From: Alphaproteobacteria bacterium
Lineage (GTDB): Bacteria > Pseudomonadota > Alphaproteobacteria > VGDZ01
Reading direction: 5' to 3'
Assembly: GCA_016869515.1 (NCBI GenBank)
Contig: VGDZ01000017.1
Coordinates: 1 to 48,021, forward strand
DNA length: 48,021 nucleotides
The notes beneath the pieces were generated by a model. That model was not told the origin of the DNA, did no database searches, and saw nothing but the letters and a program-made list of their open reading frames with translations. Shown piece after piece: positions 1 to 48,021 of this stretch. Numbering within the stretch: position 1 is the first letter of the stretch; every line of letters starts with the position of its first letter. A program made the position numbers and the translations under genes.

Positions 1-538
1 GCCCGCCGGCGAAGCCGCCTTCCAGCAGCACCTGGATCGGCCGGCCGACCGGCCGCGCCCGCGCTGCCGCGGCCATGCGCTCGACCAGCGCCACCGAATC
101 GACCAGGCAGTAAAAGTCGAATTCCGGATCGCGCGCCATTTCCTCCAGCACGTAGCGAAAGGCCTGGCGGCCGATCAACTGGTTGGCCAGGATCACGCGC
201 CGAGCGCCGAAGCGCCGCGCCACCTGGATCTGGTGGATGTTGCCGACGGTGATGGCGAAAGCGCCGTCGTCGAGCTGGAGTTGGAAAAGCTGCGGGCTCA
301 TCGTCGTCTTGCCGTGGGGCGCGATGACGGCGCCGTTGGCCTCGAGGAAGCGCCGCATCAGCGCGCGGTTATGGTCCAGCGCCGATTGACTGAGGATGCA
401 GGCCGGCAGCGGCAGGTCCTCGGCCAAGAGCCGCCAGCCCTGGCGGCCGATCTGCTGCAACGTCAGCGCGGCCAGGCCGCCGGGCATGCCTTTGACGCGG
501 TCGTCGAGCGGTTCCTGCAGGATCGGATCGAGGCGCAT
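1..538 (-). CDS. D-amino-acid deaminase / alanine-racemase-fold PLP protein (C-terminus beyond window)
   Basis: This gene runs off the left edge of the window, so only about 179 N-terminal residues are visible. The opening region (DDRVKGMPGG) and the block HGKTTMSPQLF are characteristic of the family annotated as amino acid deaminase or D-serine/D-threonine dehydratase-like, which has an alanine-racemase-type PLP barrel. The Lys of HGKTTM would hold PLP. It is followed by ANQLIGRQAF and DFYCLVDS, both typical of this family. The ATG at 538 lies 3 nt beyond the stop of the TrpF-like gene, so the two are probably co-transcribed. The exact substrate cannot be told from the sequence; a metal-dependent D-hydroxyamino-acid dehydratase or aldolase is possible. 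Confidence 0.85.
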   Translation of the reverse strand, partial: MRLDPILQEPLDDRVKGMPGGLAALTLQQIGRQGWRLLAEDLPLPACILSQSALDHNRALMRRFLEANGAVIAPHGKTTMSPQLFQLQLDDGAFAITVGNIHQIQVARRFGARRVILANQLIGRQAFRYVLEEMARDPEFDFYCLVDSVALVERMAAAARARPVGRPIQVLLEGGFAGG

Positions 539-541
539 AGG

Positions 542-1207
542 CTATCTCCCGGGCCAGAGCGCGGCCGTGAACGCCGCCAGTTTAGCCGGGTCGAGCCGGC
601 CCTCGCTACGCAGGCCCGAACACAGATCGACCCCGAACGGCCGCACAGTCGCCACCGCCTCGGCGACGTTGCCGGGGTTGAGGCCGCCGGCCAGGAACAC
701 CGGCTTTTCGACCCTAGCGACGATGTCGCGGCTGATGCGCCAATCGTGCACCCGGCCGGTGCCGCCCAGTTCGGCGAAGGGCGCGCCCGGCCGCCCCGAG
801 TCGAGCAACAGCGCATCGGCCAGGCGCGCGTAGTCGGTCGCCAGCGCCACGGCCTCGGCGCCCTGGACGTGGATCACCTGCACCAATCGGGTTGTCGGCA
901 GCAGGCGGCGCAGCCGCGGATATTGGCTCGGGTCGAGATGGTCGACGATCTGCAGGGTGTTGGCGCCGGTGATGCGGACATGTTCGGCCAAACCTTCGGC
1001 TTCCTGTCGCGAACTAAGCAGGAAGGTGGCGATCGGCGGCGGCACCGCGGCGACGATATCGGCAATGCGGTCGTCGGCGATCGGTCCCGGCCCCGAGGGC
1101 ATGGCGCCGACCAGGCCGAGCGCGTCCGCGCCCTGTCCGATCGCCAGCGCCGCTTCCGCGCGCGAGGCGATGCAGCACACCTTGAGCCGCGGACGGCCGC
1201 CCTGCAC
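542..1207 (-). CDS. TrpF-like (phosphoribosylanthranilate isomerase family) protein
   Basis: A 221-residue beta/alpha-barrel protein. TrpF hallmarks are LKVCC near residue 8 (usual form KICG, catalytic Cys = Cys11), ALLLDSG with the catalytic Asp, GGTGRVHDW, and LAGGLNPGNV at the phosphate site. True TrpF would isomerise N-(5-phosphoribosyl)anthranilate in tryptophan synthesis. Here the Gly after the Cys is replaced by Cys, the first loop reads MPSGPGPI, and no other trp gene is nearby. The start is a GTG at 1207, chosen because it lies just before the first beta strand and just after the kinase stop at 1219-1221. It may be a paralog with another substrate serving the adjacent deaminase-like gene. 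Confidence 0.8.
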   Translation of the reverse strand: MQGGRPRLKVCCIASRAEAALAIGQGADALGLVGAMPSGPGPIADDRIADIVAAVPPPIATFLLSSRQEAEGLAEHVRITGANTLQIVDHLDPSQYPRLRRLLPTTRLVQVIHVQGAEAVALATDYARLADALLLDSGRPGAPFAELGGTGRVHDWRISRDIVARVEKPVFLAGGLNPGNVAEAVATVRPFGVDLCSGLRSEGRLDPAKLAAFTAALWPGR

Positions 1208-1218
1208 GATCGGGAATC

Positions 1219-4059
1219 TTAGAGGCGCCCGAGCGAGCCGAGCAGTTCGCCCAGCGCCGCTTCGGCCGCTGGGTCGAGCGGCCGATCGGGCGGAGCCTTG
1301 TCCGCCGGCGCCGACGTCTCGCCCACCGGTCGGCCGAGCAGTCGCGCCATGGCTGCCAGCAGTTCCGCCGGATCGATCGGCTTGGCGACATGCTCGTCCA
1401 TCCCTGCCGCCAGATAGGCCGCCTTCTGCTCCATCATGGCGTTGGCGGTCAGCGCGATTATGGGCAGCCGCGCCATGTCGCCGCCCATGGCGCGGATCGC
1501 CTGGGTGGCGGTCGGCCCGTCCATCTCCGGCATCTGCACGTCCATCAGCACGACATCGTAGCGCGCCTGGCGCAGACGTTCGACCGCCGCGCGGCCGTTG
1601 TCGACGATGTCGAGGCGGTGGCCCAGCGGTTCCAGCATCGCCCGCAGCACCATCTGGTTGATCGGATTGTCCTCGGCGGCGAGGATGTCGAGCGGACCTA
1701 GAGCAGGTGCGGCCATCGGCGGCGCCAGCTCGGCGTGCGAGACCACCAGCGGCAGTTCGAACCAGAACGTGCTGCCCTGGCCGAGCCGGCTTTCGACGCC
1801 GATATCGCCGCCCATCAGCAGCGCAAGCTGCTTGGCGATGGCCAGGCCCAACCCGGTGCCGCCATAGCGCCGCGTGGTCGAGACATCGGCCTGGCTGAAG
1901 CGGTCGAACACGCGCTCGATCTTGTCCGGGGCGATGCCGATGCCGCTGTCCTCGACCGCAATGCGCATCCGGCCATGATCGGCCACGGCATCCGGCTTCC
2001 ATGTCGCGCGCACGGTGACGTGACCCCCTGTCGGCGTGAACTTGACCGCATTGCCCAGCAGATTGGTCAGCACTTGGCGGATGCGATGGCTGTCGCCGAT
2101 CGCCTGCTTGGGGAGGTCGGGCGCGAGATCGCATGCGAGCCGCAATCCGCCGTCCTCGGCCGCCGGGCGATACAGCGCCACGACCGATTCGATATCGTGG
2201 GCCGGCGCAAACGGGGCGACTTCAATCTCGACCTTGCCGGCCTCGAGCTTGGAGATGTCGAGCACGTCGTTGACGATGGTTTGCAGCGAGCGCCCGGATT
2301 CGAGAATGGTCTCGACCTGCACCCTCTGCTCGGCCGACAGCGATCCGCCGCGCAGGACCGTCGCCATCCCCAGCACGCCGTTCAGGGGCGTGCGGATTTC
2401 GTGGCTCATGGTGGCAAGAAAATCGGACTTGGCGCGGCTGGCGGATTCGGCCGCGACGCGGGCACGCTCGATGTCGGTGACGTCGAGCACGGCGATGATC
2501 GCCTTGACACCTTTCCCCGCCGCATCGCGCTCGATTTCATAAAAGTCGCGCACGAACCGAATCTCGCCATTGGACAGCAGCAGACGAAAGGCCCGCTCGC
2601 CGCGAACCGGACCGTCCGGCGTCAACCGATTCAACTTGTGCCGGTCATCGGGATGCAGCCGCGACAGCGGCAAGTCGTAGCTGATGATAGTTCCCTTGGG
2701 GAAATCGAAGATTTCGTAGACTTGGTCGGACCACACCCTACGGCCGCTGTCGAAGTCGATCGACGCCCAACCCAGCTTGGCGACACGTTGGGCAACATCG
2801 AGAACGGTATTGCGCTCGGCCAGTTCCATTTCGGCCCGCTTGCGGTCGGTGATCAGGAAGCGAATGCTGGTATAGCCGGCGATCTCGCCCCGCTGGTCGA
2901 CGATCGGTACGATTGTGCTGTCGACCCAATAAAATTCGCCCTGCTTGGTACGGTTGCGGATTTCCGCCCGCCAGGTCTTGCCGGCGCGGATGTTGCGCCA
3001 CATGTCAGCGAAGAATTCCTTGGAATGCAGGCCCGAATTGATCATGCGGTGGTCCTGTCCGATCAATTCGGCGCGCGGATAGCCGCTGAGGGCGACGAAT
3101 TTGTCGTTGGCATAGACGATGCGGCCCTGGCGGTCGGTCATCGACACGATCGCCGCCTCGTCCAGCGCGCGTTGTCGGTTTTGCAAGGCGGCGGCGGTCC
3201 GCTCCATCTCCCGCGTGTGGCGATAGGTAAGTAGGAAAATGACGCCGACGATCGCGAACACGAGTCCGAACGCCCCCGCCGCGACCAGATTGATCCGCGC
3301 CAGGGGCCGGACGTATTCGGCGACGACGGCGGCATCGGGAACCAATCGCAGCATCCAGTCGCGGTCGGCGACTTTCAACAAATGGCCGGCTTGGTAGTCG
3401 GCGGCGGCGGGACCGGCATTGGGATCGACCGTCGCGCTCGTTCCGCCCGATTCCTCGATCACGACGCCATAGCGCCGGACCAAGTCGCTCGCCAAAAGCG
3501 GCCGGACCAGATCGATCAGATCGATGGCGAAAACCAGGGCCCCGGCTTCGTAGTCGGCCAGCGTCAGCGGCACGGCGACTTCGAATCCGGCCCGGCCGTC
3601 GGCCAGCGACCGGATGGGTCCGGCGGCGGGCCGATTGGCGGCGAGCGCGGACTCGACCGCCAGCGAAGCCGCCGGGCCGGGCGCCCGCTCCGCGATCCGG
3701 GGATCGGCGGCGCGCGCGCTTTCGAACCGGCGTACCGTGCCGTCGGCGTCGACTTCGGTCACCGCGTACAACCCCGCCATGCTGGCGAGATAGGACCGGG
3801 CGTCGCTGCGCCACTCTTCGTCGGCATCGAGCGCCGCGGCGGCGGCGTTGCGGCGCGCGGCCATGCGTTCGAAGGCGAGAATGTCGTTGCGGATGGCGGC
3901 GTCGATGCGCTCGGCGGCGGTCTCGGCGGTTTCGCGGACGATGGCGCGGATCAGGCCGTCGCTTTCGACGTCGACGGTGCGCCACATATAGGCGATCGTA
4001 CCGGCCAGCAGCAGGGCCAGCCCGACGACGGCCGGAAACAGGCCCAGGATTCGGTTCAT
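1219..4059 (-). CDS. Hybrid sensor histidine kinase with receiver domain
   Basis: A 946-residue inner-membrane sensor. Residues about 4-26 and 256-282 are membrane segments flanking a periplasmic domain of roughly 230 residues (CACHE/CHASE-like). Two PAS domains follow (about 297-410, and 415-535 with LHPDD and a PAC-like end). The dimerisation/phospho-acceptor helix carries [11 protein letters not shown] (His553). The ATPase domain has [10 protein letters not shown] (N box), VEDSGIGI (G1) and GGTGLGLAI (G2). The C-terminal receiver has EDNPIN and [11 protein letters not shown] with phospho-acceptor Asp840. No HPt domain or partner regulator is visible, so the phosphorelay must continue elsewhere. 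Its position downstream of the TRAP/amidase genes suggests, but does not prove, sensing of the same ligand. Confidence 0.93.
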
Positions 4060-4122
4060 CCGCTCACACCTTCGTCGCGGCTCGGCGCCGGCAACGGCGG
4101 ATTCGGGTGAACCCCGCGCCGA

Positions 4123-4323
4123 TCAGCCCGAGTTCTTGGCGCGATCCTTCAGCCAGATCTCGCGCAGGTAATGCACCATGTCCCACAGCAACAGGCCGAC
4201 CACCGCGACGACGACGATCACGAACGGCACCGCCGGCGTCCGCATGTAACTGATCAAATAGATCAGGAACCCGGCGAACAGCAACAGGCCGATCAGGCCG
4301 GCAATCAGATTGGACAGGAACAT
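4123..4323 (-). CDS. Small two-helix membrane protein, unknown function
   Basis: A 66-residue protein starting MFLSNLIAGLIG. It has two hydrophobic segments (about residues 5-25 and 30-48) and a charged tail ending LREIWLKDRAKNSG. The start is the ATG at 4323, preceded by a strong Shine-Dalgarno sequence (AGGGGGAG, 5 nt upstream), which argues for a real translated gene. It sits between the amidase-like and kinase genes in the same direction. I do not recognise a named family. Confidence 0.7.
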   Translation of the reverse strand: MFLSNLIAGLIGLLLFAGFLIYLISYMRTPAVPFVIVVVAVVGLLLWDMVHYLREIWLKDRAKNSG

Positions 4324-4349
4324 GGCAACTCCCCCTGGAGAATTCGAGT

Positions 4350-5687
4350 TTAGGCCAAATCCAGCCGGGCAAGCCAGCCCGCTATGCGCAACAACCTGGC
4401 ATCGTTGCCCGGCGCCCCCACCAGTTGGACGCCGACCGGCAAACCGTTCGAATCCGCGAGCAAAGGTAGGCTCAGGCAGGGCAGGCCGCACAGCGTCCAC
4501 GGCCGGCAATAGTCCCATTCCGAGGCCTCGGGCTCGCCGGTGGGCGCGGGCCCCGGCACGGCCGGGGTCAGGATCGCGTCATAGGCGAACAAGGTCTGGT
4601 CCAGCATTTCGGTCAGGCCCGCGACCGAGGCCGCGGCGTGGGCGTAGTCGAAGGCCAGGTGGCTGCGGCCGCGTTCGATCAGCGCCTGCAGGGCGGGGCT
4701 GAGGCCGTCGCGGCGCTCGGCATATTCGATCGCCAGCGCCAGCGCGGCATCGGTCTCGATCAGGCGGCGATGCCAGGCGACGGCATCGGCGCAACGCTCG
4801 GGCAGGTTCAGGGTCTCGATTCGCGGTTCGCCCAGCGCTTCGACCAACTCGGCAAAAGCGTCGCGGGTCTCGGCCGGAGCTCGGTCCCAACCGGCGGGCG
4901 GGACAAAACACAGCCGCGGTTCGACCGGCGGTTCGGCCGCGGCGATTTCGACCAGCGGCGGCGCGGCGCTGGCGCGGGCATCGGCATCGCCGGAATCGGG
5001 TCCGTAGAGACATCGCGCCGCTAGCGCCAGATCCTCGATCGATCGCGCGAACACGCCCGGCTGATCCAGCAACGCCGACAGCCGCAGCATGCCGCTGCGG
5101 GCGATCGCGCCGCGGCTGGGCTTGAATCCCAGCACGCCACAATAGGAAGCGCTGGCGACGATGCCGGCGCTGTGTTGATTGCCCAGCGCCACCGGCACCA
5201 TGCCCGCGGCCACCGCCGCCGCGGCGCCGCCGCAGGTCGATCCGGCGATGCGCTTGGGATCGAGCGGATTGCGCGTGCGCGGGGCGCGGCCGATGCCCAG
5301 TTCGGCGGTCTCGGTCTTGCCCAGGATGACCGCGCCCGCCGCGCGCAGCCGCGCCACCGCCGCCGCATCCCGCCGTGGCGTGCGGCCGGCATGAAGCGGC
5401 GATCCGTCCTGGGTCGGCATGTCGGCGGTATCGAACAGATCGGAGACCGCGACCGGCACGCCGTGCAGCGGGCCTTGCGGACGGCCGGCGCGATGGATTT
5501 CGGCCGCCAGCTCGGCCTGGGCGCGAGCGCGCTCGGGATCGAGGAAGGCCCACACGCCGAGCGACGGTTCCAGCTCGACGGCGCGGCCGAGGCAGGCCGC
5601 GGTCGGTTCGCGCGCGTCCAGCGCGCCCGCGCGGATCGCCGCCGCCGTCGCGCTTGCCCCAGCCGGATCGCGCGCCGCCTCGGCCAT
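4350..5687 (-). CDS. Amidase-signature family protein with a degenerate catalytic triad
   Basis: A 445-residue protein with the amidase-signature layout: HGVPVAVSDLFDT, catalytic Lys in VILGKTETAELG (Lys124), and the Gly-rich loop starting AGSTCGG. In active members the loop reads GGSSGG and the nucleophile lies in GTDTGGS. Here the cis-Ser is Thr151 and the equivalent stretch is GNQHSAG, so the nucleophile position is Gly175 (a Ser lies two residues earlier, Ser173). The fold is clear, but hydrolysis of amides by the usual mechanism is doubtful. The ATG at 5687 is 2 nt after the dctM stop, so it is translated with the TRAP operon. It might act on, or merely bind, the imported amide-like substrate. 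Confidence 0.85.
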   Translation of the reverse strand: MAEAARDPAGASATAAAIRAGALDAREPTAACLGRAVELEPSLGVWAFLDPERARAQAELAAEIHRAGRPQGPLHGVPVAVSDLFDTADMPTQDGSPLHAGRTPRRDAAAVARLRAAGAVILGKTETAELGIGRAPRTRNPLDPKRIAGSTCGGAAAAVAAGMVPVALGNQHSAGIVASASYCGVLGFKPSRGAIARSGMLRLSALLDQPGVFARSIEDLALAARCLYGPDSGDADARASAAPPLVEIAAAEPPVEPRLCFVPPAGWDRAPAETRDAFAELVEALGEPRIETLNLPERCADAVAWHRRLIETDAALALAIEYAERRDGLSPALQALIERGRSHLAFDYAHAAASVAGLTEMLDQTLFAYDAILTPAVPGPAPTGEPEASEWDYCRPWTLCGLPCLSLPLLADSNGLPVGVQLVGAPGNDARLLRIAGWLARLDLA

Positions 5688-5689
5688 CC

Positions 5690-7045
5690 CTATCTCACGT
5701 CGTAGAGATAGCTCGGCAACCCGGTGGCAAGCTCGGGGAAGATGTAGACGATCAACATCGCCAGGAAGACCAGGAACAGGAACGGCATGCAGCCCGAGAA
5801 GATGTCGGTCAGCTTGACGTGCGGCGGCGCCACGCCCTTGAGGTAGAACGCCGCCATCGCCATCGGCGGCGAATTGAACGAGGTCTGGATGTTGAGCGCG
5901 ATCAGGATGCCGAAAAAGATCGGATCGATCCCGAACTTGGGCAAGAGCGGCAGGAAGATCGGCACGAAGATGATGCAAATCTCGCTCCATTCCAGCGGCC
6001 AGCCCAAGAGGAAGATGATGACCTGGGTCAGGATCAGGAATTCGAGCGCGCTCATGTTGAGGCTGAGGATGAACTGCTCGACCGCGGCCTGGCCGCCGTA
6101 GAGCGCGAACACCGAGGAGAAGGTCCACGAGCCGACGAACAGCCAGCACACCATGGCCGAGGTACGCGCCGTCAGATAAACCGAATCCTTGACCGATTCG
6201 TAACTCAGTTTGCGATAGGCCGCCGCCAGCACCATGGCGCCGATGGCGCCGATCGCCGCCGCTTCGGACGGCGTCGCCAGGCCGAAGATGATCGCCCCCA
6301 GCACGCAGATGATCAAGGCCGCCAGCGGCAGGAACGAGGTCAGCAACTCCCACATCACTTGGCTGGTCGGAACATCGGTCTCGGATTTCGGCAGCTTGGG
6401 CGCCAGCTTGGGGTTGAGCGAGGTGACGACGACGACATAGACGATGTAGAGCCCGGCCAGCAGGAAGCCCGGGATCAGGGCGCCGGCATAGAGCTTGACC
6501 GCCGACACGCCGGCGACCGCGGCGTAGACGATCAAAAGGATCGAGGGCGGAATCAGAATGCCGAGGCAGCCGCCGGCGCAGACCACGCCCGAGGCCAGCT
6601 TGACGTCGTAGCCCGCGCGCAGCATGGCCGGGAACGCCAGCAGCCCCATCAGCGTCACCACCGCGCCGACGATGCCGGTGGCGGTGGCGAACAAGGCGCA
6701 GGTCACCAACGTCGCCACCGCCAACGAACCCGGCAGGTTGCGGGCCGCGATCTGGATCGAATGGAACAGCCGATCGAGGATATTGGCGCGTTCGACGATG
6801 TAGCCCATGAACAGGAATAGGGGTATCGCCGTCAGCACGTCGCTCGACGTCACCTCGAAGGTCTTCTGGATCATCAGATTGAAGACCCGGTTGTCGAACA
6901 CGTTCTCCAACTGGGTCGGGCCGGCGAAATACCAGTAGCCGAAGGTCACGCCCATCGCCAGCAAGGTGAAGGCGATGGGATAGCCCAGCATCACCGCGAA
7001 AATGAACAGCGTCAGCATCAAGACGCCGATTTGGGGATCGGTCAT
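5690..7045 (-). CDS. dctM: TRAP transporter large permease subunit (DctM type)
   Basis: A 451-residue, very hydrophobic protein with about 12 membrane segments. Motifs typical of the DctM/DedA-like large TRAP subunit include PLFLFMGYIVERA early on, GILIPPSILLIVYA mid-protein, and LNIQTSFNSPPMAMAAFYLKG near the end. It forms the Na+-coupled channel that moves the ligand delivered by DctP. It begins 3 nt after dctQ ends and is followed 2 nt later by the amidase-like gene, giving the operon order dctP-dctQ-dctM-amidase-like. Confidence 0.95.
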   Translation of the reverse strand: MTDPQIGVLMLTLFIFAVMLGYPIAFTLLAMGVTFGYWYFAGPTQLENVFDNRVFNLMIQKTFEVTSSDVLTAIPLFLFMGYIVERANILDRLFHSIQIAARNLPGSLAVATLVTCALFATATGIVGAVVTLMGLLAFPAMLRAGYDVKLASGVVCAGGCLGILIPPSILLIVYAAVAGVSAVKLYAGALIPGFLLAGLYIVYVVVVTSLNPKLAPKLPKSETDVPTSQVMWELLTSFLPLAALIICVLGAIIFGLATPSEAAAIGAIGAMVLAAAYRKLSYESVKDSVYLTARTSAMVCWLFVGSWTFSSVFALYGGQAAVEQFILSLNMSALEFLILTQVIIFLLGWPLEWSEICIIFVPIFLPLLPKFGIDPIFFGILIALNIQTSFNSPPMAMAAFYLKGVAPPHVKLTDIFSGCMPFLFLVFLAMLIVYIFPELATGLPSYLYDVR

Positions 7046-7048
7046 GAC

Positions 7049-7648
7049 TCAGTGTCCCTTGGCCGGTGCGTCGCCCGGGGCGGCCATGGCCTTCTGTTGC
7101 TGGAGGATCAGGACTTCGGTCTCCTCGACGTCCTGGACGCGCGGCGGCCATTCGCCGTCGCGGATGCAAAGGATGCAGCGTAGCACCTCGGCGATGCCTT
7201 GGATGAACAGCACCACGCCGGTCAGCGGGATCAGCATCTTGAGCGGGAACACCGGAATGCCGGCCGGGCTGAAGATGCTGAGTTCCTTGAACATGAACGA
7301 CATGCGGGCGAAGTTCCAACCCGACCAGATGAACGCCAGCACCGCCGGAAAATAGAACAGGATGTGCAGCGTCAGATCCATGATCGCCTGGGTGCGCGGC
7401 CGCAACAGCCGGTAGACCACGTCGGCCCGGACCTGGCCGTTGCGCGACAGCGCGTAGGCCCCGGCCATCATGAACAGGGCGCCATAGCTGATGTAGCTGA
7501 CGTCGAACGCCCAGGTGGTGGGCTTGTTCAGCACGTAGCGGACGAACACCTCGTAGCCGACGCTGAAGGTCAGCACCATGATCATCCAGCCGAAACATTT
7601 GCCGATCCAGGTGCTGAGCAGATCGATCAGCTGCACCACGCGAAGCAT
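7049..7648 (-). CDS. dctQ: TRAP transporter small permease subunit (DctQ type)
   Basis: A 199-residue protein with four membrane segments (about residues 15-37, 52-70, 88-110 and 132-160), as expected for DctQ. Features include VFVRYVLNKPTTWA after helix 1 and a hydrophilic C-terminal tail (EETEVLILQQQKAMAAPGD) longer than in many relatives. The ATG at 7648 has a good ribosome site (AAGGAAAT). A GC-rich stem-loop lies between it and dctP, which may reduce its expression relative to the binding protein. Confidence 0.93.
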   Translation of the reverse strand: MLRVVQLIDLLSTWIGKCFGWMIMVLTFSVGYEVFVRYVLNKPTTWAFDVSYISYGALFMMAGAYALSRNGQVRADVVYRLLRPRTQAIMDLTLHILFYFPAVLAFIWSGWNFARMSFMFKELSIFSPAGIPVFPLKMLIPLTGVVLFIQGIAEVLRCILCIRDGEWPPRVQDVEETEVLILQQQKAMAAPGDAPAKGH

Positions 7649-7675
7649 GGCCGATTTCCTTCCTGCCTAAGCGAC

Positions 7676-7701
7676 GGGGCGGCACCGATCGGCGCCGCCC
7701 C
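7676..7701 (-). promoter_or_regulatory. Intercistronic stem-loop between dctP and dctQ
   Basis: GGGGCGGC at 7676-7683 is the exact reverse complement of GCCGCCCC at 7694-7701, with a 10-nt loop. On the transcribed (minus) strand this follows the dctP stop and precedes dctQ, with no U-run. Such hairpins often stabilise the upstream binding-protein mRNA or partly stop transcription, giving more binding protein than permease. The structure is seen; the role is inferred. Confidence 0.55.
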
Positions 7702-7727
7702 GCACTTTCGATACGCTTGCGCTCCGT

Positions 7728-8867
7728 CTAGAGATCGAGCTTGCCGAAATGATGCTCGTAGGCGGTGCGGTAGTCGGCGGCGTTGAACATCTCGTAATAG
7801 GTGACGCGCTTGGTCCAGGCCTTTTGCGAGTCCATCACCTTCTTCATGAAGGGATCCGCGCCCAATTGCGTGATGAGACCGTCCCAGGCCTTGATCTGGG
7901 TCTCGAACACGTCCTTCGGGCAGCGCAGGACGCTGACCCTCTCCTTGTCCTTGAGGTCCTGCAAATCCCGCGAATAGATGTCCTGGGCCTTCCAGAAATT
8001 GGCCGAGGACGCCGCCTCGGCGGCGTATTGCAGGATCGCCTTGTGCTCGGCCGGCAGGCTGTTGAACTTGGTCTTGTTGAACATGATCTCGAAGTACTCG
8101 GTCGCCTGGTGATAGCTGCCCATGACGTAGTTCTTGGCGACGTTGTGGGCGCCGAAGCGACGGTCCGAGGTCGGGTTGTTGAACTCGAAGGCGTCGATCA
8201 CGCCGCGCTCCATCGCCGGCACGATCTCGCCGCCCGGCAGCTGCGCCACCGCCAGGCCCATCGCCTGCATCAGGTCCGCCGCCAAACCGACCGTGCGGTA
8301 TTTGAGGCCGCGCAGGTCGGCCATGCTCTTGACCGGCTTCTTGAACCAGCCCAGCGGCTGGGTCGGCATCGGCATGGCGAAGAAGCTGACGATGTTGAGC
8401 TTGAGGATGTTGTCGAGCAGCTCGGTGAACAGTTCCTTGCCGCCGCCATTGTAGATCCAGCCCAAGCCGGCATGGGCATCGAAGCCGAACACCGGACCGG
8501 TGCCGAACAGCGATGCCGCCTTGTGCTTGCCGTACCAGTAGACGGTGACGGTGTGGGCGGCATCCAGCACGCCGGCATGCACCGCGTCCTGGACGCTGAA
8601 GGGATGCACCACCGCGCCGCCGACCAGGTAGTCGATCTTGAGCCGGCCGCCGGCCATGTCGTTGACGCGTTTGGCGTAGTCCTGCGCCATTTCGCTGAAG
8701 ATGTCGGACGCAGTCCACGAGCCCTGCATCTTGAGGGTTACGGTCTGGGCGCGGCTGACTTGCGGGAAGGCCAGCGTGCCGGCGGCGGCACCGATGCCGG
8801 CCACGCCTGCGCCGCGCAGGAAGCGACGGCGGCTGGAGGTCTTGGTGTCTTTATCGGTATTGGGCAT
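7728..8867 (-). CDS. dctP: TRAP transporter substrate-binding protein (DctP type), Tat-exported
   Basis: A 379-residue periplasmic binding protein. Its N-terminus carries a twin-arginine signal (SSRRRFLRGAGVAGIG, cleavage near VSRAQ). The mature part has DctP features: GSWTASDIFSEMAQDYAKRV, GGGKELFTELLDNI, and the GLKYRTVGLAADLMQAMG hinge region with the Arg that usually binds a ligand carboxylate. The sequence resembles the mannitol/chloroaromatic or generic 2-oxoacid-type TRAP binding proteins. The ligand cannot be named. It is first in its operon, and an AT-rich divergent intergenic region lies upstream. Confidence 0.93.
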   Translation of the reverse strand: MPNTDKDTKTSSRRRFLRGAGVAGIGAAAGTLAFPQVSRAQTVTLKMQGSWTASDIFSEMAQDYAKRVNDMAGGRLKIDYLVGGAVVHPFSVQDAVHAGVLDAAHTVTVYWYGKHKAASLFGTGPVFGFDAHAGLGWIYNGGGKELFTELLDNILKLNIVSFFAMPMPTQPLGWFKKPVKSMADLRGLKYRTVGLAADLMQAMGLAVAQLPGGEIVPAMERGVIDAFEFNNPTSDRRFGAHNVAKNYVMGSYHQATEYFEIMFNKTKFNSLPAEHKAILQYAAEAASSANFWKAQDIYSRDLQDLKDKERVSVLRCPKDVFETQIKAWDGLITQLGADPFMKKVMDSQKAWTKRVTYYEMFNAADYRTAYEHHFGKLDL

Positions 8868-8938
8868 GTTTCCTCTCTCCCGGTGATAGACGAGTTATGG
8901 TGATCGCGGTTCCGCCGGGGTCTCGCCTGCTCCGGCTC

Positions 8939-8955
8939 TGGAATACAGCATACCA
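8939..8955. promoter_or_regulatory. Imperfect dyad in the divergent dctP / ABC intergenic region (possible operator)
   Basis: The 17-mer TGGAATACAGCATACCA is a near-palindrome (6 of 8 symmetric pairs match). It lies in the only A+T-rich stretch (about 8939-8970) of the 218-nt gap between two divergent transport operons. Its form resembles operators of GntR/FadR-type regulators, which often control TRAP operons. No regulator gene is adjacent, so this is only a candidate site for control of one or both operons. Confidence 0.3.
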
Positions 8956-9085
8956 AACTAAAGCATAACCGCCTTTGACCGGCCAGCAGGAAATTCGCGC
9001 CATCGACGCCAGCCGGTTCGCGCATCGGTTTTGGCAAGCCGGCCGTCGTTTGATACCTTGCACAGCCGGAACCAAGAGGTCTGTC

Positions 9086-10405
9086 ATGCGTCCTGCCGTC
9101 ATCGCGATCTGCGCCGTCCTGCCCATGGCCGCCCTGGCTCAGGGGCTCGAGCCCCGGGTGACCATCGTCACCTCCTTTCCCAAGGACCTGACCCAGCCCT
9201 ACGCCCAAGCTTTCGAAAAGGCCCATCCCGGCACCAAGGTCGAGGTCCAGAATCGGAATACCGCCGCCGCGGTGGCCTTCATCCGCGAGACCCAGTCCAG
9301 CCCGCCCGATTTGTTCTGGGCATCGGCGCCCGATGCCTTCGAAGTGCTGAAGAAGAACCGGCTGCTGACGGCGTACAAGCCCAAATCCGAAGGCATCCCG
9401 GCGCAGGTCGGCAGCTATCCGATCCACGACCCGGCCGGCTTCTACATGGGCTTCGCCGCCTCGGGCTACGGCATCATGTTCAACACGCGTTATCTCGCCG
9501 CCAACAAGCTGGCCGCGCCCAAGCAATGGGACGACCTGAAGAAGCCGGCCTATTTCGGCCATGTCGGCATTTCGGCGCCCTCGCGTTCGGGCACCACCCA
9601 TCTCACGGTCGAGACCATCCTGCAGGGCGAGGGCTGGGCCAAGGGCTGGGCGACGCTGCTTGAGATCGGCGGCAACCTGGCCGCCGTGTCCGACCGCAGC
9701 TTCGGCGTGCCCGATGCGGTCAATTCCGGCCAGTACGGCGTCGGCATCGTCATCGACTTCTTCGCGCTGTCGGCCAAGGCCTCGGGCTTTCCGGTCGACT
9801 TCGTCTATCCCGAATTGACCACCATCGTTCCGGCCAATATCGGCATCGTCGCCAACGCCAAGAACCCGAACGCGGCCGCGGCCTTCGTCGAGTTCCTCTT
9901 GTCGGAAGTCGGGCAGGAGATCCTGCTCGATCCCAAGATCCGGCGGCTGCCGGTGCGGCCGACGACCTATGCCAAGGCGCCGGCCGACTATCCCAATCCG
10001 TTCAAGGACCGGAGCCTGGGGGCGCGGGTCAAGTTCGACGCCGATCTGTCCGAGGCGCGCTACGAGCTGGTGAACTCGCTCTACGACCGCATTGTCACCT
10101 TCCGCCTCAAGGAGTTGACCGAAGCCTGGAAGGCGATCCACGCCGCCGAGACCAGGCTGGCCGCCAAGCCCAACGCCGAAGCGCGGGCGCTGCTGACCGA
10201 AGCCCGCGCCAAGGTCACGGCCGTGCCGATCGGCGAGACCGAGGCGCGCGATCCCGCCATCGCCGGCGCCTTCCAGGAAAAGCGGAAGGACAAGCCGGTT
10301 CCCGTGCGCCAGGCCGAATACGAGGAGCGCTGGGATGCGCACGCCAAGCGCGCCTATGCCGAGGCCAAGACCCTGGCCGACAAGGCGGCGCAAGCGGCGC
10401 GCTAG
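9086..10405 (+). CDS. ABC transporter extracellular solute-binding protein (Fe3+/phosphonate-type)
   Basis: A 439-residue exported protein. A short Sec signal (MRPAVIAICAVLPMAALAQG) precedes a type-II periplasmic binding fold: VTIVTSFPKDLTQPYAQAFEKA, PDLFWASAPDAFEVLKK, GYGIMFNTRYLAANKL and VPANIGIVANAKNPNAA. These match the FbpA/PotD-like family linked with two-domain permeases. After the usual end (about residue 300) it has an unusual 130-residue extension, rich in Ala, Glu and Lys and probably helical. The ATG at 9086 was chosen over in-frame upstream codons because it starts the signal peptide and has AGAGGT 6 nt upstream. The ligand is unknown; iron, 2-aminoethylphosphonate or an organic anion are options. 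Confidence 0.88.
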   Translation: MRPAVIAICAVLPMAALAQGLEPRVTIVTSFPKDLTQPYAQAFEKAHPGTKVEVQNRNTAAAVAFIRETQSSPPDLFWASAPDAFEVLKKNRLLTAYKPKSEGIPAQVGSYPIHDPAGFYMGFAASGYGIMFNTRYLAANKLAAPKQWDDLKKPAYFGHVGISAPSRSGTTHLTVETILQGEGWAKGWATLLEIGGNLAAVSDRSFGVPDAVNSGQYGVGIVIDFFALSAKASGFPVDFVYPELTTIVPANIGIVANAKNPNAAAAFVEFLLSEVGQEILLDPKIRRLPVRPTTYAKAPADYPNPFKDRSLGARVKFDADLSEARYELVNSLYDRIVTFRLKELTEAWKAIHAAETRLAAKPNAEARALLTEARAKVTAVPIGETEARDPAIAGAFQEKRKDKPVPVRQAEYEERWDAHAKRAYAEAKTLADKAAQAAR

Positions 10406-12120
10406 GTGACGGCGGCGGTCGCGAGCGGGGCCGCGGGCACGCTCGGTCGCCGCGCCAGCCCGGGCCAGATCGCGGTCGGGCTGGCGGTGGCGCTGTTCCT
10501 CGCGCTGTTCCTGGTGCTGCCGGTGGCGCGGGTGATGGTGGCGGCGATCGAGGGGCCCGATGGCTACACGCTCGATCATTTCGGCGATTTCGCCCGCACC
10601 GCCCTGTTCCGCGAAGCCTTCGCCAATTCGATCTACGTCGCCTTCATGGCGGTGGTGCTGGCGACGCTGATCGCCGTGCCGTTGGCCTATCTTCTGGCGC
10701 GGTTCCGCTTCCGGGGCGCTGCGCTGATCCAGACCCTGGGCGTGATCCCGCTGGTGATGCCGCCCTTCGTCGGCGCGGTGGCGATGCAGTTGGTGTTCGG
10801 CCGCAACGGCAGCGTCAATTTGCTGCTCAACGAGTGGTTCGGTTTCCGCATTCCGTTCATGGAGGGCCTCAACGGCGTGATCTTCGTCGAGGGCCTGCAC
10901 TATTTTCCGTTCATCCTGCTGAATTTGTCGGCGGCGCTGTCGAACATCGACGCCTCGATGGAAGAGGCGGCGCAGAACCTGGGCGCGTCGGGCTGGACGC
11001 TGGCGCGGCGCATCGTCCTGCCGCTGGCGCTGCCGGGCTATGTCGCCGGCGCGGCGCTGGTGTTCGTCAAGGTGTTCGACGATCTCGGCACGCCGCTCCT
11101 GCTCAACGCCACCAACCTGCTGGCGCCACAGGCCTATCTGCGCATCACCTCGATCGGGCTCGACGATCCGCTCGGCTACGTCATCGCCACGGTGATGGTG
11201 GCGTTTTCGTTGGCCGCGGTCGCCGCTTCGGCGTTGGTGCTGCGCGGCCGCGACTTCTCCACCGTCCAGCGCGGCGGCGGCGGCCTCGGCCAGCGCGAGC
11301 TTACGGCCGGAAGGCGGATCGCGGCCTGGGTCTTCATCTCGCTCGTGCTGCTGCTGGTGCTGTCGCCGCATATCGGCCTGCTGCTGCTGTCGCTGGGTAC
11401 GGTATGGTCGTTCAGCGTGCTGCCCGATGCCTTCACCCTGGCGCATTACGGCGCGGTGTTCGGGCAATCCGCGCATTATCTCGGCAACACCGTGCTGTAC
11501 TGCGCGCTGGCCGCGGCATTGGACGTGGTGCTGGGCACGGCGATCGCGTACTTGGTGCTGCGCACCGATCTGCCGGGACGCCGTTGGCTCGACGCCGTGG
11601 CCATGATCCCGATCGCCGTACCGGGGGTGGTGCTGGGCATCGGCATGCTGCGGACCTTTCACGGCATCAACCTGCCCGGAAGCGATCAGCCCTTGGCCAC
11701 GTTCTGGGGCATGCTGATCGTCGCCTATGCCGTCCGTCGCCTGCCCTATGCCTTGCGCGCCTGTACCGCCGCGCTGCAGCAGCTCCACATCAGCCTGGAA
11801 GAGGCGGCCGAATCGCTCGGCGCGGGCAAACTCGCGACCTTGCGGCGGATCGTGGTGCCGCTGATGGCGGGGGGCATCCTGGCCGGTTTCGTCACCAGCT
11901 TCGCCACCGCCGCGGTCGAGCTGTCCGAAACCCTGCTCTTGGTGACGCGCGAGGCCGATGCCCCGGCCAGCTACGGCATCTATGTCTACATGCAATCTCC
12001 GGCCGGGCGCGGTCCCGGCGCGGCCTTGGGCGTGATCGCCGTGGTCGTGGTCGCGGTGGCGACCTATTTCTCGCACCGCCTGGCCGAGATCGACCGGGCC
12101 AAGCGCGGAAAGCTGGGACG

Positions 12121-12124
<4 letters not shown>
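10406..12124 (+). CDS. ABC transporter permease, fused two-domain (FbpB/PhnV-like)
   Basis: A 572-residue integral membrane protein made of two BPD-transporter domains of about six helices each. Each half has its EAA loop: EEAAQNLGASGWTLARRI (about residue 190) and EEAAESLGAGKLATLRRI (about residue 467). These loops dock on the ATPase. The GTG start at 10406 directly abuts the stop of the binding-protein gene, and its own stop overlaps the ATPase start (ATGA), so the three genes form a tightly coupled operon. Confidence 0.92.
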
Positions 12125-13095
<971 letters not shown>

Positions 13096-13098
<3 letters not shown>

Positions 13099-13184
13099 AC
13101 CGATCGCGGTCCAGTGCGGGATACGAGGGCATGATCCGCGACCTGTCTTGAACCACGTGGTTCAAGACGGGTCGATCATGCCCT
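13096..13184. repeat. Dispersed palindromic repeat, copy A
   Basis: The element starts at the ATPase stop codon. It has a 16-mer (TGAACCGATCGCGGTC, 13096-13111), a conserved flank to about 13126, outer arms AGGGCATGATC (13126-13136) and GATCATGCCCT (13174-13184), and a perfect 24-bp palindrome at 13145-13168 (GTCTTGAACCAC plus its reverse complement). The same arrangement occurs in opposite orientation at 20711-20801. Nothing is coded by it. It may be a REP-like or MITE-like element and could act as a transcription roadblock between the ABC operon and the next gene. Confidence 0.8.
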
Positions 13185-13218
13185 AGCGGACCGGGCGGGC
13201 GCGGAATAGATTTCGGCG

Positions 13219-15258
13219 ATGTCCGAGCCGAACCCGGAAATCGCCCGGCTGCTGTCCGTGATTCGAAGCGATTCCGCGGCATCGATCGAAGCGCTGGTGT
13301 CGCCGATCGATCCCGCGGGCTGTGGCGAAGCCGGCGCGGCCGCCGAAATCGCGCGCGCGGCCGAGGCCGCGGGCAATCTGGAGCTGGCGGTCCGCTGGTT
13401 CGGACGATCCGCTCAGATCGACCCGAAGACGCCGGGCGCATTGGCGGGATTGGGTTTGGCGCTGTCGCGGCTGGGTGCCTTTGAAAGCGCCTGGCCGGTA
13501 CTGACGGCGGCCGAGCGCGCGGCACCGGGCGATGGCGCGGTGCTGGATGCCTTGACCCGCGCCCTGATCGCTTGCAAGCGGCACGACCAGGCGGCGGCGG
13601 CGGTCGACCGGCTGGTGGCGGCGGCGCCGGGGCGGGCCGATTCGCATTACATCGCCGGCGTGATCGCGGGCGAGCGCGGACGGCCGCGGGAATCGCTGGC
13701 CGCCTTCCTTGCCGCGGCAAGATTGGCGCCGCGCAGCGTCGGCTTGTTCGAGGAAGCGGTCAAATGCTTCACCGAGCGCGGCTGGAACCAGGAATGCAGC
13801 GCCTTCGTTGCGGCGGCGCTCGAGCTGGCGTGGCCGGACAACGAATTGGTGCTGCACATCGCCTGGCGCAAGCGCTATCTGGCCGATTGGATGGGCTACG
13901 ACGCCTTGACGCGGCGCATGGCCGAAATCCTGCAGACCGCGATCGTCGAGCGCGCGGCGACCTGCAACACGATATGGGCGCTGGCCGGGCACGGCTTCGA
14001 TTACGCCGCCACCATGCCGGTGATCCGCATGCTGGGCGAAAGCCTGCGGCCGAGCCCGCCGCCCGCCCCCATGCCGCCGCGCCTGCCGCGATCGCGCATC
14101 CGCGTCGGCTGGCTGCAGCTCAACTCCCGCTTTCACAGCACGCAATTGGCGACGCGGCACGTGGTCGAACGCCTGCCGCGCCAGCGCTTCGAAGTGTTCG
14201 GCTACGGCCGCCGCGATCCCGATCTCCCGGAAGACAGCCCGCAGCGCGCGTTCCAATTGCGCTTTCGCGGCGCTTTCGATCGCTATTGCGACCTGGCCGA
14301 CGCACCCGCCGCGGCGGCGGCGGAGCGGGTGCGTGCCGACGATCTCGACATCCTGATCGAGATGCAGGGACTCAACCTCAACAACGGGCTTGACGTGGTG
14401 GCGCATCGCCCGGCCCGGATCACGGCGCACTACTACGGGTTTCTGAAAAGCTGCGGCGCCGATTTTGTCGACTACCTGATCGCCGACCGCGGCATCTTTC
14501 CGCCCGAGGTGGCGCGGCTGGGCGTCGAACGCATGGCCTATCTGCCCGGCTGCCATTTGGCGCCGACCTTGGGCGAGGCCGATCCGCAGCCGCTGACGCG
14601 CACGGCGGTGGGCCTGCCGCAAGACGGCTTCGTGTTCTGCAATTTCAACAACCCGTGGAAGTTCGAGCCGCACATGTTTGCGCTGTGGATGCGGCTGCTG
14701 GCGGCGGTCCCGGGTTCGGTGCTGTGGCTTTGCGGCTGGCACCGGATCGCCGACGCCAATCTGCGCGCCGCCGCCGCCGGGCACGGCATCGATCCGGCGC
14801 GGCTGGTACTGGCGCCGGTCGACGACCACCCCAAACATCTGCGCCGCGTCGGCTTGGCCGATCTCGCGCTCAACAACCTCTATTCATCGGGCGGCGTCAC
14901 CACCTTCGACACCTTGTGGGGCGGGGTGCCGGTGGTGGCGCTGGAGCAGGCGGTGCCCTCGCCCTGGTCGCGCATGGCCGGTGCCATGCTCAAGACCGCC
15001 GGGCTGGGCGAACTGGTGGTGCCCGATCTGGCGACCTACGAGGCGCTGGCGTTGGCGCTGGCGCGCGACCCGGTGCGCCTCGGCGCTTTGCGGGGGCGCC
15101 TGCGGACCGAGCGCGCGCGCATGGCGCTATTCGACATCGATGGCGTCACGCGCCATCTCGGCGCCGCCTTCGAGACCATGTTCGCGATCTGGGCAGCGGG
15201 GGAAAAGCCGCGCGATTTCGACGTGGCGCCGGCCTGGAGTCCGGGAGTCGTCGCCTGA
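13219..15258 (+). CDS. TPR-containing SPINDLY/OGT-like glycosyltransferase (GT41 type)
   Basis: A 679-residue protein. The first 240 residues form helical repeats of TPR character (GNLELAVRWFGRSAQIDPKT, GRPRESLAAFLAAARLAPRS). From about residue 290 it matches the catalytic part of O-GlcNAc transferase/SPINDLY: RIRVGWLQLNSRFHSTQLA (candidate His306), ITAHYYGFLKSCGADFVDY, VFCNFNNPWKFEP (Lys481 = the UDP-contact Lys), and SGGVTTFDTLWGGVPVV. The last motif normally reads GHTT; here the His is Val560. It probably transfers a sugar from a nucleotide donor to protein Ser/Thr. Donor and target are unknown, and its neighbour is a sugar-nucleotide operon on the other strand. Confidence 0.85.
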   Translation: MSEPNPEIARLLSVIRSDSAASIEALVSPIDPAGCGEAGAAAEIARAAEAAGNLELAVRWFGRSAQIDPKTPGALAGLGLALSRLGAFESAWPVLTAAERAAPGDGAVLDALTRALIACKRHDQAAAAVDRLVAAAPGRADSHYIAGVIAGERGRPRESLAAFLAAARLAPRSVGLFEEAVKCFTERGWNQECSAFVAAALELAWPDNELVLHIAWRKRYLADWMGYDALTRRMAEILQTAIVERAATCNTIWALAGHGFDYAATMPVIRMLGESLRPSPPPAPMPPRLPRSRIRVGWLQLNSRFHSTQLATRHVVERLPRQRFEVFGYGRRDPDLPEDSPQRAFQLRFRGAFDRYCDLADAPAAAAAERVRADDLDILIEMQGLNLNNGLDVVAHRPARITAHYYGFLKSCGADFVDYLIADRGIFPPEVARLGVERMAYLPGCHLAPTLGEADPQPLTRTAVGLPQDGFVFCNFNNPWKFEPHMFALWMRLLAAVPGSVLWLCGWHRIADANLRAAAAGHGIDPARLVLAPVDDHPKHLRRVGLADLALNNLYSSGGVTTFDTLWGGVPVVALEQAVPSPWSRMAGAMLKTAGLGELVVPDLATYEALALALARDPVRLGALRGRLRTERARMALFDIDGVTRHLGAAFETMFAIWAAGEKPRDFDVAPAWSPGVVA

Positions 15259-15323
15259 CTCCGAGGCCAAACCGACCGCGCCTCCTGCTCCACCTCGAAA
15301 CACGAGCGAAATGCGGTCCGGCG

Positions 15324-16319
15324 CTACAGGCCTTGGGGTTCGTAGACCACGATCCGGCTGCCTTCGGCGCCGAGCTTGATGTTGACCGTAACCAGGCCCT
15401 TGAGGGTTTCCAGCACCGCCTTGCGGCGCGCGGGGTCGACGAAGAACAGCACGAAGCCGCCGCCGCCCGCGCCCAGCACCTTGCCGCCCAGGGCACCGGC
15501 GTCGCGCGCCGCCTGGTAGAGCGTGTCGATCTGATCGGTGGTGACGCCCTCGGCCAGTTCGCGCTTGAGCCGCCAGGACTCGTGCAGCAACCGGCCGAGA
15601 TCGGCCAAGGGCCGGGAAGGCGAGGCGAGGATCGCCTGCGCCTCGTCGACCATCTGGCCCATGGAACGCAACTGCACCTGGCGCTGGTCGAAATTCTCGA
15701 TCTGCTTGCGGGCGAGGGAATCGGCGATGCGCGACACGCCGGTGAAGGCCAGGATCAAGGACCGCCGCAATTCGTCGCGCCGCTCCGGGGGCATGATGAC
15801 CGGAGAAACGGAAAATCCGCCATCGCGCCCGAAATCGACCCGGTTGAATCCGCCATAGGCCGCCCAGATCTGGTCCTGCGAGCCGACGTTCTCCTTGATG
15901 ACGTCCTGTTCGATGCGAATTGCCTCCAAAGCCAGGTCGCGGCTGGTCGACATTTTGCCGTTAAGCGCATGCACGGCGTTGATCAGTCCGACGGTAAACG
16001 AAGAACTGGAACCCAGTCCCGAACGCGCCGGCAAATCGCCGTCGTGATGAATTTCGACTCCATCTTCGACCCTCATTTCGGTCAGTACCGCACGCACGGC
16101 GGGATGCTGGATCTCGGAGAACTCGCGCACGTTCTCGACGATCGAATAGACGATGCGATGGCGGTGGGCGAAGAAGGGCGGCAGCTTGCGGATCGAGATG
16201 TAGCAATACTTGTCGATGGCGGTGCCGATCACGGCGCCGCCGTGCTGGAGATACCAGGCGGGGTAATCGGTCCCGCCGCCGAACAGCGAGACGCGAAACG
16301 GGGTGCGGCTGACGATCAT
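15324..16319 (-). CDS. hddA: D-glycero-alpha-D-manno-heptose 7-phosphate 1-kinase-like GHMP kinase
   Basis: A 331-residue GHMP kinase. N-terminal SRTPFRVSLFGGGTDYPAW, the ATP loop DLPARSGLGSSSS (95-107) and the C-terminal GGKVLGAGGGGFVLFF are characteristic of HddA, which phosphorylates C1 of heptose 7-phosphate. The GGGTDYPAWYLQHGG start and LPPFFAHRHRIVYS resemble the Campylobacter capsule-type HddA. It is the last gene of the five-gene operon, and its ATG overlaps the stop of the nucleotidyltransferase gene (ATGA). A fucokinase-like activity is a less likely alternative. Confidence 0.85.
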   Translation of the reverse strand: MIVSRTPFRVSLFGGGTDYPAWYLQHGGAVIGTAIDKYCYISIRKLPPFFAHRHRIVYSIVENVREFSEIQHPAVRAVLTEMRVEDGVEIHHDGDLPARSGLGSSSSFTVGLINAVHALNGKMSTSRDLALEAIRIEQDVIKENVGSQDQIWAAYGGFNRVDFGRDGGFSVSPVIMPPERRDELRRSLILAFTGVSRIADSLARKQIENFDQRQVQLRSMGQMVDEAQAILASPSRPLADLGRLLHESWRLKRELAEGVTTDQIDTLYQAARDAGALGGKVLGAGGGGFVLFFVDPARRKAVLETLKGLVTVNIKLGAEGSRIVVYEPQGL

Positions 16320-17056
16320 GCGCTTGGATCCCGGGGACGAATGTGACGATCGAGAATCGCGGGCGCCGCGACCAAGCTTTCGGGCGTGCCGATGTCGACG
16401 AACTCGCCCGCGGCGACCACGCCCTGCAGCGTTCCGGTCGGCATTTTCGCCAACACGTCGCGTTCGAGTGACGGCCCCGTTAGCCGATCGAGCCAAGCCA
16501 GGCCTTCGCGGCCGAAGGCGTAGATGCCGGCATTGACGACCGCAGGTCCTTGCCGCGACGGATTCTTCTCGGCGAAGCCGGTGACGCGGCCCTGCGGGTC
16601 GATCGCCACCGCGCCATAGCGCGCGCCGTCCCCGACTTGCGTGCACAGCAGCGAGGCTGCGGCGCCCGCGCCCTCGTGCCGATCGAGGAAAAGCCGCAAA
16701 TCGGCGGCCAGAAACGTATCGCCGTTCATCACCATGACGGGGTCGGAGACTAGCGCCGAACGCGCGAAACGCAATGCGCCGGCGGTGCCGAGCGGCGCGC
16801 TCTCGATCACGGTCTCGACCGCCAGCCGTCCCGGCGCACGCGTCGCCAAGTAATCGACCACGCGCTGGGCGAGATGGCCCAGCGACAACACGATTCGCCG
16901 AAAACCTTGGGCTTCGAGCCAAGCCAACAGGTAATCGAGAAACGGCCGATGCCCGATCGGCGCCAGCAATTTGGGACGGTCGTCGACGACGCCACGCAGC
17001 CGCGTGCCCAATCCGCCCGCCAGCACCAAGACGTCGACCCGCGCCGGATCAATCAT
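16316..17056 (-). CDS. hddC: D-glycero-D-manno-heptose 1-phosphate guanylyltransferase-like nucleotidyltransferase
   Basis: A 246-residue Rossmann-type NTP transferase. The signature LVLAGGLGTRLRGVVDDRPK near the N-terminus binds the nucleotide and its Lys is catalytic. MVMNGDTF carries the metal-binding Asp, and FVDIGTPES near the end is typical. Pairing with HddA points to HddC, which makes GDP-heptose from heptose 1-phosphate and GTP. Base specificity cannot be proved from sequence. The ATG at 17056 was chosen: it is 1 nt past the stop of the epimerase gene, and an upstream in-frame ATG would overlap that gene by 95 nt. Confidence 0.82.
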   Translation of the reverse strand: MIDPARVDVLVLAGGLGTRLRGVVDDRPKLLAPIGHRPFLDYLLAWLEAQGFRRIVLSLGHLAQRVVDYLATRAPGRLAVETVIESAPLGTAGALRFARSALVSDPVMVMNGDTFLAADLRLFLDRHEGAGAAASLLCTQVGDGARYGAVAIDPQGRVTGFAEKNPSRQGPAVVNAGIYAFGREGLAWLDRLTGPSLERDVLAKMPTGTLQGVVAAGEFVDIGTPESLVAAPAILDRHIRPRDPSA

Positions 17057-17057
17057 T

Positions 17058-18011
17058 CTAAAGCCGTTTGGCTGCGCCCGAACGGAACCAGGCGATGGTC
17101 TCGGCCAGACCGTCGCCGAAGTCGCGTTTGGGCGTCCAGCCCATGGCGGCAAGCCGCGAGGGCGCCAATGCCTTCAGCGGCATGCCGTCGGGCCGGTCGG
17201 TCAAATAGCGGAACCCGCCGCCATGGCCGAGCAGACCGGCCACGGTCTCGGCCAGTTCGCGGATCGACAGCTCGTGGCCCTGGCCGATGTTGATCGGCGC
17301 CGGATCGGAATAGCGTTCCAGCAGAAAGACGATGGCGTCGGCGGCATCGTCGACATGCAAGAATTCTCGCCGCGGCGTGCCAGTGCCCCAAATTTCGACC
17401 GGACCACCCCGTGCCTCGACCAGCTTGCGGATCATGGCCGGGACGACATGGCCGGCTTCGAGGCTGAAATTGTCGCCGGGTCCGTAGAGATTGGTCGGCA
17501 CGGCGACGATGTAGTCGCGGCCGTGCTGCTGGCGATAGGCCTGGCACAGCTTGAGGCCGGCGATCTTGGCCACGGCATAGGCCTCGTTGGTGGGTTCCAA
17601 CGGCCCGGTCAGCAGCGAATCCTCGCCGATCGGCTGCGCCGCGAGCCGCGGATACATGCAGGCCGCGCCGAGAAACAACAGCCGGCCGATGCCGGCGCGG
17701 TGCGCGCCGTGGATCAGATTGTCGGCGATCGCCAAATTGTCGTGCAGGAACCTGGCCGGCTGCTCGGCGTTGACCTTGATGCCGCCGACCACGGCCGCCG
17801 CTATCACCACCGCATCCGGGCGCTCGCGCTCGAGGAAGGCGTTGACCGCGGCCTGGTCGCGCAAATCCAGCGCCGCCCGCGGCGCCGACAGCACTGCGAC
17901 CCCGCTTGCCGCCAGCCTGCGGGCCACGGCCGAGCCGACCATGCCGGCATGGCCGGCGACATAGACGCGCTTGCCGGCGAGCGGAAAGACCTTGCGCCCG
18001 TCCTCAGACAT
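17058..18011 (-). CDS. GDP-L-fucose synthase-like (Fcl/ColC/MlghC type) epimerase-reductase
   Basis: A 317-residue extended SDR. It has GHAGMVGSAVARRL (NADP(H) loop), the GDP-fucose-synthase block EPTNEAYAVAKIAGLKLC with Tyr145 and Lys149, and PTNLYGPGDNF followed by the acid/base His in GHVVPAM. The usual SSCIYP reads AACMYP: the catalytic Ser is Ala116, while the Cys (Cys118) is kept. Relatives reduce and/or epimerise 4-keto GDP-sugars (fucose, colitose, capsular heptoses). Its neighbours suggest a heptose substrate. The ATG at 18011 overlaps the upstream gene by 8 nt; an ATG at 18026 is also possible. Confidence 0.83.
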   Translation of the reverse strand: MSEDGRKVFPLAGKRVYVAGHAGMVGSAVARRLAASGVAVLSAPRAALDLRDQAAVNAFLERERPDAVVIAAAVVGGIKVNAEQPARFLHDNLAIADNLIHGAHRAGIGRLLFLGAACMYPRLAAQPIGEDSLLTGPLEPTNEAYAVAKIAGLKLCQAYRQQHGRDYIVAVPTNLYGPGDNFSLEAGHVVPAMIRKLVEARGGPVEIWGTGTPRREFLHVDDAADAIVFLLERYSDPAPINIGQGHELSIRELAETVAGLLGHGGGFRYLTDRPDGMPLKALAPSRLAAMGWTPKRDFGDGLAETIAWFRSGAAKRL

Positions 18012-18948
18012 TCCCGTAGCGGGCATTGCGGATGGTGGTGAAGCCCTTGATCAGCTCGCGGATGCCGTCGTCGAGCGAATGCGCCGGGCGATATCCCGTG
18101 GCTTCGATGCGCGAATTCGAAACGATGTAGTCGCGCTTGTCGGGATCCTCGCCGATCTGCGATTCCAGCCAGACGAATTTGGGGATGTGGCGCTGGATGC
18201 GCTCGCACAGCTGGATCTTGGTCAGGTTGGCGTCCGACAGGCCGACATTGTAGGCGCGGTCGCGCATGGTCTCGAAATTGTCGATGCCGTGCAGGAAGGC
18301 CCGCGCCACGTCGCGGACGTGGATGAAGTTGCGGCGGAAATGGCCCTCGAAGATCACCACCGCGCGGTCGCGCAGGGCGCGATGGACGAAGTCGTTGACC
18401 AGCAGGTCGATGCGCATGCGCGGCGCCATTCCGAACACGGTGGCGAGCCGGAAGCTGATGGCGTTGCCGCGGTCCAGCGCCGCCTTCTCGGCCTCGACCT
18501 TGGTCGTGCCGTAGAGCGAGATCGGATTGAGCGGCGAATCCTCGGTGCAGTAGCCGTCCTTGCCGCCGATGCCGTAGCCGGAATTGGTCACCGGCATGAT
18601 GACGCGCTGCTGCTTGCTCATCATCCGCAGCAGCGTCACCACCGCGTCGCGGTTGGTCGAGACCGTGCCCAGCCGGTCGCGATCGCATAGCGGCGCGCCA
18701 ACCAGCGCCGCCAGCGGCACGACGATGTCGGCGCGCTTGACCAAGGGCGCCAGCGTCGCCTCGTCGCGGGCGTCGCCCCGCACCACCTCGAAATTGGGAT
18801 CGGCGCAAACCATCGCCAGCGCGTTCTCCTGCCACATGAAAGTGTCGAGCACGGTGACGCGATGCCCGACCGCCAGCAGCGCCGGAACTAGCACCGAGCC
18901 GAGATAGCCGGCGCCGCCGGTGACGAGAATGGACTGGCCCTTGGACAT
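18004..18948 (-). CDS. NAD-dependent epimerase/dehydratase family, Cj1427-like GDP-heptose 4-dehydrogenase
   Basis: A 314-residue extended SDR with LVTGGAGYLGSVLVPALL (NAD loop), LAALVGAPLCDRD, VTNSGYGIGGKDG and the catalytic SLYGTTK (Tyr-x3-Lys). The stretches FRLATVFGMAPRMR, EGHFRRNFIHVRDV and IGEDPDKRDYIVSNS closely resemble Campylobacter jejuni Cj1427 as I remember it. Cj1427 oxidises GDP-D-glycero-alpha-D-manno-heptose at C4 with tightly held NAD recycled by 2-oxoglutarate. Linkage to HddA and HddC supports the same role. The remembered match was not computed; a simple 4-epimerase or 4,6-dehydratase is less likely. Confidence 0.82.
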   Translation of the reverse strand: MSKGQSILVTGGAGYLGSVLVPALLAVGHRVTVLDTFMWQENALAMVCADPNFEVVRGDARDEATLAPLVKRADIVVPLAALVGAPLCDRDRLGTVSTNRDAVVTLLRMMSKQQRVIMPVTNSGYGIGGKDGYCTEDSPLNPISLYGTTKVEAEKAALDRGNAISFRLATVFGMAPRMRIDLLVNDFVHRALRDRAVVIFEGHFRRNFIHVRDVARAFLHGIDNFETMRDRAYNVGLSDANLTKIQLCERIQRHIPKFVWLESQIGEDPDKRDYIVSNSRIEATGYRPAHSLDDGIRELIKGFTTIRNARYGNV

Positions 18949-18963
18949 GGACGAAGGCTCCGT

Positions 18964-20154
18964 TCAGCGACAGGCCCGGTCGAGCACTTCGTGCAGGCGC
19001 CGGATCTGGGGGGCGAGGTCGAAGGCGTGGTTGCCGGTGAAGAATCCGTAGTCGTGCGCGGTGTCGGCGTTGGGCAGGGCCTCGTTGCGGCCGCCCGAAG
19101 CGCCGACGGTCTCGTAGTCGTAGAAGCGGATGGCGTCGTGGCGCAGGAAGTTGCCGCCGGTGATGATGCGAAAGCCGATATCGGCCTGCTTCAACGCGGC
19201 GAACACCGCCTTGCGGTCGGGGTCGCGCTTGGGATTGAGCACGATGGTGAAGGCGAAGGCCGAGCTCTTGCCGTTTTCGCGCTGGATGACGAAGCGCTCG
19301 TCGCCGGCGAACAGCGAACGGAACAGCTCCCAGTTCTTGCGCCGCGCCGCGGTCAGCGCCGGCAGCTTCTTGAGCTGCTCGATTCCGACCGCGCCCGAAA
19401 GCTCGAGCGGACGGACGTTGTAGCCCGGCAGGATGAAGCGGTAGGCCTCGTAATGATCGTCGCTGCCGCGGCGGTAGATGGCGCTGTCATGGGGCAAGTC
19501 GCGCGTCCAGCCATGCGCCCGCAGCGCCCGCAACAGATGGTCGAGTTCGGCATCGTCGGTCAGCACCATCCCGCCTTCCATGGTCGAGATGTGGTGCGAG
19601 AAGAAAAAGCTGAAAGTGTTGAGATCGCCGAACGTGCCGGCCTTGCGCCCAGCCAATTCGGCATCCATCGATTCGCAATTGTCCTCCATGAAATAGAGCC
19701 CGTGCCGGTCGGCCAGCTTGCGCATGACGTCGAGCGGCGCCGGATTGCCGAGGATCGACACCGCCACGATCAGCCGCGTGCGCGGGCCGATCGCTTTTTC
19801 CAACAGGCCGGGATCGGCATTCAACGTCGCCAGGTCGACGTCGACGAACTTCAGCTTGAGGCCGTATTGCTGCAGCGGGTGATAGGTGGTGGCCCAGGAA
19901 ATCGCCGGCACGATCGCCTCATCGCCGCGCTGCAGCGGGCGGTCCTTCTTGTAGAACAGACTCGCCACCGCGATCAGGTTGGCCGACGAGCCCGAATTGA
20001 CCATCACGCCGTATTTCTTGCCGTGATAGGCGGCGAAGGCACGCTCGAAAGCGCGCACGTTCTCGCCCATGGTGAAGTAGCCGCTGTCGATGACGCGCTT
20101 CAGCGCGGCGATTTCCTCCGCGCCCCAAGTGCTGGCGGCAAGCTCGTAGAACAT
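18964..20154 (-). CDS. ColD-like PLP-dependent GDP-4-keto-sugar 3-dehydratase
   Basis: A 396-residue DegT/DnrJ-fold protein. SGYFTMGENVRAFERAFA, NSGSSANLIA (PLP phosphate site) and MEDNCESMDAE (Asp pairing with the PLP nitrogen) are clear. The PLP-binding Lys is absent: the motif reads FSHHISTMEGG, with His187/His188. This is the hallmark of ColD and RfbH-type 3-dehydratases, which remove the C3 hydroxyl from 4-keto sugars instead of transaminating them. LRAHGWTRDLP, LPGYNVRPLELSGA and RIITGGNFLRH also fit ColD. It is the first gene of the operon. Substrates are probably a GDP-4-keto sugar plus glutamate as amino donor. Confidence 0.87.
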   Translation of the reverse strand: MFYELAASTWGAEEIAALKRVIDSGYFTMGENVRAFERAFAAYHGKKYGVMVNSGSSANLIAVASLFYKKDRPLQRGDEAIVPAISWATTYHPLQQYGLKLKFVDVDLATLNADPGLLEKAIGPRTRLIVAVSILGNPAPLDVMRKLADRHGLYFMEDNCESMDAELAGRKAGTFGDLNTFSFFFSHHISTMEGGMVLTDDAELDHLLRALRAHGWTRDLPHDSAIYRRGSDDHYEAYRFILPGYNVRPLELSGAVGIEQLKKLPALTAARRKNWELFRSLFAGDERFVIQRENGKSSAFAFTIVLNPKRDPDRKAVFAALKQADIGFRIITGGNFLRHDAIRFYDYETVGASGGRNEALPNADTAHDYGFFTGNHAFDLAPQIRRLHEVLDRACR

Positions 20155-20191
20155 GGGCTGTTTTGTCCGGGTATGGCTAGGCGAGAGAGGT

Positions 20192-20220
20192 CATATGCCT
20201 GACCCGCCAACGCGTTGCAA
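20192..20220 (-). promoter_or_regulatory. Candidate sigma-70-type promoter of the heptose operon
   Basis: Reading the minus strand, TTGCAA (20215-20220) and CATATG (20192-20197) are 17 nt apart, about 38 nt upstream of the ColD-like start codon. The match to consensus is partial (4 of 6 and 3 of 6), but the spacing is ideal and the surrounding sequence is relatively A+T-rich. This is a weak prediction. Confidence 0.27.
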
Positions 20221-20710
20221 TGCTGCGTTTTTGGGGTTGATGTCGACTGAGATGGATTGAGCCGCTGCTGCCGCCGACCGCTAGATCTTGTAGTGCTGGA
20301 TCATGACGAAAATCACCCAATTAACGATCCGATTCGGGTCGATTCGGCCACTTGCTGTCGCCACCCGGTTCCACACGCGTTCGGCCGAATTCGAGTTTGT
20401 TCTGGTGCTGCAAACGCAAGCCGCGCGGTAGCAGCCGTCATTTTTCCTCGGCCGAAGGCCGGTCCTCGATGGTTTTGTTTACCAATTCCAATTGATAGCA
20501 TCATCTTGGTACCTACCACATATGGTGGCCATCCGATCCGGACATTGTGGCGCTTGGGCTTTCAGCCACGATATGTTGAGGAGCATGACAGATGTCTCGC
20601 GCGCATTGCTTTCGAACACCAAAGCCTCGGCGACCTGAAAAGATCCCGGAACAAAGCAATGACTATGCGCGTATCCGAAAGTCCGACAGGGTTGGACGTC
20701 GACCGGCACC

Positions 20711-20801
20711 AGGGCATGATCGATCTGTCTTGAACCATAGAGTTCAAGACAGATCATGAATCATGCCCGCGTATCCTGCTCTGGACCGCGATCCGCGGTT
20801 C
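20711..20801. repeat. Dispersed palindromic repeat, copy B (inverted relative to copy A)
   Basis: The inner arms GATCTGTCTTGAAC (20722-20735) and GTTCAAGACAGATC (20742-20755) are exact 14-bp inverted repeats with a 6-nt loop. Outer arms are GGGCATGAT (20712-20720) and ATCATGCCC (20760-20768). The flank at 20769-20793, read on the minus strand, matches copy A at 22 of 25 positions, and the similarity continues to a TGAACCG-type end near 20801. The two copies therefore share an element of about 90 bp in opposite orientations. Confidence 0.8.
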
Positions 20802-20844
20802 ATAGGGAATCGCGGCCGTGATTCCCTATGAACCGATCGCGGTC
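20784..20844. repeat. Nested 61-bp palindrome at the end of repeat copy B
   Basis: A 15-bp perfect inverted repeat (GGTTCATAGGGAATC at 20797-20811, its complement at 20820-20834, 8-nt loop) is enclosed by GACCGCGAT (20784-20792) and ATCGCGGTC (20836-20844). The 16-mer TGAACCGATCGCGGTC at 20829-20844 is identical to the start of repeat copy A. This suggests two element ends meeting head to head, or one longer palindromic element. Confidence 0.75.
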
Positions 20845-20960
20845 TAGCCCGCCGCCGCGCGGTTCGCGTTCGAAAGCGACGCGCGGCGATATTGCGCGTG
20901 GCGCGGCGGCCGCTCTTTTGGCAGGATGGCCCAAGCTCCGCAGACACCGAGGGGGTATCC

Positions 20961-22022
20961 ATGCGCGCTCGCCACGTCCTTGCTGCTCTGGCCCTGACCG
21001 CCGCCCTGGCGGCGCCGGCCGCGGCCCAGCAGATCCACAAGATCACCATCATCGCCGGCCACCCGCCGGTCTTCCTGTGGGTCAAGCTGACCGACGAAAT
21101 ATTCATTCCCGAGGTCGACAAGCGCCTGGCCGCCGCCGGCGGACGCCACAAGATCGAATGGAACCGCGGCTGGGGCGGAACCGTGGCCAAGCTCGGCACC
21201 GAACTCGAGGCGATCCAGGACGGCCTCGCCGACATGGGCTTCGTCAGCTCGATCTTCCAGGCCGCCAAGCTGCCTTTGCAGAACGTGACCTATTACGCCC
21301 CCTTCGGCACCGAGGACGTGGGCCTGGTGACCCGCATCGTCGACGACATCCACGCCAAAGTGCCGGCGATGCGCGACACCTGGGAGCGCCACGGCAACGT
21401 CTATTTGGCGGGCGCGGCGCTGGACGCCTATCACCTGCTGACCAATTTCCCGGTGGCCAAGGTCGACGATCTGAAGGGCCGCAAACTGGCCGCGCCGGGA
21501 CCCGCGGCCAATTGGCTCAAGGGCACCGGCGGCGTGCCGGTGGCGGCCAATCTCAACACCTATTACAACGACATCAAGACCGGGGTGTATGACGGCACGT
21601 TGACCTTCATGACCGCCGCCGCGCCGGCCAAGCTGCAGGAAGTCGCGCCCAACATCGTCAAGATCAATTTCGGCGCCCAGTTCGCCGGCGGCCTGACCAT
21701 TTCCAAGCGAGTTCACGATCGCCTGCCGGCCGAAGTGCGCGACGTCATCAAGGCTGCCGCGCGGGACTGGGCCAAGGCCTTCGCCGAAGAGCAAGCCAAG
21801 CGCGTCGCCGCCTCGGTCGGCGCCATGACCGCCGCGGGCGGCAAGGTGGTCGAGGTGGCGGCGGCCGAGCGCCAGAAATGGGTCGACGCCATGCCCAACA
21901 TCGCCAAGGAATGGGCCGAGGACCTGGAAAAGAAGGGCCTGCCCGGCAATGCGGTGCTAGCGGCGTGGATGGACGGGTTGCGCCAGGCCGGCGCCAAGCC
22001 GATCCGCAATTGGGACAAGTAG
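20961..22022 (+). CDS. TRAP transporter substrate-binding protein (DctP family)
   Basis: A 353-residue periplasmic protein with a Sec signal (MRARHVLAALALTAALAAPAAAQ). Family features include WNRGWGGTVAKLGTELEAIQDG, ADMGFVSSIFQAAKLPL, the hinge LKGRKLAAPGPAANWLKG, and YNDIKTGVYDGTLTF, where the GVYDG motif of DctP relatives appears. It differs clearly from the Tat-exported DctP at 7728. The start at 20961 has GAGGGGG 8 nt upstream; an earlier in-frame ATG (20892) would put 23 residues before the signal peptide. The ligand is unknown. Confidence 0.9.
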   Translation: MRARHVLAALALTAALAAPAAAQQIHKITIIAGHPPVFLWVKLTDEIFIPEVDKRLAAAGGRHKIEWNRGWGGTVAKLGTELEAIQDGLADMGFVSSIFQAAKLPLQNVTYYAPFGTEDVGLVTRIVDDIHAKVPAMRDTWERHGNVYLAGAALDAYHLLTNFPVAKVDDLKGRKLAAPGPAANWLKGTGGVPVAANLNTYYNDIKTGVYDGTLTFMTAAAPAKLQEVAPNIVKINFGAQFAGGLTISKRVHDRLPAEVRDVIKAAARDWAKAFAEEQAKRVAASVGAMTAAGGKVVEVAAAERQKWVDAMPNIAKEWAEDLEKKGLPGNAVLAAWMDGLRQAGAKPIRNWDK

Positions 22023-22038
22023 GACGGCCGATCGAAGC

Positions 22039-22572
22039 GTGAGCCTGGCAAGCGGCGGCGCGGGCGGGCGCGAGCCCGCGCTGTCCTTCGGCGGGCTGCT
22101 GGCCGGGCTCAACGCGCTGGGCACGGTGTTGATCCTGTTCCTGATGGCGCTGATCAACCTCGATGTCGGCTTGCGCTATTTCTTCAACAGCCCGATCCGC
22201 GGCGTGCCCGAGCTGGTCGGGCTGTCGATCGTCGCCATCGTCTTTCTGCAGCTGGCGCATGCCTTGCGGCTGGGCAAGTTCACCCGCTCCGACGTGCTGC
22301 TGGGGCCGCTGTTGCGGGATCGACCGCGTATCGGTCACGGCTTGCAGATGCTCTATCACCTGACCGGGGCGGTGCTGCTTGGCATCATGCTGTGGGCGCT
22401 GGTGCCGCTGTTGGTCGAGGCCTGGGTCGAGGATCTCTATGTCGGCGCCAAGGGCGATTTCACCGCGCCGGAATGGCCGGTCAAGCTGGTGCTGGTGGTC
22501 GGCAGCGCGGCTTGCGCCATCCAGTTCTTGCTCTTGGCCTGGCAGGATTGGCAGCGGGTAAGGGCGCGGTGA
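22039..22572 (+). CDS. TRAP transporter small permease subunit (DctQ family)
   Basis: A 177-residue protein with four predicted membrane helices and the typical segment LRYFFNSPIRGVPELVGLS after helix 1. It starts at a GTG (22039), 16 nt after the binding-protein gene. It overlaps the large-subunit gene by 4 nt (GTGA), so translation of the two membrane subunits is probably coupled. Confidence 0.9.
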   Translation: MSLASGGAGGREPALSFGGLLAGLNALGTVLILFLMALINLDVGLRYFFNSPIRGVPELVGLSIVAIVFLQLAHALRLGKFTRSDVLLGPLLRDRPRIGHGLQMLYHLTGAVLLGIMLWALVPLLVEAWVEDLYVGAKGDFTAPEWPVKLVLVVGSAACAIQFLLLAWQDWQRVRAR

Positions 22573-23885
22573 GCGGCGTCGAAATCGGCCTGGTCTCGGT
22601 GCTGATCATGCTGGTGCTGGTCTATGCCGGCATGCATGTGGCGGTGGCGTTGACGCTGTTGTCCTATATCGGGGTCTGGCTGATCCGCGACAACCCCGTC
22701 GTGGCGGGCAAGCTCTTGGGCAAGGCGGCGTTCGATTCCATCGCCTCGTACCCCTTCGGCGTCGTGCCGCTGTTCGTGCTGATGGGTTACCTGGTCAGCA
22801 TTTCCGACATCGGCCGCGACGCATTCGAAGTCGCCAATCGCCTTTTCCGGCGGGTGCGCGGCGGGCTGGGCATGGCCACGGTCGGCGCCAACGCCGTCTT
22901 CGCGGCCATCACCGGCATTTCGATCGCTTCGGCGGCCGTATTTACCAAAGTGGCCGTGCCCGAGATGACGCGCTATGGCTACAACCCGCGCTTCGCGGTC
23001 GGGGTGGTGGCGGGATCCTCGGTGCTGGGCATGCTGATCCCGCCCAGCCTGCTGCTGATCCTTTACGCCATCATCGCCGAGCAGTCGGTCGGCGACATGT
23101 TCACCGCCGGCATCCTGCCCGGGATCGTGCTGGCCGCGGCCTATTGCCTGGCGATCGCCGCCATGGCGCGCTGGTGGCCGAGCTTCCTCGGCCAGGGCGC
23201 GCGGCTGGCCGAGATCGCGCCCGAGCCCTGGACGGCGACCCTGGCCAAGGGACTGCCGATCGCGGCGCTGATCGTCCTGGTGCTGGGCGGCATCTATGGC
23301 GGCGTGTTCACGCCCACCGAGGCCGGCGCGGTCGGCGCGCTGGGCGCGCTGATCCTGGGCCTCGCCCGCCGCCGGCTGACGCGCGGACGCTTCTGGCAGG
23401 TGCTGATCGAAACCGGGCACGTCACTGCCGCGATCTCGTTCCTGATCATAGCCGCCACCATGTACAGCCGCATGCTGGCGCTGTCCGGGCTGTCGGATTT
23501 CCTCGGCCAGTGGATCGCGGCCTCGGGGCTGGGGCTCTATGGCCTCTTGGCCGCCTATATCGTGGTCGCGCTGCTGTTGGGATGCATCTTGGATTCGAGC
23601 TCGATCATGCTGATCACCGTGCCCCTGGTGTTGCCGGCGATCAAGGCGCTGGGCGGCGATCCGGTCTGGTTCGGCATCGTCACCACGGTGGCGATCGAGG
23701 TCGGCCTGCTGACTCCGCCCTTCGGCATATCGGTGTTCGTGATCAAGGCGACGTTGGACGACAAGTCGGTGACGCTGAACGACGTGTTCCTGGGCGCCTT
23801 GCCCTTCGCCGCCATCATGGTGGCGGTGATCGCGCTGCTGGTTGCGGTGCCTGGAATTAGTCTGGCGCTGCTCGGCCGACCCTAA
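22569..23885 (+). CDS. TRAP transporter large permease subunit (DctM family)
   Basis: A 438-residue membrane protein with about 12 helices. Motifs are PLFVLMGYLVSISDIG, GSSVLGMLIPPSLLLILYA, GVFTPTEAGAVGALGAL and VAIEVGLLTPPFGISVFVIKA, all typical of DctM. The start is the GTG at 22569, overlapping the dctQ stop. Its TAA (23883-23885) overlaps the stop codon of the convergent SDR gene, so the two operons meet tail to tail with no room for a conventional terminator. Confidence 0.94.
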   Translation: MSGVEIGLVSVLIMLVLVYAGMHVAVALTLLSYIGVWLIRDNPVVAGKLLGKAAFDSIASYPFGVVPLFVLMGYLVSISDIGRDAFEVANRLFRRVRGGLGMATVGANAVFAAITGISIASAAVFTKVAVPEMTRYGYNPRFAVGVVAGSSVLGMLIPPSLLLILYAIIAEQSVGDMFTAGILPGIVLAAAYCLAIAAMARWWPSFLGQGARLAEIAPEPWTATLAKGLPIAALIVLVLGGIYGGVFTPTEAGAVGALGALILGLARRRLTRGRFWQVLIETGHVTAAISFLIIAATMYSRMLALSGLSDFLGQWIAASGLGLYGLLAAYIVVALLLGCILDSSSIMLITVPLVLPAIKALGGDPVWFGIVTTVAIEVGLLTPPFGISVFVIKATLDDKSVTLNDVFLGALPFAAIMVAVIALLVAVPGISLALLGRP

Positions 23886-24640
23886 CCCATGTACAACCCG
23901 CCGTTGACGTGAAGCTGCTGGCCGGTGACGAAGCGCGCGCCGGGACCGGCCAAGTAGCGCACCGCGGCCGCGATCTCGGCCGGCTTGCCGGGCCGACCCG
24001 CCAGCGGCTTGAGATGGGCATGCAGCCCGGGCTGGACCGAGGTGCCGCCGCCGCGCACGGTGTCGATCAATCCCGGCACCACGCAATTGGCGGTGATGCC
24101 GTGCTCGGCCAGGTCATGGGCCAGCGCCTTGGTCAGGCCGACCAGGCCCGATTTGGCGGCAATGGCGTGCGGCCGTCGCTTGGCGCCGAGATGGCCGGCC
24201 ATGCCGCCGATGTTGATCACGGCGCCTTCGCGTCCGGCCTTCATCCAGGGCAGGCAGGCCTTGGTCATGAGGAATGCGCCGTCGAGGATGATCGACAGGA
24301 TCTCGCGCCATTCCGACAGCGCGATGGCCTCGAAATCGGTCTCGCGCCGGACGGCGGCGTTGTTGACCAGGATATCGATGCGGCCGAATTTCTCGCCCAC
24401 GGTCTTGGCCAGTCGGCCGACGGCAGCCTCGTCGGTGACGTCGGCCAGCACCGCCAGCGCGCGGCCGCCGCCGCGCTCGATCTCGGTTGCGACCGCTTCG
24501 ATCTCGCCCGGCGTGCGGCGGGCATTGACCGCCACCGTCGCCCCCGCCGCCGCCAGCTCCAGCGCGATGGCGCGGCCGATATTGCGCCCGGCGCCGGTTA
24601 CCACCGCCACCTTGCCCGCCAATTCCTTGCCTTCCGACAT
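23882..24640 (-). CDS. SDR-family protein lacking the canonical Ser/Tyr catalytic pair
   Basis: A 252-residue Rossmann protein with VVTGAGRNIGRAIALEL (cofactor loop), DILVNNAAVRRE (NNAG-like) and a C-terminal RFVTGQQLHVNGG. The usual S...YxxxK site is altered: the Ser region reads INIGGMAGH, and the stretch before Lys163 is RPHAIAAK, putting Ala159 at the Tyr position with His158 beside it. It may belong to a non-classical SDR group annotated as 3-oxoacyl-ACP reductase, but its reaction should not be assumed. It ends the long minus-strand gene run and probably acts on the imported compound. Confidence 0.85.
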   Translation of the reverse strand: MSEGKELAGKVAVVTGAGRNIGRAIALELAAAGATVAVNARRTPGEIEAVATEIERGGGRALAVLADVTDEAAVGRLAKTVGEKFGRIDILVNNAAVRRETDFEAIALSEWREILSIILDGAFLMTKACLPWMKAGREGAVINIGGMAGHLGAKRRPHAIAAKSGLVGLTKALAHDLAEHGITANCVVPGLIDTVRGGGTSVQPGLHAHLKPLAGRPGKPAEIAAAVRYLAGPGARFVTGQQLHVNGGLYMG

Positions 24641-24657
24641 GTCCGGCGATTCCTTTT

Positions 24658-26361
24658 TCAACCCACCACGCGGCCGGGACCCTGGGTGCGGAAGCGGCTG
24701 GCCAGCGCCACCACCACGAACGAGATCGCCAACAACAGCAGCCCCAGCACCGCGATCGGCCCGAGATCGCCGCTCTCGTTGAGATCGTAGATCACCACCG
24801 AAATCACCTTGGTATTGGCGGTGAACAGCATGATCGCCGCCGAAAGCTCGCGGGTCACGCCGATGAAGATGAAGCACCACGCCGCCACCAGGCCGCTGGT
24901 CAGCAAGGGCGCGGTCACGTCCTTCAGCATCCGCAGCCGCGAAGCGCCGAGGATGCGCCCGGCCTCCTCCAGTTCGGGATGGATGCCGTGCAGCGCCGAG
25001 CGGATCTGCTGAAAGGCGATCGGTAGCTCGATGGTCAGATAGGCGAAGAGCAGGATCCAGAGCGTGCCGTAGAGCATGAAGGGCGGCCGGGTATAGGCCA
25101 GGAACAGGCCGACGCCCAAGACGATGCCCGGGATCGCCACCGGCGCCGTGGCCAGGAAGTCGATCCAGCGATGGCCGCGCACCGCCTGCCGCGCCGCGAG
25201 ATAGCCCAGCACCATGGCGATGCCGGTGCCGATGGTCGCGGCGGCGACGCCGAGAATGACCGTGTTCTTGAGCGCGCTGCGGGTCTGCGAGAACTCGACG
25301 AAGACGAAGTTGAAATGCTTGAGCGTCAGCGCCTCGAAGGTCACCGGCGCCGAGGGAATCCGCGTCAACGCCGCCTTCAGCAGCGCGGCATAGGGCAGGA
25401 ACACCGGCAGGCTCAGCACCGCCAGCGCCACCGCCAGCGCCAGCCATCGCCAGGGTCCCAGCCGCATCAGCCGCGGCTGGCCGTGCTTGCCGCCGATCAC
25501 GGCATAGGAGCGACGGCCGATGATCCAACGCTGCAACCGCAGAAGGAGAATCGTCACCAGCAGCAAGGGCACTGCCGCCGCCGCCGCCAAATGCGGCTTG
25601 GGCGGGAATTGGAACAGGCTCCAGATCTTGGTGGTCAAGGTGTGGAACCCGGCCGGCAGGGCGAGGATGGCGGGCGAACCGAACAGCGTCATCGCCTGCA
25701 GGAAGGCCACCACCGCGCCGGCCAGCAGCGCCGGCAATACCAAGGGGATCGTCACCCGCCGCAGCGTGGCGAAGACGCCGCCGCCGAGAATGGAAGACGC
25801 GTCCTCGAGCTCGGCCGGAATGCGGTCCAGCGCATTGGCCACCAGCACGAAGGTGAACGGAAAGGTGAAGCAGGAAATGACGAAGCACAGTCCGTGCAGC
25901 GAGTAGACGTTGAACAGGTGCATGTCCTCGGGCGCGCCGGTGGCGGCCCGCCACAGCGCGTTCAGAAGGCCGCTATTGGGCGCGGCCAGGATCTCCCACG
26001 CCACCGCGCCCAGGAAAGGCGGCGTGACGAAAGAGGCCGTGATCAGCGAGCGGATCGGCCGCGCCAGCGGCATGTCGGTGCGCGCCACCAGCCAGCCCAA
26101 GGGCGCCGCCACCGCACAGCTTGCCAGGCTGACCGTGCTCGCCAGGATCAGCGTCGTCCACAAGGGTTCGCGGAAGCTGGCGTCGCCCAGGACGGCGGCG
26201 AAATTGCCGAGCGTCAGCCCGCCGGCGCGGTCGTCGAGCGCGTTGAGCCCGAGCCAGAACATCGGCAGCCCGACCAGCGCCACCAGCAACAGCCCGAGCG
26301 CCGCCAGCACGGCGCCCGAGGCGTCGAGACGCAGGCCGCGGCCGAGCGAAGCCGCGCTCAT
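24658..26361 (-). CDS. ABC transporter permease, fused two-domain (iron/organic-anion type)
   Basis: A 567-residue membrane protein with two BPD-transporter domains of about six helices each. The EAA loops read LEDASSILGGGVFATLRRV (about residue 187) and LEEAGRILGASRLRMLKDV (about residue 460). It resembles the fused FbpB-type permeases of Fe3+ and 2-aminoethylphosphonate systems. It begins 13 nt after its partner binding-protein gene and is followed 17 nt later by the SDR gene. Confidence 0.92.
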   Translation of the reverse strand: MSAASLGRGLRLDASGAVLAALGLLLVALVGLPMFWLGLNALDDRAGGLTLGNFAAVLGDASFREPLWTTLILASTVSLASCAVAAPLGWLVARTDMPLARPIRSLITASFVTPPFLGAVAWEILAAPNSGLLNALWRAATGAPEDMHLFNVYSLHGLCFVISCFTFPFTFVLVANALDRIPAELEDASSILGGGVFATLRRVTIPLVLPALLAGAVVAFLQAMTLFGSPAILALPAGFHTLTTKIWSLFQFPPKPHLAAAAAVPLLLVTILLLRLQRWIIGRRSYAVIGGKHGQPRLMRLGPWRWLALAVALAVLSLPVFLPYAALLKAALTRIPSAPVTFEALTLKHFNFVFVEFSQTRSALKNTVILGVAAATIGTGIAMVLGYLAARQAVRGHRWIDFLATAPVAIPGIVLGVGLFLAYTRPPFMLYGTLWILLFAYLTIELPIAFQQIRSALHGIHPELEEAGRILGASRLRMLKDVTAPLLTSGLVAAWCFIFIGVTRELSAAIMLFTANTKVISVVIYDLNESGDLGPIAVLGLLLLAISFVVVALASRFRTQGPGRVVG

Positions 26362-26374
26362 CGAACGAACCGGC

Positions 26375-27415
26375 TCAAGTACGGAAGTAGCGCGAATGCC
26401 GTTCCTTGATCTTTTCGGCCTCGTCGGCCACCGCCGCGGCGTCGTCCTTCAGCACCTTGATCGCATCCAGCGCCGGCAGGTCGGGCGCGACCTTGGTCTG
26501 GCGGTGATAGGAGCGCATGCCGGCGCTGTCGATCAGCATCTGCTGGCCCGCGCGCGAGAACATGTGGCTTTGGTAAAGCCGCGCCGCATTGGGATTGGGC
26601 GCGGCCTTCAGCACCGCCGACGGGCTGATGATCACAGGCGTGCCCTCGCGCGCATAGATGATCTCGACCGGGTTGCCTTCGCGCTTGACCTGCAGCAGCA
26701 CGTATTCGTTGCCGTCGACCTGGATGGCGCGCTCGCCGAGCGACAGCTTCTTGGGCGGCTCGGTCGAGGACTGCACCTGCATCACGCGCTGCCCGGCCAG
26801 CTTTTCGAAGAACTCCCAGCCCAGTTCGCGCGAGATCTGGAACACGCCGGTCAGGGCTGTGCCGCTGTAGTTGGGATTGGCCTTGACCATCCGGCCGGCC
26901 CATTTCGGATCGAGCAGGTCGCGATAGCCCTTGGGCGCGTCCTCGGCCTTGATCAGCTTGGTGTTGTAGCCCATCACCGACAGCGACAGCCGCCAGGAGG
27001 CATAGGTGCCGTCGGGATCGTACTGCTCCTTGGGGAAATGCAGCACCACGTCTTCCGGCAGATAGGGCGCCAGCCAGCCCTGGCGCTTCCAGATCACGAA
27101 ATGCGCCGCGTCCGAGGTGGTGATGACGTCGGCGACGCGGATATTGCTGCCGTATTCCTGGCCCAGGCGCTGGAACAGCCGCTCCGAGCCCGAGCGTTCG
27201 ACCTGGACCTTGATGCCGGGATAGGCGGCCTCGAAATGCTTGGCCACCTTCTCGGCCATCTGCAGCTCGATCGAGGTGTAGACCACCACCTTGCCTTCCT
27301 TGCGGGCGGCGGCGATCAGCTCGGGGGTAATCTTGCTCGGCTCGACCGCCGAGGCGGCGATCGGGGCCAACAGGGCGGCGGCGAGGGCCATCAGGAAATT
27401 GCGGGCGCGGCTCAT
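26375..27415 (-). CDS. ABC transporter substrate-binding protein (Fe3+/AfuA-like family)
   Basis: A 346-residue exported protein. A Sec signal ends near APIAASA. The mature domain has EGKVVVYTSIELQMAEKVAKHF and GIKVQVERSGSERLFQRL, the opening of the AfuA/FbpA-like family, then ADVITTSDAAHFVIWKRQG and YREGTPVII-like segments near residue 265. The gene lies between its ATPase and permease genes, so the importer order is ATPase, binding protein, permease. The ligand is unknown; many such proteins bind organic anions rather than iron. Confidence 0.9.
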   Translation of the reverse strand: MSRARNFLMALAAALLAPIAASAVEPSKITPELIAAARKEGKVVVYTSIELQMAEKVAKHFEAAYPGIKVQVERSGSERLFQRLGQEYGSNIRVADVITTSDAAHFVIWKRQGWLAPYLPEDVVLHFPKEQYDPDGTYASWRLSLSVMGYNTKLIKAEDAPKGYRDLLDPKWAGRMVKANPNYSGTALTGVFQISRELGWEFFEKLAGQRVMQVQSSTEPPKKLSLGERAIQVDGNEYVLLQVKREGNPVEIIYAREGTPVIISPSAVLKAAPNPNAARLYQSHMFSRAGQQMLIDSAGMRSYHRQTKVAPDLPALDAIKVLKDDAAAVADEAEKIKERHSRYFRT

Positions 27416-27447
27416 GTCACGTCCTTTCGGTTGGGTGCGATCCTCGG

Positions 27448-28503
27448 TCATTCGGCCAGGGCAAGGCAATGGCGCTCGGGCAAGCCGACCCAGGCGCGAG
27501 CGCCGACCGCGAGGTCGGTCTCGGGCGTGGTGGTGACGCGCAGCTGCGAACCGTCGGCCAGTTCCACCAGATAGTCGTTGCTGGCGCCGAGAAAGACCCG
27601 GCGCCGGATGGTCACCGCGGCGGTATTGGCCGTGCCCTCGGCCCGGTTCGCGGCCAGCGCGATCTGGTGCATGCGGATCGAGACCACCAGATCGCCCGTG
27701 GCCGGCACGCTGGCGCAGCGCAAGGCCAGATCGCCGACCGCGACGTGCTGGGCGTCCAGCCGGCGGGCCTTGAGGATGTTGGTGCCGCCGATGAAGCGGG
27801 CGACGAAGGCCGAGGCCGGGCGGTTGTAGATCGTCTCGGGCGGCCCGGCCTGTTCGATGCGGCCGTGGTTCATCACCACGATCAGGTCGGCGGTGCTCAT
27901 CGCCTCGGCCTGGTCGTGGGTGACGTAAAGCGTGGTGTAGCGATAGCGATCGTGCAGCCGGCGCAATTCGAACCGCATCTCCTCGCGCAGGTTGGCGTCC
28001 AAGTTCGACAGCGGCTCGTCCAGCAGCAGGATCTCGGGCTCGACGATCAGGGCGCGGGCCAGCGCCACGCGCTGCTGCTGGCCGCCCGACAGCTCGCCCG
28101 GATAGCGCTCGGCCAGCGCCTCCATGCGGATCGCCTTGAGGAACTCCTCGACCTTGGCGCGGATCGCCTCGCGACCCAGGCCGCGCAGCACCAGGCCGTA
28201 GGCGACATTGTCGAAGAGCGTCATATGCGGCCACAAGGCGTAGCTCTGGAAGATCATCGACATGGCACGCCGCTCGGGCGGAAGGCTGGCGCGGGCGTCG
28301 GACAGCAGTTTGCCGCCGACCGCGATCGTGCCGCCATCGGGCTCGATGAAGCCCGCCACCAGCCGCAGCGTCGTGGTCTTGCCGCAGCCCGAGGGTCCCA
28401 GCAGGCAGCACAGCAGGCCGTGCTCGACCTTGAGGTCGATGCCGTCGACCGCCGCCACCGTGCCGAAGCGCTTGGTCAGCCCGCCGAGGACCAGATCGGC
28501 CAT
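27448..28503 (-). CDS. ABC transporter ATP-binding protein
   Basis: A 351-residue ATPase with Walker A GPSGCGKTTT (36-45), Q-loop FQSYALWPHMT, signature LSGGQQQR (138-145), Walker B ILLLDEPLSNLD and an H-loop THDQAEAMS. The C-terminal third forms a TOBE-like domain. The ATG at 28503, 7 nt past the crotonase stop, starts the conserved ADLVLGGLTKRFG strand; an earlier in-frame start would overlap the crotonase gene by 107 nt. Confidence 0.93.
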   Translation of the reverse strand: MADLVLGGLTKRFGTVAAVDGIDLKVEHGLLCCLLGPSGCGKTTTLRLVAGFIEPDGGTIAVGGKLLSDARASLPPERRAMSMIFQSYALWPHMTLFDNVAYGLVLRGLGREAIRAKVEEFLKAIRMEALAERYPGELSGGQQQRVALARALIVEPEILLLDEPLSNLDANLREEMRFELRRLHDRYRYTTLYVTHDQAEAMSTADLIVVMNHGRIEQAGPPETIYNRPASAFVARFIGGTNILKARRLDAQHVAVGDLALRCASVPATGDLVVSIRMHQIALAANRAEGTANTAAVTIRRRVFLGASNDYLVELADGSQLRVTTTPETDLAVGARAWVGLPERHCLALAE

Positions 28504-28510
28504 CGCCGGC

Positions 28511-29296
28511 TCAGCGCCCGAGGAAGCGCGGCTTGCGCTTTTCCATGAAGGCGCGGCGGCCTTCGACATAGTCCTGGCTGGCGAAGCAGGCGGCCACCGC
28601 GCGCTCGCAGGCGGCAAGGTCGCGCCGTTCGGGATCCTTGACCGTCTCCTGGACGATGCGCTTGACCGCGGCCACGGTCAGCGGCGCATTGTCGGCGATG
28701 GTCGCGGCCATGTCCTCGACCGCCTTGTCCAATTCGCCGTCCGGCAGGACATAGTTGACCAGGCCCATCGCCAGCGCCTCGGCCGCGCCGTAGCGGCGCG
28801 CGCTGTAGAAGATCTCCTTGGCGCGGCTGGGGCCGACTAGGTCGACGAAACGCTTGAGGCCGTTGAAGCCGTAACCCAGGCCCAGCTTGGCCGCGGGCAG
28901 CGAGAAACTGGAAGCCTCGGTGCAGAAGCGCATGTCGCAGGCCACCGCCAGGCCGAGTCCGCCGCCGATGCAGAAGCCGCGGATCATGGCGATGGTCGGC
29001 TTGGGCAGGTCGTAGATCGTGCCGTACATGCGATCGACCGTGGCGTTGTAGCGCGCCACCGCCTCCTCCGACGCGCGCTCGCTTTCGAATTTCGAGATGT
29101 CGGCGCCCGAGACGAAGGCCTTGCCGCCGGCGCCGGTGACGACCACCACCCGGATTTCGGGATCGGCCACGAAATCCGCCAGGATGCGCTCGACCGCCTC
29201 CCACATCTCCAGCGACACGGCGTTGTGCTTCTCGGGATTGTTGAAGGTCATGATCCCGATTCCGCCGCGCTTGTGGGACAGCATCTTGTCGGTCAT
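28511..29296 (-). CDS. Crotonase (enoyl-CoA hydratase/isomerase) family protein
   Basis: A 261-residue crotonase-fold protein. The CoA/oxyanion motifs are present: AFVSGADISKFES (61-73) and GFCIGGGLGLAVACD (107-121). The two Glu residues of true enoyl-CoA hydratases are missing: the positions are Gly115 and Ala135 (FSLPAAKLG). A hydratase reaction by the usual mechanism is therefore unlikely. The family also includes isomerases, lyases, dehalogenases and thioesterases. It lies between a CoA-transferase gene and an ABC importer, so a CoA-linked step in catabolism of the imported acid is a reasonable guess. Confidence 0.88.
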   Translation of the reverse strand: MTDKMLSHKRGGIGIMTFNNPEKHNAVSLEMWEAVERILADFVADPEIRVVVVTGAGGKAFVSGADISKFESERASEEAVARYNATVDRMYGTIYDLPKPTIAMIRGFCIGGGLGLAVACDMRFCTEASSFSLPAAKLGLGYGFNGLKRFVDLVGPSRAKEIFYSARRYGAAEALAMGLVNYVLPDGELDKAVEDMAATIADNAPLTVAAVKRIVQETVKDPERRDLAACERAVAACFASQDYVEGRRAFMEKRKPRFLGR

Positions 29297-29305
29297 GGCG
29301 CTTTC

Positions 29306-30496
29306 CTAGATGGCGCGCTGGTCGCGCAGGGATTCGATCTCGGCCGGGGCGAAGCCGAACTCGGCCAGCACCTGTTCGGTGTGCTGGCCGAGCGCGGGCG
29401 GCGGACCGGCCAGGCGGCTGGGCGTGCGGCTGAGCTTGAAGGGCTGGGCGACCAGGGTCAGCGGCGGCGCGGCGCCCTCGACCTTGGCTGCCATGCCGAG
29501 ATGCCGCACCTGGGGATCGGCGAAGACGGCGTCGATCGAATTGATCGGGCCCGAGGGCACGCCGGCGGCGTTAAGCGCCGCCACCCATTCGGCGCTGGTC
29601 TTGCCGGCGATGCGCGCCTGGATCAACGCGTTGAGCGCGTCGCGGTTCCTCGAACGCAAATCGCCGGTCTTGAAGTCGGGATGCGCCAGCCACTCCGGCG
29701 CGCCTACGGTCTGGCAGAAGCGTTCCCAGATCTTCTGGCCGGTGGCGGCGATGTTGATGTGGCCGTCGGCGGTCTTGAACACGCCGGTCGGGATGCTGGT
29801 CGGATGGTTGTTGCCGGCCTGGCCGGCGACCTCGCCCTTGACCAGAAAGCGCGAGGCCTGGAAGTCGAGCATGAAGATCTGCGCCTGCAACAGCGAGGTC
29901 TGCACCCACTGTCCCTGGCCCGAGACCTCGCGCTCCAGCAGCGCCACCAGAATGCCCTGGGCGCAGAATACGCCCGCGGTCAGGTCGGCGACCGGAATCC
30001 CGACCCGCACCGGCCCCTGGCCAGGCAAGCCGGTGATCGACATCAGCCCGCCCATGCCCTGGGCGATCTGATCGAACCCCGGCCGCTCGCGATAGGGCCC
30101 GGTCTCGCCGAAGCCCGAGATCGAGGCATAGACCAGCCGCGGGTTGATCGCCTTGAGGCTGTCGTAATCGATGCCGAGCCGGTGCTTGACGTCGGGGCGG
30201 AAGTTCTCGACCACGACGTCGGCCTTGGCGGCGAGGCGGCGGAAGGCGGCGGCGCCGGCCGGCGATTTGAGATCGAGGACGATGGCGCGCTTGTTGCGGT
30301 GCAGGTTCTGGAAGTCCGAGCCACCGCGCGGCCCGCCCATGGCCTCGCCTTCGCCTTCGACCGCCGGGCTTTCGATCTTGATCACATTGGCGCCCCAGTC
30401 GGCCAATTGCCGCACCGCGGTCGGGCCCGAACGCACCCGCGTCAGATCGAGCACCACGAAGCGCGAAAGCGCCGTCGAAGCCTGCACCGCAGCCAT
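29306..30496 (-). CDS. CaiB/BaiF (family III) CoA-transferase
   Basis: A 396-residue protein with the family order: VLDLTRVRSGPTAVRQLADWGA, NKRAIVLDLKSPAG, VVENFRPDV, YASISGFGETGPY and the active-site Asp171 in GIPVADLTAG. These enzymes move CoA between carboxylic acids. The ATG at 30496 has GGGGGAG 9 nt upstream, better than an in-frame TTG seven codons earlier. The gene follows the polyamine-type importer and precedes the crotonase gene, suggesting activation of an imported carboxylate. Confidence 0.92.
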   Translation of the reverse strand: MAAVQASTALSRFVVLDLTRVRSGPTAVRQLADWGANVIKIESPAVEGEGEAMGGPRGGSDFQNLHRNKRAIVLDLKSPAGAAAFRRLAAKADVVVENFRPDVKHRLGIDYDSLKAINPRLVYASISGFGETGPYRERPGFDQIAQGMGGLMSITGLPGQGPVRVGIPVADLTAGVFCAQGILVALLEREVSGQGQWVQTSLLQAQIFMLDFQASRFLVKGEVAGQAGNNHPTSIPTGVFKTADGHINIAATGQKIWERFCQTVGAPEWLAHPDFKTGDLRSRNRDALNALIQARIAGKTSAEWVAALNAAGVPSGPINSIDAVFADPQVRHLGMAAKVEGAAPPLTLVAQPFKLSRTPSRLAGPPPALGQHTEQVLAEFGFAPAEIESLRDQRAI

Positions 30497-30507
30497 GTCG
30501 AACCGCT

Positions 30508-30523
30508 CCCCCGCCAATGGGGG
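30508..30523 (-). promoter_or_regulatory. Small hairpin covering the Shine-Dalgarno of the CoA-transferase gene
   Basis: CCCCC (30508-30512) can pair with GGGGG (30519-30523) across a 6-nt loop. On the transcribed minus strand the GGGGG of the ribosome site at 30508-30512 would be one arm. If formed, this would reduce initiation. The stem is short and the effect is speculative. Confidence 0.3.
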
Positions 30524-30582
30524 CGCAGACTAGCAGACGGCTTCGTGGCGAAACAATTGTCGCGAGATGAACCGAAGGCGGT

Positions 30583-31371
30583 CTAGAAGCGCATCGCCCT
30601 GAGGCCGACCAACCGGTCGACCAGCACCACCGCGCCCAAGGTCATCAGGATCGACACCACCGAGGCGGCGGCGGTGGTCGGATCGAATCCCCAGCGCAGA
30701 TAGTCGAACAGCTGCATCGGCAAGGGCGTCGAGCCGATGCCCTTGAGCAGCAGCGAGATCGAGACGTTGTCGAACGAGATGATGAAGGCGAACAGCGCGC
30801 CGTTGATCACGCCGGGCTTGATCAGCGGCAGGGTGATGCGCAGGAAAGTCATCCAGGGCGAAGCGCCGAGCGAACGCGCCGCCTCCTCCAGCGAGGGCGA
30901 GAGGTTGTAAAGCGAGGCCGTCACCTGCAGGAACACGAACGGAATGCAGACCACGACATGGCCGATGAACAAGCCCGCCACCGACTTGGTGCCGATGCCG
31001 ATCTGGTAATAGAAGAACAGCAGCGCGATCGCCGTCAGGATCTCGGGCAGCAGCAAGGGCGCCAGCACGTAGAGCCGGAAAGCCTCGCGCCAGCGCCCGG
31101 CGAAACGGACGTAATAGAGCGCGGCCGGCGTGCCGATCAGCACCGACGCCACGGTCGCCGCCACGCCCAGCACCAGCGACAGCCGGAAGGATTCCATGAA
31201 CGGCTCGGACTCGAAGAACGCCACATACCAGCGCAGCGAGAAGCCCTCGGGCGGAAAGCGCAGGGCGCGGGTCGAATTGAACGAGGCCATCACCACGATC
31301 GCGATCGGCAGCATCAGAAAGACGTAGACCGCGCCGATCAAGCCCCCGAACAGGCCGCGCCAGAGCTTCAC
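30583..31371 (-). CDS. ABC transporter permease, PotC type
   Basis: A 262-residue membrane protein with six helices and the EAA loop LEEAARSLGASPWMTFLRITLP near residue 165. FNSTRALRFPPEGFSLRWY after helix 1 is typical of PotC/YdcV-like permeases of spermidine/putrescine-type importers. It starts with GTG at 31371 and overlaps the partner permease gene by 4 nt (GTGA). Confidence 0.92.
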   Translation of the reverse strand: MKLWRGLFGGLIGAVYVFLMLPIAIVVMASFNSTRALRFPPEGFSLRWYVAFFESEPFMESFRLSLVLGVAATVASVLIGTPAALYYVRFAGRWREAFRLYVLAPLLLPEILTAIALLFFYYQIGIGTKSVAGLFIGHVVVCIPFVFLQVTASLYNLSPSLEEAARSLGASPWMTFLRITLPLIKPGVINGALFAFIISFDNVSISLLLKGIGSTPLPMQLFDYLRWGFDPTTAAASVVSILMTLGAVVLVDRLVGLRAMRF

Positions 31372-32213
31372 GACTGCCCCCTGAGGACGCGACCCGACAG
31401 TCGGGCGTAAAGCCACACCACCATCAGCCCGACCAGCGACAGCACCAACGCCAGGGCGGCGCCGAACGGCCACAGGAACAGCTCCAACTGATGCACCACC
31501 ACCGTGGTGGTGGTGTGCACCCGGCCTGCGCCCAAGAGCAGCGGCGTGACATAGGCGCCGCAAGCCAGCACGAACACCAGGATGCAGCCCGACTGGATGC
31601 CCGGCATCGACAGCGGCAGCAGCACACGCAGGAAGACGCGGCGCTTGTCGGCGCCCAGCGAGCGCGCCGCCTCCTCCAGCCGCGGATCGATGCCCTGGAT
31701 CGCGCCCATCAGCGGCAACACCATGAAGGGCAGGAAGATATGCACCAGCGCCAGCACCACGCCGAACTCGTTGTACATCAGCTGCAAGCGCGGCAGGTCG
31801 AGCTGGCGCATGGCCTGGTTGATCAGGCCGTTATTGGCCAAGAGGATGATCCAGCCGAAGGTGCGAATGACGACGCCCACCAGCAGCGGCGACAGCACCA
31901 GCCCGTAGAGCACCCCGCGCCAGCGCGACTCGGTGCGGGCGAGATGGAAGGCGACGGGATAGGCCAGCGCCAAGGTGATGAGGGTGATCATCGCCGCCAA
32001 GCGCAGCGTGTCGAGCAAGGTGACGACATAGAGCGGGTCGGTCGCCGCCTTGACGAAATTGTCGGTGGTGAAGCCGGGGCCGTAGGCCTGCGTGGTCGAG
32101 GGCTGGCGCAGGCTCATGACGACAATGTTGAGATAGGGCACCATGAAAAAGCCGAACACCATGGCGCCGACCGGCGCCGCCAGCAGCCATTTGGCGCGGG
32201 CGATGCCGCTCAC
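31368..32213 (-). CDS. ABC transporter permease, PotB type
   Basis: A 281-residue membrane protein with six helices and the EAA loop LEEAARSLGADKRRVFLRVLLP near residue 180. It pairs with the PotC-type protein as a heterodimer. The GTG start at 32213 overlaps the ATPase stop codon (GTGA), as elsewhere in this operon. A run of HTTTTVVVHQLELFLWPFGAA before the last helix matches PotB relatives. Confidence 0.92.
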   Translation of the reverse strand: MSGIARAKWLLAAPVGAMVFGFFMVPYLNIVVMSLRQPSTTQAYGPGFTTDNFVKAATDPLYVVTLLDTLRLAAMITLITLALAYPVAFHLARTESRWRGVLYGLVLSPLLVGVVIRTFGWIILLANNGLINQAMRQLDLPRLQLMYNEFGVVLALVHIFLPFMVLPLMGAIQGIDPRLEEAARSLGADKRRVFLRVLLPLSMPGIQSGCILVFVLACGAYVTPLLLGAGRVHTTTTVVVHQLELFLWPFGAALALVLSLVGLMVVWLYARLSGRVLRGQS

Positions 32214-33277
32214 GCCACGTCTTCGCGCACCAGCCAGGCGCGCTCGGCCGGCAGGCGCACGCCGATTTCGGCGCCGACGGCGTGGGCGGCATGGGCCGGC
32301 TGCTGGACGATCAGCAGGCTGCCATCGCTCATCCGCACGCGGAATTCGGCCAGATTGCCGAGGAAATAACGGCTCTCGATCCGGCCCGGAAAGCAGCCGG
32401 CATCGGTTTTGTTCGCATGCAGTTCGATCGCCTCGGGCCGGATCATGGCGCTGGCGCGATCGCCGACGGCGGGCGCGAAGCCGCTGCCGCAAGACACCGG
32501 CCCCATCGCGGTGTCGATCCGCCAGCGGCCGTTGCCGCCGCCGGCGACGCGGCCGTCGAGCAGGTTGGACTGGCCGATGAAGTTCGACACCGCCCGGGTC
32601 GCCGGCCGGTCGTAGACGTCCTCGGCCGAACCGATCTGATGGATGCGGCCCTCGAACATGACGACGATGCGGTCCGACATCACCATCGCCTCGGCCTGGT
32701 CATGGGTGACGTAGAGCGTGGTGATGCCGACCCGCCGCTGCAGCGAGCGGATGAAGAAACGCATCTCGTCGCGCAGCTTGGCGTCGAGATTGGCCAAGGG
32801 CTCGTCGAGCAACAACAGCTTGGGCTCGATCACCAGCGCGCGCGCCAGCGCCACGCGTTGCTGCTGCCCGCCCGAGAGCTGGCGCGGATAGCGTTCCTCG
32901 TAGCCGACCAGCTGCACCATCGCCAGCACGTCGGCGACCTTCTTGGCGCGGGCCGCGGCGCCGATGCCGCGCATCTCGGGACCGAAGCCCAGGTTCTCGC
33001 GCACCGTCATGTGCGGAAACAACGCATAGTTCTGGAACACCATGCCGATGTCGCGCTTCTCCGGCGGCAAGGGCACGACATCGGTGCCGTCGAAGGCGAT
33101 GCGGCCGCCGCTCGGCTGCTCGAAGCCGGCGACGCAGCGCAAGGTGGTGGTCTTGCCGCAGCCCGAGGGGCCGAGCAGCGAGACCAGCTCGCCCTCGGCC
33201 ACCTCGAGATCGACGCCGCGAACGGCGGCGACCTCGCCGAACCGCTTTTCCAGCCCGGCGATCCTAAGCTGGGTCAT
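32210..33277 (-). CDS. ABC transporter ATP-binding protein, PotA type
   Basis: A 355-residue ATPase with Walker A GPSGCGKTTT (36-45), Q-loop FQNYALFPHMT, signature LSGGQQQR (134-141), Walker B LLLLDEPLANLDA and H-loop THDQAEAMV. The C-terminal TOBE domain (about 275-355) includes AMIRPEAIELH. It starts 15 nt past the binding-protein gene and overlaps the first permease gene. Confidence 0.94.
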   Translation of the reverse strand: MTQLRIAGLEKRFGEVAAVRGVDLEVAEGELVSLLGPSGCGKTTTLRCVAGFEQPSGGRIAFDGTDVVPLPPEKRDIGMVFQNYALFPHMTVRENLGFGPEMRGIGAAARAKKVADVLAMVQLVGYEERYPRQLSGGQQQRVALARALVIEPKLLLLDEPLANLDAKLRDEMRFFIRSLQRRVGITTLYVTHDQAEAMVMSDRIVVMFEGRIHQIGSAEDVYDRPATRAVSNFIGQSNLLDGRVAGGGNGRWRIDTAMGPVSCGSGFAPAVGDRASAMIRPEAIELHANKTDAGCFPGRIESRYFLGNLAEFRVRMSDGSLLIVQQPAHAAHAVGAEIGVRLPAERAWLVREDVA

Positions 33278-33292
33278 GCCGACGCCGGCGGG

Positions 33293-34333
33293 CTAGCGCA
33301 TCACCCGGTTCCAGCGCTCGGTCACCGTGTCGCGCTGCGCGTTCGCCGCCTGCCAGTCCCATTTCAGGATCTTGGGAATGTCGGCGACGCCGATGGTCAC
33401 TTCCTTGCGCAGCGCCTCGGGGACCTGGACCTTGCGGTTGACCGGCGTCAGGAAGAATTCGCTGACGCATTGCGCCTGGATGTCGGGGCGAAGGACGTAG
33501 TTGAAGTATTTGCAAGCCGCCTCGCGGTTGCCGCCATGCTTGAGCAGGTTGAAGGACTGCTCGAACATGAACATGCCCTCCTCCGGCGCGACGAACTCGA
33601 CCGGGGCGCCGCCGCGCTTGAGGCGCACGGTCTCGGGCATGTCGAGAATCGCGACCGAGATCTCGCCGCGCACCAGGAGCTGGCCCATGGTGCCCGAGAA
33701 GTCGACCTGCGGGAACGGCTTCAGCTTCTCGATCTCGCGGAAGCCGGCGTCGAAATCCAGCGCCCCCGAGCCGTAGATCTTGCTGATCAGCATCAGGAAC
33801 ATGTAGCCGGCCGAATTGGCCAACTGGTACATGCCGAGCTGGCCCTTGAACTCGCGATTGGTCCACAGATCCTTCCACGACTTGGGCGGGGTCTTGACCA
33901 TGTCCTTGCGGTAGGCCAGCCCGATCGGCGAGATCAGTCCGAAGACGCCGTTGTTGTTGGCCAGCTTCACCGACGAATCGACATCGGCCAAGTTGGGCAC
34001 CAGCGATTCCGGCCAGGGATCGAAATAGCCTTCGGCGCGCAACAGCGCGGCGAAGATCTCGTTCATCATGATGAAGGGATAGGGCGGTTTCTCGACGCCG
34101 GCAGCCCGGAAGTTGGCGGTCCAGGTGCGCGCCAGGCCGGTGTCGTAACGGGTCTTGATGCCGGATTCGCGCTCGAAGGCGGGCAGTATCTTCTGGCGCC
34201 AGAACTGTTCCCAAGAACCGCCATAGCCGTTGACGATCAGCTCCTGCTGCTGGGCCATGGCCAGTCTCTGGCCAGCCAGCAAGCCGGCCGCAAGGCCGCC
34301 GCCCATTACTGCGCGCCGAGTCAATTCCGACAT
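33293..34333 (-). CDS. ABC transporter substrate-binding protein, PotD/PotF-like
   Basis: A 346-residue exported protein. The N-terminus (SELTRRAVMGGGLAAGLLAG) looks like a Tat-type or arginine-rich Sec signal cleaved near AMAQQ. The mature part has LIVNGYGGSWEQFWRQKILPAFE, SPIGLAYRKDMVKTPPKSWKDL, and AACKYFNYVLRPDIQAQC, typical of spermidine/putrescine-type binding proteins. In related clusters the ligand is often not a polyamine, so the substrate is open. It has a strong ribosome site (GGAGGGAAC). Confidence 0.92.
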   Translation of the reverse strand: MSELTRRAVMGGGLAAGLLAGQRLAMAQQQELIVNGYGGSWEQFWRQKILPAFERESGIKTRYDTGLARTWTANFRAAGVEKPPYPFIMMNEIFAALLRAEGYFDPWPESLVPNLADVDSSVKLANNNGVFGLISPIGLAYRKDMVKTPPKSWKDLWTNREFKGQLGMYQLANSAGYMFLMLISKIYGSGALDFDAGFREIEKLKPFPQVDFSGTMGQLLVRGEISVAILDMPETVRLKRGGAPVEFVAPEEGMFMFEQSFNLLKHGGNREAACKYFNYVLRPDIQAQCVSEFFLTPVNRKVQVPEALRKEVTIGVADIPKILKWDWQAANAQRDTVTERWNRVMR

Positions 34334-34392
34334 TTTCGTTCCCTCCGTTGCGGATCGCGCCTAGGCGCGTCCGGGTTCGAACATTGTGGCGA

Positions 34393-34415
34393 CGGCTCGG
34401 GGTCTTGTCGAGCCG
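34393..34415. promoter_or_regulatory. Stem-loop between the AroM-like and PotD-like genes
   Basis: CGGCTCG (34393-34399) and CGAGCCG (34409-34415) form a 7-bp perfect stem with a 9-nt loop, in the 113-nt gap between the two genes. There is no U-run. It could dampen read-through or protect mRNA ends. Confidence 0.35.
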
Positions 34416-34446
34416 CCGCCCGGTCCGTCTGCCGAAACGGCTCGAT

Positions 34447-35118
34447 CTAGTCGAGCAGTTCGCGCATCACCCGCGCCGTGGCCGAGACCGCCAGCATGGT
34501 CGGCACCGCGATCTCGGACTTGACCGCGGCCTTGAGCGCCGGCGAGTAGCTCATGCAATCCATCGCCACCACCGCCGGCGCCTTGGCCTTGAGCCGGCGG
34601 GCGACCGCCGCCGCCTCGTCGGGACCGGCGCTCGGCGTCAGCGCCTCGGCCACGATCTCGACTCCAGGCCGCACCCATTTCGCGGTCAGCTTGCCGATCT
34701 GCTCGGGCAGCGGCACCAACAGGCCCAGCCGGCCGGCGGGCAGCAGCCCGGCCGCCAATCCGCTGAGGATGCGCGAGGGAAACAGTACGCCCTCGTCGCC
34801 CGGCATGGGCGGAAAGTCGCCGGTGCAGGCGAAGACGATCGCATCGCAGCCATCGGCCCGCAGCTTGGCGAGCGTCGCCGCGGCATGCTCGAGCACGTGG
34901 CGCTTCGAGATCTTGACGTCGCGCGCGCCGCGCAGCCGGGTGTAGAGCGTGTCGCCGCCGCTTTCCGGGGGACGCGCCGCGATCTCGGCCTCGGACACAT
35001 CGTCGAGACAGCCGCGCAGCTTGACCCGCGTGCCGGGCGGGGCGTGGGCGGCGAACATGTCGGCGATGTCGTCGCGCGGCGCCTGGCCGATGGTGGCGAT
35101 GCCGAGAGTGCGTGCCAT
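34447..35118 (-). CDS. AroM family protein
   Basis: A 223-residue protein of the Asp/Glu/hydantoin-racemase-like superfamily. It begins RTLGIATIGQAPRDDI and has GGDTLYTRLRGARDVKISKR, VFACTGDFPP, FPSRIL, GLLVPLPEQ and a second Cys in VAMDCMSYSP, all in the order seen in E. coli AroM. AroM has no proven function. The two Cys residues are where racemases of this fold have their catalytic pair, so an enzyme role is possible. It is the first gene of the long minus-strand run and may be transcribed with the importer genes after it. Confidence 0.82.
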   Translation of the reverse strand: MARTLGIATIGQAPRDDIADMFAAHAPPGTRVKLRGCLDDVSEAEIAARPPESGGDTLYTRLRGARDVKISKRHVLEHAAATLAKLRADGCDAIVFACTGDFPPMPGDEGVLFPSRILSGLAAGLLPAGRLGLLVPLPEQIGKLTAKWVRPGVEIVAEALTPSAGPDEAAAVARRLKAKAPAVVAMDCMSYSPALKAAVKSEIAVPTMLAVSATARVMRELLD

Positions 35119-35204
35119 GGCGGTACCTCCGCTGGGATCGCGTCCACTATAGCGAAGCCGCCGGAAAAGAGGACAGGTGCTGCGGCTTGACTTGGGTTCG
35201 GGTC

Positions 35205-36113
35205 ATGACGGCAAATGCCGAAGTGACCGAATCGACGATCGAGCTTGCGGCCGGCGATCTGCGGGTGGTGCTGGCGCCCGGACAAGGCGGCCGCATCGCG
35301 CGCTTCGATCGGCGGGTCGGCGCCGAGTTGCGACCGATCCTGGCACCGATGGAAGCCGGGCCCGGCGGGCCCCGTCTCGGCAGTTTTCCGATGGTGCCCT
35401 ATTCCAACCGCATCGCCCACGGCCGGCTGGCAACGGCGCGCGGCTGGATCGAAATCCCGCCCAACGATCCCCGCTTCGCCCATCCGATCCATGGCGATGG
35501 CCTGCGCGGCACCTGGGCGGTCGTGGCGCGATCCGCCGTCGCGGCGAAGATCGCGTTCGCGCGCGCCGCCGATCGCTTCTGGCCCTTCGCCTACGACGCA
35601 TTCCAGGAATTCCGGCTCGACGCCGATGGGCTTGAACTGATCATGGAGCTGCGCAATCGCGCCGCCGCGCCGATGCCGGCCGGGCTCGGCTGGCATCCCT
35701 ATTTTCCGCGCACGCCGCTGAGCCGGATCGAGGCGCGGTTCGCCGGCGTCTGGCTGGAGGACGCCGAGGTGCTGCCGACCGAGCGCGTTGCGCTGCCCGC
35801 GGCTTGGTCGATGTCGCCGGCTCGTCCCGTCTCCGATCTCGCGGTCGACAATTGTTTCGACGGCTGGGACGGAAGCGCGCGGTTGGAATGGCCCGAACTC
35901 GGGCATGCGCTCGACCTCCGCGCCGCGCCGCCGATCGCCCATGCCGTCGTGTTCGTGCCGCCCGAGAAGGACTATTTCTGCTTCGAGCCCACCACCCACG
36001 CCAACGGCGCCTTCGCATTCGCCGCGCGCGGCATCGCAGGCACGGGCGCGGTCGACCTTGCGCCCGGCGAAAGCCTGATCGCCAAGGTACGCTGGACGGT
36101 GACTCCGCTTTAA
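35205..36113 (+). CDS. Aldose 1-epimerase family protein
   Basis: A 302-residue beta-rich galactose-mutarotase-fold protein. Key motifs are PYSNRIAHG (sugar-binding Asn68/Arg69), HPIHGDG (His96), GLGWHPYF (second His, about 163) and FEPTTHANGAF near the end, which supplies the catalytic Glu. It would interconvert alpha and beta anomers of an aldose in the cytoplasm. The ATG at 35205 was chosen because the fold begins there. It is convergent with cheZ and overlaps it by 4 nt. Confidence 0.88.
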   Translation: MTANAEVTESTIELAAGDLRVVLAPGQGGRIARFDRRVGAELRPILAPMEAGPGGPRLGSFPMVPYSNRIAHGRLATARGWIEIPPNDPRFAHPIHGDGLRGTWAVVARSAVAAKIAFARAADRFWPFAYDAFQEFRLDADGLELIMELRNRAAAPMPAGLGWHPYFPRTPLSRIEARFAGVWLEDAEVLPTERVALPAAWSMSPARPVSDLAVDNCFDGWDGSARLEWPELGHALDLRAAPPIAHAVVFVPPEKDYFCFEPTTHANGAFAFAARGIAGTGAVDLAPGESLIAKVRWTVTPL

Positions 36114-36916
36114 TCGAACAGCGCGTCGATATCGGCCTGAGAGGACTTCTTGCCACCATCGGCGGCGGGAGCCGCGGCGGGGGCGGGGGTCGGCGCGGCG
36201 GCCGGCTTGGCCGCCGGTTTGGTCTCGGCCGGTTTCTTGGTCTTGACGATGGCGGCAGGATCGGCGCCCGACATCAGCGCGTCGGCCTCGGACTGGTTGA
36301 CGCCCTCGCCGGCCAGGGCCGGGCCGTGCAACAGCTTGGCGTCGCCCTCGCGGGTATCGACTTCGGGCGGCGCCTCTTCGTTGCCGAGGCCAAGGACTTC
36401 GGCCAGGCCGTTGAGCCGCTCCTCGATATGGGACAGGGTCGACACCACCTTGGTCACGCGCTGGCCGGTGATGTCCTGGAACGAACAGGCTTCGAAGATC
36501 TTCATGCACTGCTCGTCGACTAGCGCCTTGAACTGCGCGGCATCGGACGCATCCGCTCCCATCAGCGTCTCGGCCGCACCCATGATGGTGTTGGTGGCCT
36601 CTTCGGTCGCCCTGACGATCGCGCCCAGCTCCTCGCCGGCGCGCGGGATGCGGCGGTGCTTGATCTCGGCCGGCGATAGCTTGGCCAATTCGCGCTTGGT
36701 GTCGCGGATATAGGTGTGCAGCGAATCGAGTTCGCGGTAGACCTTGAGATCGATCGATTCGACGAAGCGCCGCATGGTGCCGACCAGGACTTCGGTCAGG
36801 CTGGCGAGGTCGGCAATGGTGAACTGCCGGCCGATGTCCTTGCGCAGGAAATCGACCAGCTGGCTGAGGTGTTCCTGCAGACCCTGGTGGTCTTTCATGA
36901 CTGCAAGGCCGGGCAT
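36110..36916 (-). CDS. cheZ: CheZ chemotaxis phosphatase
   Basis: A 268-residue, largely helical protein. The phosphatase motif EACSFQDITGQRV contains the catalytic Gln (Gln147 from this start). After it comes a flexible Pro/Ala/Lys linker (about 225-255), then the C-terminal peptide SQADIDALFD, which resembles the CheY-P-docking tail. CheZ dephosphorylates CheY-P and so resets flagellar switching. No other chemotaxis gene is in the window. The ATG at 36916 has an AAGGGGG ribosome site; an ATG at 36898 would lack one. Confidence 0.88.
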   Translation of the reverse strand: MPGLAVMKDHQGLQEHLSQLVDFLRKDIGRQFTIADLASLTEVLVGTMRRFVESIDLKVYRELDSLHTYIRDTKRELAKLSPAEIKHRRIPRAGEELGAIVRATEEATNTIMGAAETLMGADASDAAQFKALVDEQCMKIFEACSFQDITGQRVTKVVSTLSHIEERLNGLAEVLGLGNEEAPPEVDTREGDAKLLHGPALAGEGVNQSEADALMSGADPAAIVKTKKPAETKPAAKPAAAPTPAPAAAPAADGGKKSSQADIDALFD

Positions 36917-36955
36917 TCTGGCCCAGCCCCCTTTCTACGTAGAACCTTAGCCGAT

Positions 36956-36982
36956 CCGTCGGCGCTCGGCAAATAAGCCTTA
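36956..36982 (-). promoter_or_regulatory. Candidate sigma-28 (FliA) flagellar promoter of cheZ
   Basis: On the minus strand TAAGGCTT (36975-36982) is followed after exactly 11 nt by GCCGACGG (36956-36963). The flagellar sigma-28 consensus is TAAAGTTT-N11-GCCGATAA, so 6 of 8 and 5 of 8 positions match with correct spacing. The start of transcription would fall about 30 nt before the cheZ ATG. The -35 part overlaps a palindrome (36978-36992). Confidence 0.38.
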
Positions 36983-36994
36983 GGGCCTAAGGGT

Positions 36995-37606
36995 TTAGGG
37001 TTCGAGTACGACGTCCCAGTAGAGGTAGTCGCGCCAGCTGCGGTGCAAATAGCGCGGCGGGAAGGCGCGGCCGTTCTCCTGCAATTCGGCCACCGTCGGC
37101 CGGCGCGGCACGCGCCGCGGGTTCATGCGGGCCTGGCGCAAGGTGCGCCCGCCCTTGCGCAGATTGCAGCGCGCGCAGGCCGCGACCACGTTCTCCCAGG
37201 TGGTGCGCCCGCCTTTCGAGCGCGGCAGGACGTGATCGAAGGTCAGGTCCTCGCGATCGCCGCAATATTGGCAGGCGAACTTGTCGCGCAGGAAGACGTT
37301 GAAGCGGGTGAAGGCCGGCCGCGGCGCCGGCGGCACGTATTCCTTGAGCGACACCACCGAGGGCAGCGCCATCTCGAAGCGCGGCGAGCGGACCTGGCGG
37401 TCGTAGACCGAGAGGATGTTGACCCGGCCCAGGAACACGGCCTTGATCGCCTCCTGCCAGGACCACAGCGACAGCGGGAAATAGCTCAGCGGCCTATGGT
37501 CGGCGTTGAGCACCAGGGCCGGCAGCGCGGCCAAGGGCGGCGCTGGGGCATCCGCCGCTGCCGCCAGCGCGGGTCGGGACAACGCTATGGCGCCACTTGG
37601 TCCCAT
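36995..37606 (-). CDS. HNH endonuclease family protein
   Basis: A 203-residue protein. The first part has LVLNADHRPLSYFPLSLWSWQEAIKAV. The HNH core is FACQYCG (zinc Cys pair), LTFDHVLPRSKGG, TWENVVAACARCNLRKGGRT (second Cys pair and Asn). This family is widespread as a single chromosomal gene in alphaproteobacteria and its role is unclear. It differs from intron or restriction HNH enzymes in lacking a partner gene. The ATG at 37606 is the first in-frame start. Confidence 0.88.
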   Translation of the reverse strand: MGPSGAIALSRPALAAAADAPAPPLAALPALVLNADHRPLSYFPLSLWSWQEAIKAVFLGRVNILSVYDRQVRSPRFEMALPSVVSLKEYVPPAPRPAFTRFNVFLRDKFACQYCGDREDLTFDHVLPRSKGGRTTWENVVAACARCNLRKGGRTLRQARMNPRRVPRRPTVAELQENGRAFPPRYLHRSWRDYLYWDVVLEP

Positions 37607-37640
37607 CGATTCAACAGCTTAACCAAGGACGCGGCCGAAG

Positions 37641-38315
37641 TCACCCCCGCCGCGCCGAGAAGCAGCGCCTGAGGAAATCGCCGCCCAAAGCCAGCCCGTC
37701 GGGGCCGATGGCGTGGGGAATGCCGCGCGATATGTGCCATTCCGCCGCGACCTCGGCCGCGCCCAGCCCTTGGGTCGATTCGAACAGCGCGGTCAGCGGG
37801 ATCATGTCGTCGGCATCGCCATGAATCAGGAACACCGGCGGTCGCGACTTGACCTCGGCCTTGAGCGTCTCGCCGCCGACCAGCATGCCCGAGAAGCCCA
37901 GCACGCCGGCCACCGCCCGCGGCCTTCGCAGCGCTACGTGCAGCGCCATCATCGTGCCTTGGCTGAAGCCGACCAGCGCCAGCCGGTCCTCGTCGAGGCC
38001 GGCGCGCGCCAGCTCCTGGTCGATGAAGGCCTCCAGCACCGGCGCCGCCTTGCGCACGCCCTCGGTCCGGATTTGCGGCGTGCGGCCCGCGCCGAGCGAG
38101 AACCACTGAAAGCCGCTGGGCGAAAGCTCGCAGCGCTCGGGCGCGTGCGGGGCGACGAAGGCGGTGCCGGGCAGGATGCGCGCCCAATGCGGCGCCAGCC
38201 CGATCAGGTCGTTGCCGTCGGCGCCGTAGCCATGCAGCAGGATCACCAGCCGTTCGGCCTTGACCCCGCCCGCCGGCGGCAGCCGCGGCCCGCTCAGCTT
38301 GGGAAGGAATGCCAT
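37641..38315 (-). CDS. Alpha/beta-hydrolase, phospholipase/carboxylesterase family
   Basis: A 224-residue serine hydrolase. LVILLHGYGADGNDLIGLAP (oxyanion region), VGFSQGTMMA with nucleophile Ser118, IHGDADDMIP with Asp170 and RGIPHAIGP with His201 form a complete triad. Family members cleave esters of fatty acids or acyl-thioesters in the cytosol. It follows the DNA glycosylase gene by 2 nt and is probably co-transcribed with it. Confidence 0.9.
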   Translation of the reverse strand: MAFLPKLSGPRLPPAGGVKAERLVILLHGYGADGNDLIGLAPHWARILPGTAFVAPHAPERCELSPSGFQWFSLGAGRTPQIRTEGVRKAAPVLEAFIDQELARAGLDEDRLALVGFSQGTMMALHVALRRPRAVAGVLGFSGMLVGGETLKAEVKSRPPVFLIHGDADDMIPLTALFESTQGLGAAEVAAEWHISRGIPHAIGPDGLALGGDFLRRCFSARRG

Positions 38316-38317
38316 GC

Positions 38318-38953
38318 TCAGACGCCCTCGCGTTGCTTGAGATGGCGGTAGTAATGCCACAGCAGAAGCGCGGCAAGGCCGCGATGCGGCCGCCAGGGCT
38401 CGGCCAATTGGCGGAAGCGCTTTTCGGTCGGGCGCGTCGCCAGGCGCTTGAGATGGCGCGTCGCCTCTTGCAGCGCCAGATCGGCGGCGGGCAAGGCATC
38501 CATCCGCCGCATCACGAACAAGAGGTAGATCTCGGCCGACCAGCGGCCGATGCCGCGCACCCCGGTCAGCATGGCGATGGCATCTTCGTCCTCGAGCCGT
38601 TCGAGCCGGCGGAAATCGAGCCGCTTTTCGATCACCGCCTCGGCCAGGTCGCGGACGTAGAGCATTTTCTGCGGCGACAGCCCGACCTCGCGCAGCACCC
38701 GATCGCCCGCCCCCACCAGCCCGGCCGGGGTCAGCACGACCGCGTCCTCCAGCCGCGCCCAGATCGAGGCCGCGGCGCTGGCCGAAATCTGCTGGCCGAC
38801 GATCGCCCGCAACAGGCCGGTGAAGCCGGGTCGGCGCAGCCTTTCGGGCGGCGGGCCGTGGCGTTCCCACACCCGCGCCAGGTCGCGGTCCTTGGCCAAA
38901 AGCGCGCGCCAGGCTTCGTCCAACGCCAGCCTTGCCTTATCCTGGTTCCACAT
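38318..38953 (-). CDS. DNA-3-methyladenine glycosylase II (AlkA-like, HhH-GPD)
   Basis: A 211-residue base-excision repair enzyme. It has AIVGQQISASAAASIWARL, the helix-hairpin-helix GVRGIGRWSAE (131-141) and DALPAADLAL with the catalytic Asp158. It lacks the N-terminal domain of E. coli AlkA, like many bacterial short forms. It would remove alkylated bases such as 3-methyladenine. Its ATG (38953) and the start of the divergent gluQ gene are only 16 bp apart. Confidence 0.9.
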   Translation of the reverse strand: MWNQDKARLALDEAWRALLAKDRDLARVWERHGPPPERLRRPGFTGLLRAIVGQQISASAAASIWARLEDAVVLTPAGLVGAGDRVLREVGLSPQKMLYVRDLAEAVIEKRLDFRRLERLEDEDAIAMLTGVRGIGRWSAEIYLLFVMRRMDALPAADLALQEATRHLKRLATRPTEKRFRQLAEPWRPHRGLAALLLWHYYRHLKQREGV

Positions 38954-38969
38954 CCTCGGGGCAGTGTAG

Positions 38970-39797
38970 ATGATTGTCAGCCGCTTCGCGCCATCCCCCA
39001 CCGGCCATCTGCATCTCGGCCATGCGCTGTCGGCGCTGCTGGCGTTCGATCTGGCGCGCGGCCAGGGCGGGCGCTTTCTGCTGCGCATCGAGGACATCGA
39101 CGGCAGCCGCTGCCGGCCGGAATTCGAGGCCGCGATTTACGACGACCTGGCCTGGCTCGGGCTGGAATGGGAGCGGCCGGTGCGCCGCCAGTCCGAACAC
39201 ATCGCCGATTACGCCCGCGCGCTGGATCGGCTGCGCGCAGCCGGCCTGGCCTATCCCTGCTTTTGCAGCCGCAAGCAGATCGTCGACGAGATCGCCCGCA
39301 GCCCAAGCGCGCCGCAAGGTCCCGACGGTCCGCTTTATCCCGGCACTTGCCGCCAACTCGGCGAGCCCGATCGGGCGCGCCGCCTGGCGGCGGGGGCGGC
39401 GCATTGCCATCGGCTGGATGCGCGCCGCATCGCCGCCGGCCGCCAGCTCGGCTTGGTCGACAACGATCGCACGATCGCTTGCGATCCCGATCTGCTCGGC
39501 GACGTGGTGATCGCGCGGCGCGATGCGCCGGTCAGCTATCACCTGGCGGTGACGGTCGACGACGCGCTGCAGGGCATCAGCCATGTCGTGCGCGGCGAGG
39601 ACCTCTTGCCGTCGACCCATGTCCATCGGCTGCTGCAAGCGGCGCTCGGCTTGCCGACGCCCGAGTACCGGCATCATCGCCTGCTGACCGATGCGGCGGG
39701 AAGGCGGCTGTCGAAGCGCGATGGGGCCGAGTCCTTGCGTGCGCTCCGCGCCGCGGGCGCCGATCCGGACGCGATCCGGCGGATGGTCGGGCTTTAG
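38970..39797 (+). CDS. gluQ: Glutamyl-Q tRNA(Asp) synthetase
   Basis: A 275-residue truncated GluRS-like enzyme without the anticodon-binding domain. It has FAPSPTGHLHLGH (class I HIGH motif, 13-18), IEDIDGSR, the zinc ligands CFCS and YPGTC, and RLSKRDGA as the KMSKS equivalent. It attaches glutamate to the queuosine base in tRNA(Asp). It starts at 38970, divergent from the alkA-like gene. Confidence 0.92.
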   Translation: MIVSRFAPSPTGHLHLGHALSALLAFDLARGQGGRFLLRIEDIDGSRCRPEFEAAIYDDLAWLGLEWERPVRRQSEHIADYARALDRLRAAGLAYPCFCSRKQIVDEIARSPSAPQGPDGPLYPGTCRQLGEPDRARRLAAGAAHCHRLDARRIAAGRQLGLVDNDRTIACDPDLLGDVVIARRDAPVSYHLAVTVDDALQGISHVVRGEDLLPSTHVHRLLQAALGLPTPEYRHHRLLTDAAGRRLSKRDGAESLRALRAAGADPDAIRRMVGL

Positions 39798-39891
39798 GTC
39801 CGCTTAACGCCTTGTTCAGGGAAACTCGCTTGCGGGCGGGGCCGGCGACCTTAGTTTCAGTCGCCACAACCTTGCGCGGAACGGGGCGGCG

Positions 39892-40875
39892 ATGCAGACC
39901 ATTCACGTCATTCACGAGAACGATGCCTGGGTCGCGCCGCTGCGCGCGGCCTTCGCCGAGATCGGGGCGCGGCATCGCGAATGGTTCCTCGACCACGGCG
40001 TGCTCGACCTGCGCGACCCGCCGCCAGCCGGGGTCTACTACAACCGCATGAGCGCGTCCTCCCACACCCGCGGCCATCGCCATGCGGTCGATTACACCGC
40101 CGCCGTGCTGGCTTGGCTCGAGCGTCACGGCCGGGTGGTGGTCAACGACAGCCGGGCGCTGCGGCTGGAGGTCAGCAAGGTCGCCCAGTACCAGGCCTTG
40201 GCGGTCCACGGCATCGCCACGCCCGACACGCTGGCCGCGATCGGCAAGCGCCATGTCTTCGATGCCGCCCGCCGGCTGGGCTTTCCCCTGATCCTCAAGC
40301 ACAACCGCGGCGGCAAGGGGCTGGGGGTGCGGCTGCTGCGCGACCCGGCGGCGCTGGCGCGGCATCTCGAATCGCCCGGCTACGAGGAGCCGATCGACGG
40401 CGTCGTGCTGGTGCAGCGTTACGTCGAATCGCCCGAACCCTACATCACCCGGGCCGAGTTCGTCGGCGGCAAGTTCCTTTACGCGGTGCGGGTCGACACC
40501 AGCCAGGGTTTCGAGTTGTGCCCGGCCGATCAGTGCCAGATCGAAGCCGCGGGCGGCGCGGCGGGGACCGGCCTGGCCGATGTCGCGCCGGCCTCGGCGC
40601 CGGCAGCGCGCTTTCGCATCGTCGAGGGCTTCGACAGCCCCCTGATCCCGCGCTACGAGGCCTTCCTGGCCGCGAACGGCATTGGCGTCGCCGGCATCGA
40701 GTTCGTGCGCGACCGCGAGGGCCGCGCCTTCACCTACGACGTCAACACCAACACCAACTACAACCCCGAGGCCGAGGCCCTGGCCAGCCAGTCCGGGATG
40801 CGCGCCATCGCCCGCCATCTGGCGGCGCTGGCGGCCGAGGAAGCGGCACGCCTGCGCTCCCGTCACGCCGCCTGA
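39892..40875 (+). CDS. RimK-like ATP-grasp ligase family protein, unknown substrate
   Basis: A 327-residue protein. The N-terminal domain has VYYNRMSASSHTRGHRH, a His-rich stretch, then VVNDSRALRLEVSKVAQY, where the ATP-grasp region begins. FPLILKHNRGGKGLGVRLL is the ATP-binding Gly-rich loop, VLVQRYVES the hinge, and TYDVNTNTNYNPEAE the Mg-binding Asn/Asp end. The fold suggests carboxylate-amine ligation (for example peptide or Glu addition). The substrate is unknown, and no neighbour clarifies it. Confidence 0.82.
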   Translation: MQTIHVIHENDAWVAPLRAAFAEIGARHREWFLDHGVLDLRDPPPAGVYYNRMSASSHTRGHRHAVDYTAAVLAWLERHGRVVVNDSRALRLEVSKVAQYQALAVHGIATPDTLAAIGKRHVFDAARRLGFPLILKHNRGGKGLGVRLLRDPAALARHLESPGYEEPIDGVVLVQRYVESPEPYITRAEFVGGKFLYAVRVDTSQGFELCPADQCQIEAAGGAAGTGLADVAPASAPAARFRIVEGFDSPLIPRYEAFLAANGIGVAGIEFVRDREGRAFTYDVNTNTNYNPEAEALASQSGMRAIARHLAALAAEEAARLRSRHAA

Positions 40876-41253
40876 CCGGCGCGCGCGCAATCGCGCGGAG
40901 CGGGGTCGGATCGGGGCGGATCGGGGCCAGCCCGGCGCGCAAATCCGCGCATTCGAGCCCCAAATGCGCGCAAATGCGCGCAAATGGCCAATTCGGAATC
41001 GCCTAGTGATTTGATTCTATTCAGGAATCAGGTGTTGATCCTATCCGGGGGCGATTTTGGTGCAATGTCCTGCCCAGGCCGGTTCGGAACCCGGCCGGCG
41101 GTCCTGTCTCTCTTCACGGTTCCATCAGCGGCTCAGACTCCGGCGCAAACCGGGACCTGAACGGACCGAACGACATGGGAACTAGAGATTAGAAATTCAA
41201 GGGCGGGGATTCAGTTTTTTCTGCCGCTGTGAGCGAAAGCGCGAATCACGCCG
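40876..41253. other. 378-nt intergenic region with tandem decanucleotide repeats
   Basis: The left half contains two short tandem repeats listed separately. The right half has falling G+C and includes a weak inverted repeat around 41012-41030 (TGATTC/GAATCA). Another hairpin lies at about 41080-41099 (GGCCGG/CCGGCC). I see no gene, tRNA or clear terminator in it. Confidence 0.55.
40907..40986. repeat. Two 10-bp tandem repeats
   Basis: CGGATCGGGG occurs twice in tandem at 40907-40926. CAAATGCGCG occurs twice at 40961-40980 and is followed by a partial third copy (CAAATGG, 40981-40987). Both units are 10 bp, about one helical turn. They lie just downstream of the ATP-grasp gene. Confidence 0.6.
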
Positions 41254-41802
41254 TCAGGGACAAGGAGTCTGCCGAAGGTCGCCAATTTCCCACGGTCGAT
41301 CAGTTGAATAACCTGTGATCGTGTAAGTCGTATGGAGCCCGTTCTGATCGGTGGCGACACGGATGTAATGGATTCGCCCAGCACTCAATTGCCAAGTCCC
41401 GAAATTGTGGGTCGCGGAGGAAGGGTGTACAGGAAATGCTCGGGTTCTGATTTCGGCTGTGCCTGGGGCAACATCGACGATCGCAAAATTGTCGGGGTAG
41501 AGCCGACAAAACGAATGCGAGCGTACGAAAACTAATGGCGCAATCTGTGCGGTTCTTTGATCCCAAGTGCGATAGAAGACCAACCTGGCCAATGTCGGAT
41601 CGAATGGTTTTGTGAGATCGGTCCGATGCGGTTCGCCAAAATGGTGGATTCTCTCTTCTCGATAGCAGCCAGTCAGCGCGGCGACGAAAGCGACAGAAAA
41701 AAGAAATCTTCCGGGTATCGATTGAGTTTGAGGGCTGATCGGCGAGCAATGTCGCCTTTCCGAAACCGCTAGATCTCCCTTATTTCCTAGTGTGGCGCTC
41801 AT
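41254..41802 (-). CDS. Putative lipoprotein, DUF2846-like (copy 1)
   Basis: A 182-residue protein with a lipobox (VAFVAALTGC, Cys46). The region LARLVFYRTWDQ, LVFVRSHSFCRLYPDNFAIVDV and APGTAEIRTRAF matches its neighbour at 41822 in order and spacing, so the two are paralogs, probably outer-membrane or periplasmic lipoproteins of DUF2846 type. The ATG at 41802 leaves an unusually long (about 30 residue) n-region before the hydrophobic stretch. No better in-frame start is visible, so the true start is uncertain. G+C is lower than in flanking genes. Confidence 0.7.
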   Translation of the reverse strand: MSATLGNKGDLAVSERRHCSPISPQTQSIPGRFLFSVAFVAALTGCYREERIHHFGEPHRTDLTKPFDPTLARLVFYRTWDQRTAQIAPLVFVRSHSFCRLYPDNFAIVDVAPGTAEIRTRAFPVHPSSATHNFGTWQLSAGRIHYIRVATDQNGLHTTYTITGYSTDRPWEIGDLRQTPCP

Positions 41803-41821
41803 TGTCTTGGACTTTCAGGTT

Positions 41822-42298
41822 TCACTGCGACAAGACGGCGGCGTCACACGATGTCTTGCGCAGCGATGCGAGAATGGTGGGTGTCGATCGATACGGATTG
41901 GACACCTGATAGTATGGAGTCACCTGATAGTCACTGAAGACATGTGACACCTGGAAGAAATAGCGTTCGCCGGCAACCACTTTGCCAGTGACCGAATCTC
42001 CTCCCGCACCCAAATACCGCTCCGGTTGAATAGTGACGGGCCCAGCCGCGACCTCGACTTCAAAATACGTTCCCCGATCCATGGTGCAGGTCGCTATCCC
42101 ATTCACGTAGATGATGGGTCGAGGCACGGGACCGATCTGAAACGTTCGAAACATCACCAGCTGCGCCTTGCCTGCTTGGGGACGCGCCATCGCCGAGTGC
42201 GGCGATGCGGTCGGATAATTCGCCTCGGTCGCGGCGCAGCCGGCCAGAGCGAGTCCGGCGGCCAGCATGAAGAGGCGAACTGCAACGCGACGGACCAT
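41822..42298 (-). CDS. Putative lipoprotein, DUF2846-like (copy 2)
   Basis: A 158-residue protein with a standard lipoprotein signal (RRVAVRLFMLAAGLALAGC, Cys21). The domain AQLVMFRTFQIGP, PIIYVNGIATCTMDRGTYFEVEV and AAGPVTIQPERY resembles DUF2846 proteins, a beta-sandwich of unknown role. It lies 19 nt upstream of copy 1 in the same direction. The ribosome site is GGAAG about 8 nt before the ATG at 42298. Confidence 0.78.
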   Translation of the reverse strand: MVRRVAVRLFMLAAGLALAGCAATEANYPTASPHSAMARPQAGKAQLVMFRTFQIGPVPRPIIYVNGIATCTMDRGTYFEVEVAAGPVTIQPERYLGAGGDSVTGKVVAGERYFFQVSHVFSDYQVTPYYQVSNPYRSTPTILASLRKTSCDAAVLSQ

Positions 42299-42393
42299 TG
42301 ATCGCTTCCGTTGGGTTCCAAACGCGCAGCAACTTATTAGAGAAAATTATGCCGGCCCGCAACCGCCGCGCGTTGCGCGCGATCCGAAAAAAT

Positions 42394-42420
42394 AGGGCAT
42401 GATCGATCGACGCTCGATCG
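42394..42420. repeat. Possible remnant of the dispersed repeat plus a small dyad
   Basis: AGGGCATGATCGA (42394-42406) is identical to the terminal 13 bases of repeat copies A and B. It runs into a perfect dyad CGATCGA-CGC-TCGATCG (42404-42420). On the minus strand the dyad lies just after the mandelate-racemase-like gene and precedes TTTTTT by 14 nt, so it may serve as a weak terminator. The short match could be chance. Confidence 0.35.
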
Positions 42421-42435
42421 GAAAGCTCTCGACCG

Positions 42436-43524
42436 TCACTCCGGGCGATAGCGCCGCACCGCCTTTTCGTCCCATTCCATGCCATGCCCGGCGCGCGCCG
42501 GAATCGCGGCCGCGCCGTCGACGATCTCCAAAGGCTGGGTCAGGATCGGCGCCGCCCAATCGACGTATTCGAGATAATGCGCGCCCGGCGTCACCGCCAG
42601 GAGATGCGCGCTGATCTCGGGATAAAGATGCGAGGACATCGGCAGGCCCGCGCCTTGGGCCAGGGCGGCCGCGCGCACGAAGCCGCTGACGCCGCCGATC
42701 CGCGCCAGATCGGGCATGGTCAGATCGCCGGCGCCGGCGGCGATGGCGCGCGCCATGTCCTCGACCCCCCAGAAGTTCTCGCCCAATTGGATCGGGGTCT
42801 CGGCCGCGGCGCGGATGCGCGCATGACCGGCGTGATCGTGGGCGTCGGTCGGCTCCTCGATCCAGGCCAGGCCCTCGTCGTCGAGGGCATCGGCGCGCCG
42901 CACCGCCTCGCCCACCGCGAGTCCTTGGTTGTAGTCGGTCATCAGCGCGACCTTGGAACCGATGGCGCGGCGCACCGTGCGCACCGCCAGCAGGTCCTGC
43001 TCGAGCGTCGGATAGCCCAGCCGCAGCTTGATCGCCTTGAAGCCCTTGGCCAGCGATTTGGCCTCGGCGCCCAGCCTGGCCGGATCGGACAGGCCGAGGC
43101 CGTTGGAGTTGTAGGCCGGGATCGGCCGCCGGCTGCCGCCCAGCACCTCGACCAGCGGCTTGCCATGGGACTTGGCCAGCGCATCCCATGCCGCGCTGTC
43201 GAGGGTCGACATCGCCATCAGCACCAGGCCTTGCAGGCCCAGCAGCCGGAAGCGCCGCGCCAGCAGCCGTTCCAGATCGAACGGCGCCAGCGGCTGGCCG
43301 ATCAGCATCGGCGCCATTTCCTCGACCAGCGCCGCCAAGGGCCGCAGCACCGCGGCCGAGGGACAGAAGGCATAGCCGCGCCCGATCATGCCGCCGGCTT
43401 CGAGATCGACCAGCAGCAAAGGCGCGAAGGTCACCGCGCCCGAGGCGGTGGCCAAGGGGCGCGGCATCGGCACATGCACCGCGCGGGCGCGGATGCGGCG
43501 AAGCGTGAGGGAGCGGTTTTCCAT
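42436..43524 (-). CDS. Mandelate-racemase-like enolase-superfamily enzyme
   Basis: A 362-residue protein. The N-terminal capping domain precedes the barrel. Metal ligands are Asp197 (MTDYNQ), Glu in WIEEP and Glu in IQLGENF; the general-base Asp/His pair is MPDLARIGG and SSHLYPEISAHLL (His299); LEYVDWA carries the last Glu. This matches Pseudomonas mandelate racemase except that the KxK motif reads KLR: Lys166 is kept, but the second Lys (the S-specific base) is Arg168. It may be an acid-sugar dehydratase or a changed racemase. The ATG at 43524 was preferred over an extended upstream frame. Confidence 0.88.
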   Translation of the reverse strand: MENRSLTLRRIRARAVHVPMPRPLATASGAVTFAPLLLVDLEAGGMIGRGYAFCPSAAVLRPLAALVEEMAPMLIGQPLAPFDLERLLARRFRLLGLQGLVLMAMSTLDSAAWDALAKSHGKPLVEVLGGSRRPIPAYNSNGLGLSDPARLGAEAKSLAKGFKAIKLRLGYPTLEQDLLAVRTVRRAIGSKVALMTDYNQGLAVGEAVRRADALDDEGLAWIEEPTDAHDHAGHARIRAAAETPIQLGENFWGVEDMARAIAAGAGDLTMPDLARIGGVSGFVRAAALAQGAGLPMSSHLYPEISAHLLAVTPGAHYLEYVDWAAPILTQPLEIVDGAAAIPARAGHGMEWDEKAVRRYRPE

Positions 43525-43630
43525 CCCGCGATAATGCCGGTGCGAAGACGCCCAAGTCCATGGAATCCCGGCTTGCCGGCCCTGGGCGAATCGCTTATGT
43601 TGCGGCGCACAATTTCCGCGAGGGTCGCCG

Positions 43631-44119
43631 ATGACCGCCCAGACCGCCACCAAGCGCGAGCCCAGCCCGGCCGACGACCTCGACCCGGCGATGCGCGAAC
43701 TGCACGGCGCCTATTTCGAGGACCTCAAGCTGGGCCAGACCGCCACCTTCGGCCGCACCATCACCGATGCCGACATCGTGCTTTACGCCGGGCTGTCGGG
43801 CGACACCAACCCGATCCATCTCAACCACGATTTCGCCTCGCCCAGCATGTTCCGCGGCCGCATCGCGCACGGCATGCTGACCGCGGGCCTGATCTCGACC
43901 GTGTTCGGCACCAAGCTGCCGGGGCCGGGCTGCATCTACATTTCGCAAAGCCTCAACTTCCGCCGCGCCGTGCGCGCCGGCGACACCGTGCTGGCGCGCT
44001 GCACCGTCACCAAGCTCGACGACGACAAGAAAATCGCCACCTTCGCCACGCTCTGCACCGTCAACGGCAAGTCGGTGCTGGACGGCGAGGCCTTGATCAT
44101 GGTGCCGACCCGGCCATAA
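43631..44119 (+). CDS. MaoC-family hydratase
   Basis: A 162-residue hot-dog-fold protein. The (R)-hydratase motif is YAGLSGDTNPIHLNHDFAS with Asp58 and His63, followed by GRIAHGMLTAGL. Members hydrate enoyl-CoA (or act as (R)-specific dehydratases). It lies divergent from the racemase-like gene and upstream of ribF, an arrangement seen in alphaproteobacteria. Confidence 0.88.
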   Translation: MTAQTATKREPSPADDLDPAMRELHGAYFEDLKLGQTATFGRTITDADIVLYAGLSGDTNPIHLNHDFASPSMFRGRIAHGMLTAGLISTVFGTKLPGPGCIYISQSLNFRRAVRAGDTVLARCTVTKLDDDKKIATFATLCTVNGKSVLDGEALIMVPTRP

Positions 44120-44154
44120 TCCGGCGCGGCCGATTCCGCCGCCAGGGGTCTTGC

Positions 44155-45087
44155 TTGCGCATCTTCCGTCATGCCGCCGACGTTCCGGCCGACGCCCAAG
44201 GCGCGGCGGTCGCGATCGGCAATTTCGACGGCCTGCATCCCGGCCATCGCCTGGTGATCGGCCGCGCCCAGGAGGCCGCCAAGCGCCTGGGCGCGCCGGC
44301 CGGCGTGCTGACCTTCGAGCCGCATCCGCGCCAGTTCTTCCAGCCCGATGCGCCCTGCCTGCGGCTGACGCCGTTCCGGCCCAAGGCGCGGCTCTTGCAG
44401 GCGATGGGCCTCGATTTGATGTTCGCGCTGGCCTTCGATGCGGCATTGGCCGGGCTTTCGCCCGAGGCCTTCGTCGCCGAAATCCTGGCCAAGGCGCTGG
44501 GCCTCAAGCATGTCGTGGTCGGCTACGATTTCGTTTTCGGGAAAAAGCGCGCGGGCGACGCCAAGCGGCTGATCGCCGAGGGCGCGCGTCACGGCATCGC
44601 CGTGGATGTGATCGAGCCGGTGACCGCGGCCGGCGGCACGATCTATTCCTCGACCAAGGTTCGCGAGGCGCTGCTGGCGGGCGATGCCGCCGGCGCCGCC
44701 TCGATCCTCGGCCGCGAATGGGAGATCGAGGGCCATGTCCAGGCCGGCGACCGCCGCGGCCGCACCATCGGCTTCGCCACCGCCAATCTGATGCTGGAGG
44801 GCTATCTGACCCCGCGCCACGGCGTCTACGCGGTCAAGGCCTGGATCGAGGACGATCCCACGCCGCTGAAGGGAGTCGCCAATATCGGCCGGCGGCCGAC
44901 CTTCGGCGGCGGCGGCGTGCTGCTGGAGACTCATCTGTTCGACTTCGCGACCGACATCTACGGCAAGCATATGCGCGTGGCGCTGGTCGATTTCATCCGC
45001 GAGGAACGCAAATTCCCCGGGCTTGAGGCGCTGAAGGCGCAGATCGAAACCGACGGCGCCGCGGCGCGGCGCATCCTGGCGGCATGA
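44155..45087 (+). CDS. ribF: Bifunctional riboflavin kinase / FAD synthetase
   Basis: A 310-residue enzyme making FMN then FAD. The N-terminal adenylyltransferase part has AIGNFDGLHPGHR and FEPHPRQFF, then SSTKVREAL. The C-terminal kinase domain has GDRRGRTIGFATANL and VANIGRRPTFGG. The start is a TTG at 44155 preceded by CAGGGGTC; it gives the usual opening LRIFRHAADVP. No ATG occurs in frame nearby upstream. It overlaps the next gene by 4 nt. Confidence 0.93.
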   Translation: MRIFRHAADVPADAQGAAVAIGNFDGLHPGHRLVIGRAQEAAKRLGAPAGVLTFEPHPRQFFQPDAPCLRLTPFRPKARLLQAMGLDLMFALAFDAALAGLSPEAFVAEILAKALGLKHVVVGYDFVFGKKRAGDAKRLIAEGARHGIAVDVIEPVTAAGGTIYSSTKVREALLAGDAAGAASILGREWEIEGHVQAGDRRGRTIGFATANLMLEGYLTPRHGVYAVKAWIEDDPTPLKGVANIGRRPTFGGGGVLLETHLFDFATDIYGKHMRVALVDFIREERKFPGLEALKAQIETDGAAARRILAA

Positions 45088-46301
45088 AGGCGGCGCTGGG
45101 CCTGCTTGCGGTCCTGGCCGCTTGCGCGGCCTGGGCCTCGGCCGATCTGGCGCCGGGGGTGCGGTTCAAGATCGGTCCGGCCGATCTGCCGGCGCCGCAC
45201 GCCACGCCTTCGGTCAGCAACGGCGCCATCCCGGTGCCGCGGCCGGCCGATGCGCAACTGCGCGTGCCGCCGGGATTCGAGGCGCGGCTGTTCGCGGCCA
45301 ACCTGTCGCATCCGCGCTGGCTGGCGGTGGCGCCGAACGGCGATGTGCTGCTGGCGGAATCCTCGGCCGGAAAACTGACCCTGCTGCGCGATGCCGATGG
45401 CGACGGACGGCCCGAGCTGGTGACCAGTTTCGTCGACGGCCTGGCGCGGCCGCATGGCATGGCCTTTCACGGCGATTGGCTTTATGTCGCCGATACCGAG
45501 CGGGTGTGGCGGATTCCCTATCGTGCCGGCGACACGCGCGCCCGCGCCCGACCCGAGGCGGTGACCGCCGACGGCGCGCTGGGTCCCGGCAGCGGGCACT
45601 GGACGCGCAATGTCGTGGTCGATCCCGCCGGACGGCATCTCTATGTCGCCATCGGCAGCCGCGGCAACATCGCCGAGGAACCGCTGCCGCGCGCCACCAT
45701 CCAGCGCTTCCTGCTCGACGGTTCGGGCCAGGCCAGCTTCGCGCTCGGCCTGCGCAATCCGATCGGCATCGCCTTCCATCCCGCCACCGGCCGGCTGTGG
45801 ACCGTGGTCAACGAGCGCGACGGGCTGGGCGATGGGCTGGTGCCGGATTACCTGGCCGAGGTGGTCGAGGGCGCGCATTACGGCTGGCCCCATGCCTATC
45901 TCGGCGGCCATCTCGATCCGCGCTACGGACGCGAGCGGCCCGACATCGTCGCCCGCGCCCGCGCGCCCGAGCTTTGGTTCGTCTCGCATTCGGCGCCGAT
46001 CGGCCTGGCCTTCTACGACGGCGCCATGTTCCCGCCCGAATATCGCGGCGATGCCTTCGTCGCCCTGCAAGGGTCGTGGAATTCGGCCAAGCCGGTGGGC
46101 TACATGCTGGCGCGGGTGCCGTTCAAGGACGGCCGCCCGCTCGGCCACTACGAAAGCTTCGCCACCGGGTTCTGGGTCGCGGGATCCGAAACCGCGCGGG
46201 TGATCGGCAAGCCGGCCGGGGTGGCGGTGGCGCGCGACGGCGCGCTGCTGGTGGCCGACGATGTCGGCCGCGCGCTGTGGCGGATCAGCTATAGGCCCTG
46301 A
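45084..46301 (+). CDS. PQQ-type sugar (sorbosone-like) dehydrogenase, exported
   Basis: A 405-residue beta-propeller protein with a Sec signal (LGLLAVLAACAAWASA). It has FEARLFAANLSHPRWLAVAPNGDVLLAE, GLARPHGMAFHGDWLYVADTERV, HWTRNVVVDPAGRHLYVAIGS and ALGLRNPIGIAFHP, typical of the soluble glucose/sorbosone dehydrogenase family. Such proteins use PQQ in the periplasm, but many relatives have unknown substrates. Its ATG overlaps the ribF stop (ATGA). Its 3' end overlaps the convergent nadD gene by 13 nt. Confidence 0.85.
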   Translation: MKAALGLLAVLAACAAWASADLAPGVRFKIGPADLPAPHATPSVSNGAIPVPRPADAQLRVPPGFEARLFAANLSHPRWLAVAPNGDVLLAESSAGKLTLLRDADGDGRPELVTSFVDGLARPHGMAFHGDWLYVADTERVWRIPYRAGDTRARARPEAVTADGALGPGSGHWTRNVVVDPAGRHLYVAIGSRGNIAEEPLPRATIQRFLLDGSGQASFALGLRNPIGIAFHPATGRLWTVVNERDGLGDGLVPDYLAEVVEGAHYGWPHAYLGGHLDPRYGRERPDIVARARAPELWFVSHSAPIGLAFYDGAMFPPEYRGDAFVALQGSWNSAKPVGYMLARVPFKDGRPLGHYESFATGFWVAGSETARVIGKPAGVAVARDGALLVADDVGRALWRISYRP

Positions 46302-46849
46302 CGTATCGCGGTGCCGGAAACCGGCATCGCCAGCGACCACATCAGGCACCATTCGCCCGGCTTGAGGCGGCGGGCGAGGCGGTCGCGACGCCGTTTCCGC
46401 CGCAGCGCGGTCGCGGCCTGGCCGCGCAGCGCGCGGTGGCTGTGGCCGGGGCGGTTCCAGAACACCAATCTTGCGTTGCGCGCAAGCTCGCGCCAGCGCC
46501 GCCAGCGCGGAAGCTGCGCCAGGATGTCGGCGCCGGCCAGGAAGACGAAATCCCGGCCGGGACAGGCGCGCGCCAGCGCCGCCAGCGTGTCGACGGTGTA
46601 GCGCGTGCCGGCGCGGGTTTCGAAATCGCTGACCCGGATGCGGCGATGCGCCGCTAGGGCGCGGGCGCCTTGCAGCCTGTGCGCGAAGGGCGCCATGCCG
46701 GCTTCGGGCTTGAGCACGTTCTGCGGGCTGACCAGCCACCACACCCGGTCGAGCCCCAGCCGCGCCAGCGCGTCCAGGCTGAGCCGGCGATGGCCCCGAT
46801 GCGCCGGATTGAACGAGCCGCCGAGCAGGCCTATGCGCGGACGCGGCAC
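46289..46849 (-). CDS. nadD: Nicotinate-nucleotide adenylyltransferase
   Basis: A 186-residue enzyme of NAD synthesis. The opening IGLLGGSFNPAHRGHR holds the HxGH nucleotidyl-transfer motif. WWLVSPQNVLK and ADILAQLPRW follow, and the end SGTAIRQGL is the usual ISSTxIR-type motif. The start is the GTG at 46849, 4 nt past the proA stop, because this precedes the first strand directly. It is slightly shorter than typical NadD. Confidence 0.92.
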   Translation of the reverse strand: MPRPRIGLLGGSFNPAHRGHRRLSLDALARLGLDRVWWLVSPQNVLKPEAGMAPFAHRLQGARALAAHRRIRVSDFETRAGTRYTVDTLAALARACPGRDFVFLAGADILAQLPRWRRWRELARNARLVFWNRPGHSHRALRGQAATALRRKRRRDRLARRLKPGEWCLMWSLAMPVSGTAIRQGL

Positions 46850-46853
46850 GGAA

Positions 46854-48021
46854 TCAGGGCCGGATCTGGCCGTCGCCGCGCACCTGGTATTTGAAGGTGC
46901 ACAACTGCTCGACCCCGACCGGCCCGCGCGCATGCAGCCGGTTGGTCGAGATGCCGATCTCGGCGCCCATGCCGAACTCGCCGCCGTCGGCGAACTGGGT
47001 CGAGGCGTTGTGCAGGAGGATGGCGGAATCGACCTCGGCCAGGAAACGCTCGGCCGCCTGCCGGTCCTCGGTGACGATGCACTCGGTATGGGCCGAGCCG
47101 TGGCGGGCGATGTGGTTCATGGCCTCGTCGATGCCGTCGACCACCTTCACCGCCAGGATGGCGTCGAGATATTCGGTGTCCCAGTCGGCCTCGCTGGCCG
47201 GCTTGGCGGCGGGAAAGACCGCGCGCGTGGCGGGGCAGCCGCGCAATTCGCAACCCGCCTTGGCCAGGTCTTCCAGCACCGCGGGCAGGATGCTGCGCGC
47301 GATCGGCCGATCGCACAGCAGCGTCTCGGCCGCGCCGCAGACCGACACCCGCCGCAGCTTGGCGTTGAGCGCGATGCGCCGCGCCTTGTCGGCATCGGCG
47401 CCCTCGTGCAGGTAGACGTGGCAATTGCCGTCGAGATGCGCCAGCACCGGAATCCGGCTTTCGTTCTGGACCCGCTCGATCAGCCCCTTGCCGCCGCGCG
47501 GCACGATGACGTCGACATGGCGGTTCATGCGCAGCAGCAGGCCGACCGCGGCGCGGTCCTGGGTCGGCACCAGCTGGATCGCGGCCGCCGGCAGCTCGGC
47601 CGCCGTCAGCCCCTCGACCAGGCAGGCATGGATGGCGCGCGAGGAATGGACGCTTTCCGAGCCGCCGCGCAGGATGGCGGCGTTGCCGGCCTTGAGGCAA
47701 AGCGCGCCGGCATCGGCGGTGACGTTGGGCCGGCTTTCGTAGACGATGCCGATGGTGCCCAGGGGCACGGCGACGCGGGCGATGCGCAGGCCGTTGGGCC
47801 GGGTCCATTCCGCCAGCACGCGGCCGACCGGATCGGGCAGGGCCGCGATCTCCTCCAGCCCCTTGGCCATGGCGGCGACGCGCTTTGGATCCAGCATCAG
47901 CCGTTCGCGCAGGGCGGCGGTCAAATCGCCGGCCGCGGCCAGGTCGCGGGCGTTGGCGGCCAGGATTTCGGGCTCGCGCCGGCGGATGGCGGCGGCGGCG
48001 GCGGTCAGCGCCCGGTCCTTG
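46854..48021 (-). CDS. proA: Gamma-glutamyl phosphate reductase (N-terminus beyond window)
   Basis: At least 388 residues are visible; the reading frame continues through the right edge, so the true start is outside. It carries the ProA order: [58 protein letters not shown], and [13 protein letters not shown] with the catalytic Cys. [22 protein letters not shown] forms the C-terminus. It reduces gamma-glutamyl phosphate to the semialdehyde in proline synthesis. It precedes nadD by 4 nt. Confidence 0.95.

Follow-up and report, generated by a model that had tools for sequence, protein, structure and literature searches.

The TRAP operon and its amidase gene

The window analysed here is a stretch of 48,021 nucleotides from a member of the Alphaproteobacteria (contig VGDZ01000017.1, positions 1 to 48,021). 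It carries a TRAP transporter operon with the gene order DctP-DctQ-DctM-amidase on the minus strand:

7728..8867, minus strand: DctP, TRAP solute receptor, TakP-like, with a match to a Tat signal model (PF03480, E 5.1e-31; TIGR01409, 21.1 bits against a cut-off of 16.7; TakP structure 2hzk, E 2.1e-40)
7049..7648, minus strand: DctQ, TRAP small permease (PF04290, E 3e-22)
5690..7045, minus strand: DctM, TRAP large permease (PF06808, E 2.8e-78)
4350..5687, minus strand: amidase-signature protein without catalytic triad, 445 aa
4123..4323, minus strand: hydrophobic small protein of 66 aa downstream of the amidase, with a homologue at the same place in loci L186 and L187

The amidase gene follows the end of DctM after a gap of two bases. 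Its 445 codons contain neither stop nor frameshift, and the preliminary description of a gene intact at full length thus holds. The product matched Pfam Amidase (PF01425) with 245 bits where 27 are required (E 2e-72), whereas with the NCBIfam amidase models (25 of 26 models) each score lay below the model's own cut-off, the best being 210.6 where 506 is needed. An AlphaFold2 model, for which 26 relatives were used besides the window protein, predicted the amidase-signature fold confidently (pLDDT 90.6, pTM 0.93). The best Foldseek match of this model was 6c6g (E 5.1e-35); with VIA-align it was malonamidase E2 (MAE2; PDB 1ock and mutants), the likeness extending over the whole fold (Z 54.4, rmsd 1.9 over 407 residues). 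Both sequence profile and fold place the protein in the amidase-signature superfamily. A comparison with a plasmid collection gave no match at E 1e-60.

The operon recurs in the class. DctP, DctQ and DctM all adjoin the amidase gene in 18 of 20 context loci, as they do in L186 and L187; the remaining two (L117, L122) show just a piece of DctM at a contig end. Among the 18 the amidase lies on the same strand in 15 and on the opposite strand in L118, L123 and L126; DctP of L109 is cut by the contig end, and the TRAP genes of L114 are more distant (28-37% identical). At 31 loci from public genomes, several with short flanks, the window-type TRAP was absent at E 1e-6. By its position beside a conserved DctPQM the window gene belongs to what we define here as the DctPQM-linked amidase family. 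The close tie to a TRAP operon that had been proposed for it is supported by the two-base gap as well as by this recurrence. A tblastn search with the 66-aa protein (E 0.01) gave no match in the other 20 context loci, some of which stop close to the amidase gene. A promoter scan of the operon gave one candidate where chance predicts 1.0, and there were 7 terminator-like matches, most of them inside genes, against 3.2 in shuffled sequences.

TakP is described as binding 2-oxo acids together with sodium (PMC1839085). The window DctP is TakP-like and retains Arg, Gln and Glu in the stretches that align with the pocket; it differs from TakP in having Phe at the position of TakP Trp215 and in reading MPMPTQ in place of GNTGVQ. 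The pocket stretches of TakP are thus partly kept, and because of these differences the solute may differ. Three stretches of the pocket region, PMPTQPLGWF, KYRTVGL and FEFNNPTSD, were nearly invariant in all 15 DctP sequences compared, KYRTVGL fully so, and their conservation was alike beside triad-bearing and triad-less amidases.

Several features surround the operon. By eye, an ORF at 1219-4059 (minus strand) looks like a hybrid histidine kinase. Close after it, in another frame within the ORF at 542-2134 (minus strand), lies a stretch resembling phosphoribosylanthranilate isomerase. A divergent ABC uptake operon at 8975-13098 (plus strand) has an FbpABC-like look, with a binding protein, a fused permease and an ATPase. 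The whole genome (G000, 3.7 Mb) is rich in TRAP transporters, with 27 DctM-family matches, two of which are apparently parts of one gene.

Loss of the catalytic residues

The active-site columns were read off an alignment with MAE2. We take its cis-serine and nucleophile to be Ser131 and Ser155, a numbering that the mutant PDB entries bear out, and the cis-Ser column was placed by the 24-residue spacing between them. The following codons of the window gene are concerned:

5442..5444, minus strand: Ser82, catalytic-Lys column by alignment to MAE2 Lys62 (Lys in 60 of 61 relatives and 115 of 117 family genes)
5280..5297, minus strand: residues 131-136 of the rewritten loop ELGIGxAP (rare residues 131, 132, 133, 135 and 136 common to L185, see below)
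5235..5237, minus strand: Thr151, cis-Ser column (Ser in 61 of 61 relatives and 116 of 117 family genes)
5163..5165, minus strand: Gly175, nucleophile column (Ser in 61 of 61 relatives and 116 of 117 family genes)

The preliminary description had reported Gly175 in place of the nucleophile and Thr151 in place of the cis-serine, and both assignments agree with the MAE2 alignment. It had also considered the catalytic lysine to be kept as Lys124. This proved wrong: Lys124 lies in ILGKTE and is the non-catalytic lysine of the GKT motif, while MAE2 Lys62, which is replaced by Ala in the mutant structure 1o9n (K62A), aligns with Ser82, where the window protein reads PVAVSD and active members read PVGVKD. 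The window protein therefore has neither the Ser nucleophile nor the cis-Ser nor the catalytic Lys of active amidase-signature enzymes. Judged from the alignment, the loss of the triad is confirmed, and with all three positions changed it goes further than originally stated. MAE2 Arg158 is replaced as well (R178A in the numbering of the window protein), and further changes, in the same numbering, are G174A, T172H, G150S and S155A.

In another amidase-signature enzyme, with a Ser146-Ser170-Lys71 triad, an inactive control is described as made by replacing Ser146 (PMC11741061). To judge by the spacing this residue would be the cis-Ser, and the control as described supports inactivity of the window protein.

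The changes are concentrated around the active site. At 109 columns, each conserved in at least 90% of the 61 relatives, the window protein deviated 25 times against 0-12 times in the relatives, where 12 belonged to a protein cut at the locus edge and the next value was 9. Columns 78-86 and 147-179, which include 27 of the conserved ones, held thirteen of the 25 deviations (p 0.001 by Fisher's test, with bounds chosen after seeing the data), and outside this core 12 of 82 conserved columns were changed.

A second triad-less gene

The searches covered 1524 genomes as counted, many of them drawn repeatedly; class searches used 384-389 genomes sampled evenly from a larger group, and the window genome was the sole member of its order among the genomes searched. 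They yielded 117 distinct family sequences besides the window gene (tblastn, E 1e-40 or better), of which 115 have Lys/Ser/Ser, one has Ala/Ser/Ser and one, L185, has Ser/Gly/Gly. All 48 matches that had no locus in the first searches and were fetched on purpose (they are included in the 117) have normal triads. A narrower set of 61 relatives has the catalytic Lys in 60 and both serines in all 61. A class-wide search with L185 as query, which hit 20 of 384 genomes at E 1e-85, found no additional triad-less gene, and neither Lys nor nucleophile was lost in the covering tblastn pieces, some of them partial, of the 31 public-genome loci and the other amidases of the window genome.

Two further deviations were seen. 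The Ala/Ser/Ser gene (L102, the same gene as L209; L127 in genome G204, amidase at L127:3528) is DctPQM-linked and keeps both serines, with the catalytic Lys changed to Ala (PVAVADVID); it may represent a separate step on the way to inactivity. L043 (genome G036), a more distantly related gene of the amidase-signature type, keeps Lys and nucleophile and has EGSEQNGSA as its cis-Ser stretch in the tblastn alignment, which may be a quirk of alignment or sequence.

L185 comes from genome G689, which belongs to another order of the same class, and is 54-56% identical to the window protein. Its triad columns read Ser82/Gly151/Gly175. It follows DctM in an operon closely related to that of the window (DctP 84%, DctM 75%), in the same slot as the window amidase. 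The two proteins have in common 17 rare residues, found in at most three of the other 62 sequences; Ser82 and Gly175 are among them, and five lie within 131-136. At 107 conserved columns the window protein deviated at 23 and L185 at 21, both deviating at 15 (4.5 expected, p 2e-8), while the triad-intact gene of genome G687 deviated at 1. Conservation of the NQHSAG string in DctPQM-linked orthologues had been suggested as a check: the string itself is not conserved, since L185 reads SQTESG.

Close orthologues with an intact triad, according to the preliminary description, would point to a recent loss. The closest one found, L184, is sister to the triad-less pair and 54-55% identical to the window protein, from which it follows that the loss came after that split; however, the loss is common to a gene of another order and is thus not a private, recent accident.

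There are strong signs in the sequences that the two triad-less genes are of common descent. In the amidase tree (FastTree) they formed a clade with support 0.995, and the pairing persisted with 0.766 when columns 78-86 and 120-215 were left out; the G687 gene was sister to the pair with support 1.0 in both cases. Independent losses drawn together by long branches would be the rival to this shared descent, though not to the loss of catalysis. Both triad-less amidase branches are indeed long, the DctPQM tree joined L186 with L187 rather than the window with L187 (it is weakly resolved, with support 47 for the surrounding group), and L186 and L187, of G687 and G689, come from one taxonomic family. 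Set against these points are the 17 rare residues, the five at 131-136 included, and the clade that survives removal of the active-site columns, and we regard independent losses as quite improbable. One loss followed by transfer, one loss followed by differential loss of a duplicate, and parallel loss cannot be fully told apart from the sequences. A duplicate is plausible, since tandem amidases beside the same TRAP occur elsewhere: L120 and L122, the latter at a contig edge, have such tandem genes beside a TRAP operon, all with intact triads.

Evolutionary rates and constraint

The amidase has undergone rapid change that DctP, ligand-pocket stretches included, does not show. In a tree of relatives from 12 complete operons the terminal branch of the window amidase was 1.03, about 2.7 times the mean of the relatives (0.385; maximum 0.684). 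The corresponding branches (means of relatives in brackets) were 0.233 (0.168) for DctM, 0.290 (0.219) for DctQ and 0.101 (0.162) for DctP. When L186 and L187 were added, the amidase tips became 0.483 for the window and 0.64 for L187 with a shared stem of 0.27, and 0.19 for the triad-intact sister; the window tip was then just moderately above the other amidase tips (mean 0.366, maximum 0.640).

Composition has shifted as well. The content of Gly, Ala, Arg and Pro was 0.467 in the window amidase and 0.462 in L185. The other amidases of the window genome do not exceed 0.447 (15 loci, two being parts of one gene), and the amidase family has a mean of 0.378 (maximum 0.458). This is a sign of relaxed, GC-driven drift.

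The dN/dS ratios (NG86) have to be read with dS near saturation: the triad-less pair gave 0.37-0.39, while active pairs gave 0.29-0.44 and pairs of one active and one inactive gene 0.40-0.83. Neither triad-less gene has a stop or frameshift, and relative to the active sister the indels are short, three of one residue in the window protein and seven of 1-4 residues, ends included, in L185. A simulation of neutral change by substitutions alone, run to 32% nucleotide divergence at an assumed GC of 0.68, gave 5.8 stops on average and at least one in 300 of 300 runs. Intact frames together with a dN/dS of about 0.4, dS being near-saturated, suggest that the triad-less genes may have been retained under selection.

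Decay, new catalysis or a retained protein

We think it probable that the window protein is an amidase pseudoenzyme that was retained and has a non-hydrolytic role, next to a transporter that did not change. The loss of the triad, the operon and the unchanged transporter stretches can be read directly from the sequence. Its ancestor would have been a triad-bearing amidase such as normally accompanies this DctPQM system. The predicted model suggests that the fold was kept while the Ser-cisSer-Lys chemistry was lost, so the protein presumably hydrolyses no amides. It may serve a purpose other than hydrolysis, most likely to hold a ligand (the TRAP solute or a derivative) in the rewritten pocket; alternatively it could be a binding partner of other proteins and in this way tune transport or a different enzyme. 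A relative in another order with the same loss, when nearly all others are normal, argues for a kept and repurposed protein rather than junk.

Some of the evidence fits less well. Faster evolution and the composition rich in Gly, Ala, Arg and Pro are compatible with relaxed constraint, as are active-inactive dN/dS values reaching 0.83. Just two members are known, the window tip is only moderately long in the enlarged tree, and the weakly resolved DctPQM tree does not join the window with L187. Slow decay is a rival explanation, in which an unneeded amidase drifts under weak constraint and its frame is kept by the working operon or by luck; the long terminal branch, the 12 changed columns outside the core, the composition and the active-inactive dN/dS values speak for it. 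It is hard to reconcile with the absence of stops from both genes when every neutral simulation produced them, with indels that are short throughout, and with a specific new loop common to two genes whose pairwise dN/dS lies within the range of active pairs. We consider slow decay unlikely, and the earlier view that this is not simply a decayed gene is strengthened by the intact frames, the loss and loop shared with L185 and the dN/dS of about 0.4. A new active site built from other residues (Ser82, Cys152/His172, Ser173) is a further explanation, and we give it very little credence. The window protein has indeed gained Cys152, His172 and Ser173 near the old site, but in L185 positions 152, 172 and 173 are occupied by Ser, Thr and Glu (and 151 by Gly), so that just Ser82 is common to both; in addition, the old site has lost Arg178 and Gly174. 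Ser173, suggested in the preliminary description, and Cys152/His172 were rejected as new nucleophiles on this ground.

A retained pseudoenzyme would have counterparts in the same superfamily. Toc64 and its homologue in the plant mitochondrial outer membrane are amidase-signature proteins that, as summarised in a review, most probably lack enzymatic activity (PMC8393822). Tse8, an amidase-fold protein, is reported to bind GatCAB and to lack the amidase activity of GatA (PMC12283126). In both cases the comparison concerns the reported activity. They differ from the window protein in setting: Toc64 and the mitochondrial homologue are components of plant protein-import complexes and Tse8 is a secreted effector, while the window protein is bacterial and single-domain and its gene is part of a transporter operon. 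On these precedents, as reported, we class it among pseudoenzymes, as a TRAP-linked one of amidase type, rather than among amidases. Proteins with this fold that lack the usual amidase function are already known, and by analogy the TRAP-linked bacterial version would be a new variant. Our literature searches, the looser of which covered part of the matches through titles and abstract openings, found no earlier description of a TRAP-linked inactive amidase.

A more specific role is conceivable, although we hold it to be rather doubtful: in the cytoplasm the protein would act, without catalysis, as a docking subunit of the transporter or as a sensor, its old active site binding the imported solute and the binding signalling the solute's arrival to the permease or to a partner. 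If true, this would add a fourth component to some TRAP systems. More generally, the Pfam match by itself labels the window protein 'Amidase' and would mislead pathway predictions. The locus offers a clean case in which one lineage has lost the catalytic residues of an enzyme encoded in a conserved transport operon, with hardly any change in the transporter, ligand-pocket stretches included. Because triad-bearing and triad-less versions occur at the same locus in related bacteria, both the role of the pseudoenzyme and the substrate of the active enzyme can be addressed directly.
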